Positions 1 through 64,000 of a stretch of DNA of 64,000 nt are shown here, one piece after another; position 1 is the stretch's first letter, and each line of letters starts with the position of its first letter. This DNA is from Hyunsoonleella ulvae (GTDB lineage: Bacteria; Bacteroidota; Bacteroidia; Flavobacteriales; Flavobacteriaceae). The position numbers were made by a program, and so were the translations under genes. A model generated the notes under the pieces. It was not told where the DNA came from and made no database searches. It saw only the letters and a list, made by a program, of their open reading frames with translations. Where the stretch lies: the NCBI RefSeq assembly GCF_016827605.1, contig NZ_JAEPJQ010000001.1:1178001-1242000 (forward strand). Reading direction: 5' to 3'.

Positions 1-1128
1 GTTGTAAATGGTGCAGAGTTAGCAGCTCCAGGAGATGCTCCAGACTCGGTTACTTATATGGCTACACTTATAGATGATAATACATTAGAGTTAGATATTG
101 AAGTAGCAGGTGGAGGACATTGGTCTTTCAAAATGATTAAGCAAGCAGCCCCTACTGAATCTCCAGTAGTAGGAACATGGAAGTTAGCACCAGAAGCAGC
201 AGCATTAGGTGTTGGCCCGGGATTGAATGATATTTCATGGTGGTCTAATTCCTCTGAAGATGTAACCACAAGAGCATGTTTGTTTGATGATGAGTATGTA
301 TTTAATGCTGATGGAACCTTCCAAAACGTTCTAGGTTCAGAAACATGGATAGAACCATGGCAAGGTGCATCAGCAGAAGAGTGTGGTGCTCCAGTGTTCC
401 CACATGACGGAACAGCTTCAGCAACTTACACCTACGATGAAGGTGCGGGAACATTAACAATTAATGGTAGAGGGGCATTTATGGGCTTAGCAAAAGTTGT
501 AAACGGTGCAGAATTAGGAAGTCCTGCTGATGCTCCAGACTCTGTAACTTACATAGCTAACATTGATGGCAATACAATGGAATTAGATATTGAAGTAGCA
601 GGTGGAGGTCATTGGTCCTTTAAACTAACAAAAGAAGCCCCTCCAGCAAATCCACTAGTAGGTACATGGAAATTAGCTCCAGAAGCAGCAGCATTAGGTG
701 TTGGTCCAGGATTGAATGATATTTCATGGTGGTCTAATTCTTCTGAAGATGTAACTACAAGAGCGTGTTTATTTGATGACGAATACGTTTTTAATAGCGA
801 TGGTTCTTTCCAAAATGTTCTTGGAGATCAAACATGGTTAGAAGGTTGGCAAGGCAACAGTGGGGAAAGTTGTGGAAGCCCAGTGTTCCCACATGACGGA
901 TCGGCATCTGCAACATACACTTATGATGAAGGCGCAGGTACCATAACCATCGATGGTAGAGGTGCATTCTTAGGCTTGGCTAAAGTTGTTAACGGAGCAG
1001 AGCTAGCCTCTCCAGCAGATGCACCAGACTCGGTTACTTACATCGCAAATTTAGATGGCGACACTTTGGAAATAGATATTGAAGTAGCAGGAGGAGGACA
1101 TTGGTCTTTCAAATTGATACGACAGTAA
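1..1128 (+). CDS. Tandem-repeat surface protein of glucan locus (5' partial)
   Basis: The reading frame is open from the first base, and the residues before the first ATG (position 58) match the end of the repeat unit, so the gene starts upstream of the window. It consists of near-identical units of about 160 residues: a partial unit, a full unit at 169-657 and a last one at 658-1128. Each opens with VGTWKLAPEAAALG, has a Trp-rich stretch (ISWWSNSSEDVTTRACLFDDEYVF), two conserved Cys and ends GGGHWSFK. The pattern suggests a beta-rich, lipocalin-like or carbohydrate-binding fold, but I do not recognise a named family. There is no T9SS sorting domain at the C-terminus. It precedes the glucanase genes, a position often held by surface glycan-binding proteins, so a binding role is inferred only. 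Confidence 0.75.
   Translation, partial: VVNGAELAAPGDAPDSVTYMATLIDDNTLELDIEVAGGGHWSFKMIKQAAPTESPVVGTWKLAPEAAALGVGPGLNDISWWSNSSEDVTTRACLFDDEYVFNADGTFQNVLGSETWIEPWQGASAEECGAPVFPHDGTASATYTYDEGAGTLTINGRGAFMGLAKVVNGAELGSPADAPDSVTYIANIDGNTMELDIEVAGGGHWSFKLTKEAPPANPLVGTWKLAPEAAALGVGPGLNDISWWSNSSEDVTTRACLFDDEYVFNSDGSFQNVLGDQTWLEGWQGNSGESCGSPVFPHDGSASATYTYDEGAGTITIDGRGAFLGLAKVVNGAELASPADAPDSVTYIANLDGDTLEIDIEVAGGGHWSFKLIRQ
169..1128 (+). repeat. Two in-frame direct repeats of about 480 bp
   Basis: Unit 169-657 (489 bp) and unit 658-1128 (471 bp) are highly similar at the DNA level as well as the protein level, for example around the GVGPGLNDISWW coding stretch. Bases 1-168 carry the end of a further unit. 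This looks like recent tandem duplication or gene conversion within a surface-protein gene. Confidence 0.85.
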
Positions 1129-1157
1129 TTGGTTACCATAAGATAATTTAGATACAT

Positions 1158-1185
1158 AGAGGTATCTCGTTTAGGTACCTCTTTT
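1158..1185 (+). terminator. Hairpin plus T-run after the repeat protein
   Basis: Perfect 7-bp stem AGAGGTA (1158-1164) and TACCTCT (1176-1182) with an 11-nt loop, running into TTTT. It lies 30 bp after the stop codon, consistent with a Rho-independent terminator or an attenuator between the repeat protein and the GH2-like gene. Confidence 0.6.
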
Positions 1186-1233
1186 AAATCTTAAAATAAA
1201 TAATCAACCAGCATCAACATAACTAAATAAGAT

Positions 1234-4200
1234 ATGAAGAACAATATATTAAAATTAGTGTTTCTCTTATTGTCTTCAACAATTTTTGCTCAGGCAAATA
1301 AAGTTGAAATAGTAAAGAACGATCAAGGCACCAAATTAGTCGTAGATGGTAAAGATTTTATGATTAATGGTATGAATTGGGATTATGTTCCCATAGGAAC
1401 AGATGTAACAAATGCAAATTTTTATAAGCAATCAGATGATGTAATTAAAGCAGGTCTTGATGCAGAAATGGGGCTTCTAAAAAACATGAATGTTAATGTT
1501 ATTAGACAGTATACTGGTGTACCAAAGAAATGGGTAACCTATATCTACGAAAAATATGGTGTTTATACCCTATTGAACCACACATTTGGACGCTACGGAT
1601 TAACAATAAATGGCGTTTGGACCCCGGTTACTATTTATTCAGATGAAAAAACACAAGCGCTTTTGGTTTCTGAAATGATGCAATTGGTAGAAGACTATAA
1701 AGATGTTCCCGGAATTTTAATGTATATGATGGGGAACGAAAACAACTATGGTTTGTTTTGGCAAGGCGCAGAAACAGAAGATTTTCCAGAAGGAGAAGAG
1801 CAAAAAAGAGTGGTTGGCGAGCGTAGAGGGCGTCCTATGTATCGCTTAATGAATGAAGTAGCAAAAAAAATGAAGGCAATGGATAGTAATCACCCAGTTG
1901 CCATATGTAACGGTGACGTTTTGTTCATTGATATTATTGCAGAGGAGTGTAAAGATGTAGATGTATATGGAACAAATGTTTACAGAGGGGAGTCGTTTGG
2001 TAATCTATTTCAGGTGGTAAAGGACCAATTAGACAAACCAGTAATGTTTACTGAATTTGGTGCAGATGCGTACAATGCACTTGCACAAAAAGAAGACCAA
2101 TATTGGCAAGCACATTATAACCTATTAAACTGGAAAGAAATCTATGAAAATGCTGCTGGATTAGGAAAGGTAGGAAACTCAATAGGAGGTTTTACATTTC
2201 AGTTTAGCGATGGTTGGTGGAAATTAGGGTTTAACGACAGGGAAAATGCCGATGTTCATGATACAGGAGCATCATGGAGTAATGGAGGATACTATCACGA
2301 TACAAAAGATGGGTCTAATAACATGAACGAAGAGTGGTTTGGTATTTGTGCCAAAGGACCAACAGATGCCCGAGGTTTATATGATTTATATCCTAGGGCG
2401 TCATATTATACCTTAAAAGATGCACATGCACTAAACCCCTATGGTGAAGGTGTAGATTTGGAATTTGTAGATAATTATTTTAAAAATATCAACATTATGG
2501 ATGCCGTTTTAAGGGCGCGTGGCGATAAGGCAGCACTATCAGGAGGCGATTCAGATAAATTAAGCATAAGCAGATTATCAGCGCAGTTTACAACCTTTAA
2601 TACAGGAGGAAGTTTAATCACAACCCCTGAAACAGCAGATCCTGACGATGCACAAACTTTCCCGAATCAATTAGGGTTTGATCACATGCAATCTTATTTT
2701 GTTGGTATCCAAGGAAAGCCTTCGTCAAATATGACTGCTAATGTGGATTTCAATATTTTAGGTAATGTTGCAGCAAATCCTATAAATGAAATCTTTTATG
2801 AGAATGTAGGTCGCCCAGTTAATATTATCAATGCAGAAGGAGATCCTGTAACTATTACAGATAATAACCGTGTGCGTGTGTACCAAGCAGAATTTGAATG
2901 GAAAGCAAAAGATTTTGATTTAAGGGGGTTTTACAGAACAGGGCATTACCATTGGGCTTATGAAGGCGATTTCTTTAACTTATATCCTGAAGCCAATTAC
3001 GGACCTAATTTAGATATTTATAACGGAGAAATTTTAGGAGTTGAAGTTGATGGTAAAGGAGATTTAAAAGGACTTAAAGCCGCATTTGGACCTCAATTAT
3101 GGTGGGGGGCAAATCCAGGTTTTTTTATTAAATATGGTACTCAATTTAAGCATTGGGATATAACAGGAATTTACCATAGAGATTTAAATACTTCACTACG
3201 TTTTGATGAGAATGGACGCCGTGTTTTGGATTCCAATCAGATAACCAGTGGTATAATTGCGCCATGGCCAACCGAGAGAGCAACCCTTGCTCTGGAAAGA
3301 GAGTTTGGCTACTTTGGTGTAACATTAGGTGGAATTTGGGGAGGAAATCCATTAAATGGAAGTTCTTTTCAGATATACTCGCCAAACAATGATGCCGTAG
3401 TTGTTGATAAAATACAAAGCAGTGACAACTGGGGAGCTAAAGCAAAACTTACGTATCAAAAAGGTAGTTTTAATTGGTATGCGCAAGGTGCCTATATGGG
3501 CTTAGTAGCTAATGGAGGTGTAGATCAAACAAGAACATTTACCGGTTGGCGACTTAAAGATTCTGGAAGTGGGAATATGACGAATTTCTTAACAGGTTTT
3601 GCGCTTTCAGCAGGTAATTTTCAAATCGCTCCTAATTTTATGTATCAACAGCCATTGGTTGATCCTATCCCAAATGGAGTAACTGGGCCAGGGAGGTTAA
3701 GAAATGTTATTGACGATCCATTTGCTGTAAGAGGAGGAAATAGAGAGACTACTGCGGGAGAGATATTATTAACTTTTGATCCTACACCAGGTACTTGGAT
3801 GTATGAATGGGATAATGATAGATCAGAAGATGCAAAGTTTGCAATGAATTTAGGCTTTGTATACCGTCACTTACCAACAACACAAGATGGTCACATTGGT
3901 TTCCTTGCGGATCGTACATTTTTTGCTTTTGGAGAATCTGCACCAGCAGAAGACTTATGGGAATTGCATTCACGTATGGTATCAAAAATCAATACAGATT
4001 TTGGAATTATTGGTAATTTCTATTACGGGAATGGTCAAGCTAATGGTGATTCACAAAGAACCATTACCCGTTTTGGTGGAGATGTTAGGATGATGTATAA
4101 AAACATGAAGTTAATGTCTCATGTTAAAGTTAATGATTGGGGGCCTTTTGATTATCATAGAGATTTCAACTTAACATATCCCCTTCAATTAATGTTAGAT

Positions 4201-4416
4201 GTGTCTACAACTTTAGGTAAACCAGATTGGTTTATACTTCCGAGTACACAAATTGGAATCAGAGGAATGTGGCGGTCTATGGATCAAAATTCTCCACGTT
4301 TCCTACCAAATCAAACGGCAGAATTTCAAACAGAACCAACTATAAGTCCAGTGGGGTTCCCTAATGGAACAGAGTGGGAAATAAGAACTTATATACACAT
4401 TAATATAGGCAAATAA
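1234..4416 (+). CDS. GH2-type glycosidase domain fused to a putative outer-membrane beta-barrel
   Basis: The 1060-residue product has a signal peptide (cleavage near FAQ-AN, residue 20). Residues 30-400 resemble the TIM barrel of glycoside hydrolase family 2: VDGKDFMINGMNWDY at the start, MGNENN with candidate acid/base Glu169, and VMFTEFGADAY with candidate nucleophile Glu274. From about residue 430 to the end there is no hydrolase similarity. This part shows alternating aromatic/polar strands and tight turns (for example DLRGFYRTGHYHWAYEG and the terminal WEIRTYIHINIGK) that read like an outer-membrane beta-barrel. Typical GH2 enzymes instead have beta-sandwich domains before the barrel. 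It lies 13 bp before a binding lipoprotein in the glucan operon. Substrate is not known; a beta-glucan role is inferred from context. Confidence 0.7.
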   Translation: MKNNILKLVFLLLSSTIFAQANKVEIVKNDQGTKLVVDGKDFMINGMNWDYVPIGTDVTNANFYKQSDDVIKAGLDAEMGLLKNMNVNVIRQYTGVPKKWVTYIYEKYGVYTLLNHTFGRYGLTINGVWTPVTIYSDEKTQALLVSEMMQLVEDYKDVPGILMYMMGNENNYGLFWQGAETEDFPEGEEQKRVVGERRGRPMYRLMNEVAKKMKAMDSNHPVAICNGDVLFIDIIAEECKDVDVYGTNVYRGESFGNLFQVVKDQLDKPVMFTEFGADAYNALAQKEDQYWQAHYNLLNWKEIYENAAGLGKVGNSIGGFTFQFSDGWWKLGFNDRENADVHDTGASWSNGGYYHDTKDGSNNMNEEWFGICAKGPTDARGLYDLYPRASYYTLKDAHALNPYGEGVDLEFVDNYFKNINIMDAVLRARGDKAALSGGDSDKLSISRLSAQFTTFNTGGSLITTPETADPDDAQTFPNQLGFDHMQSYFVGIQGKPSSNMTANVDFNILGNVAANPINEIFYENVGRPVNIINAEGDPVTITDNNRVRVYQAEFEWKAKDFDLRGFYRTGHYHWAYEGDFFNLYPEANYGPNLDIYNGEILGVEVDGKGDLKGLKAAFGPQLWWGANPGFFIKYGTQFKHWDITGIYHRDLNTSLRFDENGRRVLDSNQITSGIIAPWPTERATLALEREFGYFGVTLGGIWGGNPLNGSSFQIYSPNNDAVVVDKIQSSDNWGAKAKLTYQKGSFNWYAQGAYMGLVANGGVDQTRTFTGWRLKDSGSGNMTNFLTGFALSAGNFQIAPNFMYQQPLVDPIPNGVTGPGRLRNVIDDPFAVRGGNRETTAGEILLTFDPTPGTWMYEWDNDRSEDAKFAMNLGFVYRHLPTTQDGHIGFLADRTFFAFGESAPAEDLWELHSRMVSKINTDFGIIGNFYYGNGQANGDSQRTITRFGGDVRMMYKNMKLMSHVKVNDWGPFDYHRDFNLTYPLQLMLDVSTTLGKPDWFILPSTQIGIRGMWRSMDQNSPRFLPNQTAEFQTEPTISPVGFPNGTEWEIRTYIHINIGK

Positions 4417-4429
4417 TACAGATTATATT

Positions 4430-5863
4430 ATGAAAAAATTTAATTTAAAATATTACATCCCTTTTGCTTTACTAAGCGTATTGTGTGTTGTAATTTCAAG
4501 TTGCGATAGAGAAATATCGGAAGATTTTGAACTAGCTACTTTCCCTGTAACACCAGATATATTTACAGATGCTCCCATAGGATTAACTGATGAATTTTTT
4601 GAATCTTTTGATCCAGCTACAGGTGCAAATACAGAAGGATTTGGTACAGATGAAAACGAGGCCTATGAAGGTACTTCATCAATACGAATAGATGTGCCAA
4701 GTCCAACAGATCCCAATGGAGGATATATAGGAGGTATTTTTAGAGATCGCGGAGAAGGAAGAAATTTAACAGGATATGATGCTTTAACGTTTTGGGCTAA
4801 AGGCTCTATTACCACAACCATTGATAATGTAGGTTTTGGAACCGATTTTGGTTTAAATAGATATGCCGTTAACTTGTCAGATATTGAACTTTCAACTAAA
4901 TGGAGAAAGTACATCATACCAATACCAGACCCATCAAAGTTAGTGCAAGAAAGAGGGATGTTTATCTTTTCTGCAGGAACGCAAAATACTAACGGCCAAG
5001 GTTACACTTTTTGGATTGATGAATTGCGTTTTGAAAAACTAGGAACCGTAGCGCAACCAAGACCTTCAATTCTTGGAGGTCAAGACCAAACGGCACAAGG
5101 CAATATTGGTATCATGCTCCCAATAACAGGTTTAGCACATACAATGAACTTGCCTACTGGGCAAGATGTAACCGTTGATGCCGCGCCAGCGTATTTTGAT
5201 TTTGAAACATCAAACCCTTTTGTAGCCTCAGTTAACGAAAATGGAATTGTTTCCATAGATGGTTTAGGGGAATTAAATCCAGATACAGGATTGATAGAAA
5301 ATACTGCAACCATAACAGCAAGTGTGGCAGGTGTTGAAGCTTCAGGCTCAATGACGATTGAAGCTGTTAACATTGAAGTTATATCTATTTTCAGTGACCT
5401 ATACGCAAATATAGCTGTAGATAATTATAATGGTTTTTATACTCCAGATGGACAAACCACTTTAGGAGGTGCCATAAATGAAAACGGCAATAACATTATC
5501 GACTACACAGAGTTAAATTTTGTAGCCATAGAATTTTATGGTAGAGAAGGCAGTGGGGTACCTCCTGTAGATGCTACAGATATGACACATCTACATATAG
5601 ATATTAGAGTGAATCAAGCCGTTGGAGCAGCAGATGCATTTACCATAGAACTATTTAACAATTTTGCTAGTGGAAGTCAAACCAGTGGCGGTTTTACAGT
5701 CTCAGGAAGTGATTTACAAAGCAATGAATGGGTACAATTTGATATACCCTTATCAAGTTTCACAGGACTTAGTACACGGGATGCTATTGGAGCCATTATC
5801 TTTTCATCTGGTTCCATCAGAAATGTGTCTTTAGATAATATATTTTTCTACGCTGAACAATAA
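4430..5863 (+). CDS. Carbohydrate-binding surface lipoprotein
   Basis: A 477-residue lipoprotein with signal peptide and lipobox VISSC (lipidated Cys25). Three parts can be seen: a jelly-roll-like domain at about 40-210 (FESFDPATG, then GYDALTFWAKG and FWIDELRFEK, a pattern of carbohydrate-binding modules), an Ig-like/BIG2-type domain at about 215-310, and a second binding-like domain at about 315-477 beginning VISIFSDLYANI. The last domain matches a domain of the T9SS-secreted protein at 17151-18506 (both have MTH-H-D motifs followed by a final LDN strand). It sits between the GH2-barrel gene and the GH16 gene, as expected for a surface glycan-binding protein of a laminarin locus. No catalytic motif is seen. 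Confidence 0.75.
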   Translation: MKKFNLKYYIPFALLSVLCVVISSCDREISEDFELATFPVTPDIFTDAPIGLTDEFFESFDPATGANTEGFGTDENEAYEGTSSIRIDVPSPTDPNGGYIGGIFRDRGEGRNLTGYDALTFWAKGSITTTIDNVGFGTDFGLNRYAVNLSDIELSTKWRKYIIPIPDPSKLVQERGMFIFSAGTQNTNGQGYTFWIDELRFEKLGTVAQPRPSILGGQDQTAQGNIGIMLPITGLAHTMNLPTGQDVTVDAAPAYFDFETSNPFVASVNENGIVSIDGLGELNPDTGLIENTATITASVAGVEASGSMTIEAVNIEVISIFSDLYANIAVDNYNGFYTPDGQTTLGGAINENGNNIIDYTELNFVAIEFYGREGSGVPPVDATDMTHLHIDIRVNQAVGAADAFTIELFNNFASGSQTSGGFTVSGSDLQSNEWVQFDIPLSSFTGLSTRDAIGAIIFSSGSIRNVSLDNIFFYAEQ

Positions 5864-5881
5864 TAAAAAACCTTGTTTATA

Positions 5882-6742
5882 ATGATACATAGAATTTTAA
5901 ATAACAAAAAAAACATCACTCTAATTTGTAGTATGTCATGCATTGCTTTAGTTGTTTTAATTGCAGGTTGCAACCCAGACGAAACACAAACCGTAACCAA
6001 CTTTAATACCATAGTATTACAAGAGGAGTTTGATGTTGATGGGGCACCAAATAGTGCAGTATGGACCTACGATATTGGAAGAGGAGATAATGGATGGGGA
6101 AACAACGAATTGCAATATTATACAGATAGGCCAGAGAATGTTGTAGTAGAAGACGGTATGCTTAAAATTACAGCCATAAAGGAAGACTTTGAAGGGGCAA
6201 GTTTTACCTCAGCAAGACTTTTAACAAAGGGGCTTTTTGAACAACAGTATGGTAGATTCGAGGCTCGAATGAAATTACCATTTGGTAAAGGGATGTGGCC
6301 TGCATTTTGGCTACTGGGGTCAAATATTGATGAAATAGGTTGGCCTTTTTGTGGCGAGATTGATATTATGGAAAATGCAGGGTCTAAACCTACAATTGTT
6401 AGTGGAGCTGTACATGGTCCTGGCTATTCAGGAGGAGACCCAATACTAAAAAAATATGAGTTTGAAAGCACTCGTGTTGACACAGAGTTCCATATCTATG
6501 GAATAGAATGGGGCCCACGATATATTAATTACTACGTTGACGATGTGTTGTATTTTCAAATAACACCAGAGAGTTTAGAGAAAGAAGATGTTCCAGAATT
6601 TAATTGGGTTTTTGATAATGGGCCGTTTTTCATGCTCATCAATTTGGCAGTAGGTGGAAATTTTGATGGAAACCCTACCGAAGACACAGTATTTCCTCAA
6701 ACCATGTACATAGATTACGTAAGAGTGTACGCAGCAGAATAA
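5882..6742 (+). CDS. GH16 endo-beta-1,3-glucanase (laminarinase) lipoprotein
   Basis: A secreted GH16 enzyme of 286 residues, expected to cut beta-1,3-glucan chains internally at the cell surface. The GH16 active-site motif GEIDIMEN is intact (Glu159 nucleophile, Asp161, Glu164 acid/base), preceded by MWPAFWLLG. The lipobox LIAGC gives a lipidated Cys30. I start at ATG 5882; the frame also opens from a TTG at 5873, which adds only three residues and is less likely. The catalytic domain fills almost the whole protein, with no extra binding module. It is 18 bp downstream of the binding lipoprotein and in the same operon. Confidence 0.92.
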   Translation: MIHRILNNKKNITLICSMSCIALVVLIAGCNPDETQTVTNFNTIVLQEEFDVDGAPNSAVWTYDIGRGDNGWGNNELQYYTDRPENVVVEDGMLKITAIKEDFEGASFTSARLLTKGLFEQQYGRFEARMKLPFGKGMWPAFWLLGSNIDEIGWPFCGEIDIMENAGSKPTIVSGAVHGPGYSGGDPILKKYEFESTRVDTEFHIYGIEWGPRYINYYVDDVLYFQITPESLEKEDVPEFNWVFDNGPFFMLINLAVGGNFDGNPTEDTVFPQTMYIDYVRVYAAE

Positions 6743-6821
6743 ATAGCTTTTGATAAAAAGGGCTAGCTTTTTAGAAATGGTAGTTAGCCCTTTAAAGTTT
6801 ATACAGATTATTTTACAAACT

Positions 6822-9800
6822 ATGACAGTTACAGAACCAAACAAAGTTTCAAACGAAACTCGGGATATAAAAGGAGAATTAATCACGTTTAATAACGAAA
6901 CGTACTATAAGATTTCGAATAGTGATGAAATGCGTCCGTTTTTTATGAGTATTGTTAGCGACTCTAACCATTGGATGTTTATATCAAGCAATGGAGGGCT
7001 AACTGCGGGACGTAAAAATGCAGAATACGCTTTATTTCCTTACTATACTGACGACAAGATTACCGAAATGGCAGAAACTACAGGAAGTAAAGCCATTTTT
7101 CAGATAACTAAAAATGAAAAGAAATATTTATGGGAACCATTTTCCATTCGCCAAACAGGTATATACAAAACTCAAACAAACCTCTACAAAAATAGGTTTG
7201 GTAATAAAATAGTTTTCGAGGAGAACAATCTTGATTTGGAAATAACTTACAGGTATGAATGGAATTCCAGTAACAAATTTGGTTTCGTAAAAAAATCAGC
7301 CCTAATCAACACTTCTGATGTAGCTATTAACGTTTCCCTGTTGGATGGTTTACAAAATATCTTACCCGCAAGTGTTACTGCAGATTTGCAAAACAGCAGA
7401 AGTAACCTCGTTGATGCTTACAAAAAAAGTGAACTTCAAGAAGCGGTTGGTTTAGGTGTTTATGTTTTGAGTTCTGTTATCGTTGACAAGGCAGAACCAA
7501 GCGAAGCTTTAAAAGCCAATATTGTTTGGTCTACAGGTTTAGATAACCCAATACACCTAATGTCATCCTTACAACTAGATAACTTTAGGAAAGGAAAAAC
7601 AGTATCCCAAGAGGTAGATATCAAAGCCGAAAAAGGAGCTTATTTTATACAGTCTAAAATCGAATTAACTGCAGGTACGTCAAAAGACTGGATGTTTATT
7701 GCCAATGTAAATCAATCAGTTTCAGATGTCATTCAAATTTCAGAAATCATTAAAAAAGAATCTGATTTAAAAGGGTTAATTCAAAACGATATCAATTTAG
7801 GAACCAAGAATCTTATTGATTTGACAGCGAGTTCTGATGGATTGCAACAAACAGACGATCCGTTGATAAATATGAGGCATTTCTCAAATACACTCTTCAA
7901 CATTATGCGTGGAGGTATTTTTGATGATGGTTATACTATCGAAAAATCAGATTTCTTAAAATACATAGCTCATGCCAACAAAGATGTTTTCAAAGAAAAA
8001 CAATCCGTTATAGATAGTCTAAATGGTACATTTCCGTTGCGCGAAATTTTAAACCTAGCAGAAAAAGATAGTAACAAAGATTTTCAGCGTTTGTGTTTTG
8101 AATACTTACCCTTAAAGTTTAGTAGAAGACACGGGGACCCTAGTAGACCATGGAACAAATTTTCCATTAATACAAGAAATGAAATGGATGGTTCTAAGGT
8201 ATTGGATTATGAAGGAAATTGGCGAGATATTTTTCAAAACTGGGAAGCCTTAGCATACTCATATCCTGAGTATATAGAGGGCATGATTCATAAATTTTTA
8301 AATGCTACAACTTTTGAAGGCTATAACCCATACCGTGTAACAAAAGGAGGATTTGATTGGGAGGTAATTGAAGAACACGATCCTTGGTCTTACATAGGTT
8401 ATTGGGGAGACCATCAAATTATATACCTATTAAAATTTCTAGAGTTTGCAGAAGATCACTATCCAAGGTTGTTAGAAAAACGTTTTAACCAAGATGTCTT
8501 TGTATATGCCAACGTACCCTACATCATAAAAAGTTATCAAGACACTTTAAAAAACTCAAAAGACACCATTGATTTCGATCATAAATTAGATCAAACCATT
8601 CACAAACGGAGAGATGTTTTGGGAGCTGACGGTGCTTTATTGTTAGATAAAGATTCAAATATTTACAGAGTTAACTTTATAGAGAAAATACTAACAACGG
8701 TACTTTCAAAAATTTCAAATTTTATACCAGAAGGCGGTATTTGGTTAAATACACAGCGTCCTGAGTGGAACGATGCTAATAATGCCCTAGTAGGTAATGG
8801 TGTATCTATGGTAACACTTTACTACATCTACAGATTTTTAAACTTTTTTGAAGGTATAGTTTTAAAGGCAGAGACTAAATCTGTAAAAGTTTCTGAAGAA
8901 TTAAATCTTTTCTTTAATAGGGTAACTGAAACACTTCAAAATAATGCTAATATTTTATCAGGAACAATTTCTGACAAAGACCGTAAAACAGTACTTGATG
9001 GATTAGGTGGAGCAGGAAGTAACTACAGAGCAACAATTTACAAAAATGGCTTTGCAAACTCTAAAGTAGAATTGAGTTTAGCCGATATATCCAGTTTTAT
9101 AGAAGTCACAAAAACTTATTTAGAACATAGCATAGATACCAATAAGCGCGATGATAATATGTATCATGCCTATAATTTGATGACCGTTGAAAATGACAAC
9201 GAGATTTCTATTTCGCATCTATCTGAAATGTTGGAAGGGCAAGTAGCAGCATTAAGTGCTGGCTACCTCTCTCCTACCCAAGCACTTAATTTATTGGATG
9301 GATTAAAAGCTAGTGCACTGTTTAGGGATGACCAATACAGCTATATTTTATATCCAGACAAATCGTTGCCAAGATTTGATAAAAAGAACAATATACCAGC
9401 ACATAAAGTTGCGCAATCGGCACTATTAAAACAGTTGGTAGCTGATGGTAACAGACAAGTAGTTGAGAGAGATGTTAATGGAGGTTACCATTTTAATGGC
9501 AATTTTAATAATGCCAATAGTTTAGAATCTGCCTTAAAGAGTCTAGATGAAAAATATCAACCGTTGGTTGAAAATGATAGAGAAGCACTACTACAAATCT
9601 TCGAAGATATTTTCGATCATAAATCATTTACAGGACGTTCCGGTACGTTTTTCGGTTACGAAGGGTTGGGGTCTATTTATTGGCATATGGTTTCTAAGTT
9701 ATTACTAGCAGTTCAGGAAAACTGTTGGATGGCTATAAATAATGGAGAAGATGAAAAAATAATAGGACGATTACTAGATCATTATTACGAAATAAATGCA

Positions 9801-10268
9801 GGAATAGGTGTTCACAAATCGCCAGAGCTATATGGTGCATTTCCAACAGATCCGTATTCTCATACACCGGCAACAAAAGGAGCACAACAACCAGGAATGA
9901 CTGGCCAAGTTAAAGAAGATATTTTGAGCAGATTTGGTGAGTTAGGTGTTTTTGTAGAGGAAGGTAAAATTACGTTTAACCCAAGGTTGTTACAACCCAA
10001 GGAGTTTTTAAAGTTACCATCCATATTCAGTTTTTCAAATGGCAAAGGCGAGCAACAAGCTATAGAAATGAAGCAGGATACATTAGGTTTTACCTATTGC
10101 CAAGTACCCGTTATTTACAAATTAGACAATAAAGAACAAATACAAGTACAGTTTAATAATAGTAGAGTGGTTGTTTTTGATAAACTACAATTAGACTGGG
10201 CAGCCTCTAAATCCATTTTTGAAAGAAAGGGAGAGGTAAACCAGATTATTGTCTCAATAAAAAAGTAG
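6822..10268 (+). CDS. GH149/GH94-type beta-1,3-glucan phosphorylase
   Basis: A very large (1148 residue) protein without signal peptide, so cytoplasmic. It resembles the GH94/GH149 phosphorylases: a beta-sandwich N-terminal part (YALFPYYTDDKI, WEPFSIRQTGIYKTQTNLYKN) and a long (alpha/alpha)6-barrel region. The motif RPEWNDANNAL carries the probable catalytic acid Asp651, equivalent to the WND motif of cellobiose phosphorylase. The length fits GH149 (about 1100 residues) better than GH94 (about 800). It would phosphorolyse beta-1,3-glucooligosaccharides to glucose 1-phosphate, saving ATP. I start at ATG 6822; in-frame upstream starts (TTG 6750, ATG 6777) add a hydrophobic stretch that does not resemble a signal peptide. 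It lies between the GH16 and GH17 genes, a context known for GH149. Confidence 0.72.
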   Translation: MTVTEPNKVSNETRDIKGELITFNNETYYKISNSDEMRPFFMSIVSDSNHWMFISSNGGLTAGRKNAEYALFPYYTDDKITEMAETTGSKAIFQITKNEKKYLWEPFSIRQTGIYKTQTNLYKNRFGNKIVFEENNLDLEITYRYEWNSSNKFGFVKKSALINTSDVAINVSLLDGLQNILPASVTADLQNSRSNLVDAYKKSELQEAVGLGVYVLSSVIVDKAEPSEALKANIVWSTGLDNPIHLMSSLQLDNFRKGKTVSQEVDIKAEKGAYFIQSKIELTAGTSKDWMFIANVNQSVSDVIQISEIIKKESDLKGLIQNDINLGTKNLIDLTASSDGLQQTDDPLINMRHFSNTLFNIMRGGIFDDGYTIEKSDFLKYIAHANKDVFKEKQSVIDSLNGTFPLREILNLAEKDSNKDFQRLCFEYLPLKFSRRHGDPSRPWNKFSINTRNEMDGSKVLDYEGNWRDIFQNWEALAYSYPEYIEGMIHKFLNATTFEGYNPYRVTKGGFDWEVIEEHDPWSYIGYWGDHQIIYLLKFLEFAEDHYPRLLEKRFNQDVFVYANVPYIIKSYQDTLKNSKDTIDFDHKLDQTIHKRRDVLGADGALLLDKDSNIYRVNFIEKILTTVLSKISNFIPEGGIWLNTQRPEWNDANNALVGNGVSMVTLYYIYRFLNFFEGIVLKAETKSVKVSEELNLFFNRVTETLQNNANILSGTISDKDRKTVLDGLGGAGSNYRATIYKNGFANSKVELSLADISSFIEVTKTYLEHSIDTNKRDDNMYHAYNLMTVENDNEISISHLSEMLEGQVAALSAGYLSPTQALNLLDGLKASALFRDDQYSYILYPDKSLPRFDKKNNIPAHKVAQSALLKQLVADGNRQVVERDVNGGYHFNGNFNNANSLESALKSLDEKYQPLVENDREALLQIFEDIFDHKSFTGRSGTFFGYEGLGSIYWHMVSKLLLAVQENCWMAINNGEDEKIIGRLLDHYYEINAGIGVHKSPELYGAFPTDPYSHTPATKGAQQPGMTGQVKEDILSRFGELGVFVEEGKITFNPRLLQPKEFLKLPSIFSFSNGKGEQQAIEMKQDTLGFTYCQVPVIYKLDNKEQIQVQFNNSRVVVFDKLQLDWAASKSIFERKGEVNQIIVSIKK

Positions 10269-10276
10269 AAAACATA

Positions 10277-11476
10277 TTGAAAGTAAGTAGACAAATAACA
10301 GCAGCCGATATTTTAGGAAACCCTAAGTATTTAGCGATATCCTATGGGGGTTATCGTCACAAAACTAGGGATATTCAGCCTACAATAACAGAACTTAAAG
10401 ACGATATGAAACTATTGTTTGCCATGGGCATAAGAGTTCTAAGGACATATAATGTGCAATTGCAGCAGGTACCAAACTTGTTACGGGCCATAACCGAATT
10501 GAAAAAGGAGAATAGCACTTTTCAGATGTATGTCATGTTAGGTGCTTGGATAGATTGTGCCAATGCTTGGACAGATAAAACACCCAATCATGAGATAGAA
10601 AGTGAGCAAAATGAAGGAGAAATTAAGCGTGCAGTAGCTTTGGCACAACAATATCCTGACATTGTAAAAATTATTGCTGTAGGCAATGAAGCCATGGTAC
10701 ATTGGGCAACAAGCTACTTCGTGAGACCAAAAGTAATTTTAAAATGGGTAAACCATTTACAAGAATTAAAGCAAAAAGGCAGATTACCTAAGGATTTATG
10801 GATTACGAGTTCAGATGATTTTTCGTCTTGGGGCGGTGGCGACAAAGCTTATCATACAGAAGATTTGAATAATTTAATAAGAGCTGTAGATTATATTTCT
10901 ATGCACACCTACCCTATGCATAACTCTCACTATAATCCCGTCTTTTGGTTAGTGCCGGAGGAAGAAATAGAGCTATCTGATAAGCAAAAGATAGAATCTG
11001 CAATGCAACGTGCTTTATCATTTTCTCAAAAACAATACGATGCTGTAGTAAGCTATATGCGGAATCTAGGGATTAATAAACCAGTACATATTGGAGAAAC
11101 AGGTTGGGCTACTCTATCTAATGGGCATTATGGAATAAATGGTTCTAGAGCAACAGATGAATATAAATCAGGAAGATATTATGAGTTGATGCGGAAGTGG
11201 ACTAATAGTGAAGAAATATCGTGTTTCTATTTTGAGGCTTTTGATGAGCCATGGAAAGACGCAGCAAATGCGCAAGGTTCTGAAAATCACTTTGGACTAT
11301 TTACAGTAGACGGAAAAGCAAAATATGCTATATGGGATTTAGTAGATAAAGGAGTTTTTAAAGGTTTAACCAGAAATGGAAACACAATTGCTAAAACCTA
11401 TAAAGGCAGAAAAGAAGATTTACTTAATGAAGTGCTTGTGCCACCACAAAAAGAAAAACTCACTTTAAATTACTGA
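10277..11476 (+). CDS. GH17 beta-1,3-glucanase, cytoplasmic paralogue
   Basis: A GH17-family hydrolase of 399 residues with VGNEAM (acid/base Glu138) and HIGETGWA (nucleophile Glu274). It has no signal peptide or lipobox, unlike its neighbour, and begins straight in the catalytic domain (ITAADILGNPKYLAISYGGYR), so it probably acts on imported oligosaccharides in the cytoplasm, or by transglycosylation. The start is a TTG at 10277; no in-frame ATG precedes the conserved region, and the gene lies 8 bp after the phosphorylase. It is a clear tandem paralogue of the gene at 11479, with which it shares most of its sequence including the C-terminal KGLTRNGNTI-KTY. Confidence 0.88.
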   Translation: MKVSRQITAADILGNPKYLAISYGGYRHKTRDIQPTITELKDDMKLLFAMGIRVLRTYNVQLQQVPNLLRAITELKKENSTFQMYVMLGAWIDCANAWTDKTPNHEIESEQNEGEIKRAVALAQQYPDIVKIIAVGNEAMVHWATSYFVRPKVILKWVNHLQELKQKGRLPKDLWITSSDDFSSWGGGDKAYHTEDLNNLIRAVDYISMHTYPMHNSHYNPVFWLVPEEEIELSDKQKIESAMQRALSFSQKQYDAVVSYMRNLGINKPVHIGETGWATLSNGHYGINGSRATDEYKSGRYYELMRKWTNSEEISCFYFEAFDEPWKDAANAQGSENHFGLFTVDGKAKYAIWDLVDKGVFKGLTRNGNTIAKTYKGRKEDLLNEVLVPPQKEKLTLNY

Positions 11477-11478
11477 TT

Positions 11479-12759
11479 ATGAGAAATATTGTGTTTGTAC
11501 TTATGGTTTGTCTCATGTGTTCTTGTGGTAATGATAAAAGTAAAGATGCTAATCAGGACATGGAAAAGAAACAATTAACAGCTAAAGATATTTTAGGCAA
11601 TAAAGATTACCTAGCCATGTCTTATGGCGGTTACAGATATCCTGATCATAGCATTGAGCCAACACTACAAGAGCTAAAAGAAGACATGTATCTCTTACAT
11701 GCTTTAGGTGTTAGAATGATTAGAACCTATAAAGTACACAAACCACAAGCAGAAAATCTTTTAAAAGCCATTACCGAGATAAAACAAGACAACCCAAATT
11801 TTGAAATGTACGTCATGTTAGGCGCTTGGATTGATTGTAAAAACGCATGGACGGATAAAGCACCAATACATAATGAAGAAAGTGAAGCCAATAAACCGCA
11901 AATGGAAAAAGCCGTAGCATTGGCAAATCAATATCCAGACATTGTAAAAGTGATTGCTGTAGGAAACGAGGCTATGGTAAAATGGGCTGCATCATACTAT
12001 GTAGAACCTTGGGTAATTCTTAAATGGGTTAATTATCTACAAGGTTTAAAGAAAAACGGAGCCTTATCCAAAGACCTATGGATAACTAGCTCAGATAATT
12101 TTGCGTCTTGGGGAGGTGGTGGTAAAGAGTACCATGTAGAGGATTTAAACAAGTTGATAAAAGCAGTAGATTTTTTATCAGTACACACCTACCCTATGCA
12201 CGATACACATTACCAGCCAGAATTTTGGTTAAATCAAGAAGGTTTGGAAGACAAAACTGATATAGAAAAAATAGAAATATCTATGCTAAGAGCCAAATCC
12301 TATGCTATGATGCAAACTGATAATGTAAAGAAGTATATGGAAAGCATTGGCGTAAATAAGCCTATTCATATTGGAGAAACAGGTTGGGCGAGTTTTTCAT
12401 CAGGACATTATGGTACCACGGGCTCAAAGGCTTGTGACGAATATAAAGAAGCCTTGTACTATAAGCATATGAGAGATTGGACTAATGAAGCAGGAATGTC
12501 GTGTTTTTATTTTGAAGGTTTTGATGAGCCTTGGAAAGGCGGCGATAACCCTGGAAATTCTGAAAAGCATTTTGGGTTATTCACTGTAGATGGGAAAGCA
12601 AAATATGTGCTTTGGGATGCCGTAGACAAAGGCACATTTAAAGGATTAACCAGAAATGGAAATACCATAACTAAGACATATCAAGGCAATAAAGAGGCCT
12701 TAATGAAAGACGTAGAAGTGCCTCCCACCGCAGAAGAATGGTATGCTAATCAACATTAG
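11479..12759 (+). CDS. GH17 beta-1,3-glucanase lipoprotein
   Basis: Second member of the tandem GH17 pair, 426 residues. It has a lipobox LMCSC with lipidated Cys16, so it is periplasmic or at the surface. Catalytic residues are VGNEAM Glu164 and HIGETGWA Glu300. It starts 2 bp after the stop of its paralogue, so translation is probably coupled. Strong similarity over the whole catalytic domain shows duplication followed by different targeting: one copy exported, one retained. Expected to act on beta-1,3-glucan or laminarin oligosaccharides; the precise mode (endo, exo or transglycosylation) is not visible. Confidence 0.9.
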   Translation: MRNIVFVLMVCLMCSCGNDKSKDANQDMEKKQLTAKDILGNKDYLAMSYGGYRYPDHSIEPTLQELKEDMYLLHALGVRMIRTYKVHKPQAENLLKAITEIKQDNPNFEMYVMLGAWIDCKNAWTDKAPIHNEESEANKPQMEKAVALANQYPDIVKVIAVGNEAMVKWAASYYVEPWVILKWVNYLQGLKKNGALSKDLWITSSDNFASWGGGGKEYHVEDLNKLIKAVDFLSVHTYPMHDTHYQPEFWLNQEGLEDKTDIEKIEISMLRAKSYAMMQTDNVKKYMESIGVNKPIHIGETGWASFSSGHYGTTGSKACDEYKEALYYKHMRDWTNEAGMSCFYFEGFDEPWKGGDNPGNSEKHFGLFTVDGKAKYVLWDAVDKGTFKGLTRNGNTITKTYQGNKEALMKDVEVPPTAEEWYANQH

Positions 12760-12785
12760 CAAAAGCAGGCACGAATAAAATATTA

Positions 12786-14283
12786 ATGAAAGGAATAAAA
12801 TACATAGCGATATACTTAACAGCTCTTATCATGGTAAGTTGTAACACTAAGAAAAAAGCACTAGTAGTTGAGGTTTATGAGACCTCAGAGGCAGGCAATA
12901 AACTGTCTAGGCTTACAGAGTTTGTAAAAGCAGATATTGAAGTAAGTATTCAGCTAAAGCCTGAACAAACCCTTCAAACCATAACAGGATTTGGAGGCGC
13001 ATTTACAGAGTCGTCAGCATACCTTCTAAATCAAATAAGCAAAGCAAATCGTAAGAAGATTATTGAAGCATATTTTGGTAAAGCAGGTGCAAATTACTCT
13101 TTAACACGAACCCATATGAATTCCTGTGATTTTTCTTTGAGGCAATATTCTTATTCACCAGTTGAAGGCGATAAAAGTCTTAAGCATTTTACCATTGAAG
13201 AAGATAAAGATGATTTAATACCATTTATAAAAGATGCTATGGCAGCATCAACAGATGGATTTAAAATTTTTGGTTCTCCTTGGACAGCGGCACCTTGGAT
13301 GAAAAACAATAACAAATGGGTAGGAGGAAAACTACTTCCTGAATATTATGATACTTGGGCATTATTTTTTTCAAAATATGTAGATGCCTACAAAGCTGAA
13401 GGTATTGACATTTGGGGTTTTACGGTAGAAAATGAACCGTTGGGAAATGGTAATAACTGGGAAAGTATGCACTATACACCCGATGAGATGACCAATTTTG
13501 TGCAGAACCATTTAGGCCCTAAACTAGAAGCCAACGGTAAGGGGCATTTAAAAATATTAGGATATGATCAAAACAGGGAGCATTTAAAAGAATGGATAGA
13601 TTCTCAATTTAAAAATAGCGACACGTCTAAGTATGTTTGATGGAACTGCCATTCATTGGTACGCTAGTACTTTTGAAGTTTTTCCAGAAGAACTACAATA
13701 CGCTCACGATAAGGCACCAGAAAAACTTTTAATTCAATCTGAAGCATGTGTAGATGCAGAAGTTCCTGTGTGGAAAGACGATGTATGGTATTGGAAAAAA
13801 GAAGCAACAGATTGGGGCTGGGATTGGGCTCCAGAAAAAGATAAACACTTACACCCTAAATATGCGCCAGTAACTCGTTACGCCAGAGATATTATTGGTT
13901 GTTTAAATAATTGGGTAAATGGATGGGTAGACTGGAATATGGTATTAGATACCAATGGTGGACCAAATTGGTTTAAAAACTGGTGTATTGCTCCAGTAAT
14001 TGTTAACCCTGAAATTGATGAAGTGTACTTCACTCCTATTTACCATACCATGGCACATTTCAGTAAATATATCAGGCCGGGAGCTAAAGTTATCGATTTA
14101 AAAAACTCTGATAATGAATTAATGGCTACCGCAGCAAAAAACATAGATGGCTCAATAGCTGTTGTGCTTTTCAATGAATTTAAAACCCCAAAAACGATCA
14201 AACTACACTTAAATAAAAACCATGTGGAATTTTCAATAGATGCGCAAGCCATACAAACTATTGTCATTCCAAGTACTAACTAA
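12786..14283 (+). pseudogene. GH30 beta-glucosidase lipoprotein, broken by a +1 frameshift
   Basis: Two adjacent frames make up one GH30 glucosylceramidase-like enzyme. The 5' part (12786-13640) has lipobox IMVSC (Cys19), the GH30 opening TITGFGGAFTESSAY and acid/base motif FTVENEP (Glu217). The 3' part (13633-14283) holds nucleophile motif QSEAC (its residue 37), the rest of the barrel and the C-terminal beta domain. The protein reads through perfectly if one T of the TTT at 13636-13638 is removed (KYV then DGTAIHWY). As given, the first frame stops four bases after the extra base, so the catalytic pair is split and neither part should be active. No slippery heptamer is seen at the site, so a genuine mutation or a sequencing error is more likely than programmed frameshifting. 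In the laminarin locus GH30 would release glucose, likely from beta-1,6 branches. Confidence 0.88.
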
Positions 14284-14295
14284 AAAAATAGAATT

Positions 14296-15858
14296 ATGTC
14301 AAAAGTTAAAACCGCAGCAAAAGATAAAGTGCCATTGGGGCAGAAAGCAGCCTTTGGAGCAGGCCATTTTGTGCTTAATTTATTGCCAGGAGCATTAGGT
14401 TTTTTTATGTTCTTTTTACTTACCGCATTTGGAATGGATCCACTTTATGCAGGTATTCTGGGAGCATTACCAAGACTTTTTGACGCGTTATCAGACCCTA
14501 TTATGGGCTTTATATCTGATAACACAAAATCGAAATGGGGACGACGAAGACCCTACATTTTTATTGGTGCTATTTTAAGTGGTATATTATTTGCCATGTC
14601 ATGGCAAATGTCTCCAGAAAATTCTCAAATGTATAATTTCTGGTATTTTCTCATACTCTCTATATTGTTTTTAGCCGGTAATACAATGTACGCAACACCT
14701 TTAGTTGGATTAGGCTACGAAATGACATCAGACTATAATGAGCGTACTAGATTAATGGCGTTTTCTAATACCATGGGACAAATAGCGTGGATGATTGTAC
14801 CATGGTTCTGGGTAATTATTGCAGACCCACAAGTATACGAAACACAAGCTATAGGCGTGAGACATTTGTCTATTATCGTTGGTTGTGCCTGTATTGTTTT
14901 AGGGGTTTTGCCTGCAATTTTTTGTAGAGGGATAGATTCTGCAAATATGGAAAACAGAAAAGAAATAAGCTTTAAGTCTTTAGCATCAAACCTTAAAGAA
15001 TTATGGCAAGGCATTTTGCAAGTATCAAAAAACAAACCATTTATGAAACTTTGTGGTGCAACATTTTTAGTATTTAATGGGTTTCAAATGGTAGCTGCAT
15101 TTAGTGTATATATTATTGTGTTTTACATGTACAATGGTAGTTATGCTGCTGCGGGAACTTGGCCTGCATGGTTTTCAACAATTACAGCACTAATTACAGC
15201 ATTTGCAGTAATTCCTATAATATCAGCAATGGCGAATAAATGGGGAAAACGTAAGGCATTCATCATTTCTACTGTCATTTCAATTGTTGGTTATATTTTA
15301 AAATGGTGGGGTTTTGACAATGGTTTAAATGAAGCATTCAACAAAACTGGTTTTGGTCAGTCATTAAATACAGGTGTTGCATCATTATTTGATAGTATAA
15401 ACCCATTTTTAGAAAGCGTAGGGATGTCTTGGTTTAGTATAGATACAAGTCAAGGCTCACCTTGGTTAATTTTTATGCCTATCCCTTTTATAGCTTTTGG
15501 ATTAGGTGGATTATTTACTTTAATGATGAGCATGACGGCTGATGTTTGCGATTTAGACGAACTAAAAAATGGTATGCCGCGTAAAGAAGGAACTTTTGGT
15601 GCCATCTACTGGTGGATGGTTAAAATTGGCCAGTCAATTGCTTTGTTTTTAGGAGGCTTGGTTTTAAAGTTAGTTGGTTTTATATCTGATGCTGAAACCC
15701 AATCTGCTGAAACGATGTATAGTCTTAGAATAGCAGATATTATAATACCTTCATTAACAGCTGCAATAGCAATATGGGTAATGTGGAAATACAGTTTAAC
15801 CGAAAAACGAGCAAGAGAGATTAAAGAGGTATTAATAGAAAGAAGAGGCGAATTATAA
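14296..15858 (+). CDS. GPH-family (MFS) sugar:cation symporter
   Basis: A 520-residue inner-membrane transporter of the glycoside-pentoside-hexuronide family: about 12 hydrophobic segments, start LGQKAAFGAGHFVLNLLPGALGFF, and the GPH motif region DALSDPIMGFISDNTKSKWGRRRPYI. It is somewhat longer than the usual 450-480 residues because of an insertion at about 350-385. It lies 12 bp after the GH30 gene and just before a GH17 gene. By context it would import glucose or short beta-glucooligosaccharides to the cytoplasmic phosphorylase and GH17 enzymes. Substrate not proven. Confidence 0.88.
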   Translation: MSKVKTAAKDKVPLGQKAAFGAGHFVLNLLPGALGFFMFFLLTAFGMDPLYAGILGALPRLFDALSDPIMGFISDNTKSKWGRRRPYIFIGAILSGILFAMSWQMSPENSQMYNFWYFLILSILFLAGNTMYATPLVGLGYEMTSDYNERTRLMAFSNTMGQIAWMIVPWFWVIIADPQVYETQAIGVRHLSIIVGCACIVLGVLPAIFCRGIDSANMENRKEISFKSLASNLKELWQGILQVSKNKPFMKLCGATFLVFNGFQMVAAFSVYIIVFYMYNGSYAAAGTWPAWFSTITALITAFAVIPIISAMANKWGKRKAFIISTVISIVGYILKWWGFDNGLNEAFNKTGFGQSLNTGVASLFDSINPFLESVGMSWFSIDTSQGSPWLIFMPIPFIAFGLGGLFTLMMSMTADVCDLDELKNGMPRKEGTFGAIYWWMVKIGQSIALFLGGLVLKLVGFISDAETQSAETMYSLRIADIIIPSLTAAIAIWVMWKYSLTEKRAREIKEVLIERRGEL

Positions 15859-15870
15859 AATTACAAAACT

Positions 15871-16791
15871 ATGTCATCATACAGATCAGATAGAATCATG
15901 TCGTTATCAGGACTTGATCTAGATAACAAGACACCCAAAGGATTACAAAACATTTTCAAGAGAGTATTAAAATCAAGAATGCATGGTATAGGATTTAGTC
16001 CTTATGAAGAAGGTCAAGAACCAGGAGATCAGCTTTCAGAAAAACAAATTAGAAGACGATTAAAGGTAATAAAGCCTTACTCTAAGTGGGTAAGATCTTT
16101 TTCTTGTACAGAAGGTAACGAACTTATACCTCGAATTGCTAAAGAAATGGGCATGAAAACCATGGTAGGTGCTTGGTTAGGTAATGATATGAGCATCAAT
16201 AACAAAGAAATTGAAGGCCTTAAACAATTAGCAACCGAAGGCGTTGTAGACATAGCTGCCGTAGGAAATGAAGTAATGTATAGAGGCGATTTAACCGAAG
16301 AGGAATTATTAAAGTTTATTTACGATGTAAAAACTGAAATAACTGACATTCCTGTGGGTTATGTGGATGCATATTATGAGTTTACTCTAAGACCTCGTAT
16401 TACAGAAGCCTGTGATATTATTTTGGCAAATTGTTATCCCTATTGGGAAGGTTGTAGTATTGAATATTCTTTAATCTACATGAAGGATATGTATAACAAG
16501 GCAGTTAAAGCAGGCAATGGCAAAAAGGTTATAATTTCCGAAACAGGATGGCCTAGCGAAGGTGAAGGCTTAAACGGAGCATTCCCATCAAAAGAAAACG
16601 CCATGAAGTATTTTATTAATACACAGTTATGGGCTCAAGAAGAAGGCATAGATGTCTTTTACTTTTCTTCATTTGATGAGTCTTGGAAGGTTGGCGCAGA
16701 AGGCGATGTTGGTGCCTATTGGGGGATTTGGGACAAGAATGAGAAACCCAAGTTTTACTCCAACACCTTTGCATTAATACAAAAAAAATAA
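15871..16791 (+). CDS. Divergent GH17-type glycosidase, cytoplasmic
   Basis: A 306-residue GH17-family protein with AAVGNEVM (acid/base Glu134) and ISETGWPSEG (nucleophile Glu224); the SETGWP form is the classic GH17 motif and differs from the GETGWA of the tandem pair. No signal peptide is present, and the protein opens with charged residues and GIGFSPYEEGQEPG, typical of the short bacterial and fungal-like GH17 branch. Probably an exo-acting or transglycosylating beta-1,3-glucosidase on imported oligosaccharides. It is the last gene of the run, 12 bp after the transporter. Confidence 0.85.
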   Translation: MSSYRSDRIMSLSGLDLDNKTPKGLQNIFKRVLKSRMHGIGFSPYEEGQEPGDQLSEKQIRRRLKVIKPYSKWVRSFSCTEGNELIPRIAKEMGMKTMVGAWLGNDMSINNKEIEGLKQLATEGVVDIAAVGNEVMYRGDLTEEELLKFIYDVKTEITDIPVGYVDAYYEFTLRPRITEACDIILANCYPYWEGCSIEYSLIYMKDMYNKAVKAGNGKKVIISETGWPSEGEGLNGAFPSKENAMKYFINTQLWAQEEGIDVFYFSSFDESWKVGAEGDVGAYWGIWDKNEKPKFYSNTFALIQKK

Positions 16792-17150
16792 CTAGGAATT
16801 GATCGCTCAAAAAGGTACTTATCTACATTTTACCAATACATTAAAAGCGTATAACTAATATGGTTTTGTAATTAGCTTTAAATCAGAACAATATAAGCCT
16901 TAAAAACACCACAACATTACCACAACATTACAGATAAGAGTTAAAATTAAGCTTCTTTTTTGTTTGAAGTAAAACCTCTTAAGATCCCTCTGTAGACAAG
17001 GGTTTTTTGAAATATCCTCAATTAAATATAATTTTTTTTGAAATGTATGTTTTTTGTAGGGGTTCATTTTGTCAATATATCAACAATCCAGACTTAAATT
17101 TGAAAGACAACAATTAAACTAATTCGATTAATATTAATTTAAAATTACTT
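16792..17150. other. 359-bp intergenic region ahead of the secreted binding protein
   Basis: No gene seen. It holds two tandem copies of an 11-mer (16908-16929) and a weak hairpin CCCT/AGGG followed by six T (16986-17008) that could end the glucanase operon. AT-rich DNA with the sequence TTTTGTCAATATATC then leads into the next gene. I could not assign a convincing TTG/TAnnTTTG promoter pair. Confidence 0.5.
16908..16929. repeat. Tandem 11-bp repeat ACCACAACATT x2
   Basis: Two exact, adjacent copies of ACCACAACATT at 16908-16918 and 16919-16929. Its place about 220 bp upstream of a regulated surface-protein gene allows an operator role, but this is not shown. Confidence 0.6.
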
Positions 17151-18506
17151 ATGATGAAAAAAATTACTTTTTTACTTTCTTTTTTACTGGTTTCATTTGG
17201 ATATTCCCAAAGCTTACCAATAGATTTTGATGATGCCCTCGATGCAAATTTTGTAGGCGGAGGCGGCTCTGCTTTTAGTGTTATAGATAACAGTGGAGAT
17301 ATGGTTGGTCAGATAGTTGGCGGAACGGATCAATTCAATAGTAGAATAGATTTAGCGTTAGACACTTATATTGACATGACAACTTCAAATAAAACGTTTA
17401 CGTTTGATTTCTACACTTCAGAAGCAGTTGTAATGACAGGTTTATTTCAACTAGGCGCTAAACAACCAGGTGGAGTTGATACATTTCCAATCGAAATGCA
17501 ATTTACTACAGATGGCAATATTGGTTGGCAAACAATTACATTAGACTTTAATGGCGCTACAAACGGTTTTCCAAATCAGGGTGCTGCAGTAGAATACGGG
17601 CAGTATGCTCAAATTTCAGTTTTCACGAACTTTGGTGATACTGGTACATCAACTTACTGGGTAGATGATATTGCAGGTGCTGCAAATGGCATGGCTGTTC
17701 CTCAAACACCTGAGCCAACTGATGCCCCTCCTACTCCTCCAGCCCGATCTGCGGCGAATGTTATCTCTTTATACGGTGATGCATATGGTACTGCGCTTGG
17801 TTTAAACAATGTGCCTTGGGATGATCCAACTTCATTTACAGAAGAAGAAGTTGCTGGAAATAATGTTTTGAAGCTAAGTTTAGGAACATTTATGGGTTCA
17901 AGTTTAGGTTCGGTAGCTGATGCTAGTGGAATGACTCACTTTCATATGGATTTTTGGGTTGCAGATGATTTTTTAGGAGGACAAGTTTTTAATCCTAAAT
18001 TATCTAATCACGCAGCTGGAGCAGGAGAAACAAATGCAATATCATCAACAATTGCACTTCCTGGAGATGGTACCCAGAACCAAACATGGGTTTCTTATGA
18101 TGTAGAAATTGAGACAATGATGGTAGACGAAGATGGAGATAATAATAATGCTCCTTATGAACGAGCAAACATCACTGAGTTTTTAATCACTACAGCTGGT
18201 CTTATTGGAACGGCATACTTAGATAATGTTTATCTTCATAACAATACAGTACTAAGCACAGATGATTTCTCTAAATCATCTTTTAAAGCCTACCCTAACC
18301 CAACACAAGATATTTGGACTGTGAAAGGACAAAACACTCAAATAGAAACTATAAGGGTGTATGATGTGCTAGGAAAGCAAGTATTAGCATTAATACCAAA
18401 CAGTAGTGAAGCTATAATAAGTAGCTCTGGCTTAAAGTCAGGCATTTATTTTGCTCAAATAGAAACACTATCTGGAATAGATAATATTAGGTTGATTAAG
18501 CAATAA
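17151..18506 (+). CDS. T9SS-secreted glucan-binding protein
   Basis: A 451-residue protein with signal peptide (cleavage after GYSQ, residue 20), a first beta-sandwich domain (about 22-180, ending TYWVDDIAG) and a Pro-rich linker (VPQTPEPTDAPPTPPA). A second binding-like domain follows (about 203-365, starting NVISLYGDAYG), then a C-terminal type IX secretion sorting domain (about 378-451: FKAYPNPTQDIWTVKG, IRVYDVLGKQV, SGIYFAQIET). The second domain is related to the last domain of the lipoprotein at 4430-5863. No catalytic motif is seen, so it is probably a carbohydrate-binding protein exported through the outer membrane and attached to the surface. Its own upstream region suggests separate transcription from the glucanase operon. 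Confidence 0.85.
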   Translation: MMKKITFLLSFLLVSFGYSQSLPIDFDDALDANFVGGGGSAFSVIDNSGDMVGQIVGGTDQFNSRIDLALDTYIDMTTSNKTFTFDFYTSEAVVMTGLFQLGAKQPGGVDTFPIEMQFTTDGNIGWQTITLDFNGATNGFPNQGAAVEYGQYAQISVFTNFGDTGTSTYWVDDIAGAANGMAVPQTPEPTDAPPTPPARSAANVISLYGDAYGTALGLNNVPWDDPTSFTEEEVAGNNVLKLSLGTFMGSSLGSVADASGMTHFHMDFWVADDFLGGQVFNPKLSNHAAGAGETNAISSTIALPGDGTQNQTWVSYDVEIETMMVDEDGDNNNAPYERANITEFLITTAGLIGTAYLDNVYLHNNTVLSTDDFSKSSFKAYPNPTQDIWTVKGQNTQIETIRVYDVLGKQVLALIPNSSEAIISSSGLKSGIYFAQIETLSGIDNIRLIKQ

Positions 18507-18525
18507 TTACCAAGTTTAGTTGATT

Positions 18526-18557
18526 AAAGGTGCTTTTATTTTAAAGCACCTTTTTTT
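18526..18557 (+). terminator. Strong Rho-independent terminator
   Basis: Perfect 11-bp stem AAAGGTGCTTT (18526-18536) and AAAGCACCTTT (18543-18553) with a 6-nt loop, followed by more T. It lies 20 bp after the stop of the T9SS protein and marks the end of the glucan locus. Confidence 0.9.
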
Positions 18558-18602
18558 GTTTATGCATTTATTTCTTTACTTTGTTTAAAGAATAATCTTT
18601 AG

Positions 18603-19298
18603 ATGTTTGACGACATAATTGCAGCAATTCCCTTTGGTATAATTCTAGCCTTTACAATAGGTCCAGTATTTTTCGTACTCCTTGAAACAAGTGCAACTAA
18701 AGGCTTTAAAAGTGCTTTGATTTTTGATTTAGGCGTAATTTTAGCTGATATTTTGTTCATTATTGTTGCCTTTTTTAGTACAAACAAGCTATTGGATAAA
18801 ATAAAAGACGATCCTAATTTTTTAATTTTTGGAGGCGTGCTTTTAGTGGCTTATGGATTAATATCTTTTTTAAAAACCTCTAAGTCCTTCCGCGAAATTG
18901 TTAGAGAATATCATAAGGTAGAAATAAAAAAGGGCTATGGTAAATTATTCCTTAAAGGGTTTCTTCTAAACTTTATTAATATTGGAGTTTTGTTAGGTTG
19001 GGTTGCCTTTATTGTTTTAGGGAATACATTAACACAAACTAATGATGGTGTAATTGTTTTCCTTTCAACGATACTTGTGGTTTATTTTTTAGTAGACCTC
19101 TTAAAAATAGCTGCAGCAAAACAGCTTAAGAGTAAGCTAACACCTAGACTCATATTTAAAACCAAAAAAGTTATTGCATTAGTGATTCTTGGTTTTGGAA
19201 TGCTATTGTTAGTACAGGGCTTTTTTCCAAAGGAAAAAGAAATCATTAAAGAACAACTAGAAAAAATGAATCCAATAAAAGAAAGGTTTTCTAATTAA
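18603..19298 (+). CDS. LysE-family amino-acid exporter
   Basis: A 231-residue inner-membrane protein with about six hydrophobic segments. The N-terminus has the LysE/RhtB pattern: PFGIILAFTIGPVFFVLLETSATKGFKSALIFDLGVILAD. Family members export amino acids or related small molecules; the substrate cannot be told here. It begins after a strong terminator and is followed by a convergent tRNA, so it is a single-gene unit. Confidence 0.85.
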   Translation: MFDDIIAAIPFGIILAFTIGPVFFVLLETSATKGFKSALIFDLGVILADILFIIVAFFSTNKLLDKIKDDPNFLIFGGVLLVAYGLISFLKTSKSFREIVREYHKVEIKKGYGKLFLKGFLLNFINIGVLLGWVAFIVLGNTLTQTNDGVIVFLSTILVVYFLVDLLKIAAAKQLKSKLTPRLIFKTKKVIALVILGFGMLLLVQGFFPKEKEIIKEQLEKMNPIKERFSN

Positions 19299-19382
19299 GT
19301 TCAAGCGCTCAAAACTTCAAATTCTCAAGATTAAATATCATGAAAAATGAAAAGCTTCCAGAAAAAATCTGAAAGCTTTACT

Positions 19383-19457
19383 TGGAGGCGTCGAGCGGAA
19401 TCGAACCGCTGTAGCAGGTTTTGCAGACCTGTGCCTAAGCCACTCGGCCACGACGCC
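19383..19457 (-). tRNA. tRNA-Cys (GCA)
   Basis: On the minus strand the sequence folds as a cloverleaf: acceptor GGCGTCG pairs with CGACGCC, the anticodon stem CAGGT/ACCTG encloses loop CTGCAAA with anticodon GCA, and the T arm GCGGTTCGATTCCGC is intact. The discriminator base is T and CCA is encoded (TGG at 19383-19385 on the plus strand). Length 75 nt. Confidence 0.96.
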
Positions 19458-19538
19458 TTGTTATATAGTAGGAAACTATGATATATGTTTGATGAACTTC
19501 TTAAAGTTTCACTTCCACGGGGAGGGAAGTTAACGCTG

Positions 19539-19546
19539 CAAATGTA
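19539..19546 (-). promoter_or_regulatory. Probable -7 box for tRNA-Cys
   Basis: Reading the minus strand, TACATTTG matches the Bacteroidota -7 consensus TAnnTTTG. It lies about 80 bp upstream of the mature tRNA 5' end. A clean TTG -33 element at the ideal spacing is not obvious. Confidence 0.45.
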
Positions 19547-19576
19547 AAAAAATTTGTGACTTTTGCTTACAAAAAA

Positions 19577-19939
19577 TCACTTTTTACGTTTATCCGTCAT
19601 TTTTATCGTTACACTTTCAACATCCCCGCCTATAGGTGGATTTAGTTTACTTATGCAAACCGTGGCTTTTTGTACCAAAGCATCATTTTTAAAAATTTTA
19701 TCTAAAATGCGTTTGGCTACTGTCTCTAAAAGTTTAGAAGGAATACTCATTTCTTCTTTTATCACTTTGTTTAAAAACACATAATCAACAGTATCATCAA
19801 GATTATCGGTTTTAGCAGACTTTTGTAAATCAGCTTTCACTTTTACATCAACCCTATAATCACTACCAATTTTTGTTTCTTCTTTTAAACAACCATGATA
19901 AGAGAATACCCTTATATTTTCAACTTTAATTATGCCCAT
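19577..19939 (-). CDS. folB: Dihydroneopterin aldolase
   Basis: A 120-residue FolB, which converts 7,8-dihydroneopterin to 6-hydroxymethyl-dihydropterin and glycolaldehyde in folate synthesis. Family motifs are visible: IKVENIRVFSYHGCLKEET near the N-terminus, the LDDTVDYVFLNKVI segment, and VCISKLNPPIGG near the C-terminus carrying the conserved catalytic-region Lys. Length is typical. The start abuts the stop of the upstream zinc-ribbon gene (19940), so the two are probably co-transcribed. Confidence 0.92.
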   Translation of the reverse strand: MGIIKVENIRVFSYHGCLKEETKIGSDYRVDVKVKADLQKSAKTDNLDDTVDYVFLNKVIKEEMSIPSKLLETVAKRILDKIFKNDALVQKATVCISKLNPPIGGDVESVTIKMTDKRKK

Positions 19940-20149
19940 TTAGTTGGTAAATAAATCAAAAATATTGCTCAAAGCACTTGTTTTGGTTTTGTAAAACTCA
20001 GTGTATGTGCAGTTCGAGCAAGTTATTGATGTAAACTTTTTGTTCTGTACGTCAAAAATTTTAGACAAAGTACCACCTGTAGCTCGCATTTCGCTTACTT
20101 GGTAAGTAGTATTTGAACATTTAGGGCAAACATAGTTTATATTTTTCAT
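19940..20149 (-). CDS. Small zinc-ribbon protein
   Basis: A 69-residue protein with two CxxC knuckles: CPKC at residues 9-12 and CSNC at about 44-47, which form a zinc ribbon. Between them lies MRATGGTLSKIFDVQNKKFTSI. It matches the small zinc-ribbon proteins often annotated as nucleic-acid-binding in Flavobacteriaceae. The function is unknown. It is directly upstream of folB. Confidence 0.75.
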   Translation of the reverse strand: MKNINYVCPKCSNTTYQVSEMRATGGTLSKIFDVQNKKFTSITCSNCTYTEFYKTKTSALSNIFDLFTN

Positions 20150-20290
20150 TTTTTAAGATTTAAAGTTCATGTATCCTAATAAGTAAGTGTACCGCATTTA
20201 AATTTTGTTACGCTTAGTTCGGTGTAAATAGATCAAAATAGTATGAATTTGTGTAATTTTGAAGCTTATTTGGTTGAAACACGAAGAAGT

Positions 20291-22285
20291 ATGTCTGAAG
20301 AAAGAAGATCACTCAATTTTATAGAGCAAATTATAGAAGAAGATTTGGCAAATGGAATGGCAAAGGAAGATTTGCGTTTTAGATTTCCACCAGAGCCAAA
20401 TGGTTACCTACATATAGGTCATACCAAAGCTATTGGTATTAGTTTTGGCTTGGGCGAATATTACAATGCACCTGTAAACCTTAGGTTTGACGATACAAAT
20501 CCTGCTAAAGAAGAACAAGAGTATGTAGACGCAATAAAACGCGATATTGCTTGGTTAGGATATCAATGGGATAAGGTTTTATTTTCTTCAGATTATTTTC
20601 AGCAGTTGTACGATTGGGCTATTATGATGATTAAAGAGGGTAAAGCCTATGTAGACTCTCAATCAAGCGAAGCTATGGCAGAACAAAAAGGGACACCTAC
20701 AGAACCTGGAGTTGATAGCCCATATAGAAATAGAACAGTTAAAGAAAATCTAGAACTGTTTGACCGTATGAAAAATGGCGCGTTTAATGAAGGCGAGCAT
20801 ATTTTACGCGCTAAAATTGATATGCTACATACAAATATGTTGATGCGCGACCCTATTATGTATCGTGTAGTAAAAAAAGAGCACCATAGAACGGGAAATG
20901 ATTGGTGTATTTACCCAATGTACGACTGGACCCATGGAGAGAGTGATTATATAGAACAAATTTCTCATTCATTATGCTCTTTAGAATTTAAGCCCCATAG
21001 AGAGCTTTACGATTGGTTTTTAGATCAAGTAGTAGACCCTAATAAATTAAGGCCAAAACAGCGTGAATTTGCACGTTTAAACTTGAGCTACACCATTATG
21101 AGTAAACGTAAATTGCTTAAATTGGTAGAAGATGGTATAGTAAGAGGATGGGACGACCCAAGAATGCCAACAATTTCTGGTTTAAGGCGAAGAGGTTATA
21201 CGCCCAATGCATTACGAAAATTTGTAGAAACCGTTGGAGTAGCTAAGCGAGACAACGTTATTGACGTATCGCTTTTAGAGTTTTGTATTCGTGAGGATTT
21301 AAATAAAACTGCGCCACGTGTTATGGCGGTTTTAAATCCTGTAAAGCTAGTAATTACAAATTATCCAGAAGATAAAGTAGAATGGTTGGAAGCTGAAAAC
21401 AATCAAGAAGATGAAAGCGCAGGTTACAGAAAAGTACCATTTTCAAGAGAGCTATACATTGAGAGAGAAGATTTTAAAGAAGAAGCGAGCAATAAATTTT
21501 TTAGATTGAAATTGGGAGGCGAAGTGCGCTTAAAAAACGCTTACATCATAAAAGCAGAACATGTTGTTAAAGATGCAAATGGCGAGATTACAGAGATCCA
21601 TTGCACCTATTCAGAAGACACTGCCAAAAAAGTAAAAGGGACCCTGCATTGGGTTTCAATCGCCCATGCGATAAAAGCAGAGGTTAGAGAATACGATAGA
21701 TTGTTTATGGACGAAGCGCCAGATAGCTATCAAGACAAAGATTTTATGGAATTTTTAAATCCTAATTCCTTAAAAACTATTCAGGCTTATGTAGAACCAA
21801 GTTTAAAAGAAGCGCAGGTAGGAGACAGATACCAATTCCAAAGATTAGGATATTTTAATGTGGACGATGATGCTTCAACAGAGCGTTTGGTATTCAATAA
21901 AACAGTGGGTTTACGTGATACTTGGGCAAAGAAGAAACCTTCACAAAACAACAATCAAAGCCAAAAACAAAACCCTAGTCAACCAAAAAGAAAAGCAATA
22001 GACGTTATAAAGCAGTTAGGCAAAAAATACACCAATTTATCAGAAGAGAAACGTTTAAAAGTACGTTCTGAAATCTTAGAGTTAGCCAAAAATGTGTCTT
22101 ATGACGAAATAGAACCGTTATTTAATACGGCGGTTAAAAAGGCGGGTACTAGAATAGCAGTTACTTTAGTTTTAAATGTGATGCTTAATAATGGTTTTGA
22201 GGGCAATCAAGCTGTAGAAGATTTTCTATCAAAAGCAAAGGAGGATAAAAACGATTTACTGGTAGCAGAAGCCATGTTAGTATAA
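20291..22285 (+). CDS. glnS: Glutaminyl-tRNA synthetase with C-terminal extension
   Basis: Class I synthetase that charges tRNA-Gln. The HIGH motif is in PPEPNGYLHIGHTKA and the KMSKS-like motif in TIMSKRKLLKLVEDG. Specificity features of GlnRS are present (RFDDTNPAKEEQEYVDAI, WTHGESDYIEQISHSLCSLEF). I choose ATG 20291 (MSEERRSLNF), because the 16 residues before it (from ATG 20243) have no family match. After the beta-barrel domain (about residue 550) a Gln/Asn-rich linker leads to about 95 extra residues (AIDVIKQLGKKYTNLSEEKRLK and on), absent from E. coli GlnRS. Bacteroidota GlnRS proteins with a YqeY-like C-terminal fusion are known and this tail may correspond to it. Confidence 0.95.
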   Translation: MSEERRSLNFIEQIIEEDLANGMAKEDLRFRFPPEPNGYLHIGHTKAIGISFGLGEYYNAPVNLRFDDTNPAKEEQEYVDAIKRDIAWLGYQWDKVLFSSDYFQQLYDWAIMMIKEGKAYVDSQSSEAMAEQKGTPTEPGVDSPYRNRTVKENLELFDRMKNGAFNEGEHILRAKIDMLHTNMLMRDPIMYRVVKKEHHRTGNDWCIYPMYDWTHGESDYIEQISHSLCSLEFKPHRELYDWFLDQVVDPNKLRPKQREFARLNLSYTIMSKRKLLKLVEDGIVRGWDDPRMPTISGLRRRGYTPNALRKFVETVGVAKRDNVIDVSLLEFCIREDLNKTAPRVMAVLNPVKLVITNYPEDKVEWLEAENNQEDESAGYRKVPFSRELYIEREDFKEEASNKFFRLKLGGEVRLKNAYIIKAEHVVKDANGEITEIHCTYSEDTAKKVKGTLHWVSIAHAIKAEVREYDRLFMDEAPDSYQDKDFMEFLNPNSLKTIQAYVEPSLKEAQVGDRYQFQRLGYFNVDDDASTERLVFNKTVGLRDTWAKKKPSQNNNQSQKQNPSQPKRKAIDVIKQLGKKYTNLSEEKRLKVRSEILELAKNVSYDEIEPLFNTAVKKAGTRIAVTLVLNVMLNNGFEGNQAVEDFLSKAKEDKNDLLVAEAMLV

Positions 22286-22372
22286 CATTTTAGTATCGTG
22301 AATACGTTAAAATAAGTGTTCCATTTATTTTTTAGTTATATTTAAGTACTAACTATAAAATTTTTTTAAGTC

Positions 22373-22849
22373 ATGGAATTTAATTTTATCGCAATTTTGG
22401 TTGCAGCCTTAGTACCGATGATTCTTGGTTTTTTATGGTACGGACCCATGTTATTTCAAAATGCTTGGATGAAAGCATCAGGGATGACAGAAGAGAAAAT
22501 ACAATCTGGTAATATGCCAGTTATTTTTGGTGTTTCTCTACTATTAGCCATAATTCTTGCGTTTTTCACTCAGTTTTTAGTTATTCATGAAATGGGGGTT
22601 TACGGTATGACAGAGGGGCAATTAGAAGGAGAAACCGCTCAAGCTTTTTTAGCAGAATGGGCTGGAAAATATAGAAGCTTTGGTCATGGAGCAATACATG
22701 GAGCTATGGCAGGTGTAATGTTCGTTTTTCCACTTTTAGCGATTATCAATCTATTTGAACGCAAACCTTTTAAACTTACACTAATTAATGCAGGGTATTG
22801 GGTTGTTGTATTGGCAATTATGGGGTCAATTATATCTGGATGGGTATAA
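22373..22849 (+). CDS. DUF1761 family membrane protein
   Basis: A 158-residue protein with four hydrophobic segments. It begins FNFIAILVAALVPMILGFLWYGPMLFQNAWMKASGMTEE, the DUF1761 signature (LGFLWYGPLFG-W). Family members are small inner-membrane proteins of unknown function. Single gene with its own upstream region. Confidence 0.85.
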   Translation: MEFNFIAILVAALVPMILGFLWYGPMLFQNAWMKASGMTEEKIQSGNMPVIFGVSLLLAIILAFFTQFLVIHEMGVYGMTEGQLEGETAQAFLAEWAGKYRSFGHGAIHGAMAGVMFVFPLLAIINLFERKPFKLTLINAGYWVVVLAIMGSIISGWV

Positions 22850-22913
22850 TTTTGTAAACTTTTAATATTTTTAGAGACTGAGAATTGTAATTTTCAGTCT
22901 TTTCTTTTTTGTA

Positions 22914-24065
22914 TTGATACATTATCAAATTTATAGAAACATAAAAGATATCCCTAAGGAATGGGATGTTTTAACGGTTGATAATCTTCTTTTGCAGTCA
23001 GCCTATTTACAAGCCTTAGCAGAAGCTTCCCCAAACAATATTAAGTGTTTTTACATTGGAGTTTTTAAAGATAAGAGGCTTGTTGGCGTTGCTCTTATTC
23101 AACGTGTACAACTCTACCTAAAAGATATGTTTAGAGATACAAAAGTATCCTGTATTAAAACGTTATTGAAGGATGTTATATCCAAAGTCCTTAAAGGGAA
23201 CATTTTGGTAGTAGGCAATTTAACCCATACAGGCCAACATGCACTTTATTTTGATACTGAAGCTATTTCAATTACTGAATTTTATACCGAAGTTTTTAAA
23301 GGAGTTTCTGAAATAGAAGCCATAATAAAATCTGAAACTAACAAAACGATAAGGCTAATTTTAGTAAAAGATTTTTTTACAGATGATGTGCTCGCAGACA
23401 GTATTTTTTTCAAACAAAACAAGTTACATAAAGCAACTGTACAACCCAATATGATCATGGATATTAGGGAGGATTGGTGTGCTAATGGCGACTATGTATC
23501 CTGTATGAATAAAAAATACCGCAGGCGCTATAAACGTGCTAAAAAGAAGTTAAATAGTATAGTTTGCAGAGAATTAGATTTACAAACCATTAAGGATAAC
23601 TCAAAAATACTACACAGCCTATATTTAAATGTCTCAAACAATGCAACGTTTAATACTTTTATTTTGCCAGATAACCATTTTTATCAATACAAGCTTCAGC
23701 TGAAAGAAAACTTTAAAGTGTTTGGATATTATCTAAAAGATGAGCTAGTGGGTTTTTTTACTTTAATATTAAACAACAAACAATTAGAAACCTATTTTTT
23801 GGGTTATAATACGCAACACCAGTATCCCAATCAGCTATATTTAAATATGCTTTACGATATGGCAAAGTTTGGTATTGAAGCTGATTTTAACGCGATTGTT
23901 TTTGCAAGAACAGCTATGGAAATTAAAAGTTCGGTTGGTGCAAAACCAAGACCAATGGTTATGTATATGAAGCACACCAATGGTTTTTTAAATGGTATTT
24001 TAAAACAAGTATTTAAATTTATGAATCCCACTAAAGATTGGGAAGAGAGACATCCATTTAGTTAA
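22914..24065 (+). CDS. GNAT/FemAB-like acyltransferase-type protein
   Basis: A 383-residue cytoplasmic protein. The second half has a GNAT-like layout: NKKYRRRYKRAKKKL, then KVFGYYLKDELVGFFTLILNNKQLETYFLGYN, similar to the peptidoglycan-biosynthesis/FemAB-like acetyltransferases. The first half (QSAYLQALAEASPNNIKCFYIGVFKDKRLVGVALIQ) resembles the N-terminal GNAT-like lobe of the same proteins. The start is TTG at 22914; no in-frame ATG precedes this conserved block. Substrate unknown. Confidence 0.6.
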   Translation: MIHYQIYRNIKDIPKEWDVLTVDNLLLQSAYLQALAEASPNNIKCFYIGVFKDKRLVGVALIQRVQLYLKDMFRDTKVSCIKTLLKDVISKVLKGNILVVGNLTHTGQHALYFDTEAISITEFYTEVFKGVSEIEAIIKSETNKTIRLILVKDFFTDDVLADSIFFKQNKLHKATVQPNMIMDIREDWCANGDYVSCMNKKYRRRYKRAKKKLNSIVCRELDLQTIKDNSKILHSLYLNVSNNATFNTFILPDNHFYQYKLQLKENFKVFGYYLKDELVGFFTLILNNKQLETYFLGYNTQHQYPNQLYLNMLYDMAKFGIEADFNAIVFARTAMEIKSSVGAKPRPMVMYMKHTNGFLNGILKQVFKFMNPTKDWEERHPFS

Positions 24066-24129
24066 AAGATAAATTAGTAAATAAGGTTTCTTAGGATTTT
24101 TCGACTTAAGATTGAAATACCACGTCATC

Positions 24130-24630
24130 ATGAAAAAATTAGCTTTTCTTCTTTTAGTCATTCCATATTTGGGTCTTGGACAAAATATGAATAACGAAAA
24201 ACTACAAGATATTTACACCTCTGTAAGCGACTCTATTAATGGCAACCTTGGAGGTTGGCAGTTTTTTGTTAAAGAAGTGCCAATGATATCAATAACGGAT
24301 ACCAACCATAATAGAATGCGAATTATCTCGCCAATAGCAGACTCAAACAGTTTAAATGAAGACTTGATAAAAGCCGCATTGGTAGCTAACTTTCATACGG
24401 CATTAGATGTAAAATATGCGGTGTCTGATGGGGTGTTATGGTCAGTTTTCATACACCCATTAAAGGAATTGTCAGAACATCAAGTTAAGGATGCGGTAAG
24501 TCAAGTGTATCATGCCAATATCAACTTTGGCACTACATTTTCAAGTACATCTTTATCATTTCCGGGGAACCTAAATAAAGAAGTGGAGGAGGAGCCTAAG
24601 GAAGAAGAAATAAAGTTTAAAAAGTCCTAA
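24130..24630 (+). CDS. Secreted hypothetical protein
   Basis: A 166-residue protein with a signal peptide (MKKLAFLLLVIPYLGLGQ). ATG 24130 is preferred over an in-frame TTG at 24112 because it starts the signal peptide directly. The mature part contains WQFFVKEVPMISITDTNHNRMRIISPI and ends with an acidic/lysine-rich tail (EVEEEPKEEEIKFKKS). I do not recognise the family. It is likely periplasmic or surface associated. Confidence 0.7.
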   Translation: MKKLAFLLLVIPYLGLGQNMNNEKLQDIYTSVSDSINGNLGGWQFFVKEVPMISITDTNHNRMRIISPIADSNSLNEDLIKAALVANFHTALDVKYAVSDGVLWSVFIHPLKELSEHQVKDAVSQVYHANINFGTTFSSTSLSFPGNLNKEVEEEPKEEEIKFKKS

Positions 24631-24634
24631 AAAA

Positions 24635-24678
24635 TGTCATTCAGAGACAGCTAAGGCAGCACATCTCTCTGAATGACA
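24635..24678. repeat. Inverted repeat, 13-bp arms (TCATTC...GAATGA type)
   Basis: Perfect arms TGTCATTCAGAGA (24635-24647) and TCTCTGAATGACA (24666-24678) around an 18-nt spacer. It sits 5 bp after a stop codon. Sequences of the form GTCATTC(T/A)GAG...GAATGAC are, as I recall, common dispersed hairpins in Flavobacteriaceae genomes. It may act as an RNA 3' end signal. Confidence 0.75.
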
Positions 24679-24716
24679 ATCTAGCGTTGAAAAAGTATTT
24701 TATTCTTTTGTTTAAA

Positions 24717-24739
24717 ACTATGGATTTCAAATCCATAGT
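24717..24739. terminator. Near-perfect palindrome between convergent genes
   Basis: ACTATGGATTT (24717-24727) and AAATCCATAGT (24729-24739) are reverse complements with a single base between them, so the RNA would form a 10-bp stem with a 3-nt loop, followed by GGTTTATTTAT. It lies between a plus-strand gene and the convergent SPFH gene, whose stop is at 24743. A bidirectional terminator is the simplest reading. Confidence 0.55.
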
Positions 24740-24742
24740 GGT

Positions 24743-25672
24743 TTATTTATCCTTAGGAGGGTTCTTTTTAGCATTTTTCATAGCCTCACCAATGGCGTTA
24801 CTTGCCGTAAAGCTAGCAACCATATCGTTTAGCATATTACTTCCTGCCTGTGGTGCATTTGGTAATAAAATTAGGTTACTATTGGTTTCCTCGCCTAAGG
24901 ACTGCAGGGTGTCATAATGTTGTGTTACTACAATTAATGCTGATGCTTCCTGGCTGTTAATGCCAACACGATTTAGTACCTCTACAGACTCTTCTAAACC
25001 ACGTGCAATCTCTCTACGCTGGTCTGCAATACCTTGCCCTTGTAAACGCTTACTTTCAGCTTCCGCTTTAGCCTTTTCAACTATTAAAATACGTTGTGCA
25101 TCTCCTTCAAATTGTGCAGCTATTTTTTCACGTTCAGAAGCATTAATGCGGTTCATAGCTGATTTTACCTGTGCATCAGGATCAATATCTGTAACTAATG
25201 TTTTTATAATATCATAACCGTATTCACTCATGTATTCCTGTAGCTCGCGTTTTACAGCAATGGCGATATCGTCTTTTTTAACAAATACATCATCCAACTT
25301 CATTTTGGGTACTTCGGCACGTACAACATCAAATACAAAAGAGGTAATTTGATCGTGAGGATATTCCAACTTATAAAAGGCATCATATACTTTTTCACGA
25401 ATCACTAAATATTGTACAGATACTTTAAGTTTTACAAATACATCATCGAGTGTTTTAGTTTCCACAATAACATCCAATTGTTGTATTTTTAAGCTTAATC
25501 TTCCAGCAACCCTGTCTACCAAAGGAATTTTCATTTGTAATCCTGATTGGCGAATACTTTGATATTTACCAAAACGTTCAATTATAGCAGCGGTTTGCTG
25601 TTTTACGATAAAAAAAGATGAGATTAAAATAATTAACCCCAAAACGAGAAAAGGGATGTAAATGAAGTTCAT
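24743..25672 (-). CDS. SPFH/Band 7 (stomatin-like) membrane protein
   Basis: A 309-residue protein with one N-terminal membrane segment (IPFLVLGLIILISSFFIV), then the SPFH domain (QQTAAIIERFGKYQSIRQSGLQMKIPLVDRVAGRLSLKIQQLDV). A long helical region rich in Ala, Glu and Lys follows (AEAESKRLQGQGIADQRREIARG), typical of the QmcA/stomatin-like branch. Such proteins form large membrane assemblies and scaffold membrane proteases; there is no nearby NfeD partner. It diverges from the beta-barrel gene at 25746. Confidence 0.9.
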   Translation of the reverse strand: MNFIYIPFLVLGLIILISSFFIVKQQTAAIIERFGKYQSIRQSGLQMKIPLVDRVAGRLSLKIQQLDVIVETKTLDDVFVKLKVSVQYLVIREKVYDAFYKLEYPHDQITSFVFDVVRAEVPKMKLDDVFVKKDDIAIAVKRELQEYMSEYGYDIIKTLVTDIDPDAQVKSAMNRINASEREKIAAQFEGDAQRILIVEKAKAEAESKRLQGQGIADQRREIARGLEESVEVLNRVGINSQEASALIVVTQHYDTLQSLGEETNSNLILLPNAPQAGSNMLNDMVASFTASNAIGEAMKNAKKNPPKDK

Positions 25673-25718
25673 ATTCGTGTTTTTTAATGGTTAAAAAAAT
25701 AGGATTACTAATTTACGT

Positions 25719-25726
25719 TATATTTG
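25719..25726 (+). promoter_or_regulatory. Probable -7 box (TATATTTG)
   Basis: TATATTTG matches the Bacteroidota TAnnTTTG element and is 19 bp before the ATG at 25746. The -33 TTG is not clear. Confidence 0.5.
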
Positions 25727-25745
25727 GGCAACAAACCCTAAATAC

Positions 25746-26429
25746 ATGAAAATTAATAAACGTATACTATTAGTAGTATTTTTGCTAAGTTTTGTTACAC
25801 TTTTAAATGCGCAAAAAGGAAGATACCCTATAACCAATGGCTTTTCTGTTTTTGGAGGAATTACAAAGTTTGATATTACTACCAACAATTTTGTGACGTC
25901 TCAAGGGGACGGTTTTCTAGGAGGTTTAAGTGCTACTGTAGATATTCCTTTGCGTTGGTATAACATTAGTTTTGGTATGCAATTATCAGAAAATAATATT
26001 GATATCCTAGGACGACCAAGTTTGGTAAGTACCGAAAATGAATTTATAAACTATAAAATGTTTGCTGCGCAGGTAGCAATGCTGCTTCATATTAAAGCCA
26101 TTAAAAACCATTTTACAATTGATGTTGGCCCTATGTTGCAGTACAATGGAAAATTGGAGTTTAAAAATAAAGATCAAGAAGGGTATTTTATAAATAACTA
26201 CACCAATTTAACTGCTGAAGACATTACCAACATATCCCAGTTTAATCTTAATGGTGTAGTTGGAGCATCGTTAGGGATTAAAAACTTTAAGTTAAAAGCA
26301 CAATATATCTATGGCTTTACCAATATTTTAAATAAGTTGGAAAATGAAGGTTTAGATACCACAGGAGGCGATGCACGTTTTAAAGGCAATCAAAATATGT
26401 TGGTTCTAGGAGCTATGGTGTCGTTTTAA
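25746..26429 (+). CDS. PorT-like outer-membrane beta-barrel protein
   Basis: A 227-residue protein with signal peptide (MKINKRILLVVFLLSFVTLLNAQ) and alternating strands ending LVLGAMVSF, with a C-terminal Phe as in outer-membrane barrels. Size and pattern fit the outer-membrane beta-barrel family that includes PorT. The N-terminal motif FSVFGGITKFDI and repeated Gly/aromatic strands are visible. No specific function can be given; it stands alone between divergent and convergent genes. Confidence 0.7.
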   Translation: MKINKRILLVVFLLSFVTLLNAQKGRYPITNGFSVFGGITKFDITTNNFVTSQGDGFLGGLSATVDIPLRWYNISFGMQLSENNIDILGRPSLVSTENEFINYKMFAAQVAMLLHIKAIKNHFTIDVGPMLQYNGKLEFKNKDQEGYFINNYTNLTAEDITNISQFNLNGVVGASLGIKNFKLKAQYIYGFTNILNKLENEGLDTTGGDARFKGNQNMLVLGAMVSF

Positions 26430-26449
26430 TGCCCAGTATCCGTATAAAC

Positions 26450-27409
26450 TTATTTTTGCAGTTGTTTAATAATAGCATCTAATTGCTCTACTTTTTTTAG
26501 TGTTGTATTGATCTCCTTAGATTTTACAGTATTGCCTCGAGCAGTATAACCGATATAGTTTAGCCACCCTTCTGAACGTATTTTTCTGCGGTTACTAACT
26601 GTTATAAATAATGAATCTGTTTTTAGATGCTTAATTTCTGATGTTGCTTCATTAATTTGAATTTTTGGGTATAGATCAGAGAGGATCTTTTTAGCCATGT
26701 AAAAATGACCAAAAGGATTGGGGTGTACACCATCTGGAATAAATGTACTATCGGCTTTTTGAGTTTTAATAGCAATAAGTTGATGACTTAAATACGTGTT
26801 AAGATCAATAATGTTAATACCATCTATAGTTTGTAACCAATTGGAATAATCAAACAACACATTACCATAATTGTAGTAGGGGTGTTGATAAGATTGTGCC
26901 TCGCCATCAAAAGAAATATTTGCCTTTACAGGATCAGGGTCAAAAGGTGTGGGTGTTAGTATAATAAGTGTAGCATTGGCAGCTTTTACTTTTTTTATGA
27001 GCTTGGTAATACCATTTTTGTAGTTATTAAAACGTGTAACATCCTTCTCAGAATAAATACCATCATTCATCCCGTAACACGAAATTACAAGGTCTGGTTT
27101 AATAAGTTGTAATGCCTTATCTAGACGTGAATGTATGCATGGCCATGGATAAGGGGCATTAGGCTCAGAGTCGCCAGAAATAGTTTCTCCTGATAGTCCA
27201 ATACTGGTAATATCCAACGTTTCCTTTGGATAGCTTTTTCTAAGGTAATATTCTAAAAAATCAACATATGTACCATTTTGGGTAATGCTGTTCCCCAATA
27301 TTAGGACTTTTTTATTGTGTAGGGGAAGGTTGGGTTTTTGTTTTTCCTTTGAACATGAAAAAGTTGTAATAATAATTAAAGCTAAAAGAAGTTTTTGGAA
27401 TAATTTCAT
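26450..27409 (-). CDS. SGNH/GDSL hydrolase lipoprotein
   Basis: A 319-residue lipoprotein (TTFSC, Cys19) of the SGNH superfamily. Block I GNSIT carries nucleophile Ser41, block III GMND carries Asn115, and block V DGVHP carries Asp226 and His229, so all catalytic residues are intact. Such enzymes hydrolyse esters, often acetyl groups of polysaccharides. The C-terminal 80 residues (HLKTDSLFITVSNRRKIRSEGW and on) are extra to the core fold. It lies 12 bp downstream of the gene at 27422-27958 on the same strand, so the two may form an operon. Confidence 0.85.
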   Translation of the reverse strand: MKLFQKLLLALIIITTFSCSKEKQKPNLPLHNKKVLILGNSITQNGTYVDFLEYYLRKSYPKETLDITSIGLSGETISGDSEPNAPYPWPCIHSRLDKALQLIKPDLVISCYGMNDGIYSEKDVTRFNNYKNGITKLIKKVKAANATLIILTPTPFDPDPVKANISFDGEAQSYQHPYYNYGNVLFDYSNWLQTIDGINIIDLNTYLSHQLIAIKTQKADSTFIPDGVHPNPFGHFYMAKKILSDLYPKIQINEATSEIKHLKTDSLFITVSNRRKIRSEGWLNYIGYTARGNTVKSKEINTTLKKVEQLDAIIKQLQK

Positions 27410-27421
27410 GCTTCATTGTTT

Positions 27422-27958
27422 TTAATTACAATCTTCGTTATAGAACTCAACAATATCATAAATATCCCACTTTTTGAACTCTTTCTTCTGAATTTTTTCT
27501 ATCAGTAAAGGGCAGTCTTCAAAAATTATAATGTCTTTCTTTTTTAATCTATTACCTATGGCAAGTAGTTGTTCTTTTACCTTAATGTAGTATACAGTAG
27601 ATGAACTAGCACCAATGGAAAAGCCATTAGAATCTACACGACCTGGATTGTAAACAAAATTACTATATAGAGATATTTTGCCTTCAAGAATTAATTTAAA
27701 AAGTTCTGGTTTGCGCGTTTCTTTCTTTTTTTCATATCTATATTGCCAGCCTTTTACATCGTAACCTAATATTGTCTTATAGTCATATTCCAACGGTTCA
27801 GAGTTTTCTGAGGTTTTAAACTTAATACCTCCAAACGTTTTGACCTTTATTAATCCTTTTGAGACAGAATCATTTTTTAAATAGATTTTACCCTCTGAAT
27901 ATTGAGCGTGTAGAACAGAAAAAGAGAATATGCACAATAGTATTGTTAGGCTTTTCAT
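27422..27958 (-). CDS. Secreted hypothetical protein
   Basis: A 178-residue protein with signal peptide (SLTILLCIFSFSVLHAQ). The mature part starts YSEGKIYLKNDSVSKGLIKVKTFGGIKFKTSENSEPLEYDYKTILGY. A similar layout (a short element telling of a 'ghost' strand, then FKYKLTENSEI and a Lys-rich connection) opens the longer protein at 48897-50066, so the two may share an N-terminal domain. Function unknown; co-oriented and close to the GDSL lipoprotein. Confidence 0.65.
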   Translation of the reverse strand: MKSLTILLCIFSFSVLHAQYSEGKIYLKNDSVSKGLIKVKTFGGIKFKTSENSEPLEYDYKTILGYDVKGWQYRYEKKKETRKPELFKLILEGKISLYSNFVYNPGRVDSNGFSIGASSSTVYYIKVKEQLLAIGNRLKKKDIIIFEDCPLLIEKIQKKEFKKWDIYDIVEFYNEDCN

Positions 27959-28041
27959 CTTGCAATGAATTTAATATTTATGGAATATTGAGTTTTTAAA
28001 ATACTAATATTGCAATATACATTATTAATTTTCTAAAGTGA

Positions 28042-28584
28042 ATGAATTTTAGGTTTAGAAAAGCTACATTACAAGATGAAATTGCTTTAAATGAATTAAT
28101 TCAGAAATCTGCTAAAGCAATCAACAAATTCTTTTATACCAAACAGGAGATTGAAGCAGCTTTGGGTTCTGCCTGGGTTGTTGATAAACAGCTGATCTTA
28201 GACAATACTTATTGGATTGTAGAGAACGATGCTGGATTAGCGATTGGTTGTGGTGGTTGGAGCAAACGTAAATTATTATTTGGTAAGAATGATGCTATTC
28301 ATGTATCTGATAATACACTTAACCCTGAGAAAGATTCAGCTAGAATTAGAGCGTTTTTTGTGCATCCAGATTATACAAGACAAGGTATTGGCGCATTACT
28401 TTTAGAAAAAAGTGAAGCCGAGGCTGCGGCTGCAGGTTTTAGCTCTTTAGAGCTTGTAGCAACACTTAGTGGCGAAAAACTTTACACCTCTAGAGGTTAT
28501 ATTTTGAAAAGGAAATACGAAGTTAATTTAGGGGATGGTATTACAAATAAGGTGGTATCCATGACCAAAATGCTAAAATTCTAA
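28042..28584 (+). CDS. GNAT-family N-acetyltransferase
   Basis: A 180-residue GNAT protein. The acetyl-CoA site is visible as RAFFVHPDYTRQGIGALLLEKSEAEAAAAGFSSLELVAT (motif A, Q/RxxGxG/A). The N-terminus FRFRKATLQDEIALNELI is the usual first strand and helix. Substrate unknown. Its stop codon overlaps by two bases the stop of the convergent gene at 28581. Confidence 0.88.
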   Translation: MNFRFRKATLQDEIALNELIQKSAKAINKFFYTKQEIEAALGSAWVVDKQLILDNTYWIVENDAGLAIGCGGWSKRKLLFGKNDAIHVSDNTLNPEKDSARIRAFFVHPDYTRQGIGALLLEKSEAEAAAAGFSSLELVATLSGEKLYTSRGYILKRKYEVNLGDGITNKVVSMTKMLKF

Positions 28585-28892
28585 TTGTATAAAGCTTGGT
28601 AAACGTCTGAGGCATTTGCAACAATTATTAATATAAAAAGCCCTAAAACAGTAAGATTAACTATTAGCCCTATTATTTTCTTCACTTTATTTTGATCTTT
28701 AAAACCTTTTAAGAATCCTACGAGAGCTAATATTCCAATGCCAAAGGTAAGGACACCTATACACAAAGAAATAAAAGTATAATATGCATAGTTTAGAAGC
28801 TGGGTTAGTATGACTAAAACAATGATTAACCCCAAAACAATCATTCCATATTTAAAGCCTTTGTTTGAATCTTGCAATATTACTTTAACCAT
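28581..28892 (-). CDS. Small membrane protein of unknown function
   Basis: A 103-residue protein made mostly of three hydrophobic segments (MIVLGLIIVLVILTQLL, FISLCIGVLTFGIGILALVGFL, IIGLIVNLTVLGLFILIIV). No family recognised. Strong membrane pattern and good codon use support it as a real gene. It lies 25 bp downstream of gltX on the same strand... in the order gltX lies further left in transcription terms only if read from its own promoter; here the small gene ends first, and the two genes are separated by 26 bp with gltX downstream of it. Confidence 0.6.
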   Translation of the reverse strand: MVKVILQDSNKGFKYGMIVLGLIIVLVILTQLLNYAYYTFISLCIGVLTFGIGILALVGFLKGFKDQNKVKKIIGLIVNLTVLGLFILIIVANASDVYQALYN

Positions 28893-28917
28893 AGTTAAAT
28901 CTCAAATAAGTAAATAA

Positions 28918-30429
28918 TTACGAAACAGCAATAACTTTGTTTACTCTGTTCAAAGTTTCATTTTTCCCAATCATAAACATAATATCAAAAACATCAGGGC
29001 CTTGTAATGCACCTACTAATGCTAAACGTAGCGGCATCATTACTTTCCCAAAACCTATTTCGTTATCAGTAATCCAACCTTTAATACTGGTTTGAAGGTT
29101 TTCTACAGTGAAATCTTCAATGGTATTTATAATAGAAACAACCTCTTTTAAAATGTCTTTTGTGCCCTCTTTAAAGGCTTTTTTAGCTGCTTTTTCATCG
29201 TAAGTAGTAGGAGCAGAGAAGAAAAAATGACTCAAGCCCCATAAGTCTGAAATAAATGTGGCACGCTCTTTTACCAATGCAACTACCATTTCTATATAGT
29301 TTACATCAATATCGGACAATTCTGGTTGTACCGTTTTAAAACCTTTGGCCAAACTTAAATTGTCTTGTTCTTGCATATAATGATGATTAAACCATTTAGT
29401 TTTATCAGGATCAAACCTCGCACCAGATTTATTTACGCGTTCTAAATTAAAAGCAGTTATCAGCTCCTCTAGGCTAAAAATTTCTTGTTCGGTTCCTGGA
29501 TTCCAACCTAAAAAGGCAAGGAAATTTACCATGGCTTCTGGGAAATAGCCATCTTCCTTATAACCTCTAGAAACATCACCAGTATTTGGGTCTGTCCATT
29601 CTAAGGGAAATACAGGAAAACCTAATTTATCGCCATCACGCTTGCTTAATTTTCCTTTGCCAGTTGGTTTTAAAATTAACGGTAAGTGCGCAAATTCAGG
29701 AATTTTCCAACCAAATGCAGTGTATAATTGGTGGTGTAGCGCTAAACTAGGTAACCACTCCTCTCCACGAATAACATGGGAGATTTCCATTAAGTGATCG
29801 TCAACAATATTAGCTAGATGATAGGTAGGCATACCATCACTTTTAAACAGTACTTTATCATCTAGAATGTTGGTGTCTATTTTTATATCGCCACGAATTA
29901 TGTCTTTTAAAAGCAAGGTTTCGTCTTGTGGCGATTTAAAGCGAATCACATAATCTTCGCCAGCTTCTAATTTTGCTTTTACGGTTTCTTCAGAAAGCGA
30001 TAAGGCATTGCTTAGCTTTAATCGGTTATGCCAATTGTAGATAAACGTTTTGCCTTTTGCTTCATGATCTTTTCTATGAAAATCCAGTTCTTCGGCAGTA
30101 TCAAAAGCATAATAGGCATTTCCAGATGCTATGAGTTCTTCAGCATATTTTTTATATGTTTCCTTACGTTCGCTTTGTCTATATGGGCCATATTTTCCTG
30201 GGTTAACAGGACTTTCATCGGCTGGTATACCACACCAATTTAGCGCATTTATTATGTATTGTTCAGCACCTTCAACATACCTGTTTTGGTCCGTATCTTC
30301 AATACGTAAAATAAACGAACCGTTGTGTTTTTTGGCAAACAAATAGTTGAATAATGCAGTACGAACACCACCTATATGCAGTGGCCCTGTAGGGCTGGGT
30401 GCAAAACGCACACGAACGTTTTTGGTCAT
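28918..30429 (-). CDS. gltX: Glutamyl-tRNA synthetase
   Basis: A 503-residue class I synthetase for tRNA-Glu. The HIGH motif is in APSPTGPLHIGGVRTALFN and the KMSKS motif appears as GKLSKRDGDKLGFPVFPL. Length and the C-terminal anticodon-binding helical region are typical of the family. It is on the minus strand, downstream of the small membrane-protein gene, and diverges from the DUF4175 gene at 30713. The window therefore carries both glnS and gltX. Confidence 0.96.
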   Translation of the reverse strand: MTKNVRVRFAPSPTGPLHIGGVRTALFNYLFAKKHNGSFILRIEDTDQNRYVEGAEQYIINALNWCGIPADESPVNPGKYGPYRQSERKETYKKYAEELIASGNAYYAFDTAEELDFHRKDHEAKGKTFIYNWHNRLKLSNALSLSEETVKAKLEAGEDYVIRFKSPQDETLLLKDIIRGDIKIDTNILDDKVLFKSDGMPTYHLANIVDDHLMEISHVIRGEEWLPSLALHHQLYTAFGWKIPEFAHLPLILKPTGKGKLSKRDGDKLGFPVFPLEWTDPNTGDVSRGYKEDGYFPEAMVNFLAFLGWNPGTEQEIFSLEELITAFNLERVNKSGARFDPDKTKWFNHHYMQEQDNLSLAKGFKTVQPELSDIDVNYIEMVVALVKERATFISDLWGLSHFFFSAPTTYDEKAAKKAFKEGTKDILKEVVSIINTIEDFTVENLQTSIKGWITDNEIGFGKVMMPLRLALVGALQGPDVFDIMFMIGKNETLNRVNKVIAVS

Positions 30430-30485
30430 TTTTTTTGTGTTTTAAAACTGAGGCAAAGATAGAGTAGTGGGGTATAAAGACAAAG

Positions 30486-30604
30486 TGTAGCGGAAAGAAC
30501 TTTAGCTGATGAAAAAGGATTCTGTTTCTGCAAATATGTTGGCAGATAGTTATGCTAGGGATTGGGTCATGAAAGCCTGCCTGCTTCCCCGATAGGGAAA
30601 TGCC
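30486..30604 (-). repeat. Dispersed GC-rich repeat, degenerate copy B
   Basis: On the minus strand this intergenic stretch reads GGCATTTCCCTATCGGGG, then GCAGGCAGGCTTT, then CAATCCCTAGC, and later TTTCCGCTAC. The same order of blocks (GGGCATTCCCC, GCAGGCTTT, CAATCCCTAATGC) is found at 48600-48715 on the plus strand. The GC content stands out from the flanks. I recall such CGGGCTTTCCGCTACAATCC-type elements as common in Flavobacteriaceae; copy number here needs a genome search. Confidence 0.55.
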
Positions 30605-30712
30605 AAAAGCCTGTATTAGCACTATTTTAACGCATTGTATAAATTGAAGTAGAAATTAAAATTGTAGTTTAGTAGTTTAAAGCCTTAAAAGCATTGAGTT
30701 TAACCCCAAATC

Positions 30713-33700
30713 ATGGATAATTTTAAAAACATACAGCAAAAATTAGAACGGTTTATAAAACGATACCACACCAATGAATTGGTTAAAGGTGGTATTTTGT
30801 TTTTTGCCATAGGCTTGTTGTATTTTTTAGCAACACTACTTATTGAGCATTTTTTATGGCTAAATACCACAGCTAGAACAGTGTTGTTCTGGCTCTTTAT
30901 ACTTGTAGAATTGGGTTTACTCTTTAAGTTTGTGGCCATACCATTGGCTAAGTTGTTTAAACTGAAAAGAGGTATTAACTACGAAATGGCTGCTAAAATT
31001 ATTGGCAAGCATTTTCCTGAAGTGGATGACAAATTGTTGAATGTAATTCAACTAAAAGAACGTAGTGAACCATCAGAACTTTTATTGGCAAGTATCGACC
31101 AGAAATCTTTGGCTTTACATCCTATCCCGTTTAAATTGGCGGTTAATTTTAAGCAGAATATACCCTATTTAAAATACGCGGTTATTCCAATCATTATTTT
31201 ACTGTTAGTTTATGTTACTGGTAATTTTAATTGGTTTAGCGACAGTTACAAGCGTGTTGTGGATTATAAAACAGCTTATGAGCCGCCTGCGCCGTTTCAG
31301 TTTTTTGTAGTTAATGAAACTTTAAAAGCCATAGAAGGGAAAGATTTTAAATTAATGGTAAAAACCACAGGAGATGTGGTGCCAGAAAACGCACAATTAA
31401 CCTATAACGACGAAACGTATTTTTTACAACAAACTGGAGTTGGTGCTTTTGAGTATGTGTTTTCTCAACCACAACAGCCTATAACATTTAATTTATCTGC
31501 CAACGAAGTAAACTCTAAGCCTTATAGATTAGAAGTTGTAGAGGTGCCATCGTTATTGGGTTTTAAGATGGTTTTAGATTATCCAAACCATACCAAAAAA
31601 CAAGACGAAATCTTAAAAAGTACAGGTAATGCTGTCGTGCCAGAGGGTACAAAAGTAACGTGGCAACTGCAAACGAAATCTACTGATGAGGTGCATTTAT
31701 ATGCTAAGGATACACTAGCATTTGTTTCAGATAAGGCGGGGGTTTTTGAAACTTCCAAAAGCCTATACAGAGACTACAATTACACACTGAGTACCAGTAA
31801 CAAGAATTTGAAAGATTATGAGAATTTGTCGTTTACTATTGATGTGATTAAGGATGATTTTCCCGAATTAAATGTACAAATGAAAGTGGACAGTTTAGAT
31901 TTGCAAACGCTATACTTTTATGGACAAATAAGTGATGATTATGGCTTGAGCAAACTACAACTGGTGTATTATCCATCTGATGATGAAAGTGATAAGAAAA
32001 TAAAGGAGCTACCCATAACAACTTCTAATGTACAAGATTTTATAACTGCATTTCCTGATAATTTAGAGGTCAAACCTGGCATTCCATATCAATTATACTT
32101 TCAAGTATTTGATAATGATAGAGTTAATAAGTTCAAGTATAAGAAAAGCTCGGTGTTTACATATCGTAAGCGAACTCTAGATGAAGAACAAGAAAAGCAA
32201 TTACAAGAGCAAGGAGAAACTATAAAGGATTTAAATAAATCGCTTAAAAAGTTTGAAGAGCAAGAAAAACGCCTAAAAGAATTAACCAAGACAGGTAAAG
32301 AGAAAAAGAATTTAAGTTTTAATGACAAAAAGAAGTTGGCATCATTTTTTAAACGCCAGAAACAGCAAGATGAGATGATGAAAAACTTCAACAAGAAATT
32401 AAAAGACAATCTTGAGGAGTTTCAGAAGGAAGAAAAAAAAGAAGATCCATTTAAAGAGGACTTAAAGAAGCGTTTGGATGATAACGAAGAACAGCTAAAA
32501 AAGAATGAAAAGCTGTTGGAGGAGTTAGAGAAACTACAAGAAAAAATTAATAATGAAGGGCTAATTAAAAAACTTGAAGAAGTTGCCAAACAGAATAAGA
32601 ATAAAAAACGAAGCTTAGAGCAATTGTTAGAATTGACCAAGCGATTTTATGTTGAAAAGAAATTAGAGAAACTTGCAGACGATTTAAAAGAATTATCAAA
32701 AGAACAAGAAACACTCTCTAAGGCTTCAGAAAAGGAAAACACTAAGGAAAAGCAAGATGCTATAAATGAGAAGTTCAATGAGTTTCAAAAAGAAATGGAA
32801 GCTCTCGAAAAAGACAGCAAAGCATTAAAAAAGCCTATTGATATTCCTCGGGATAAACTGGACGAAAAGGAGGTGCAAAATGAACAACAAAATGCCTCTG
32901 ATGAATTAAAAGAGAAAGAAGCTGTAGAGCAAAAGCAAAAAGAAGAAGGTACAGAGAATGAACAAAATACATCAACTAATCAGGAAAAACAACAAAATCA
33001 TCAAAACGCTCAAAAAAGTCAACAGAAAGCAGCTCAAAAAATGAGAGAAATGAGCCAAAATATGCAAGGGGCTATGCAAGCGATGAGTGGCGAACAAATG
33101 CAAGAAGATATGGAAATGTTGCGCCAGATTCTAGACAACTTAGTATTGTTTTCATTTGATGAAGAAGCGTTGATGGAACAGTTTAAGGCTATTGATGTTA
33201 ACCACAATAAATACGCATCATATTTAAAAAGGCAAAGCTACCTTAAAGAACACTTTGAGCATATAGATGACAGTTTATTTACACTTTCCTTAAGACAACC
33301 CAAAATGTCTGAGGTTATTAATAAAGAAATCTCTGAAGTGTATTTTAATATAGATAAGGCGTTAGAGCGTTTAGCAGAAAGCCAAATATATCAAGGTGTT
33401 TCAAACCAGCAATTTGCTGTTACGGCCACTAATAATCTGGCGGATATGTTAAGTGATATTTTAGACAACATGCAAGAAAGTATGAGTATGTCCATGGGTC
33501 AAGGTCAAGGAGACATGCAATTACCAGACATTATTATGAGCCAAGAACAGCTCAACAAAATGATGCAACAAGGGATGAAGAAAGGACAGAAAGGAAAGCC
33601 AAAAGAAGGTAAGGGTAAGGAACAGGGGAAAGGAGAGAAACAAGGCGATAAAGGCAAAGAAGGGCAAAAAGGAGACAAAGGACAAGAACAGAATGGTAAA

Positions 33701-34165
33701 GAGGGACAAAATGGAAAGCAATCAGGAGGAGAAGGAGAAGGTACTAACTTTGATGAAGAAGGTTTGTTGTACGAGATTTACCAAAAACAGCAACAACTCC
33801 GCGAGGCTTTAGATAAGCGTTTGGAGAAAGAAGGTAAAGGTGGTATTGGCGATAGATTGTCGAAACAAATGGAAGACATTGAATTAGATTTGTTAAACAA
33901 GGGTCTCACCAATGAAACACTTCAAAAAATGACTAACTTAAAACATCAACTGTTAAAATTAGAAAATGCTACCTTTCAACAAGGCCAGGAAAATAAACGT
34001 GAATCTGAAACCAATAATAAGGAGTTTAATAATAATAGCAACAGTCAAATCCCAACAGCTAAACAATATTTTCAAACTACAGAAATATTAAACCGACAAG
34101 CTTTACCTTTGCAGCAAGTTTATAAAAAGAAAGTGCAGCAATATTTTAAAAAAGCTAATGATTGA
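30713..34165 (+). CDS. DUF4175 family protein, large membrane-anchored coiled coil
   Basis: A 1150-residue protein with two or three hydrophobic segments near the N-terminus (GGILFFAIGLLYFLATLLI, TVLFWLFILVELGLLFKFV and IPYLKYAVIPIIILLLVYVTG). A beta-rich region follows to about residue 480, then a very long Lys/Glu/Gln coiled coil (about 490-780), a helical region, and a Gly/Lys/Gln-rich low-complexity stretch (GKGKEQGKGEKQGDKGKEG, about 960-1010). The layout matches DUF4175 proteins of Bacteroidota, whose role is unknown. Its stop overlaps the ybeY start by 8 bp, so the two are translationally coupled. Confidence 0.8.
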   Translation: MDNFKNIQQKLERFIKRYHTNELVKGGILFFAIGLLYFLATLLIEHFLWLNTTARTVLFWLFILVELGLLFKFVAIPLAKLFKLKRGINYEMAAKIIGKHFPEVDDKLLNVIQLKERSEPSELLLASIDQKSLALHPIPFKLAVNFKQNIPYLKYAVIPIIILLLVYVTGNFNWFSDSYKRVVDYKTAYEPPAPFQFFVVNETLKAIEGKDFKLMVKTTGDVVPENAQLTYNDETYFLQQTGVGAFEYVFSQPQQPITFNLSANEVNSKPYRLEVVEVPSLLGFKMVLDYPNHTKKQDEILKSTGNAVVPEGTKVTWQLQTKSTDEVHLYAKDTLAFVSDKAGVFETSKSLYRDYNYTLSTSNKNLKDYENLSFTIDVIKDDFPELNVQMKVDSLDLQTLYFYGQISDDYGLSKLQLVYYPSDDESDKKIKELPITTSNVQDFITAFPDNLEVKPGIPYQLYFQVFDNDRVNKFKYKKSSVFTYRKRTLDEEQEKQLQEQGETIKDLNKSLKKFEEQEKRLKELTKTGKEKKNLSFNDKKKLASFFKRQKQQDEMMKNFNKKLKDNLEEFQKEEKKEDPFKEDLKKRLDDNEEQLKKNEKLLEELEKLQEKINNEGLIKKLEEVAKQNKNKKRSLEQLLELTKRFYVEKKLEKLADDLKELSKEQETLSKASEKENTKEKQDAINEKFNEFQKEMEALEKDSKALKKPIDIPRDKLDEKEVQNEQQNASDELKEKEAVEQKQKEEGTENEQNTSTNQEKQQNHQNAQKSQQKAAQKMREMSQNMQGAMQAMSGEQMQEDMEMLRQILDNLVLFSFDEEALMEQFKAIDVNHNKYASYLKRQSYLKEHFEHIDDSLFTLSLRQPKMSEVINKEISEVYFNIDKALERLAESQIYQGVSNQQFAVTATNNLADMLSDILDNMQESMSMSMGQGQGDMQLPDIIMSQEQLNKMMQQGMKKGQKGKPKEGKGKEQGKGEKQGDKGKEGQKGDKGQEQNGKEGQNGKQSGGEGEGTNFDEEGLLYEIYQKQQQLREALDKRLEKEGKGGIGDRLSKQMEDIELDLLNKGLTNETLQKMTNLKHQLLKLENATFQQGQENKRESETNNKEFNNNSNSQIPTAKQYFQTTEILNRQALPLQQVYKKKVQQYFKKAND

Positions 34166-34568
34166 TTTCAATTACGAAACAGATTTCAAACTCAATAACG
34201 AAACACTAATATCTAATTGGATTGCTAATACAATTGCTTCAGAGGGGTATAAGCTAGATGCCATAAATTATGTGTTTTGTGATGATGATTATCTGCATAA
34301 GTTGAATGTTGAATTTCTAAAGCATGATACATTAACAGATATTATTAGCTTTGATTATTCTATAGGAAAAATAATACAAGGAGATGTTTTTATTTCTATT
34401 GATCGGGTTGTTGACAATGCCAAAGATTTTCATGTTTCTTTTGAAGAAGAGCTACATCGTGTTATAATTCATGGTGTATTACATTATTGTGGCTATAAAG
34501 ATAAAAGTGAAGAAGAGGCCAATGAAATGAGAGCTAAGGAGAACTACTATCTTTCTGTTTTAGAGTAG
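34158..34568 (+). CDS. ybeY: rRNA maturation RNase YbeY
   Basis: A 136-residue endoribonuclease needed for 16S rRNA 3'-end maturation and ribosome quality control. The metal-site motif is HGVLHYCGYKD: His105 and His109 match the canonical HGxLHLxGYDH, but the third His is replaced by Asp115. The TDIISFDY motif and the length fit the family. It overlaps the 3' end of the DUF4175 gene by 8 bp. Confidence 0.92.
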   Translation: MIDFNYETDFKLNNETLISNWIANTIASEGYKLDAINYVFCDDDYLHKLNVEFLKHDTLTDIISFDYSIGKIIQGDVFISIDRVVDNAKDFHVSFEEELHRVIIHGVLHYCGYKDKSEEEANEMRAKENYYLSVLE

Positions 34569-34585
34569 AGTTAAAGATTTCAGTG

Positions 34586-34593
34586 TATATTTG
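34586..34593 (+). promoter_or_regulatory. Probable -7 box for mnmG (TATATTTG)
   Basis: TATATTTG fits TAnnTTTG and lies 58 bp before the mnmG start. The parS-like palindrome at 34613 sits between this box and the gene, so it would be in the 5' UTR. Confidence 0.5.
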
Positions 34594-34612
34594 CAAACCA
34601 AAATTTATAAAA

Positions 34613-34628
34613 TGTTCCACGTGGAACA
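34613..34628. promoter_or_regulatory. parS-type ParB-binding palindrome, copy 1
   Basis: The 16-bp perfect palindrome TGTTCCACGTGGAACA (extended to 20 bp with flanking AA/TT, 34611-34630) matches the widely conserved bacterial parS consensus. It lies 23 bp upstream of mnmG. An identical 16-mer occurs at 36566. Confidence 0.88.
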
Positions 34629-34651
34629 TTGTTTAATGAAAAAGATAAATC

Positions 34652-36523
34652 ATGTTTAGCGATCATTATGATGTAATAGTAGTTGGTGCAGGACATGCTG
34701 GTAGTGAAGCTGCTGCTGCTGCTGCCAATATGGGCAGTAAAACATTGTTGGTAACCATGAATTTGCAAAACATTGCACAGATGTCATGTAACCCAGCTAT
34801 GGGAGGTATTGCTAAAGGACAAATTGTTCGGGAGATTGATGCTTTAGGTGGTTATAGTGGCATTGTATCTGACACATCTGCTATTCAATTTAAAATGCTG
34901 AATAAATCCAAAGGACCAGCAATGTGGAGTCCAAGGGTACAAAGTGATAGAATGCGTTTTGCAGAAGATTGGAGATTGCTTTTAGAGCAAACACCAAACT
35001 TGGATTTCTATCAAGAAATGGTTTCGGGATTGCTAATCGAAAAAGACAGCGTTGTTGGTGTTAAAACGTCTTTGGGTGTTGAAATAAAATCTAAGACCGT
35101 AGTGCTTACCAATGGTACTTTTTTAAATGGTTTAATTCATATAGGAGATAAGAATTTTGGTGGTGGCAGAGCAGGGGAAAAAGCTGCAACGGGAATAACG
35201 GAACAGCTGGTTGATTTAGGCTTCGATTCTGGCAGGATGAAAACAGGAACGCCTCCCAGGGTAGATGGAAGATCGTTGGATTATTCTAAAATGATTGAAC
35301 AACCGGGAGATGATAATCCAGAAAAGTTTTCCTATTTAGACATCACAAAACCGCTGGAAAAACAAAGGTCGTGTCATATGTCTTATACTAGTCCAGAAGT
35401 ACATGATTTATTGCGTGAGGGTTTTGATAGGTCTCCAATGTTTAATGGTAGGATTAAAAGTTTAGGGCCAAGGTATTGTCCGTCTATAGAAGACAAGATA
35501 AATAGATTTGCAGATAAAGACAGACATCAATTATTTGTGGAGCCAGAAGGGTGGAATACAGTTGAGGTTTATGTAAATGGCTTTTCTACCTCATTGCCAG
35601 AAGATGTGCAGTTTAAGGCGCTACGTTCTGTGGTTGGTTTTGAAAATGTGAAATTCTTTAGGCCAGGTTATGCTATAGAATATGATTATTTTCCGCCTAC
35701 GCAATTAAAACATACATTAGAAACAAAGCTTGTTAGTGGGTTGTATTTTGCAGGACAAATTAATGGTACTACGGGTTATGAGGAAGCAGCATCTCAAGGA
35801 TTAATGGCAGGGATTAATGCGGGTTTAAAAGTTCAAGAAAAAGATGCTTTTACATTAAAAAGGGATGAGGCTTACATAGGAGTTTTGGTTGATGATTTAA
35901 TTACAAAAGGTACGGAAGAGCCCTATCGTATGTTTACTTCGAGGGCAGAATATAGAACATTATTAAGACAGGATAATGCTGATTTAAGGTTAACACCAAA
36001 AGGATATACATTAGGTTTGGCTTCAGAAAAACGCCTAAAGCGTATGGAAGAAAAACATGAAGCAGCTGAAAAATTTGTGTCGTTTTTTGAGAACCAAAGT
36101 GTAAAGCCAGAAGAGATTAATCCAATTTTGGAATCGAAAAAATCATCGCCTGTAAAACAATCTGGTAAGCTGTTTAAGATTTTTGCAAGACCAAATGTAG
36201 AGATGAACGATGTTAGGAAAGTAGCGTCTGTTGAGGCTTATATTCAAGACAATAATTTAGACAGGGAAGTGATAGAGCAGACAGAAATTCAAGTAAAATA
36301 TTCTGGATATATAGCAAAAGAAAAGAACAATGCGGATAAGCTAAACAGATTAGAATATGTAAAAATCCCAGAGAATTTTGATTACTCACAAATAAAATCT
36401 ATGAGTTTTGAAGCGCGAGAAAAGCTAAAAAAAATACAGCCAACAACAGTATCTCAAGCTTCAAGAATTAGTGGTGTGTCTCCTAATGATATTTCTGTAT
36501 TATTGGTATACATGGGGCGTTAG
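34652..36523 (+). CDS. mnmG: tRNA uridine-5-carboxymethylaminomethyl modification enzyme MnmG
   Basis: A 623-residue FAD enzyme that, with MnmE, adds the carboxymethylaminomethyl group to U34 of some tRNAs. The FAD-binding [17 protein letters not shown] is at residues 12-28, the family signatures [24 protein letters not shown] and [11 protein letters not shown] (here [11 protein letters not shown]) are present, and the C-terminal domain ends [18 protein letters not shown]. Length is typical. It is flanked on both sides by parS-type palindromes. In many bacteria gidA/mnmG is close to the replication origin. Confidence 0.97.
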
Positions 36524-36565
36524 TTTCTTTTGAAAACAATAATTTTTCTTAATAAATTTCATAGA

Positions 36566-36581
36566 TGTTCCACGTGGAACA
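36566..36581. promoter_or_regulatory. parS-type ParB-binding palindrome, copy 2
   Basis: Identical TGTTCCACGTGGAACA at 36566-36581, 43 bp after the mnmG stop, with the flanking A/T extending the symmetry to 18 bp. With the site at 34613 it brackets mnmG at a spacing of 1,953 bp. Confidence 0.88.
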
Positions 36582-36614
36582 TTTAATATTTTCTCTGTCT
36601 TATATCATATTTCT

Positions 36615-37175
36615 ATGAAAAAAATGACTTCAAAATTATTGCTCATGCTACTGCTTGGATTTGTTTCTTGCAGTAAAAGTGGTAGTAACATTGATATAGC
36701 AAAACAGTATTATAGCGTCTTAAATAATTCAAATTATTCTGAAGCAAAACGCATTTTAGAAGATAGTATACTAACCACAGAGATTGCTTATAAGAAGGTG
36801 TTTTTAAAAACAGATTATATAGAATTCTTAAAATGGGATGCTGTTTTTAAACCAAAATATGAGGTTTCCAACATGGAAGAAAACCATGGGACTGTTAAAG
36901 CCATAGTTTCTAAAATAGATAAGAGAGTTCTTTTTTTGCATGAATCTCCTATAATATACAAACAGATAATTCAGTTTAAAGAGGATAAGATTTATAGTGT
37001 AGAAACTCCAGAATACATTAATTTTAACGATACTATTTTTAGTAGAAATAGAAAAAAGCTTTTAGGTTGGATTAAAAAAAATCATCCAGAATTGGATGGG
37101 TTTATCCATGATCAAACTAAAGTAGGCGCGTTAAATTATTTAAAAGCAATTAACCTGTATAGTGATGCCCATTAA
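36615..37175 (+). CDS. Hypothetical lipoprotein
   Basis: A 186-residue lipoprotein with lipobox GFVSC (Cys19) and a mature part that begins SKSGSNIDIAKQYYSVLNNSNYSEAKRILEDSI. The pattern, a helix pair followed by strands, is that of an NTF2-like or small periplasmic fold, but I do not recognise a family. It overlaps the start of the next gene by 11 bp, so the two are coupled. Confidence 0.7.
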   Translation: MKKMTSKLLLMLLLGFVSCSKSGSNIDIAKQYYSVLNNSNYSEAKRILEDSILTTEIAYKKVFLKTDYIEFLKWDAVFKPKYEVSNMEENHGTVKAIVSKIDKRVLFLHESPIIYKQIIQFKEDKIYSVETPEYINFNDTIFSRNRKKLLGWIKKNHPELDGFIHDQTKVGALNYLKAINLYSDAH

Positions 37176-38001
37176 TGTAAAAGACTTTTCTGTTTCTGGA
37201 GAAAAATTCCGGTTAGAAGAAAACTTAGAGTTTGGTTTTTTAGAAACCACACCTCAACCACCTCCAGATAAATTAGCAGATTATTATGAGAGTGAGGATT
37301 ATATTTCTCATACAGATGCTAAACGAAACCTGTTTGAAAAAGTATACCATTTGGTAAGAACTATTTCTTTAAAAAAGAAATTAAACTTAATTAATTCTTT
37401 TACTTCAAAAGAGAAAAAATTATTAGATGTTGGTTGTGGTACAGGCGATTTTTTACAAACAGCCAAAAGAAATAATTGGGAAGCTTTTGGCATTGAACCA
37501 AACACACAAGCAAGATCAATAGCCAATACAAAAACTGGAAATTCGGTTTATGAGACTGACCAACTATCAAAGTTCGAAAGACATAGTTTTGATGTTATTA
37601 CACTTTGGCATGTTTTAGAACATCTACCAGATTTAGAAGCTCAGATAAGCACTTTTAAAACTTTATTGAAACCAAACGGAACATTGGTTATTGCAGTTCC
37701 AAATTATAAAAGTTACGATGCTACACATTACAAAGAATTTTGGGCTGCTTTTGATGTGCCTAGGCATCTTTGGCATTTTAATCGTGATGCGATGTCGAAT
37801 TTGGTTTCTAAATTTAATTTTAAAGTTATAAAAACCAAACCTATGTGGTTTGATGCTTTTTATGTGAGTATGCTTTCTGAAAAATATAAGTTTGGAAAAA
37901 TGAATCCTATAAAAGGATTCTTAATAGGCCTGTTATCAAATCTTAAAGCTCTAAGCTCCAATGAAGCTTCTTCATTGATTTATATTGTAAAAAATAGTTA
38001 A
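37165..38001 (+). CDS. Class I SAM-dependent methyltransferase
   Basis: A 278-residue cytoplasmic methyltransferase. SAM motif I is LLDVGCGTGDFLQTAKRNNW, followed by FGIEPN (motif II) and FDVITLWHVLEHLPD (motif IV region). The N-terminal region lacks the Cys-rich zinc site of some sugar C-methyltransferases, though the layout (DYYESEDYISHTDAKRNLFEKVY) is like capsule/O-antigen-linked methyltransferases. I use ATG 37165; the GTG three bases before is also possible. Overlap with the lipoprotein gene is 11 bp. Confidence 0.85.
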   Translation: MPINVKDFSVSGEKFRLEENLEFGFLETTPQPPPDKLADYYESEDYISHTDAKRNLFEKVYHLVRTISLKKKLNLINSFTSKEKKLLDVGCGTGDFLQTAKRNNWEAFGIEPNTQARSIANTKTGNSVYETDQLSKFERHSFDVITLWHVLEHLPDLEAQISTFKTLLKPNGTLVIAVPNYKSYDATHYKEFWAAFDVPRHLWHFNRDAMSNLVSKFNFKVIKTKPMWFDAFYVSMLSEKYKFGKMNPIKGFLIGLLSNLKALSSNEASSLIYIVKNS

Positions 38002-38198
38002 TTTAATACAGCGCGCATTTTTCATGAAGCTTTAAGCTTTAAACACCGTATTTGCAACTCTATTTTTTAAAGTCTCTTAAATCGCTTTATTTGAGCTTAT
38101 TTTTAATAGAATTTAATTATAGATTTTTAAATCAGTAATAATTTTTGATTATAAGTTAAATTCAAACCAATTTCGGTTTTCTTTTTCACATACTTTAT

Positions 38199-38206
38199 TA
38201 CATTTG
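38199..38206 (+). promoter_or_regulatory. Probable -7 box (TACATTTG)
   Basis: TACATTTG matches the Bacteroidota -7 element and is 56 bp before the ATG at 38262. The repeat tract AAAAACC lies between it and the start codon. Confidence 0.5.
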
Positions 38207-38233
38207 TGCGACTTGAAAAAAATGATTCAAATT

Positions 38234-38261
38234 AAAAACCAAAAACCAAAAACCAAAAACC
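38234..38261. repeat. Heptanucleotide tandem repeat (AAAAACC)x4 abutting a start codon
   Basis: Four exact copies of AAAAACC fill 38234-38261 and end directly at the ATG of the OmpH-like gene. Such a tract can gain or lose units by slippage. Confidence 0.95.
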
Positions 38262-38780
38262 ATGAAACATATATTTTACGCTGTAATGCTATTGATGATT
38301 TTAGCATCATGCCAAAAACCAAATAAAATTGGTTATGTAGATAACGGTACCGTGATTAATGATATTCAGGAAAAGAAAGATCTTGAAGAAAAATTTAAGG
38401 CCAGAGAAAAAGTTTTTAATACACGAAGGGATAGTATGGTTAATGCGTATCAATTAGACTTAAAAGAAGCACAGATAAAAGCTAAAAGAATGTCTCAAGC
38501 TAATCTTCAAAAGTTATCTCAAGAGATTCAGCAAAAAGAACAATTATTATCTCAAAGAATTCAGCAAGAACAACAAGCCATACAACAAGCCTTTCAATCA
38601 GAAATAGATACGTTGATTGTTAAAGTAAAAGATTATGTAAAGGACTACGGTAAGAAAAACGGATACACTTATATTTTAGGCACTAGTGATGCTGCAGCGT
38701 CAGTACTTTATGGTACTGAAGAAAATGATTTAACACAAACGATCTTGGATAACTTAAATGCGGAATATAAGAAAGAATAG
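38262..38780 (+). CDS. OmpH/Skp-like lipoprotein
   Basis: A 172-residue lipoprotein (ILASC, Cys17) of the OmpH/Skp family: IGYVDNGTVINDIQEKKDLEEKF, a long Gln/Lys-rich coiled coil (about 45-110) and the C-terminal KKNGYTYILGTSDAAASVLYGTEENDLT block. Skp-type proteins chaperone outer-membrane proteins in the periplasm; a lipidated form would be membrane-anchored. A 4x7-bp repeat directly precedes the start. It stands alone between a methyltransferase gene and a convergent vWFA gene. Confidence 0.88.
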   Translation: MKHIFYAVMLLMILASCQKPNKIGYVDNGTVINDIQEKKDLEEKFKAREKVFNTRRDSMVNAYQLDLKEAQIKAKRMSQANLQKLSQEIQQKEQLLSQRIQQEQQAIQQAFQSEIDTLIVKVKDYVKDYGKKNGYTYILGTSDAAASVLYGTEENDLTQTILDNLNAEYKKE

Positions 38781-38801
38781 AGTATAGTAAAATTTATTTA
38801 G

Positions 38802-38835
38802 AACACTGGTAATCAAATTATTACCAGTGTTTTTT
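38802..38835. terminator. Bidirectional terminator
   Basis: Perfect 12-bp stem AACACTGGTAAT (38802-38813) and ATTACCAGTGTT (38820-38831) with a 6-nt loop, then TTTT. It sits between the convergent OmpH-like and vWFA genes. Confidence 0.9.
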
Positions 38836-38839
38836 GTTT

Positions 38840-40288
38840 CTAATTATTCCAATGTGTAACAAGTTCTATAAACTCCTGTCTAAATCCATTAGGATCAAAG
38901 CTAGTAGCACCACTAGCCAAATCAATTACCATTTGTTTAGAAACGTTTCCTTTATATTCTGAATTCTTCATGAGTAAACCAAACCCTGTAACTGCAGTAG
39001 CAAAATTCATGTTTTCAGATATTATAGCGTTACTAGATTCCTTAATTTCGTGTGCTAAAGGGATGCTTATTTCAGTATTTGGTTTTTTATACCTAAAGTC
39101 AAATGTAGCATAAAGCGCTTCAGTATTATCTTTTAATACCACTTCATAAAGTGCTGTAATAGTTTGAGAAGAACCAATTTCGCCTGCATCCTCAGTGTCA
39201 TCTTCAAAATCTTCATTTTCTAAAGCTCTATTTTCATACCCAATTAAACGATAGGAAGAAACTTTATTTTCGTTAAAAGTTACTTGAATTTTAGAATCTT
39301 TTGCCACAGTATATAACTTTCCTAGTTCATAAGTAAAAACCTTTTGAATCTGTTTTGCATTATCTATATGCTCGTAATTACCATTACCTTTATTTGCAAT
39401 CTGCTCCATACCATAATCGTTTAGATTTCCGCCTCCAACACCAAGTACAGTTAGATAAATACCCGTTTTTCGTTTTTTTTCTATAAGTTCTACAAGTGCT
39501 TCAGTAGAGGATGGACCAACATTGAAATCGCCATCAGATCCTAAGATAACCCTATTGTTACCATCACTAATAAAATGTTCTTCTACTATTTTATAGGCGG
39601 TAATAATACCCTCAGCTCCTGCTGTGCTACCTCCAGCACCTAGTTGATCTATGGCTTGTTTTATTTTATCTTTTTCACTCCCAGATGTTGATGGCAATAA
39701 TACACCTGCACTCCCAGCGTAGGTAACAATAGCAATTCTATCATCATCCCTAAGATTATCTGTTAAAGTTTTAAATCCTGACTTTAAAATACCCAATTTA
39801 TCTGGAGAACTCATAGAACCAGAAACATCAATTAAAAAGACATAATTAGAATTTGGAAGTTCTGATTCTGGAATGGTTTTACCTTTCATACCTATGCGTA
39901 TCAAGTGATGATCTGTATTCCAAGGACAGATGGAAACTTCAGAATTCAAACCGACATTATCTCCATTTTGAGGTTCAGGATAATCAAATGTAAAATAGTT
40001 AATATACTCCTCAATTCTTACTGAAGCGACAGGTGGGGTTTGTCCTAAATTTAAAAAGCGTCTCATGTTGGCATAAGAACCGCCATCAGCATCAACCGAA
40101 AATGTAGACACAGGGGCTTCACTAGTTGAAATAAAGGGATTTTCTCCATGATCTTTATAATTTTCTTGAACTATTGGTTCGGGGTTATAAGCCGAAAGTT
40201 CATGCATAGATACCTTATCTAAAGGAGAACATGCAACAGTAATTATTAGTAAAGATAAAAAGGATGAGATTGCATAAAGGTTTTTCAT
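38840..40288 (-). CDS. von Willebrand factor A domain lipoprotein
   Basis: A 482-residue lipoprotein (TVAC, Cys20). An N-terminal von Willebrand-associated domain (FSVDADGGSYANMRRFLNLGQTPP, the 'YfbK' type) precedes a vWFA domain at about 148-315 with an intact MIDAS motif DVSGSMS (Asp154) and SDGDFNVG. A C-terminal domain follows (about 330-482). Related proteins in this phylum often carry an extra CarboxypepD_reg-like domain, which is absent here. Probably at the outer membrane, binding metal and protein ligands. A motif like the one before the ECF sigma operon lies upstream, at 40339-40364. Confidence 0.88.
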   Translation of the reverse strand: MKNLYAISSFLSLLIITVACSPLDKVSMHELSAYNPEPIVQENYKDHGENPFISTSEAPVSTFSVDADGGSYANMRRFLNLGQTPPVASVRIEEYINYFTFDYPEPQNGDNVGLNSEVSICPWNTDHHLIRIGMKGKTIPESELPNSNYVFLIDVSGSMSSPDKLGILKSGFKTLTDNLRDDDRIAIVTYAGSAGVLLPSTSGSEKDKIKQAIDQLGAGGSTAGAEGIITAYKIVEEHFISDGNNRVILGSDGDFNVGPSSTEALVELIEKKRKTGIYLTVLGVGGGNLNDYGMEQIANKGNGNYEHIDNAKQIQKVFTYELGKLYTVAKDSKIQVTFNENKVSSYRLIGYENRALENEDFEDDTEDAGEIGSSQTITALYEVVLKDNTEALYATFDFRYKKPNTEISIPLAHEIKESSNAIISENMNFATAVTGFGLLMKNSEYKGNVSKQMVIDLASGATSFDPNGFRQEFIELVTHWNN

Positions 40289-40338
40289 AGCGAGGGTGTT
40301 TTAAAGTTTAATAAAAGTGAATTGCAATATGTCTTTTA

Positions 40339-40364
40339 GATGTAGCATGTAAGAAATGGTTGCG
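40339..40364 (-). promoter_or_regulatory. Weak ECF-type promoter match for the vWFA gene
   Basis: On the minus strand CGCAACCATT is followed by 13 nt and ATC, against TGCAACCTTT-13-GTC at the two neighbouring sites: same spacing, 8/10 and 2/3 bases shared. It lies 50 bp before the start codon. Confidence 0.4.
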
Positions 40365-40432
40365 TTAATTGCTTAATGAATTTTTTGATTTAGAATACAT
40401 TAGACCGCATTTTAAAAAAAATCAAAAGACAA

Positions 40433-40458
40433 TGCAACCTTTCAATTTTTAATCTGTC
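40433..40458 (+). promoter_or_regulatory. ECF-type promoter before the TonB-receptor operon
   Basis: TGCAACCTTT (40433-40442), a 13-nt spacer and GTC (40456-40458), 70 bp before the receptor ATG. The same two blocks with identical spacing precede the ECF sigma-factor gene at 44495-44520. This is the layout expected of an ECF sigma -35/-10 promoter. Confidence 0.72.
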
Positions 40459-40528
40459 AATACCAATAGAATCAATCATCAATCAAACTAAGCTGAAATA
40501 GTTCAGCATTATAAAACGAACAGATCAA

Positions 40529-42904
40529 ATGAAAATTATGTTACTAGGGTTATGCCTGTTTCTAGGCATGACGGCAACTGCACAAGACACGTTTAGTATT
40601 CGTGGTACAGTTAAAGATGCCAAAAATGGAGAAACAATATTAGGAGCTACCGTTTTTTTTAAAGGCACCACAAATGGAGCCGTTACCAACAGTTACGGCT
40701 TTTATTCACTTACAGCTTCAAAGGGTAATTATACGGTAGTAGTATCGTATATGGGTTATGAAGAGATTTCAAAAGAAATTAACCTTAACCAAGATCAAGT
40801 TCTAGATTTTGAACTTACGGAAGCAACGCATCAATTAGATGAAGTTGTCGTTACAGCCGAAGAACCAGAGCGCATTAGTATTAAGAAACCACAAATGAGT
40901 GTTTCAAAACTCAATGCTTCTACCATTAAACAAATACCCGCAGTATTGGGAGAGGTAGATGTGATTAAATCCATTCAAATGTTACCAGGTGTTACAAATT
41001 CTGGAGAAGGCACTGCGGGCTTTAATGTAAGAGGAGGGGCTGCAGACCAAAATTTGGTATTACTTGATGAAGCCATTATTTATAACACATCTCATTTTTT
41101 TGGCTTCTTTTCAGTGTTTAACAATGATGCAATAAAAAATGTAAAGCTTTACAAAGGAGACATTCCTGCAAAGTTTGGAGGACGAGTATCTTCAGTTTTA
41201 GATGTACACCAAAAGGATGGTAATAGTAAACAGTTTGAACTCAATGGAGGCATAGGTTTAATTTCAAGTAGGCTAACTGCTGAAGCACCGCTGTTTGGAG
41301 ATAAAGGGTCTTTTTTAATCGCAGGTAGAAGCTCTTATGCCCATTTACTTATGAAAGCCATCCCGGAAGTAAAAGATGATAAAATATCCTTTTACGATCT
41401 AAACTTAAAAACGAATTACACAATAAATAAAAACAACAGGCTATTCCTCTCAGGGTATTTTGGAAGAGATGTTTTCGATTTATCTAATATTATTAGAACT
41501 AACTATGGAAATGCCTCTGGAAATTTAAGATGGAATCATGTATTTAACGATAAGCTGTTTTCCAATTTATCCTTAATATATAGCAAGTACGATTACCGTA
41601 TTATACTTGATTTTGTGGAGTTGGATTGGATTGCAGACATTAAAAACTATAATATTAAATACGATTTTGGGTACTATCTCAATGATAAAGTAAAGGTAGA
41701 TTTTGGTGTTAGTACCATTCTTCACAATTTAAATCCTGGAGAAGTAAAACCAACAACAGAAAGCTCTCCTGTAAACCAATTAAAGTTAGAACAAAAGCGA
41801 GCTTTAGAAAATGGTATTTATGCCAGTGCAGAACATCAAATTTCAGATAAACTTACTTTAAATTACGGACTACGCTACAGTAGGTTTAATAGACTTGGCG
41901 GACAAAATATTATGAATTATGCAAATAATAAACCCGTTGTATATAATGAAACATTAGGCATTTACGAAGAAGGAGAAGAAACAGGCGAAACTTTTTTTAA
42001 GAAAAGCGAAAGTATAAAAACCTATGATAATTTTGAGCCTCGTTTGGGAATGTCCTATCAATTAAATACATCTTCTTCCGTAAAAGCAAGCTATACAAGA
42101 TCAACCCAATATATGCATTTACTATCCAATACCACTGCTGTAACACCGCTAGATGTATGGACGCCAAGTGGAAGATATATTAAACCCCAAAAATCACATC
42201 AATATGCAGCAGGGTATTACAAAAACCTAAAAGACAACATCTTCTCTTTAGAAGTAGAAGCGTATTACAAGACTGTAGACAATAGAATTGATTATGTAGA
42301 CGGTTCAGATTTAATAGGGACTAATACCATTGAAACTGAAATTTTAAATGGCGAAGCCAGAGCCTATGGTTTAGAATTTTTATTGAGAAAAAATAAAGGA
42401 CGCTTTACGGGATGGTTGGCCTACACTTTATCAAAATCAGAACAAAGAACACCAGGAGGGATTGCTGGTGGGTTAGGTATTAACGATGGCAAATGGTACA
42501 ATACCCCTTTTGATAGAACTCATGATGTATCGATAACAGGAGCATATAAACTAAATGACCGATGGAAATTTAGTGCTAATGCGGTTTACCAAACAGGACG
42601 ACCTGTGACATATCCAGATGGACAGTACACTTATGAAGGTTTATCTATAGCTAGTTTTTCAGATAGAAATGCCAGCAGATTACCAGCATATCATCGCTTA
42701 GATATATCAGCAATTTATAGTCCGAAAAAGAATTTGAATAGAAAATGGAAAGGTGAGTGGGTGTTTGGTATCTACAATGCCTATAACCGTAAAAATGCAG
42801 CCTCAATCAGGTTTGTTCAAAATGATGACACAGCAGCAAATGAAGCAACACGAACAGCTATTTTCGGTATTATACCATCGATAACATATAACTTCAAATT
42901 TTAA
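40529..42904 (+). CDS. TonB-dependent outer-membrane receptor
   Basis: A 791-residue outer-membrane receptor with signal peptide (LGLCLFLGMTATAQ), a CarboxypepD_reg-like domain at about 24-105 (TVKDAKNGETILGATVFFKGTTNGAVTNSYGFYSL), a plug domain (PQMSVSKLNASTIKQIPAVLGEVDVIKSIQMLPGVTNSGEGTAGFNVRGGAADQNLVLLDEA) and a long beta-barrel ending in TYNFKF. It is not the SusC type (no SusD partner follows). The next gene is a DUF4249 lipoprotein, the common partner of such receptors in Flavobacteriaceae. Substrate unknown. Confidence 0.92.
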   Translation: MKIMLLGLCLFLGMTATAQDTFSIRGTVKDAKNGETILGATVFFKGTTNGAVTNSYGFYSLTASKGNYTVVVSYMGYEEISKEINLNQDQVLDFELTEATHQLDEVVVTAEEPERISIKKPQMSVSKLNASTIKQIPAVLGEVDVIKSIQMLPGVTNSGEGTAGFNVRGGAADQNLVLLDEAIIYNTSHFFGFFSVFNNDAIKNVKLYKGDIPAKFGGRVSSVLDVHQKDGNSKQFELNGGIGLISSRLTAEAPLFGDKGSFLIAGRSSYAHLLMKAIPEVKDDKISFYDLNLKTNYTINKNNRLFLSGYFGRDVFDLSNIIRTNYGNASGNLRWNHVFNDKLFSNLSLIYSKYDYRIILDFVELDWIADIKNYNIKYDFGYYLNDKVKVDFGVSTILHNLNPGEVKPTTESSPVNQLKLEQKRALENGIYASAEHQISDKLTLNYGLRYSRFNRLGGQNIMNYANNKPVVYNETLGIYEEGEETGETFFKKSESIKTYDNFEPRLGMSYQLNTSSSVKASYTRSTQYMHLLSNTTAVTPLDVWTPSGRYIKPQKSHQYAAGYYKNLKDNIFSLEVEAYYKTVDNRIDYVDGSDLIGTNTIETEILNGEARAYGLEFLLRKNKGRFTGWLAYTLSKSEQRTPGGIAGGLGINDGKWYNTPFDRTHDVSITGAYKLNDRWKFSANAVYQTGRPVTYPDGQYTYEGLSIASFSDRNASRLPAYHRLDISAIYSPKKNLNRKWKGEWVFGIYNAYNRKNAASIRFVQNDDTAANEATRTAIFGIIPSITYNFKF

Positions 42905-42941
42905 TCTTGAATACCCTTATGGGTACTAAAAACAAACAAAT

Positions 42942-43787
42942 ATGAAACCATATATAAAAATACTTTCAATATTATTTTTAATAGGATATACATCCTGTGA
43001 AGATGTGATTGATGTGGACGTTCCAACAGCTGCTCCAAGACTAGTTATTGAAGCTTCCTTAGATTGGCAAAAAGGCACAACAGGTAACAACCAAATCATA
43101 AAGTTAAGTACATCTACCCCTTATTTTGAGAACACTGTAAACTCAGCAGTTACGGGAGCTTCAGTAAAAGTAACAAATAACAATAATAATATTGAGTATA
43201 CTTTTGAGGACCAGAATAATGGCACGTACACCATCTCTAACTTTGTTCCCGTAATAAATGACAGTTACACCTTAGAAATTACATACAATAATGAAACCTA
43301 TCGTGCTACAGAAACCTTAAAATCGGTATCGCCAATAAAACGCGTAGAGCAATCCGTAGAAGGTGGCTTTGATGATGAAGTTTTGGATGTTTCCATTTTT
43401 TGGGATGACCCAGTCGATGAGGAGAATTTCTATCTCATAAAATTTATGGAAGAAGGTATTTTTTTTCCAATTTTTGAGGACTATCCAGATGAATTTGTAA
43501 ACGGTAATGAACTCAATACTTTTTTTGAAAAAGACAGAGAAGATGATGATGACCAAGCTGAATTTAATCCTGGAGATACAGTTAAATTCACCCTATATGG
43601 TATCTCAAAGCAGTATGATAATTATATAAGCCTGTTAATAGAGCAGTATGATAGCGCAGGAGATCCGTTTAGTACTATTCCAGCAAAGCTAAAAGGTAAT
43701 TGTATTAACGTAAGCACACCAGAAAATTATCCTTTAGGCTATTTTAGGTTGTCTGAGTTTGATACCGTAACCTATACTTTTCAATAA
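42942..43787 (+). CDS. DUF4249 family lipoprotein
   Basis: A 281-residue lipoprotein (TSC, Cys19 of the leader) with the DUF4249 opening EDVIDVDVPTAAPRLVIEASLDW and the NGTYTISNFVPVINDSYTLEITYNNETYRATETL block. These are conserved partners of TonB-dependent receptors in Bacteroidota; the role is unknown but the protein is probably surface-exposed or periplasmic. It lies 37 bp after the receptor and 19 bp before a GIN-domain gene. Confidence 0.88.
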   Translation: MKPYIKILSILFLIGYTSCEDVIDVDVPTAAPRLVIEASLDWQKGTTGNNQIIKLSTSTPYFENTVNSAVTGASVKVTNNNNNIEYTFEDQNNGTYTISNFVPVINDSYTLEITYNNETYRATETLKSVSPIKRVEQSVEGGFDDEVLDVSIFWDDPVDEENFYLIKFMEEGIFFPIFEDYPDEFVNGNELNTFFEKDREDDDDQAEFNPGDTVKFTLYGISKQYDNYISLLIEQYDSAGDPFSTIPAKLKGNCINVSTPENYPLGYFRLSEFDTVTYTFQ

Positions 43788-43806
43788 CAATTAAAAACAT
43801 AATATC

Positions 43807-44460
43807 ATGAAAACACAGTATATATTTTATCTGCTTTTAGCCTTTTGTATGGGGTTAACCTCATGCTCAGTAGATAGTATAAAGGCGTCTGACACTATCG
43901 TATCAGAAGAACGCATGGTTTCAAATTTTAATGAAGTTGACGTTTCAAGTGATATAGAAGTAGTTATAAAATACGGCACACAACAATCTGTTAAGATAAC
44001 CACAAGCGATAATATCATAAAAAATGTAACTACAAGCGTAAGTAACGGTAGACTAGTTGCAAGATTATCTGGCAATATTAGGCGGTTAACAGAGTTAAAA
44101 TTAGAAATAACCATTCCAACCATTTCAAGATTAATACTATCAGCCGATAGCTTTGGAAGCTGTACTGGATTTGAAAACTTAGAAACGTTCCAACTGAATG
44201 TTTCCAGTGATGCTTTTATTGTGCTTTCAGGCTCAGCAAATAGTATGAATATAGATGCCAGTAGTGATGCCAAGGTAGAAGGGTTCGATTTTGAAACTAA
44301 AACATGTAATATAAATTGTTCTTCAGATGCTACAGTTTCTATAACTTGTACTGATGCTTTATCAGGTTCTGTAAGTAGCGATGGCATAATATTTTATAAA
44401 GGAAATCCAACGGTAAATGTATCTACAAGCAGCGATGGCGCAGTAATAAATTCAAATTAG
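43807..44460 (+). CDS. Head-GIN domain (DUF2807) lipoprotein
   Basis: A 217-residue lipoprotein (LTSC, about Cys20) with a right-handed beta-solenoid pattern: FNEVDVSSDIEVVIKYGTQQSVKITTSDNIIKNVTTSVSNGRLVARL, followed by repeated SSD motifs (SSDAFIVLSG, SSDAKVEGFD, SSDATVSIT, SSDGIIF). This is the putative auto-transporter adhesin head-GIN family (DUF2807). It ends the TonB-receptor operon, 34 bp before the ECF promoter of the next operon. Confidence 0.85.
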   Translation: MKTQYIFYLLLAFCMGLTSCSVDSIKASDTIVSEERMVSNFNEVDVSSDIEVVIKYGTQQSVKITTSDNIIKNVTTSVSNGRLVARLSGNIRRLTELKLEITIPTISRLILSADSFGSCTGFENLETFQLNVSSDAFIVLSGSANSMNIDASSDAKVEGFDFETKTCNINCSSDATVSITCTDALSGSVSSDGIIFYKGNPTVNVSTSSDGAVINSN

Positions 44461-44494
44461 AAAGATGCTGATATTAAATAAATTGTAACTTTCA

Positions 44495-44520
44495 TGCAAC
44501 CTTTAAAAATTTCTATTGTC
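44495..44520 (+). promoter_or_regulatory. ECF-type autoregulatory promoter
   Basis: TGCAACCTTT (44495-44504), 13 nt, GTC (44518-44520), 48 bp before the sigma-factor start. The exact core and spacing are shared with 40433-40458. ECF sigma factors commonly transcribe their own operon from such a promoter. Confidence 0.75.
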
Positions 44521-44568
44521 TTTAAAAATAGAAACTAAATCCAAAACCGATTTCACAACCAAAACGCG

Positions 44569-45111
44569 GTGACAAACCAAGTAGTTTTTACACATAAAGA
44601 GCTTGTAGAGAAGAGCAAATTGGGCGACCGAAAAACGCAATACAAATTGTATTCGCTTTACGTTAATGCTATGTTTAATGTGTGTGTAAGAATGGTAAAA
44701 TCTAAAGAAGATGCCGAAGATATTTTACAAGAGAGTTTTGTTGAGGCATTTAAAAACCTAAACAGTTTTAGATACGAAAGCACCTTTGGTTCTTGGTTAA
44801 AGCGTATTGTGATAAACAAAAGCATCAATCATTTAAAATTAAAACGCGTGCCTTTGGTGGCCATGGATGATTATGATAATTGGATTCCAGAACAACAAGA
44901 AGATGAAGATATTAAAGAAGAACAACTTAATGTAGATACCATAAAAATAGCAATAAAGCAGCTCCCAGAGGGCTACCAGACCATAATCAATTTGTATTTA
45001 ATTGAAGGATACGATCACGTTGAGATAGGAGAAATTTTAGGCATAAGCACCTCAACTTCCAAATCCCAATATCACAGAGCAAAAAAGAAACTAATAGCAT
45101 TAATGCATTGA
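44569..45111 (+). CDS. ECF-type RNA polymerase sigma factor
   Basis: A 180-residue sigma-70 family factor, ECF class. Region 2 contains NVCVRMVKSKEDAEDILQESFVEAFKNLNSFRYESTFGSWLKRIVINKSINHL, and region 4 contains LPEGYQTIINLYLIEGYDHVEIGEILGISTSTSKSQYHRAKKKL. Start is a GTG at 44569. It is 6 bp before the presumed anti-sigma gene and has its own ECF-type promoter. Confidence 0.93.
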   Translation: MTNQVVFTHKELVEKSKLGDRKTQYKLYSLYVNAMFNVCVRMVKSKEDAEDILQESFVEAFKNLNSFRYESTFGSWLKRIVINKSINHLKLKRVPLVAMDDYDNWIPEQQEDEDIKEEQLNVDTIKIAIKQLPEGYQTIINLYLIEGYDHVEIGEILGISTSTSKSQYHRAKKKLIALMH

Positions 45112-45117
45112 AAGCCA

Positions 45118-45660
45118 ATGGACAATTTAAAAAAATACACCAGTAAGCACCAGGCTAAATTTGATGATTTCGATTTAGACGAAGTAGACAAACTAAGGCT
45201 TTGGGGCGATATTGTTTCAGAACTACCAGAAAAGCCAGTTAAGGTTATTCCGTTATGGAAAACAACACCATTTAGAGTGGCGGCTAGCATTATACTATTG
45301 GTTGGTTGTACGTTCTTTTTCTTGCTATCTGGTGGGCAAGATCCAGAACAACAAATTGTGAATCAAGAACTACAGGATATTGATAGCCACTATCAACTAC
45401 TGGTAAATAATCAAGTAGAATTAATTAAGAATAGTTTGCATTTATCAAGAGAAGACCAAGAAGATTTCTTGTTGTTAATAGACGATTTAGATGCAGAATA
45501 CAACAAATTAAAAGGGGAGCTAAAATTAGGCATCAACAATGAAAAAATTATTGAAGCTATAATTAGTAATTACAGAAAGAAGATTAAACTCATGGAGGAT
45601 TTATTAGAACGATCATATCCAGTTAAAACCGATTTTGAAGATGAAGCAATTACATTATAA
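45118..45660 (+). CDS. Putative membrane-bound anti-sigma factor
   Basis: A 180-residue protein with a cytoplasmic N-terminus (LKKYTSKHQAKFDDFDLDEVDKLRLWGDIV), one membrane segment (VAASIILLVGCTFFFLLSG, about residues 59-77) and an extracytoplasmic helical part. No clear zinc motif or family match, but the topology and the place directly after the ECF sigma gene, 6 bp away, point to an anti-sigma factor. Its last 20 bp overlap the next gene. Inference from context. Confidence 0.7.
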   Translation: MDNLKKYTSKHQAKFDDFDLDEVDKLRLWGDIVSELPEKPVKVIPLWKTTPFRVAASIILLVGCTFFFLLSGGQDPEQQIVNQELQDIDSHYQLLVNNQVELIKNSLHLSREDQEDFLLLIDDLDAEYNKLKGELKLGINNEKIIEAIISNYRKKIKLMEDLLERSYPVKTDFEDEAITL

Positions 45661-46729
45661 AATATCATTTTTTCTTGCCATCATGCTGTTTTCAAGTATG
45701 GTATATGGGCAAGACAAATTAAGTAAGGAGATTAAAAAAACGGTTCCACTTACAAATGATGGGGCTTTATACCTAGAAAATAAATACGGCAATGTATTCA
45801 TTAATGGTTGGGATAAAGATTCTATTAAGTTTGAAATTTCAGTAGAAGTAAAAGGAAAGAATTTAGAAAAAGCAAAAGACCTTTTAAAGCGCATTAATCC
45901 CGATTTTATAACCACAACATCACAAGTGGTTGTAAAAACCGAGATCACAGAAAAAAACGCGTCATTCTTCAATAAGTACATTAAAAAAATAGGACCGTTA
46001 AATAGTGAAAAAGCAAACTCAGACATCAATTATAGTATTTACCTACCTAGGAAAGCAGCCATAGAGGTATACAATAAGTATGGCGATATTATAATTTCAG
46101 ATTGGGATGGTAAATTAATAGCCGATGTAGAGCATGGCGATTTAAGGATAACGGATGATGTGTTAGAGTCAAAACTATCAGTAAAATACGGAAAACTAAG
46201 AGCGAATACGTTAACTAAAACAAATATTACAGCAAAAGATGCAACCATTTCTTTTGAAAAATCTGAAACCTTAAAATTAGATGCCGATGGCGCAACAATA
46301 AGTTTGGTAGAAGTTGGAACATTAGACATTAATTCCAATAAAGATGATATCGAAATTAATAATGTAAATACTATTCACGGTACTATAAAGTATTCGCAAG
46401 TAACACTAACGAATATATGGTCTAAAGTGAATTTAAGCTTAAATCTTGCAGAGTTGCGTTTAAAGAAATTTGGCATCAATGCACCTGTTGTAAATTTGCA
46501 TCAAAAATCATCAGAAGTATATGTAAATATCTCTAAAACTAATTTTAATTTTAGTGCAGAATTGGAGCAAGGCGTACTTAGAATACCTAAAACAATGAAA
46601 GACATTAATAGCAAGGTATTGGATGAAAAAAATAAGATAAGACAAATAAGAGCCACTTACGGCGATGGTAATCAAGGTATTTTTGACCTCACTGGGTATA
46701 AAGGCATTATCATATTTAAAGAACTTTAA
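45641..46729 (+). CDS. Secreted GIN/DUF4097-like beta-solenoid protein
   Basis: A 362-residue protein with signal peptide (SFFLAIMLFSSMVYGQ). The mature part has beta-solenoid-like repeats: YLENKYGNVFINGWDKDSIKFEISVEVKG, YNKYGDIIISDWDGKLIADVEHGDLRITDD, and YGKLRANTLTKTNITAKDATISFE. The pattern resembles DUF4097/DUF2807 adhesin-like proteins. I start at ATG 45641; the in-frame TTG 45635 is unlikely. It overlaps the anti-sigma gene by 20 bp, so the genes are one operon. Role unknown, possibly a surface protein made by the sigma system. Confidence 0.75.
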   Translation: MKQLHYKISFFLAIMLFSSMVYGQDKLSKEIKKTVPLTNDGALYLENKYGNVFINGWDKDSIKFEISVEVKGKNLEKAKDLLKRINPDFITTTSQVVVKTEITEKNASFFNKYIKKIGPLNSEKANSDINYSIYLPRKAAIEVYNKYGDIIISDWDGKLIADVEHGDLRITDDVLESKLSVKYGKLRANTLTKTNITAKDATISFEKSETLKLDADGATISLVEVGTLDINSNKDDIEINNVNTIHGTIKYSQVTLTNIWSKVNLSLNLAELRLKKFGINAPVVNLHQKSSEVYVNISKTNFNFSAELEQGVLRIPKTMKDINSKVLDEKNKIRQIRATYGDGNQGIFDLTGYKGIIIFKEL

Positions 46730-46744
46730 AAATCAATCAAAACA

Positions 46745-47416
46745 ATGAACAGGATAATTACAATACTATTTGTTTTAATAACGACATATTCCAGTTTCGC
46801 ACAAAAAAAAGAATCTAACGAATATGTAGAATTCGACGATAGAAAAAATGTGGTACACGGTGTGTATTTGGGTTTTAATGTCCATTATGCACAATTAGAT
46901 ACTAGAGGCGAAAAAGAAACAGCGTTTGTAAATTTAAAATTGGCTTATGTCGCCAATCAAAAAATGGAAGTAGGCATAGGGATTACAGGTTTTTTTAATG
47001 AAAGACCTAATGATAGGCCAGATTTGTTTAACGGCGATAAAGTAGCACTTTTAGGAGGGTATGTAGGTTTGCATCTAGAACCCATTTTGTTTGGTAAACG
47101 TTTTATAAGTGTCTCTTTTCCAGTGTTAGTTGGTGGTGGAGCGGTAGGCTATTTTGGCAATAGTTTTACAGATGAATACGAAGATATTAAAGAAGAAGAT
47201 TTTGATGAGTTTTTTATTGTAGAGCCAGGCATCAATATTCTCTATAACTTTTCAAGGTTTACGCAATTAGAAACAGGAATACGCTACAGATTTACAAGCG
47301 ATTATAATTTACCACCTTATGATAGTGGAAACCTTAACGGATTTTCTGTTGGAGTAGGACTAAAACTAGGCATCTTTAATATGGGGAGAAAAAAGAAGGT
47401 AAAAGATAATTTTTAG
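46745..47416 (+). CDS. Outer-membrane beta-barrel protein of the sigma operon
   Basis: A 223-residue protein with signal peptide (RIITILFVLITTYSSFAQ). The strand pattern (GVYLGFNVHYAQLDTRGEKETAFVNLKLAYV, LLGGYVGLHLEPILFGKRFISVSFPVLVGGG, QLETGIRYRF) is that of a small outer-membrane barrel. It starts 15 bp after the solenoid gene and ends the operon; its stop overlaps the stop of convergent holB. Probably outer membrane, role unknown. Confidence 0.72.
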   Translation: MNRIITILFVLITTYSSFAQKKESNEYVEFDDRKNVVHGVYLGFNVHYAQLDTRGEKETAFVNLKLAYVANQKMEVGIGITGFFNERPNDRPDLFNGDKVALLGGYVGLHLEPILFGKRFISVSFPVLVGGGAVGYFGNSFTDEYEDIKEEDFDEFFIVEPGINILYNFSRFTQLETGIRYRFTSDYNLPPYDSGNLNGFSVGVGLKLGIFNMGRKKKVKDNF

Positions 47417-48567
47417 TCAGCTTTTTTATGCAATAACCGTGTTAGTTTGATAGATAAATCCGTTAAAATAATTTTAGAATTACCGTTACGTTCAATATGG
47501 TAAATAGCATCCTGTAGTTCGTTGCTAATATCCATAATATTGTTACCATGCACAAAAGGCGCAAAATTTTCTAGCTTAAACTTATCAGTTTTTGGCTCAA
47601 AATACACCAAATCAGTAGCGTTATAATTCAACAAAAGAGCTTGACGAAAGAAATCTAAACAAAAATTTAAAAACTGTTTTTGTGTTTCTCGTCCTGTTTT
47701 AGCAATATCTTCACTCCATGAAATTAAATCGTGAATAGCAGCTTTGTTACCTTTAGCCTTAAAAGCACTACGTATCCAAAAAATAAACCAAGTTTCAAAC
47801 TGTGTATCCTCAGAATCGTGGTACACTAAATCGCAGGCCTTGTTATAATTACCATTAGCCTGATGTGCAATTTTTGTAGCAACAGCAGCCTCTAAATTGT
47901 AATTTTTAATAATAGCATTTTTAATTACTTCTTCGGCCAAAGGCGGAAAATGTAAAATTTGGCATCGCGAGCGAATCGTGTTAATAATATATTCCTCTTC
48001 CTCAGCAATCAGCAAAAAAATGGTTTTATTAGGCGGTTCCTCAATCAGTTTTAATAGCTTATTGGCACAAGCAATATTCATTTTTTCAGCCATCCAAATC
48101 AACATCACTTTATGGCCACCCTCATAAGATTTTAAAGTCAAGGACTTTACAATTTCATGAGCCTCATCTACACCAATTTGCCCCTGTTTATTATCCACCC
48201 CAAGCAGTTTATACCAATCAAATAAATTCCCGTAAGGTTGTTCATTTAAAAGTTGTCGCCACTCTTCCAGATAAAAATTACTTACAGGCTTGCTCTTTAC
48301 TTTACTACTAGTAGTTACCGGAAACGCAAAATGTAAATCAGGATGCGAAACGTTGTTAAACTTTATGTTGCAAGCATCGTTACCCGAAGTATTTTCGCCA
48401 TTACTGTTGCCACACAAAATATATTGCGCATAAGCAATAGCCATAGGTAAGGTGCCACTACCCTCAGGACCAACAAACAATTGCGCATGCGGTATACGCC
48501 CGTTATCGGCACTTTGCGTTAAGTGTGCCTTTATGTGCTCTTGCCCTAAAATATCCTGAAACAGCAT
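47413..48567 (-). CDS. holB: DNA polymerase III subunit delta'
   Basis: A 384-residue clamp-loader subunit. From ATG 48567 the protein begins MLFQDILGQEHIKAHLTQSADNGRIPHAQLFVGPEGSG, the usual delta'/AAA+ opening; the frame extends further upstream but those residues (rich in Arg and Pro) come from the repeat at 48600. The P-loop region GPEGSGTLPMA lacks the Walker A Lys, as expected for non-ATP-binding delta'. Next come the AEKMNIACANKLLKLIEEPPNKTIFLLIAE block and the IRSRCQILHFPPL sensor region. The stop overlaps that of the convergent gene. Confidence 0.93.
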   Translation of the reverse strand: MLFQDILGQEHIKAHLTQSADNGRIPHAQLFVGPEGSGTLPMAIAYAQYILCGNSNGENTSGNDACNIKFNNVSHPDLHFAFPVTTSSKVKSKPVSNFYLEEWRQLLNEQPYGNLFDWYKLLGVDNKQGQIGVDEAHEIVKSLTLKSYEGGHKVMLIWMAEKMNIACANKLLKLIEEPPNKTIFLLIAEEEEYIINTIRSRCQILHFPPLAEEVIKNAIIKNYNLEAAVATKIAHQANGNYNKACDLVYHDSEDTQFETWFIFWIRSAFKAKGNKAAIHDLISWSEDIAKTGRETQKQFLNFCLDFFRQALLLNYNATDLVYFEPKTDKFKLENFAPFVHGNNIMDISNELQDAIYHIERNGNSKIILTDLSIKLTRLLHKKAD

Positions 48568-48599
48568 CGCACAAAAGTAAACCAATTTTTTAAAATATT

Positions 48600-48715
48600 T
48601 GGGCATTCCCCTCCTAAGGTAGGGTCGGGCCTGCCTGCCGGCAGGCTTTACGTTACAAGTCCTCGCTCCCACTTGCGGGGTCGCTGTGGGCTTTCCTCTG
48701 CAATCCCTAATGCGG
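48600..48715 (+). repeat. Dispersed GC-rich repeat, copy A, with GCCTGCCGGCAGGC palindrome
   Basis: An island of high GC in an AT-rich genome, immediately upstream of holB. It contains GGGCATTCCCC, AGGGTCGGGC, the perfect palindrome GCCTGCCGGCAGGC (48633-48646), GTTACAAGTCCTCGCTCCC and GCAATCCCTAATGCGGG. The same blocks in the same order, decayed, appear on the minus strand at 30486-30604. This fits a family of intergenic repeats of Flavobacteriaceae that I recall as CGGGCTTTCCGCTACAATCC-like. Confidence 0.7.
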
Positions 48716-48896
48716 GTGTGTTTGCCAAAGCAGATGTGTTGGTGTAAACTTTTTGGTGTTTTGTTTAGTTCAGTTTAGTGATTTTATATAAAAATATAGA
48801 TTGTTTACAAAGAGTTTCTAAAGGTAATTTAAACCAAACAAGCACGTAATTTCTTTATTTTATTAAAGCCCAATAAACTTGTTATGTGATGTTATT
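48716..48896. other. Intergenic DNA upstream of holB and beyond the 48897 gene
   Basis: No gene or strong signal is visible. AT-rich spacer between the GC-rich repeat and the 3' end of the gene at 48897-50066. Confidence 0.5.
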
Positions 48897-50066
48897 TTAA
48901 AATAGAGAATATCCAAAAACTACTGATAAAGTTTTATAATCTGCAAACCAATTAGAGTAAGAACTTAGCAATCTTCTAGGTATTTGGTGTCTTAACTCTA
49001 CGCTGTATTTATCATTATACTTATAGCCTAAACCAAAAGCTAGATTGTATGATGTTGTAATTTCCAATTCATCAATTTGTGGATTATTTAAGCTTAAATC
49101 ATAAATTATAGACGCATTTATAAAAATTTTCGATGTATCATTTAAAAATAAGTAATGTCTTATACCAGCATGGAATTCAATAGAACTATAATTTACATCT
49201 ACCTCGCTTAAACTTTCATCAGTAGATTTTTCTATCATAAAACTTTGATAAGTTGGCTCAATTAAAAGTGCCCATTTATTTTTATTAGTAGAAAAAATAA
49301 ATTCTGCTTCTACTCCAAAACCAAAACCTAACTCGTTTTTAATATTAGTGTTTCTATAATTAGATTCTAATGAAGAGCTATTTAACCGAGGTCTGAGGGA
49401 TAAATTAAATAAATCTTTTTTAGGCTTTTCTTCAAAGTTAATATATTCTTGATTCGTACAGCTGTTATAGGCTACAAAAAAATTAACTAAATCTGATTGT
49501 TTATACTCTAAATTTTCAGCTTTTTTCTTCTTGATATCAGAGCATTTCAAATTATTCCATAGTTGATTTTTAAATCTATTATTTACGCCAACTTTACCCT
49601 CAGGAGTTAAATAATTTTTAAAATCTAATTGCTCAATATCAGATTCTCCTATGTTATAAAAGTATCTTATTAAACTATTGTCAACATAACTATACAAAGT
49701 AGATTTTCCTTCAACTAACACTTTTAAAAAGAGTTCTTCTTCTTGAAATGTAATTCTTTTATCATTATCTAATTCATCAACTTTGTTACTAGATCTATCA
49801 ATTTTTACGGAGCGTCTCACATATTTTGAAGAGTTATAAATCTGAAATTCTTTAATAGATTTTATTGTTTTTATACTTATTTCGCTATTTTCTGTTAGTT
49901 TATATTTGAATTCAGTTGGATTATTTCCCCAATCAAGATTTTTAATTAAACAATTAACTTTTTCATTATTATTATCAATATAATAGCCATTTTCAAAATA
50001 AACTTGAGAGTAACAATTAAGACTCAAAATTGTGGTTAAAAGAAATAGTAATTTAATTTTCATCAT
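48897..50066 (-). CDS. Outer-membrane beta-barrel hypothetical protein
   Basis: A 389-residue protein with signal peptide (IKLLFLLTTILSLNCYSQ). The N-terminal domain (about 20-150: GYYIDNNNEKVNCLIKNLDWGNNPTEFKYKLTENSEI) resembles the mature start of the small protein at 27422-27958. A Cys-containing helical part follows, and the last 170 residues form a barrel-like region ending LSVVFGYSLF. Two Met codons (50066 and 50063) are possible starts. Family not recognised, function unknown. Its AT content is higher than that of the neighbours. Confidence 0.65.
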   Translation of the reverse strand: MMKIKLLFLLTTILSLNCYSQVYFENGYYIDNNNEKVNCLIKNLDWGNNPTEFKYKLTENSEISIKTIKSIKEFQIYNSSKYVRRSVKIDRSSNKVDELDNDKRITFQEEELFLKVLVEGKSTLYSYVDNSLIRYFYNIGESDIEQLDFKNYLTPEGKVGVNNRFKNQLWNNLKCSDIKKKKAENLEYKQSDLVNFFVAYNSCTNQEYINFEEKPKKDLFNLSLRPRLNSSSLESNYRNTNIKNELGFGFGVEAEFIFSTNKNKWALLIEPTYQSFMIEKSTDESLSEVDVNYSSIEFHAGIRHYLFLNDTSKIFINASIIYDLSLNNPQIDELEITTSYNLAFGLGYKYNDKYSVELRHQIPRRLLSSYSNWFADYKTLSVVFGYSLF

Positions 50067-50280
50067 TATTTTATTTGTTGATTTTTAATAATTCATTAAA
50101 CTATCGTAAATACATCTCTACAATATTTTATGTCTAAAAGCAAACGAATGTAGCCGAAATTTTTTACATATCCTATACAGGTCCACCTGTTTTTGACTAA
50201 GACAATTAATCTTCAGAAAATTTTGTTTCACTTCAAACGTTTTCGTTAAAAAAGGCATTTTTTAAAGCTATTTAATTGCC

Positions 50281-50288
50281 TACATTTG
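50281..50288 (+). promoter_or_regulatory. Probable -7 box for pgk (TACATTTG)
   Basis: TACATTTG fits TAnnTTTG and is 28 bp before the pgk start codon. The -33 region is T-rich (CATTTTTTAAAG) without a clear TTG. Confidence 0.55.
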
Positions 50289-50316
50289 TGTTCTAATTTG
50301 ATATAAAACAATATAA

Positions 50317-51504
50317 ATGAAGACGCTAAACGATTTTAATTTCGAAAATAAAAAGGCACTTATCCGTGTAGATTTTAATGTACCATTAAATGAAAATTTT
50401 GAGGTAACAGATGCTACAAGAATTGTATCGGCAAAACCAACCATTATTAAAATTTTAGAAGACGGTGGAAGTTGTATTTTAATGTCGCATTTAGGGCGTC
50501 CAAAAGGATTTCAAGATGAGTTTTCATTAAAGCATATTGTGTCTAAAGTAGAGGATGTTTTAGGCGTAGGTGTAAAATTTGTATCAGATTGCATTGGCGA
50601 AGATGTTGAAGCTGCAGCAGCTAGCTTACAACCAGGAGAAATTTTATTATTAGAAAACTTAAGGTATTACAAAGAAGAAACCGCTGGAGACGAAGGCTTT
50701 GCTGAAAAATTATCAAAACTTGGCGATATTTATGTAAATGATGCTTTTGGTACAGCACATAGAGCACATGCATCTACAACCATTGTAGCCCAATTTTTTG
50801 AAGGTAAAAAGTGCTTTGGTAATTTATTAGCCCAAGAAATAGAAAGTATTAAAAAAGTAATGGAAACAGGAGAAAAGCCTGTTTTAGCTATTCTTGGTGG
50901 GGCAAAAGTGTCTTCTAAAATTACCATTATTGAAAATATTTTAGATAAAGTAGACCACTTAATTATTGGAGGAGGTATGGCCTTTACTTTTGTAAAAGCA
51001 CAAGGAGGAAGCATAGGAAACTCTATTTGCGAGGACGATAAAATGCCGTTAGCATTAGAAATTTTAGAACAAGCCAAAGCGAAAAATGTACAAGTACATA
51101 TCCCAGTAGATACCATCGCAGCAGACGCTTTTAGTAACGATGCTAACACACAAATTTGTGATATCAATGCCATTCCTGATGGATGGGAAGGAGTAGATGC
51201 AGGACCAAAATCTCGCGAGCAGTTCCACAAAGTTGTAATGGAAAGTAAAACTATTCTTTGGAACGGCCCATTAGGTGTTTTTGAAATGGAAAGTTTTGCA
51301 AATGGTACAATAGAGCTAGGAAATTCCATTGCAGAAGCAACAAAAGATGGTGCGTTTTCATTAGTAGGTGGTGGCGATTCTGTAGCCGCTGTTAAACAAT
51401 TTGGTTTTCAAGATAAAGTAAGTTATGTAAGTACAGGAGGTGGAGCTATGTTAGAAAGCTTAGAAGGGAAAACATTGCCTGGAATTGCTGCTATTTTGGC
51501 TTAA
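50317..51504 (+). CDS. pgk: Phosphoglycerate kinase
   Basis: A 395-residue glycolytic enzyme converting 1,3-bisphosphoglycerate and ADP to 3-phosphoglycerate and ATP. Family signatures are clear: [25 protein letters not shown] at the start, [44 protein letters not shown] and the C-terminal [23 protein letters not shown]. Length and start are normal. A -7 box precedes it and a strong terminator follows, so it is transcribed alone. Confidence 0.98.
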
Positions 51505-51580
51505 TCCATAAGGAGTATAAGACTCTCGAAGAGCCCTTAACAAGATGAAATAGTATTTTCTACTTCAACAAAAAACAGAA

Positions 51581-51620
51581 AAGACCTGGTAGATTTAAAA
51601 CTCTATCAGGTCTTATTTTT
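51581..51620 (+). terminator. Terminator after pgk
   Basis: Stem AAGACCTGGTAGA (51581-51593) pairs with TCTATCAGGTCTT (51602-51614) with one G-U, loop of 8 nt, followed by ATTTTTG. Confidence 0.9.
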
Positions 51621-51683
51621 GTATTTCAATCAAAAAACACGATTTTAGCCTTAATATCGTTCGTTTAAATTGAATGGATACTT

Positions 51684-53243
51684 ATGGTTTTTCGATTTTT
51701 TATAATTTTATTGTGTGTTACGGCTGTTTCTTTTGCCCAAATACCAGCAGAGACGTCTAAAATAAACACTACGCTTGTGGGAGACACGACACTGGTAGGT
51801 GTCGAACAAAAGGTCATAACTTCTATTAAGCCCATTGTAGATGATAGTCTTTCAGTAAAAAAACTAAAAGACATAGACCATTTAGCCGAAATAGATAAAA
51901 AATGGCGAGAAGAAATCTACAACAATAATTTGTTTGATACCATATACAAGTCAGTAACCGAAATGACTTTTGAAGAGGTAGATTACCCAGAACTTCCAAC
52001 AGATACGTTAAAAAAGCATTTAAAGGAATTAGATGCCAGAACACCTTTTAACGTAGCATATAATCCGTCTCTAGAGCGTGTTATAAAATCGTATTTAAAA
52101 CATAGGCGAAAGCATTTGCAGAAACTCATGACCATGAGTGCGTTCTATTTTCCTTTATTTGAACAGGAATTGGATAATCAAAACATTCCGTTAGAAATAA
52201 AATATTTAGCTATAGTAGAGTCTGCTTTAAAACCCAATGCAAAATCTAGGGTTGGTGCTACAGGCTTATGGCAATTTATGTTTAGTACAGGCAAAATGTA
52301 TGGTTTAGATGTAAGCAGTTATGTGGATGAGCGTAGCGACCCTATAAAATCTACCAAAGCAGCAGCTAAATATTTAGCAAAACTATACGAGATTTTTGGA
52401 GATTGGGATTTAGCTCTAGCAGCATATAATTCAGGCCCAGGAAATGTTACGAAAGCCATACGACGATCGGGTGGCTATGAGAATTATTGGAATATTCGCC
52501 ACAATTTACCACGAGAAACCGCAGGATATTTACCAGCATTTTTAGCCAACATGTACATTTTTGAATATGCAGAAGCTCATGGCTTTAAGCGTTATAAGCC
52601 AGAAATGGTTTATTTTGAAACAGATACAGTAGTTGTTAAACACATGATAACTTTAGATCAAGTCTCTGAAGTAACTGGAACACCTATTGAGCAATTACAA
52701 TTTTTAAATCCCTCTTACAAGTTAGATATCATCCCTGTTATAAAAGACAAAAATTACACATTGCGATTACCATCAGAAGTTGTAGGTGCTTTTGTAAACA
52801 ACGAAGAAAAAATTTATGCTTTTGCAAAAGAAGAATTAGAAAAACGAGAAAAACCATTACCACAGTTTTTTAATGCGAATGATAGGATACGATATCGTGT
52901 AAAGTCTGGAGATTATTTAGGGAAAATAGCAAGGATTTATGGTGTTAGGGTAAGCGACATTAAACGCTGGAACGGATTGCGAAACAATAACCTGAAAATA
53001 GGGCAACGTCTTTCTATCTACCCAAGAAAACCCGTAGTTTCAGTTCCACAAGTTGCTACTAAAAAAATAAAGCCAAAGCCTATTACAGGAGATGTTGTTA
53101 TATATACCGTAAAAACAGGAGACTCACTTTGGAGTATTTCTCAAAAATTTTCTGGAGTTTCTATTCAAAATATTAAAGATTGGAATGGTATTAGTGGTAG
53201 TAAATTAAAACCAGGAATGAAGTTGAAAATTTCAAAAGGATAA
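51684..53243 (+). CDS. MltD-like membrane-bound lytic transglycosylase with LysM domains
   Basis: A 519-residue protein with signal peptide (RFFIILLCVTAVSFAQ). The SLT domain spans about 150-290 (PLEIKYLAIVESALKPNAKSRVGATGLWQFMFSTGKMYGLDV, with the catalytic Glu of VESAL, and ALAAYNSGPGNV). Two LysM modules follow: about 404-450 (RYRVKSGDYLGKIARIYGVRVSDIKRWNGL) and about 472-518 (IYTVKTGDSLWSISQKFSGVSIQNIKDWNGI). It cleaves peptidoglycan glycan strands and binds them through LysM. It is 18 bp before a lipoprotein gene. Confidence 0.93.
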   Translation: MVFRFFIILLCVTAVSFAQIPAETSKINTTLVGDTTLVGVEQKVITSIKPIVDDSLSVKKLKDIDHLAEIDKKWREEIYNNNLFDTIYKSVTEMTFEEVDYPELPTDTLKKHLKELDARTPFNVAYNPSLERVIKSYLKHRRKHLQKLMTMSAFYFPLFEQELDNQNIPLEIKYLAIVESALKPNAKSRVGATGLWQFMFSTGKMYGLDVSSYVDERSDPIKSTKAAAKYLAKLYEIFGDWDLALAAYNSGPGNVTKAIRRSGGYENYWNIRHNLPRETAGYLPAFLANMYIFEYAEAHGFKRYKPEMVYFETDTVVVKHMITLDQVSEVTGTPIEQLQFLNPSYKLDIIPVIKDKNYTLRLPSEVVGAFVNNEEKIYAFAKEELEKREKPLPQFFNANDRIRYRVKSGDYLGKIARIYGVRVSDIKRWNGLRNNNLKIGQRLSIYPRKPVVSVPQVATKKIKPKPITGDVVIYTVKTGDSLWSISQKFSGVSIQNIKDWNGISGSKLKPGMKLKISKG

Positions 53244-53261
53244 CTTCAAAACATAAAAACA

Positions 53262-54239
53262 ATGAGAAAAATAATAAGTGTTTTAATAATTGTGTTAGTG
53301 TTTGCGTCTTGTAAGGACGATAAATCAAAAAACCAAAGAATACTTTTTGATTCGGAAGGAAGAATTAACCATGTATCTGTTGTTATAGATAATGAAAACT
53401 GGAAAGGGCGTTTAGGAGAGGCTATAAGGGATGTACTCACAGCTCCAGTTTATGGTTTGCCACAAGATGAGCCTACATTTAATATCAATCAAATACCACC
53501 TCAAGTTTTTACTGATTTTATAACAAGAACCCGAACCGTTTTAAAGATTGAAATGGGGAAACCAGCTGGGATCACATTTAGGGATAATGTGTATGCGCAA
53601 CCACAAAAAGTAATTTTAATTACAGGGAAAACAAAACAACAAGTTGAAAATATTTTAAAAGAAAACACCCAAAAAATATTAGAAACATTTAGAAATATCG
53701 AACTAAAGCAAAGGCAGCGTATCATGAGAAAATCGCTCTTTAATACCCAAGTTATTAAAGATAAATTGGGTTTGAAGATAGAATTTCCTAGTGCGTATAG
53801 AATAGCAAAAGAGGATGATAATTTTTTCTGGATTAGACGAGACATTAATACAGGAACACTTAATTTAATGCTTTATGAGTTGCCAAACAGTGCTATAAAT
53901 AAAGATAGCTTAATTAATCAAATTGTGGTAATAAGAGACTCTATTGGCAAACAGTATATCGAAGGGCCGGTTGAGGGGTCTTATATGTCCACAGAGATGG
54001 CCTACACACCATTTCATGGAGAAACCATCTTAGATAATAAACCTACTTTAGAGACAAAAGGTATGTGGCAAGTAAAAAATGCTTTTATGGCTGGCCCCTA
54101 TATTAATTACGCTATAGAAGACGAAATAAACAAACGTTGGATAATAGCTGAAGGCTTTGCATTTGCACCATCAGTTGAAAAACGGGATTATATGTTTGAG
54201 TTGGAGGCCATAATTAAAACAATTAAAATTGAGAAGTAA
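53262..54239 (+). CDS. DUF4837 family lipoprotein
   Basis: A 325-residue lipoprotein (VFASC, Cys17). DUF4837 features: INHVSVVIDNENWKGRLGEAIRDVLTAPVYGLPQDEPTFNINQIPP, the FRDNVYAQPQKVILITG segment and FFWIRRDINTGTLNLMLYELP. Conserved in Bacteroidota, function unknown. It lies 18 bp after the lytic transglycosylase gene and is followed by a terminator, so the two form an operon, probably at the envelope. Confidence 0.9.
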   Translation: MRKIISVLIIVLVFASCKDDKSKNQRILFDSEGRINHVSVVIDNENWKGRLGEAIRDVLTAPVYGLPQDEPTFNINQIPPQVFTDFITRTRTVLKIEMGKPAGITFRDNVYAQPQKVILITGKTKQQVENILKENTQKILETFRNIELKQRQRIMRKSLFNTQVIKDKLGLKIEFPSAYRIAKEDDNFFWIRRDINTGTLNLMLYELPNSAINKDSLINQIVVIRDSIGKQYIEGPVEGSYMSTEMAYTPFHGETILDNKPTLETKGMWQVKNAFMAGPYINYAIEDEINKRWIIAEGFAFAPSVEKRDYMFELEAIIKTIKIEK

Positions 54240-54270
54240 AGTTATTTTAGGACGAGACAATTTGAAAACA

Positions 54271-54304
54271 AAAAACCAACACCTGCTAGTGTTGGTTTTT
54301 TGTT
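54271..54304. terminator. Bidirectional terminator
   Basis: Perfect 12-bp stem AAAAACCAACAC (54271-54282) and GTGTTGGTTTTT (54289-54300), 6-nt loop, A-rich on one side and T-rich on the other. It sits between the convergent DUF4837 and tatA genes. Confidence 0.92.
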
Positions 54305-54322
54305 TTGTATAGTTTTTAAAGC

Positions 54323-54514
54323 TTACTCTGCTTTATCGTTTTTTGGTTCTTCCTCTTTACTGGCATCTTTAAATTCTTTTATACCACTGCCTAAACCACG
54401 CATTAATTCTGGTATTTTTCTTCCACCAAATAAAAGTAATACCACAACAACTATTAAAATTATTTGTGGAGCGCCGATAGCTAATGGTAATGTGTAAAAA
54501 CTCATAACAAACAT
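54323..54514 (-). CDS. tatA: Twin-arginine translocase subunit TatA/E
   Basis: A 63-residue protein of the TatA/TatE family: N-terminal membrane helix ([28 protein letters not shown]) with the FGxxKxPEL motif, then the amphipathic helix [11 protein letters not shown] and an acidic tail. It forms the protein-conducting part of the Tat system. ATG at 54514 and ATG at 54505 are both possible; the second gives a more typical N-terminus. tatC is not adjacent. Confidence 0.93.
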
Positions 54515-54633
54515 GTTTTAGGATACAAAGTTAATAATTAAAGTTTAATAAAACCGTTTTTAACATTAATACTAGGGGTTTCCTTAAGAGAAGGCTAAAA
54601 CCTTGAAATTATTTAATTAATTTTGCTTGTAGC

Positions 54634-55497
54634 ATGGGGAATAAAAAACCAAAAAGAATAAAAAGGAAATTACTGGATAAGTACCGTTTAGTGATACTTA
54701 ATGAGAATACTTTTGAAGAAAGACTATCATTAAAACTTACTAGATTAAACGTGTTTGTAATCGTTACGCTCTCTAGTATTTTGCTAGTTGGTTTTACTAT
54801 TTTGCTTATAGCCTATTCCCCTTTAAAAGAGTACATTCCTGGATATTCTTCAACAGCACTAAAGAAAAAAGCAACCAATTTGAGTTTTAAAACTGATTCT
54901 CTTCATCAAGTTTTGGTAAAAAACGAACGTTATTTTGCTTCCATAAAAAAGGTGTTAAAAGGTGATGTGGGTTCAGAGGAGCTTTATGGAGACTCCTTAG
55001 TTCAGGCTACGAAACTAGAGATAAGCGAGGTGGATTTAAACCCCACAAAAGAAGACTCCCTGCTGCGAGCCAAAGTTGAAAAGGAGGATAAGTATAATTT
55101 ATTCGAATCCGCCACATCCGTCACAAACTTTGTACTTTTCCCACCAGCAACCGGTACTATAAGTGAACCATACAACATAAAAAATAAGCATTACGCTGTG
55201 GATATTGTTGTACCAAAAGATACACCAATAAAAGCAACGGCTGATGGCATTGTTGTTTTTGCAGAATGGACTGCTGGTACAGGACATGTTATTATTTTAG
55301 AACATAGCTATGGGCTAATATCTGTTTATAAGCACAATGCTACCTTAACCAAAACCCAGGGAGATCTGGTAAAAGCAGGGGAGGTAATAGCTACCTCAGG
55401 TAACACGGGAGAATTGTCAACAGGCCCACATTTACATTTTGAACTTTGGAGTGATGGCTATCCCATAAATCCAACTAACTTTATTGATTTCGAATAA
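54634..55497 (+). CDS. M23 family metallopeptidase
   Basis: A 287-residue protein with a cytoplasmic Lys/Arg-rich start, one membrane segment (about 39-60, VFVIVTLSSILLVGFTILLIA), a helical stalk and a C-terminal peptidase M23 (LytM) domain. The zinc ligands are intact: His186 and Asp190 in HYAVD, and the HLH motif at His266/His268 (GPHLHFE). It cleaves peptidoglycan cross-bridges. Its stop codon is immediately followed by the start of the next gene, so they are coupled. Confidence 0.93.
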   Translation: MGNKKPKRIKRKLLDKYRLVILNENTFEERLSLKLTRLNVFVIVTLSSILLVGFTILLIAYSPLKEYIPGYSSTALKKKATNLSFKTDSLHQVLVKNERYFASIKKVLKGDVGSEELYGDSLVQATKLEISEVDLNPTKEDSLLRAKVEKEDKYNLFESATSVTNFVLFPPATGTISEPYNIKNKHYAVDIVVPKDTPIKATADGIVVFAEWTAGTGHVIILEHSYGLISVYKHNATLTKTQGDLVKAGEVIATSGNTGELSTGPHLHFELWSDGYPINPTNFIDFE

Positions 55498-56997
55498 ATG
55501 GGCTCAATTAAAGCAACTTTAGCAAAACCTTTTGCAAAATATATTCATAAAAAAATTAGTAAATGGGCTAATAATCCCATTGAAACTCAAGAAAAAGTTT
55601 TTAACAAACTAATTTCTGATGCTTCTGATACCGTATTTGGTAAAGACCATAATTTTTCAGAAATATCTTCATATGATGATTTCGTAAAACGTGTTCCTGT
55701 AAGGGATTATGAAGCACTCAAGCCTTATGTAGAGCAAGTGGTAGCAGGTAATTCAGATATTCTTTGGAAAGGAAAACCTATTTATTTTGCAAAAACATCA
55801 GGAACAACCTCTGGATCCAAATACATACCAATAACGAAAGAGAGTATGCCCAGCCATGTTGAGGCAGCTAGAAATGCTATTTTACTATACATTAAAGAGA
55901 CGGGTAAGACCAAATTTGTTGATGGTAAAATGATTTTTCTTCAAGGAAGCCCTATTTTAAAAGAGCAAAATGGCATTCAGTTGGGGAGGCTTTCAGGTAT
56001 TGTAGCGCATTATGTACCAAACTATTTGCAAAAAAATCGAATGCCCTCTTGGGAAACAAATTGTATTGAAGATTGGGAAACCAAAGTAGAAACCATCGTT
56101 GAGGAAACTTTAGAAGAAGATATGACGGTTATTTCTGGAATACCATCTTGGGTTCAAATGTATTTTGAGAAATTACAGCAAAAAACAGGAAAAAAAGTAG
56201 GCGATGTTTTTAAGAATTTCAACTTATTCATTTTTGGAGGCGTTAATTACGAACCATACAAGGCTAAATTTGAAAGTTTAATAGGTCGTAAAGTAGATAG
56301 TATTGAGCTATATCCAGCCAGTGAAGGGTTTTTTGCATTTCAAGACAAGCAGAATGAAAAAGGAATGCTATTACAATTAAACTCAGGTATTTTTTATGAG
56401 TTTATAAAAGCAGATGATTTTTTTAATGAAAACCCAAATCGCATCACTATAAAAGATGTAGAAGTTGGTGTAAATTATGTGATGATCATTTCTACAAATG
56501 CGGGATTATGGGCATACAATATTGGGGATACGGTAGAATTTACATCAACCAAACCTTACCGAGTTATAGTTTCGGGTAGAATAAAGCATTTTATCTCAGC
56601 ATTTGGCGAACATGTAATAGGTAAAGAAGTAGAACAAGCCATTCAAGAAGCTATTGAAGGGAAGGATATCCAAATTTCAGAGTTTACAGTTGCACCGCAA
56701 ATTAATCCACAACAAGGATTACCATATCATGAATGGTTTATTGAGTTTGAGAAAGCACCAAATAGCACGGATGCTTTAGCTGCGAGAATAGATAGATCTT
56801 TACAAAATCAGAATACATATTATTTTGATTTGATTGAAGGTAAGGTGCTACAGCCATTAAAAATTTCTAAAGTAAAGAAGAATGGTTTTAAGGAGCACAT
56901 GAAATCCTTAGGAAAACTAGGAGGCCAAAATAAAATACCAAGGCTATCGAATGATAGAAATATTGCAGATTCACTTTCTGGTTTCATAGAAAAATAA
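55498..56997 (+). CDS. GH3 auxin-responsive-promoter family acyl-amide synthetase
   Basis: A 499-residue cytoplasmic protein of the GH3 family, named for plant acyl-acid amido synthetases that adenylate a carboxylic acid and join it to an amine. The nucleotide motif KTSGTTSGSKYIPIT is at about residues 98-112, and YPASEGFFAFQ and the YRVIVSGRIKHFISAFGEHV block are present. Bacterial members are of unknown substrate. It starts directly at the stop of the M23 gene (TAA then ATG). Confidence 0.88.
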   Translation: MGSIKATLAKPFAKYIHKKISKWANNPIETQEKVFNKLISDASDTVFGKDHNFSEISSYDDFVKRVPVRDYEALKPYVEQVVAGNSDILWKGKPIYFAKTSGTTSGSKYIPITKESMPSHVEAARNAILLYIKETGKTKFVDGKMIFLQGSPILKEQNGIQLGRLSGIVAHYVPNYLQKNRMPSWETNCIEDWETKVETIVEETLEEDMTVISGIPSWVQMYFEKLQQKTGKKVGDVFKNFNLFIFGGVNYEPYKAKFESLIGRKVDSIELYPASEGFFAFQDKQNEKGMLLQLNSGIFYEFIKADDFFNENPNRITIKDVEVGVNYVMIISTNAGLWAYNIGDTVEFTSTKPYRVIVSGRIKHFISAFGEHVIGKEVEQAIQEAIEGKDIQISEFTVAPQINPQQGLPYHEWFIEFEKAPNSTDALAARIDRSLQNQNTYYFDLIEGKVLQPLKISKVKKNGFKEHMKSLGKLGGQNKIPRLSNDRNIADSLSGFIEK

Positions 56998-57000
56998 TAG

Positions 57001-57008
57001 TACATTTG
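57001..57008 (+). promoter_or_regulatory. Probable -7 box (TACATTTG)
   Basis: TACATTTG fits TAnnTTTG and ends 19 bp before the ATG at 57028. It overlaps the end of the previous gene by only the spacer. Confidence 0.5.
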
Positions 57009-57027
57009 TAGCGTTTTTATAGCAAAA

Positions 57028-58722
57028 ATGAAACGAACCAGACGCCTCGAACGAACAAGAGCTCAAGAGAGTTCTAATGCCATTGAACGCATGTATATTA
57101 CCATGCGTCACTTGTTTAATCGTGGGTTTTACAAGCCTATGGGGGTTTCTGGGGAAACTTTAAGGCAATCCCTACTGCTATTACGCCCAGAAATTTATGG
57201 TTCTATAGCAGAAGAAAAAGTAGAACTAAATGGCTTGTTATATGTAATAGATCGCCTTCCTCAAGGTATTGAAGAATGTTCTGTAATAAACCTTACTAGT
57301 GATGAGGGCTACTCTAATTCCCATTTTAAGCCTATAATTCCTGAAAAACGTCGTCGAAATTGTTACAGGATAGATGAAGAACAAATGAACATTGAAATAA
57401 CCAGAGGGCGTTCTGAGATATACGATATTTTAACGCATCTTACGTTTTTATTCATTGAGTCGCATAAAATAAGTAGCAAAGCACTAATTGATGATAGCGA
57501 TAAAACCACCAGAGATTGGATTAAGCTAGAAAATGTTGTAAAGCGTACAAAAAAGCTAACCCAAAAAGAGAGAGAAGTAGCTATAACCCACGCTGCTAAT
57601 ATTTTAGGTAGAACTTTTAGTGAAATAATTAAAATTTACGATGCATTTGCAACTCCATCACAACCAGAACGTTTGTTACATATAGTATATTGGTTGGGGA
57701 AGTTGGCCATTAAAGAGCAAATACACAATGAAAAACGTGAGGTAAAATTTAGCCCAGTATTACGTGAAGAAATAGGACATCATATTCATGGTGAGATCTG
57801 GGCAAATTCAGTAAAAAGTGTATTGCACAAAAATAAATTGCTTAGCAGACCAATGCATATTATAAGTGCAAATATGCATAGTGTCATGAATACACTTTTT
57901 GTACCAAAGGCGTTAAAGCCGCTTACAGCTAAACAAGATGTGTTTGATATCTACAAAATGTTAAGTGATAGTACTAATAAAGAACTTAGGAGTAAAGTAG
58001 AACAAACAGCCCTAAAAGAAGGCATGTTATACATTGATGATACTTCGGGAGCAAATATTGATGTACAAATATTCGATACAGATAAAATAGATCTTTCTAA
58101 GTTAGACGTTAAAGTAGATGAAATGTATCTAAAGTCGAAAAAACCCGTTATATTAGTGATGGATTATGCTTTTGGGGAGCAAGCATACGAAACTATAGAT
58201 GAATTACTGAAGCCTTTTGAGTATAAAAATGAAAAAATTCATTTAAATGTAGAATCTATCTCCATTATGGGCAAGGCAGGTATTTTGGAAGGAGGAAAAG
58301 GCGATATTATGATACCTTCAGCGCATATTTTTGAAGGTACAGCAGACAACTACCCGTTTACTAATGAGCTAAAAAAAGAAGATTTTGAGTCTAAAGGAGT
58401 AGATGTTTGTCGAGGGTCTATGATAACGGTTTTAGGGACATCGCTCCAAAACAAAGATATTTTGAAGTTCTTTTTTGAATCAACTTGGAGCGTAATAGGA
58501 TTAGAGATGGAAGGTGCACATTACCAAAAAGCGATACAAGCAGCATCAAAGGTAAGAGGAAGTATAAGAGAGGATGTAAAAGTAAGGTATGCGTATTATG
58601 CGAGTGATAATCCTCTCAAAACAGGAAGTACGCTTGCATCTGGGGGATTAGGAACCTCAGGTGTAAGACCAACATATGTAATAACAATAACTATTTTAGA
58701 ACAAATACTAAATAAACAGTAA
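57028..58722 (+). CDS. DUF6909-type protein with a nucleoside-phosphorylase-like C-terminal half
   Basis: A 564-residue cytoplasmic protein. The N-terminus is basic (KRTRRLERTRAQESSNAIERMYITMRHLFNRGFYKPMGVSGETLRQSLLLL). The C-terminal half carries motifs like those of the nucleoside-phosphorylase fold: VILVMDYAFGEQAYETIDELL, GGKGDIMIPSAHIFEGTADNYPF, VIGLEMEGAHYQKAI and RYAYYASDNPL. This resembles the DUF6909/AMP-nucleosidase-like proteins of Bacteroidota. The enzyme activity, if any, is not known. It ends one base before the start of the next gene. Confidence 0.65.
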   Translation: MKRTRRLERTRAQESSNAIERMYITMRHLFNRGFYKPMGVSGETLRQSLLLLRPEIYGSIAEEKVELNGLLYVIDRLPQGIEECSVINLTSDEGYSNSHFKPIIPEKRRRNCYRIDEEQMNIEITRGRSEIYDILTHLTFLFIESHKISSKALIDDSDKTTRDWIKLENVVKRTKKLTQKEREVAITHAANILGRTFSEIIKIYDAFATPSQPERLLHIVYWLGKLAIKEQIHNEKREVKFSPVLREEIGHHIHGEIWANSVKSVLHKNKLLSRPMHIISANMHSVMNTLFVPKALKPLTAKQDVFDIYKMLSDSTNKELRSKVEQTALKEGMLYIDDTSGANIDVQIFDTDKIDLSKLDVKVDEMYLKSKKPVILVMDYAFGEQAYETIDELLKPFEYKNEKIHLNVESISIMGKAGILEGGKGDIMIPSAHIFEGTADNYPFTNELKKEDFESKGVDVCRGSMITVLGTSLQNKDILKFFFESTWSVIGLEMEGAHYQKAIQAASKVRGSIREDVKVRYAYYASDNPLKTGSTLASGGLGTSGVRPTYVITITILEQILNKQ

Positions 58723-58723
58723 A

Positions 58724-59791
58724 ATGAGTAAGGATTTGCCACAGCAACCACAACAATCTGAAGAAGTAGATTTAGGCCAATTGTTTAAAGTCATTGGGAA
58801 CCTATTTGATAAACTATATAAATTTATAGTTAATATATTTATAGGAGGGTTTAATTTTTTAATATTATTATTAGTTCATTTTCACAAAAGAAAACTCTGG
58901 TACATTGGAGCTGTTTTAATAGGTTTAGTCGCAGGGTATTTTATTGATAAAAAATCAGACAAGCTTTATGGAGCAAACTTGTTCATTGAAACTAACTTTA
59001 ATTCTACACGTCAAGTTTACGAAAATATTCATCAGTTCAATCAGTTAACAATTGATAAGGATAGTGTAGAACTGGCAAATAGGTTAAATATAACCATAAA
59101 AGAAGCTTCAAAACTAAAGGGTTTTTATGTGAAACCAGATTTGGACGAAAATACAATGGCTAAAATGTACTCAGATTTTTATCTACAATTAGATTCCATA
59201 TCTCGTTTAGAGATGTCATACAAGAGATACAAAGAATCGTTGACGCCATTTAATTTTAAAATACACCAGATAGGAGTTGCAGCAACAGATAGGGTAGTTT
59301 ATAAAAAGATTGAAAAAAACTTTATTGAACAAATCTCTAGAAACACATACCTAAATAGGCTTCTTGAGTCAAATAAAGCTATTTTGGATAAAAAAGATAA
59401 GATGTTAGAGAAGCAAATTCAAATGACAGACTCACTTGTAGAACAATATTTGAATATTAGAATAAAGGAATCTGAAAAAGCAGGATTACCAGCTTCTGGA
59501 ACAAACTTATACATGGGTAATGCAGAGTCTACTAACCTTATTGTAGATGAGTCTAAAATTATAAAACAAAGATTGAGTTATGAGAGTGCGAGAAGAAAAA
59601 TAGATAGCATTTTAGTTACCAAAAACTCAATAATTAATGTTATTGCAGATTTTCCTGAGTCTGGATACGACATAAGAGAATGGCATGATAAAATGAAATA
59701 TTTGCTCCCAGTTATACTTTTTTCTGTTTTATTATTAATTTTTAGCTTCCTAGGGCTTGGGTCTTATTTAGAGCAACACAGTAGAAAATAA
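58724..59791 (+). CDS. Wzz/GumC-like inner-membrane protein
   Basis: A 355-residue protein with two membrane segments (WYIGAVLIGLVAGYFIDKKS at about 58-77 and YLLPVILFSVLLLIFSFLGLGSYL near 328-351) and a long helical periplasmic region with coiled-coil character. The pattern fits chain-length-determinant proteins of surface polysaccharide synthesis (Wzz), and it precedes the dTDP-rhamnose genes. It has no kinase domain. It begins 1 bp after the stop of the DUF6909 gene. Confidence 0.65.
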   Translation: MSKDLPQQPQQSEEVDLGQLFKVIGNLFDKLYKFIVNIFIGGFNFLILLLVHFHKRKLWYIGAVLIGLVAGYFIDKKSDKLYGANLFIETNFNSTRQVYENIHQFNQLTIDKDSVELANRLNITIKEASKLKGFYVKPDLDENTMAKMYSDFYLQLDSISRLEMSYKRYKESLTPFNFKIHQIGVAATDRVVYKKIEKNFIEQISRNTYLNRLLESNKAILDKKDKMLEKQIQMTDSLVEQYLNIRIKESEKAGLPASGTNLYMGNAESTNLIVDESKIIKQRLSYESARRKIDSILVTKNSIINVIADFPESGYDIREWHDKMKYLLPVILFSVLLLIFSFLGLGSYLEQHSRK

Positions 59792-59799
59792 ATATTCTA

Positions 59800-60807
59800 A
59801 TGACTATTCTGATTACTGGTGGGGCAGGTTTTATTGGATCCAATTTCATTAAATATTATTTGGATAAATATCCTGCTGTTCAAGTATTAAATATAGACAA
59901 GTTAACTTATGCAGGCAATTTGAATAATTTAAATGAGGTTGCAAAAAACCCCAGATATCAATTTGTTCATGGAGATATTTGTAATAAAGATTTAATCAAT
60001 CAGTTATTCGAGGAATACGATTTTAAGGGAGTTATAAATTTTGCTGCTGAATCTCATGTCGATAATTCAATAAACAATCCTAGTGACTTCATTCACACAA
60101 ATATAACAGGAACTTTTAATTTATTAAATACAGCTAGGAATTATTGGATGCATAGTGTCAGTAAAACAAAAAAGCAGCATAAAAACTCAAGATTTCATCA
60201 CATATCTACAGATGAGGTTTATGGTTCCTTAGGAAAAAAAGGATTATTTACCGAAGAAACACCATATGCTCCAAGCAGTCCATATAGTGCCTCAAAAGCA
60301 TCGTCTGATTTTCTAGTAAGAAGTTATTTTAAAACTTACAATATGAATGTGGTCACTACCAATTGCTCTAATAATTATGGGCCAAGACAACATGACGAGA
60401 AGTTAATACCTACAGTAATAAAAAAGGCTTTAAATGGGGAGAAAATCCCTATTTATGGAGATGGAGAAAACGTTAGGGATTGGTTATATGTAGAAGATCA
60501 TTGCTCAGGGATTGATTTGGTTTTTAATAAAGGTATTTCTGGAGAGACCTACAATATAGGTGGTAGTAATGAGTACAGTAACATATATATAGCAAGTATG
60601 ATTTGTGAAATATTAGATAAAATTGTTCCTGAAAGAACTTCTTATAAAGATCAAATTTCCTTTGTAAAAGATAGATTAGGTCATGATTTTAGATATGCAA
60701 TTGATGAATCTAAAATAAAAAATCAATTAGGATGGGAACCTAAAGAGAACTTTCAAACAGGATTAGAGAAAACTATAAATTGGTATATAAAAAAATATAA
60801 AAGCTAA
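59800..60807 (+). CDS. rfbB: dTDP-glucose 4,6-dehydratase
   Basis: A 335-residue SDR-extended enzyme, the second step of dTDP-L-rhamnose synthesis. NAD site TGGAGFIGSNF at residues 5-15, active-site YSASK (Tyr with Lys four later) and the signature STDEVYGSLG. It carries the RfbB signature AAESHVDNSINNP. Start codon at 59800 is the only good one, and its stop abuts the start of rfbA. It is the first gene of a four-gene rhamnose set. Confidence 0.96.
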   Translation: MTILITGGAGFIGSNFIKYYLDKYPAVQVLNIDKLTYAGNLNNLNEVAKNPRYQFVHGDICNKDLINQLFEEYDFKGVINFAAESHVDNSINNPSDFIHTNITGTFNLLNTARNYWMHSVSKTKKQHKNSRFHHISTDEVYGSLGKKGLFTEETPYAPSSPYSASKASSDFLVRSYFKTYNMNVVTTNCSNNYGPRQHDEKLIPTVIKKALNGEKIPIYGDGENVRDWLYVEDHCSGIDLVFNKGISGETYNIGGSNEYSNIYIASMICEILDKIVPERTSYKDQISFVKDRLGHDFRYAIDESKIKNQLGWEPKENFQTGLEKTINWYIKKYKS

Positions 60808-61665
60808 ATGAAGGGTATTATTTTGGCAGGAGGTTCAGGAACACGTTTGTATCCCTTAACAAAAGTTATAAGTAAGCAACTTATGCCTATTTATGATAAG
60901 CCAATGATATATTACCCTTTATCAACACTTTTATCGGCTGGAATAAATGAGGTTTTAATTATTACAACAGGAAAGGATGTAAATAAATTTAAAGACTTAT
61001 TGGGAAATGGAAGTGATTACGGTTGTAATTTTGAGTATGCCATACAAGAACAGCCTAACGGTTTAGCTGAAGCTTTTTTAATTGGAGAAGATTTTATTGG
61101 AAAGGATAGTGTAGCATTGATTTTAGGGGATAATATATTCTATGGTTCAGGGTTAAGTAGAACATTAAAGTCGTGTCTTAACCCAAATGGAGGAATTATT
61201 TTTGCTTATCATGTACAAAACCCTAAACGATATGGAGTCGTTGATTTTGACAAAGACAACAAAGTAATTTCTATTGAAGAAAAGCCTGTGAATCCAAAGT
61301 CTAATTACGCTGTCCCTGGTATATATTTTTATGATAACACAGTTGTTGAAATAGCGAAGAACATTAGGCCTAGTCATAGAGGCGAGCTAGAAATTACAGA
61401 TATTAATAAATCTTATTTACTAAAAGAAAAGTTAAATGTTCAAATCTTAGATAAGGGTACAGCATGGTTAGATACAGGAACATTTGAGTCTTTAATGCAA
61501 GCATCTCAGTTCGTACAAGTAATAGAGGAACGACAAGGGCAAAAAATAGGTTGTTTAGAAGAAGAAGCATACAAAATGGGTTTTATTGATAAAAATCAAC
61601 TGAATACATTAGCTAAATCATTACTTAAAAGTGGTTATGGAGAATATCTTCAACAATTAATATAG
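60808..61665 (+). CDS. rfbA: Glucose-1-phosphate thymidylyltransferase
   Basis: A 285-residue nucleotidyltransferase that joins glucose 1-phosphate and dTTP to give dTDP-glucose. The pyrophosphorylase motif [31 protein letters not shown] is present, with ILGDNIFYG and [20 protein letters not shown]. Its start follows the rfbB stop without a gap, showing a tight operon. Confidence 0.97.
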
Positions 61666-61669
61666 TAGT

Positions 61670-62218
61670 ATGGAGGTAAAAGAAACTTATTTAAAAGGGT
61701 GTTATATTATTACTCCAAATATTTTTGAAGACGAAAGAGGTTGCTTTTACGAAAGTTTTAATACTAGAATATTTAAAGAATTAACAGGAGTGCAAGTTAG
61801 TTTTGTTCAAGATAATGTTTCAAAATCCTTTAAAGGTGTTCTAAGAGGTCTTCATTTTCAGACTGGCAATAATGCTCAAGCAAAATTAGTACAAGTTTTA
61901 AAAGGAAAGGTTATGGATGTTTGTGTTGATCTTAGAGAAGGATCTCAAACATTTGGTAAATATTTTTCTATAATCTTGGATGAAGTAAATCGTACTCAGC
62001 TCTTTATACCTAGAGGTTTTGCTCATGGTTTTTTTGTACTTGAGGACAATACAGTTTTTACGTACAAATGTGATAATTTTTATAGCAAAGATTCTGAAGC
62101 AGGAATATTATATAACGATGAATATTTGAATATAGATTGGAGAATTGGTAATCAGAAAACTATAATATCTAAAAAGGATCAAGATTTACCAAAGTTTAAG
62201 GATTTTTTCAAGTTGTGA
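61670..62218 (+). CDS. rfbC: dTDP-4-dehydrorhamnose 3,5-epimerase
   Basis: A 182-residue cupin epimerase, third step of dTDP-rhamnose synthesis. Motifs RGCFYESFN, VSKSFKGVLRGLHFQ (with the catalytic-region His) and PRGFAHGFFVLEDNTVFTYKCDNFYSKDSEAGI are visible. The stop TGA overlaps the next start in TGATG. Length typical. Confidence 0.96.
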   Translation: MEVKETYLKGCYIITPNIFEDERGCFYESFNTRIFKELTGVQVSFVQDNVSKSFKGVLRGLHFQTGNNAQAKLVQVLKGKVMDVCVDLREGSQTFGKYFSIILDEVNRTQLFIPRGFAHGFFVLEDNTVFTYKCDNFYSKDSEAGILYNDEYLNIDWRIGNQKTIISKKDQDLPKFKDFFKL

Positions 62219-63090
62219 TGAAAAAAAAGGTTTTGGTAACAGGAGCAAATGGACAACTAGGAAAAACCATCCAAGAGCTGAATGCTAATAATACTAAAGG
62301 GTTATATTTTATGTTTGTTTCAAAATCCGAACTAGATATTACCAATCTAGATGACTTAAAAATATTATTCAATAAAAATAGTTTTGATTACGTTATCAAC
62401 TGTGCTGCATATACTGATGTTGAACAAGCGGAAAAGACGCCTAAAATTTCATATAAGGTAAATGCTGAAGGGGTTAAAAATATAGCTAAAGTATGTTTAG
62501 AGCACGATACAGTTTTGATTCATATTTCCACAGATTATGTCTTTGATGGTAATACTAACTCGTTTTATTCTGAAGGAGATCAAACTTGCCCTATAAGTGT
62601 TTATGGAGCATCTAAGTTACAGGGCGAGTTAAACATTAAAAATATAACAGAAAACTATTTTATAATTCGAACCTCTTGGTTGTATTCAGAATACGGTAAT
62701 AATTTTTTAAAAACAATGCTGAGATTAGCAAGTGAAAGAGATAAATTAAGTGTTGTTAGCGACCAAATAGGAACTCCTACTTATGCTAAAGATTTGGCAA
62801 AAGTTATACTACGCTTTATTGCTGAGAAAACTAAAATTTTTGGAACCTATCATTATAGCAATGATGGGGCTGTGAGTTGGTTTGATTTTGCAAATGCAAT
62901 ATTCAAATATTCTAATTTGGAAGTTAATTTAAAATCAATTTCATCAGAAGAACTTCCTCAAGAAGCAAAAAGACCTAAATTTAGTGTTCTTGATAAGAAA
63001 AAGATTCAAAAAAACTTAAAAATTGAAATACCATCTTGGGAGGATAGTTTAAAAAAATGTCTAGTAAACATACAAAAAAGCTGTAATTGA
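62218..63090 (+). CDS. rfbD: dTDP-4-dehydrorhamnose reductase
   Basis: A 290-residue reductase, last step of dTDP-rhamnose synthesis. NADPH motif GANGQLGKT at the start, active-site motifs STDYVFDG and YGASKLQGE (Tyr-x3-Lys), and the C-terminal WEDSLKKCL. I use ATG 62218, which overlaps the last base of rfbC (TGATG); the GTG three bases before is less likely. The tail after NIQKSCN stops right at the boundary with the epimerase relic. It completes the rfbBACD order. Confidence 0.95.
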   Translation: MKKKVLVTGANGQLGKTIQELNANNTKGLYFMFVSKSELDITNLDDLKILFNKNSFDYVINCAAYTDVEQAEKTPKISYKVNAEGVKNIAKVCLEHDTVLIHISTDYVFDGNTNSFYSEGDQTCPISVYGASKLQGELNIKNITENYFIIRTSWLYSEYGNNFLKTMLRLASERDKLSVVSDQIGTPTYAKDLAKVILRFIAEKTKIFGTYHYSNDGAVSWFDFANAIFKYSNLEVNLKSISSEELPQEAKRPKFSVLDKKKIQKNLKIEIPSWEDSLKKCLVNIQKSCN

Positions 63091-63091
63091 T

Positions 63092-63681
63092 GTAGATTAT
63101 GTGTTACTTCAAGCTGCGCTTGGATCCGCACCTCACTCTATTAGAAATCCCATACACAAATGCGGTTAATATTTCAGGTTTTCTAAACATGTTTTGGTTA
63201 CTAAAAATAGCATACTATTGAAAGATTTATATGCGGCTTCATATAGTACTTATGTTAGTCATCCAGGGTTACCCATGTTAGAAATAAAATAGGTAAACTA
63301 CTATCGGTCTATGCCGTTACAAAGTATGTAAACGAATTGTATACCGTTATTTTTTTGACGGTGTATTAAATAATAAGGTTGGTAAACTTAATGGTAATGT
63401 AGAACAAACGATAGACTTTACGTTTTTTGAAAATGTAGTGCAAGCCAATGTCAGGGTATTATTTTCTGTATTGACCCAAGAGCTTTATAATATTGCAAGT
63501 GGAGACCGCATTAGTATAAATAAGTTTCGTAATTAATTAAAGATTTAACGAATATGGATAATAACCAATTTACGGTTCAAATAGGGTATGAGATATCAAA
63601 CATTCCTCAGTAAGTAAAGATAAGGTAAATAGAGATTTAGATTATAAACTAATTTATAAGTTAAAGAAGAACTGGAAATAA
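63092..63681 (+). pseudogene. Decayed UDP-GlcNAc 4-epimerase (WbpP/TviC-type) relic
   Basis: No intact frame, but successive frames keep the order of an epimerase: VDYVLLQAALGSAPHSIRNPI (63092 on), TNAVNISGFLN in the next frame, YAASYSTYVSHPGLPMLEIK, then GKLLSVYAVTKYVNELY in another frame. These are followed by TFFENVVQANV and LYNIASGDRISINKF, and an end DIKHSSVSKDKVNRDLDYK. The substrate-loop and Tyr-x3-Lys regions match the WbpP/TviC type. The first ~80 residues with the nucleotide-binding loop are missing and the remnant begins two bases after the rfbD stop. Several frameshifts and stops make it non-functional. Confidence 0.85.
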
Positions 63682-63842
63682 TCTTATATAAGAAAAGTAC
63701 TTAAACTGTTTACAAAATTTATTATTGTAATTATTACTTTATGTTTTTTCTAAAGAATTTTCAAAGCAATAAAAATTTCGTACAAAAATGAGATAATTTT
63801 TAAAAAAAAGCATAGCTTGCAGGCGATAATAAAGGTATTTAA
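63682..63842. other. AT-rich spacer between epimerase relic and next gene
   Basis: 161 bp of AT-rich DNA with no clear gene; likely a leader region for the cytidylyltransferase gene. No terminator or promoter is certain. Confidence 0.4.
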
Positions 63843-64000
63843 ATGAAAGAAGTAAATAAAAAAAACCTTTTAAAAGTATTAGTAATAGTGCCAGCAAGAG
63901 GAGGTTCTAAAGGGATTCCTCGGAAAAACTTAAGAGCACTTAATAGAAAACCATTAATTTTTTATAGCATAAATAATGCTTTATCTATAAAGAACTGTAG
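63843..64000 (+). CDS. CMP-N-acetylneuraminate-type cytidylyltransferase (3' partial)
   Basis: The first 52 codons of a gene cut by the window end: a short basic start and then LVIVPARGGSKGIPRKNLRAL, the nucleotide-binding signature of acylneuraminate cytidylyltransferases (NeuA, PseF), followed by KPLIFYSINNALSIKNC. These activate sialic, pseudaminic or legionaminic acids with CTP. Which sugar cannot be told from this part. It suggests that the polysaccharide made by the cluster has a nonulosonic acid. Confidence 0.85.
   Translation, partial: MKEVNKKNLLKVLVIVPARGGSKGIPRKNLRALNRKPLIFYSINNALSIKNC

Follow-up and report, generated by a model that had tools for sequence, protein, structure and literature searches.

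A probable ECF sigma promoter shared by a sigma-factor operon and a TonB-dependent receptor operon in Hyunsoonleella ulvae and related flavobacteria

The locus lies in the window, which is the whole stretch of 64,000 nt of Hyunsoonleella ulvae DNA that was analyzed. A TonB-dependent receptor of 791 aa with an N-terminal CarboxypepD_reg_2 domain is encoded on the plus strand at 40529–42904 (Pfam PF00593, PF13715, and PF07715). It is followed on the same strand, after a gap of 37 nt, by a gene for a DUF4249 protein (42942–43787, 281 aa, PF14054) and, after 19 nt, by a gene for a head-GIN (DUF2807) protein (43807–44460, 217 aa, PF10988), both probably in the receptor operon. The next plus-strand gene, at 44569–45111, has a GTG start and encodes a protein of 180 aa in which Pfam (Sigma70_r2 and Sigma70_r4_2), TIGR02937, and solved ECF sigma relatives revealed regions 2 and 4 only, as in a plain ECF factor. 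Three further plus-strand genes encode a membrane protein (45118–45660), a secreted DUF4097-like beta-solenoid protein of 362 aa (45641–46729), and an outer-membrane barrel-like protein of 223 aa (46745–47416), which would be the last member of the sigma operon. The model of the solenoid protein (pLDDT 86.6) resembles solved putative adhesins in its fold, and the Pfam family DUF4097 was detected in 1 of 25 of its homologues. The barrel-like protein gave only sub-threshold matches, to OMP_b-brl and PorT/SprT.

The model of the membrane protein encoded after the sigma factor, which is of modest confidence (pLDDT 71, pTM 0.42), shows a short N-terminus, a single membrane helix, and three long helices. 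Its position after the sigma gene and its topology make it a candidate anti-sigma factor. No recurring Pfam family and no known anti-sigma family was matched, a fold search gave no match at an E value of 0.001 or better, and a profile search of solved structures gave nothing convincing.

On the other side of the receptor gene, a divergent vWA-domain protein is encoded on the minus strand (38840–40288), and no copy of the motif described below was found for this gene. In six of six congeners without the sigma gene, holB was found beside a 172-aa gene, a methyltransferase-like gene, and mnmG. In each of them the segment that runs from the vWA gene through the barrel gene in the window (38840–47416) was absent between holB and the 172-aa gene.

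Exactly two matches to TGCAACCTTT-N13-GTC were found in the window, both on the plus strand. One (40433–40458) ends 70 nt before the receptor ATG at 40529 and the other (44495–44520) ends 48 nt before the GTG at 44569 that starts the sigma gene, in agreement with the positions and distances given in the initial annotation of this DNA. Dinucleotide shuffles of the window contained a mean of 0.01 matches, and two matches were reached in 0 of 100 shuffles, which bears out the earlier statement that identical blocks at identical spacing are unlikely by chance. Across the entire genome of 4,059,856 bases (23 contigs), three exact matches were found, compared with none in the reversed control and 0.08 predicted from base composition. 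All three stand before a gene, an outcome far from the hundreds of matches unlinked to gene starts that would have spoken against a promoter. When two mismatches were allowed, the genome yielded 86 matches and the control 81; such matches are therefore background, and further targets cannot be named in that way.

The search for sigma orthologues covered 120 genomes of the family, with a single genome for each genus. They were present in 14 of the 120 genera, our own included, at 57–100% identity (the next best match had 49%), and in 6 of 12 genomes within the genus. TGCAAC-N17-GTC was located before the sigma gene in 19 of 19 orthologues, 64–106 nt before the first aligned residue. A profile of these 19 sigma proteins retrieved 327 relatives in named genomes, and the best 80 of the 327 were kept, 11 of which repeat the 19-orthologue set. 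These 80 loci belong mostly to flavobacterial genera (Hyunsoonleella, Kordia, Aquimarina, Maribacter, Zobellia, Arenibacter, Flagellimonas, and others). Matches to the membrane protein and the solenoid protein were present in 80 of 80 and to the barrel protein in 79 of 80. A site with spacing 17 preceded the sigma gene in 75 of these loci, a site with spacing 18 in three, and an AGCAAC variant in one (L307), and one locus had none (L281); the corresponding numbers for the 69 loci left after removal of the repeats were 64, 3, 1, and 1. Counted on both strands of the best 80 of 327 loci, TGCAAC/TGTC occurred 156 times at spacing 17 and 0–5 times at each other spacing from 10 to 24.

The consensus of 152 distinct sites from these best 80 loci was A-TGCAAC-C-Y-T-T, a T-rich spacer, and TTGTC-T-W-T-A, in which the invariance of TGCAAC and TGTC is a result of the way the sites were selected. 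The spacer varied across species while both elements stayed. The blocks proposed in the initial annotation thus stood with respect to TGCAAC, GTC, and the exact spacing, but CTTT was kept only partly among the sites, and the conserved core is better given as TGCAACC, 17 nt between TGCAAC and GTC, and TTGTCTWTA. An AAC element and a GTC element at fixed spacing are a mark of ECF promoters. The core is best read, on sequence grounds, as an ECF-sigma promoter.

We examined which genes carry the site. In the best 80 of 327 loci, 152 of the 156 spacing-17 sites were directly before a sigma gene (76), a TonB receptor gene (31), or a barrel gene (45), at distances of 23–230 nt from the gene start, and three of the other four were about 575–655 nt before an Arenibacter receptor. 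Among linked receptors of these loci with at least 60% identity and enough upstream DNA, 34 of 41 had a site within 400 nt; four Aquimarina receptors of at least 60% identity had none. A separate site for the barrel gene was present in 47 of 55 loci in which the gap to the preceding solenoid gene was at least 60 nt, but in 0 of 24 in which the gap was shorter (best 80 of 327). In the window this gap is 15 nt, and no separate site is present there. Receptors unlinked to the sigma gene still had the site in five genomes (G028, G029, G030, G043, and G119). Together with its retention before the sigma gene at exact spacing, this agrees with the initial proposal of an ECF-type promoter shared by the two operons. 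The receptor of sigma-bearing G032 lacked the site. The site was found in 0 of 6 second receptors of sigma-bearing congeners and in 0 of 19 more distant receptors, some of which are second receptors of sigma-bearing genomes, indicating that the receptor family as such is not marked by it.

A stricter pattern, TGCAACC-N15-TGTC-NN-T, was counted in genera with and without the sigma orthologue. In the 14 sigma-bearing genera 37 strict sites stood against 2 in the control, and in the 106 genera lacking an orthologue 22 stood against 21; refinement of the pattern on some of the counted sites favors the former figure but not the background level in the latter. An excess over the control was thus seen only in sigma-bearing genera. 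One of the 22 sites in the other genera precedes a sigma gene whose product has 45% identity (G088). Outside the sigma, receptor, and barrel genes, sigma-bearing genera had 6 strict sites compared to 2.9 expected (P 0.07), suggesting that the regulon is small.

A similar tie was observed for receptors. We compared 46 receptors, namely the best 30 of one listing and 16 of the 17 rows that were new or repeated in a second, one wrongly extracted receptor having been dropped. With AGCAAC and spacing 18 also counted, 17 of 24 receptors in sigma-bearing genomes had a site, whereas 0 of 22 in sigma-less genomes did. The seven site-less receptors of sigma-bearing genomes were that of G032 and six second paralogues of congeners. 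On the receptor tree the site trait changes only three times (independent pairs 3 for and 0 against, p 0.25), so this test cannot reach significance. The presence of the receptor was also considered as a clean natural experiment; this was weakened because sigma-bearing congeners have two receptor paralogues and sigma-less congeners show only matches of the motif-less kind or more distant ones.

At some homologous receptors another element, TTCACTCC direct repeats, was observed (L163, 478–1480; L165, 472–1495; L141 and L218, upstream of 1501; L250, 2421–2531). The receptor lies behind these repeats in sigma-less G040, G026, and G095, and in sigma-bearing G032, which has no ECF site at this gene. 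A membrane LytTR gene adjoins the receptor in G032 and G128, and the receptors of G010 and G028 have both the TTCACTCC repeats and the ECF site. These observations suggest that regulators have been exchanged at one receptor promoter.

The third exact site in the genome (C17:361651–361676, minus strand) is located about 92 nt before the gene of a 148-aa secreted protein that is unlinked to the locus. Its assignment as the promoter of a CarboxypepD-domain gene was rejected, since its minus-strand orientation shows that the 148-aa gene is the one it serves. NCBIfam and Pfam searches placed the 148-aa protein in no family. All five sigma-bearing genomes of the genus in which the gene occurs, our own included, had an intact site; G010, a sigma-bearing congener, gave no match to the gene. 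Among the three sigma-less congeners with the gene, the site was decayed in G004 and G006 and intact in G003 (L072, 10000–10025), in which no sigma orthologue was found. The intact site of G003 would reflect either a recent loss of the sigma gene or another reader. By eye, a second element, AGTATTTTTATATTAGC, is kept before most copies of the 148-aa gene (L206–L213, upstream of 1501), also where the ECF site has decayed, and is possibly a housekeeping promoter.

Sequence comparison established the promoter code with its fixed spacing, the genes it targets, and its association with sigma-bearing genomes. We consider it highly probable that both sites in the window are promoters read by RNA polymerase with the ECF sigma encoded at 44569–45111. 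Related species keep the signal before the same few surface-protein genes, and the arrangement therefore has the appearance of a genuine autoregulatory switch of a known type. The comparison supports one small autoregulated regulon comprising the sigma factor, the anti-sigma candidate, the solenoid and barrel proteins, the receptor with the DUF4249 and head-GIN proteins, and the unlinked 148-aa protein. A single regulon had been suggested in the initial annotation. That suggestion held for the sigma and receptor operons under the comparative tests, and the barrel gene was found to have a copy of the site only where it is separated from the operon. The list of members was short of the 148-aa protein, and the DUF4249 and head-GIN proteins are probably members, as judged from their operon position only. 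In the proposed mechanism, the membrane protein would most likely keep the sigma factor inactive until an envelope signal releases it. The freed sigma factor would then transcribe its own operon, including the anti-sigma candidate, solenoid, and barrel genes, giving positive feedback plus more inhibitor, and in parallel would drive the receptor–DUF4249–head-GIN operon and the 148-aa gene.

A second cassette was observed on contig C18 of the same genome (L169, 4249–6912), with genes for a second sigma factor, a membrane protein like the one described above, and a secreted protein of larger size, the likeness being judged by eye. Here TGCAACA...CGTC is located about 235 nt before the first aligned sigma residue. 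The sites in the window might accordingly be ECF promoters read mainly or also by another ECF sigma, such as this paralogue, in an overlapping regulon. A recognizable site with the same spacing was indeed found at 15 of 16 paralogue loci, G003 keeps its site without a sigma orthologue, and the TGTC-type site of G088 accompanies a sigma factor of only 45% identity. However, the paralogue sites differ from those of the present group: TGTC is replaced by CGTC in 14 of the 15, and the base after TGCAAC, which is C or T in the present group, is A or G in most. Moreover, strict sites were at control level in the 106 genera without an orthologue, most of which have a paralogue-type match. We therefore regard reading by another sigma as improbable.

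Activator and repressor binding sites, too, can be conserved and common to several genes, but such a role is very improbable for an element of two parts at fixed spacing with AAC and GTC as generally known from ECF promoters, which lies 23–230 nt before gene starts in one orientation and has a matching variant before the paralogous sigma cassette. That the two copies, only 4 kb apart, are alike by chance or local duplication is hardly credible and is already contradicted by the conservation data, since their spacers and flanks differ, the shuffles argue against chance, and many species retain the elements with differing spacers.

Promoters read by the ECF sigma of this locus would define a compact, testable regulon in marine flavobacteria whose motif is precise enough for searches of any genome. 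The locus also offers a good natural record of regulon rewiring: within one genus the block is either there as a whole or lacking as a whole, promoter copies occur where the operon is interrupted, and some receptors combine an ECF site with LytTR-type sites. Head-GIN, DUF4097-like, and DUF4249 proteins, which have no assigned function, are thereby tied to one likely envelope-response switch. In a search of the open literature, outside which most subscription papers lie, no paper on the motif or the regulon was found.

Autoregulated operons of an ECF sigma factor and its anti-sigma factor are known from the RpoE and SigW type. The present locus is similar in that an ECF sigma gene is followed by the gene of a one-helix membrane protein, and an AAC/GTC promoter precedes its own operon and a few envelope genes. 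It differs in that the membrane protein fits no known anti-sigma family and in its targets, which are the solenoid, barrel, receptor, and DUF4249 proteins. In FecI/FecR/FecA and PUL-type ECF signaling, an ECF sigma factor, a membrane protein, and a TonB receptor are encoded in one neighborhood, as they are here. However, the receptor has CarboxypepD_reg domains and no STN domain at an E value of 0.001 or better in Pfam, and the membrane protein has no FecR family match, so the locus is not of the FecI/FecR/FecA type. The sigma factor scored 94.3 bits against TIGR02985 (Sig70_bacteroi1), below the curated cut-off of 126.4.

The motif proposed for P. gingivalis SigP, as given in the available part of that report, differs from TGCAAC-N17-GTC (PMC4800418). 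The SM6 promoters of F. psychrophilum, according to the accessible part of their description, are, like the promoters of this locus, a flavobacterial ECF class and include an ECF sigma/anti-sigma operon, but CGT stands in their −10 region and their targets are genes of type IX secretion (PMC9723704). On these partial data the SM6 class appears closer to the C18-type paralogue and may be read by a sigma factor of that type. In the Dma/Das systems of Bacteroides (ECF21), the portion of the source at hand describes an anti-sigma domain, a membrane helix, a tether, and a barrel in one protein (PMC13088901). As in that account, a Bacteroidota ECF sigma factor, a membrane-anchored inhibitor candidate, and a beta-barrel share one operon here (PMC13088901). 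In contrast to the Dma protein as outlined there, each of the membrane protein, solenoid, and barrel has a gene of its own in the window, where no single protein combines an anti-sigma domain, a membrane helix, and a C-terminal beta-barrel (PMC13088901). We tentatively propose, as one possibility suggested by this analogy, that the module is a split relative of Dma-type signaling, in which an outer-membrane barrel and a periplasmic beta-solenoid from separate genes might relay the surface state to an inner-membrane anti-sigma factor, and that the two paralogous cassettes might be insulated by codes differing mainly at two positions (TGCAACC/TGTC versus TGCAACA/CGTC).
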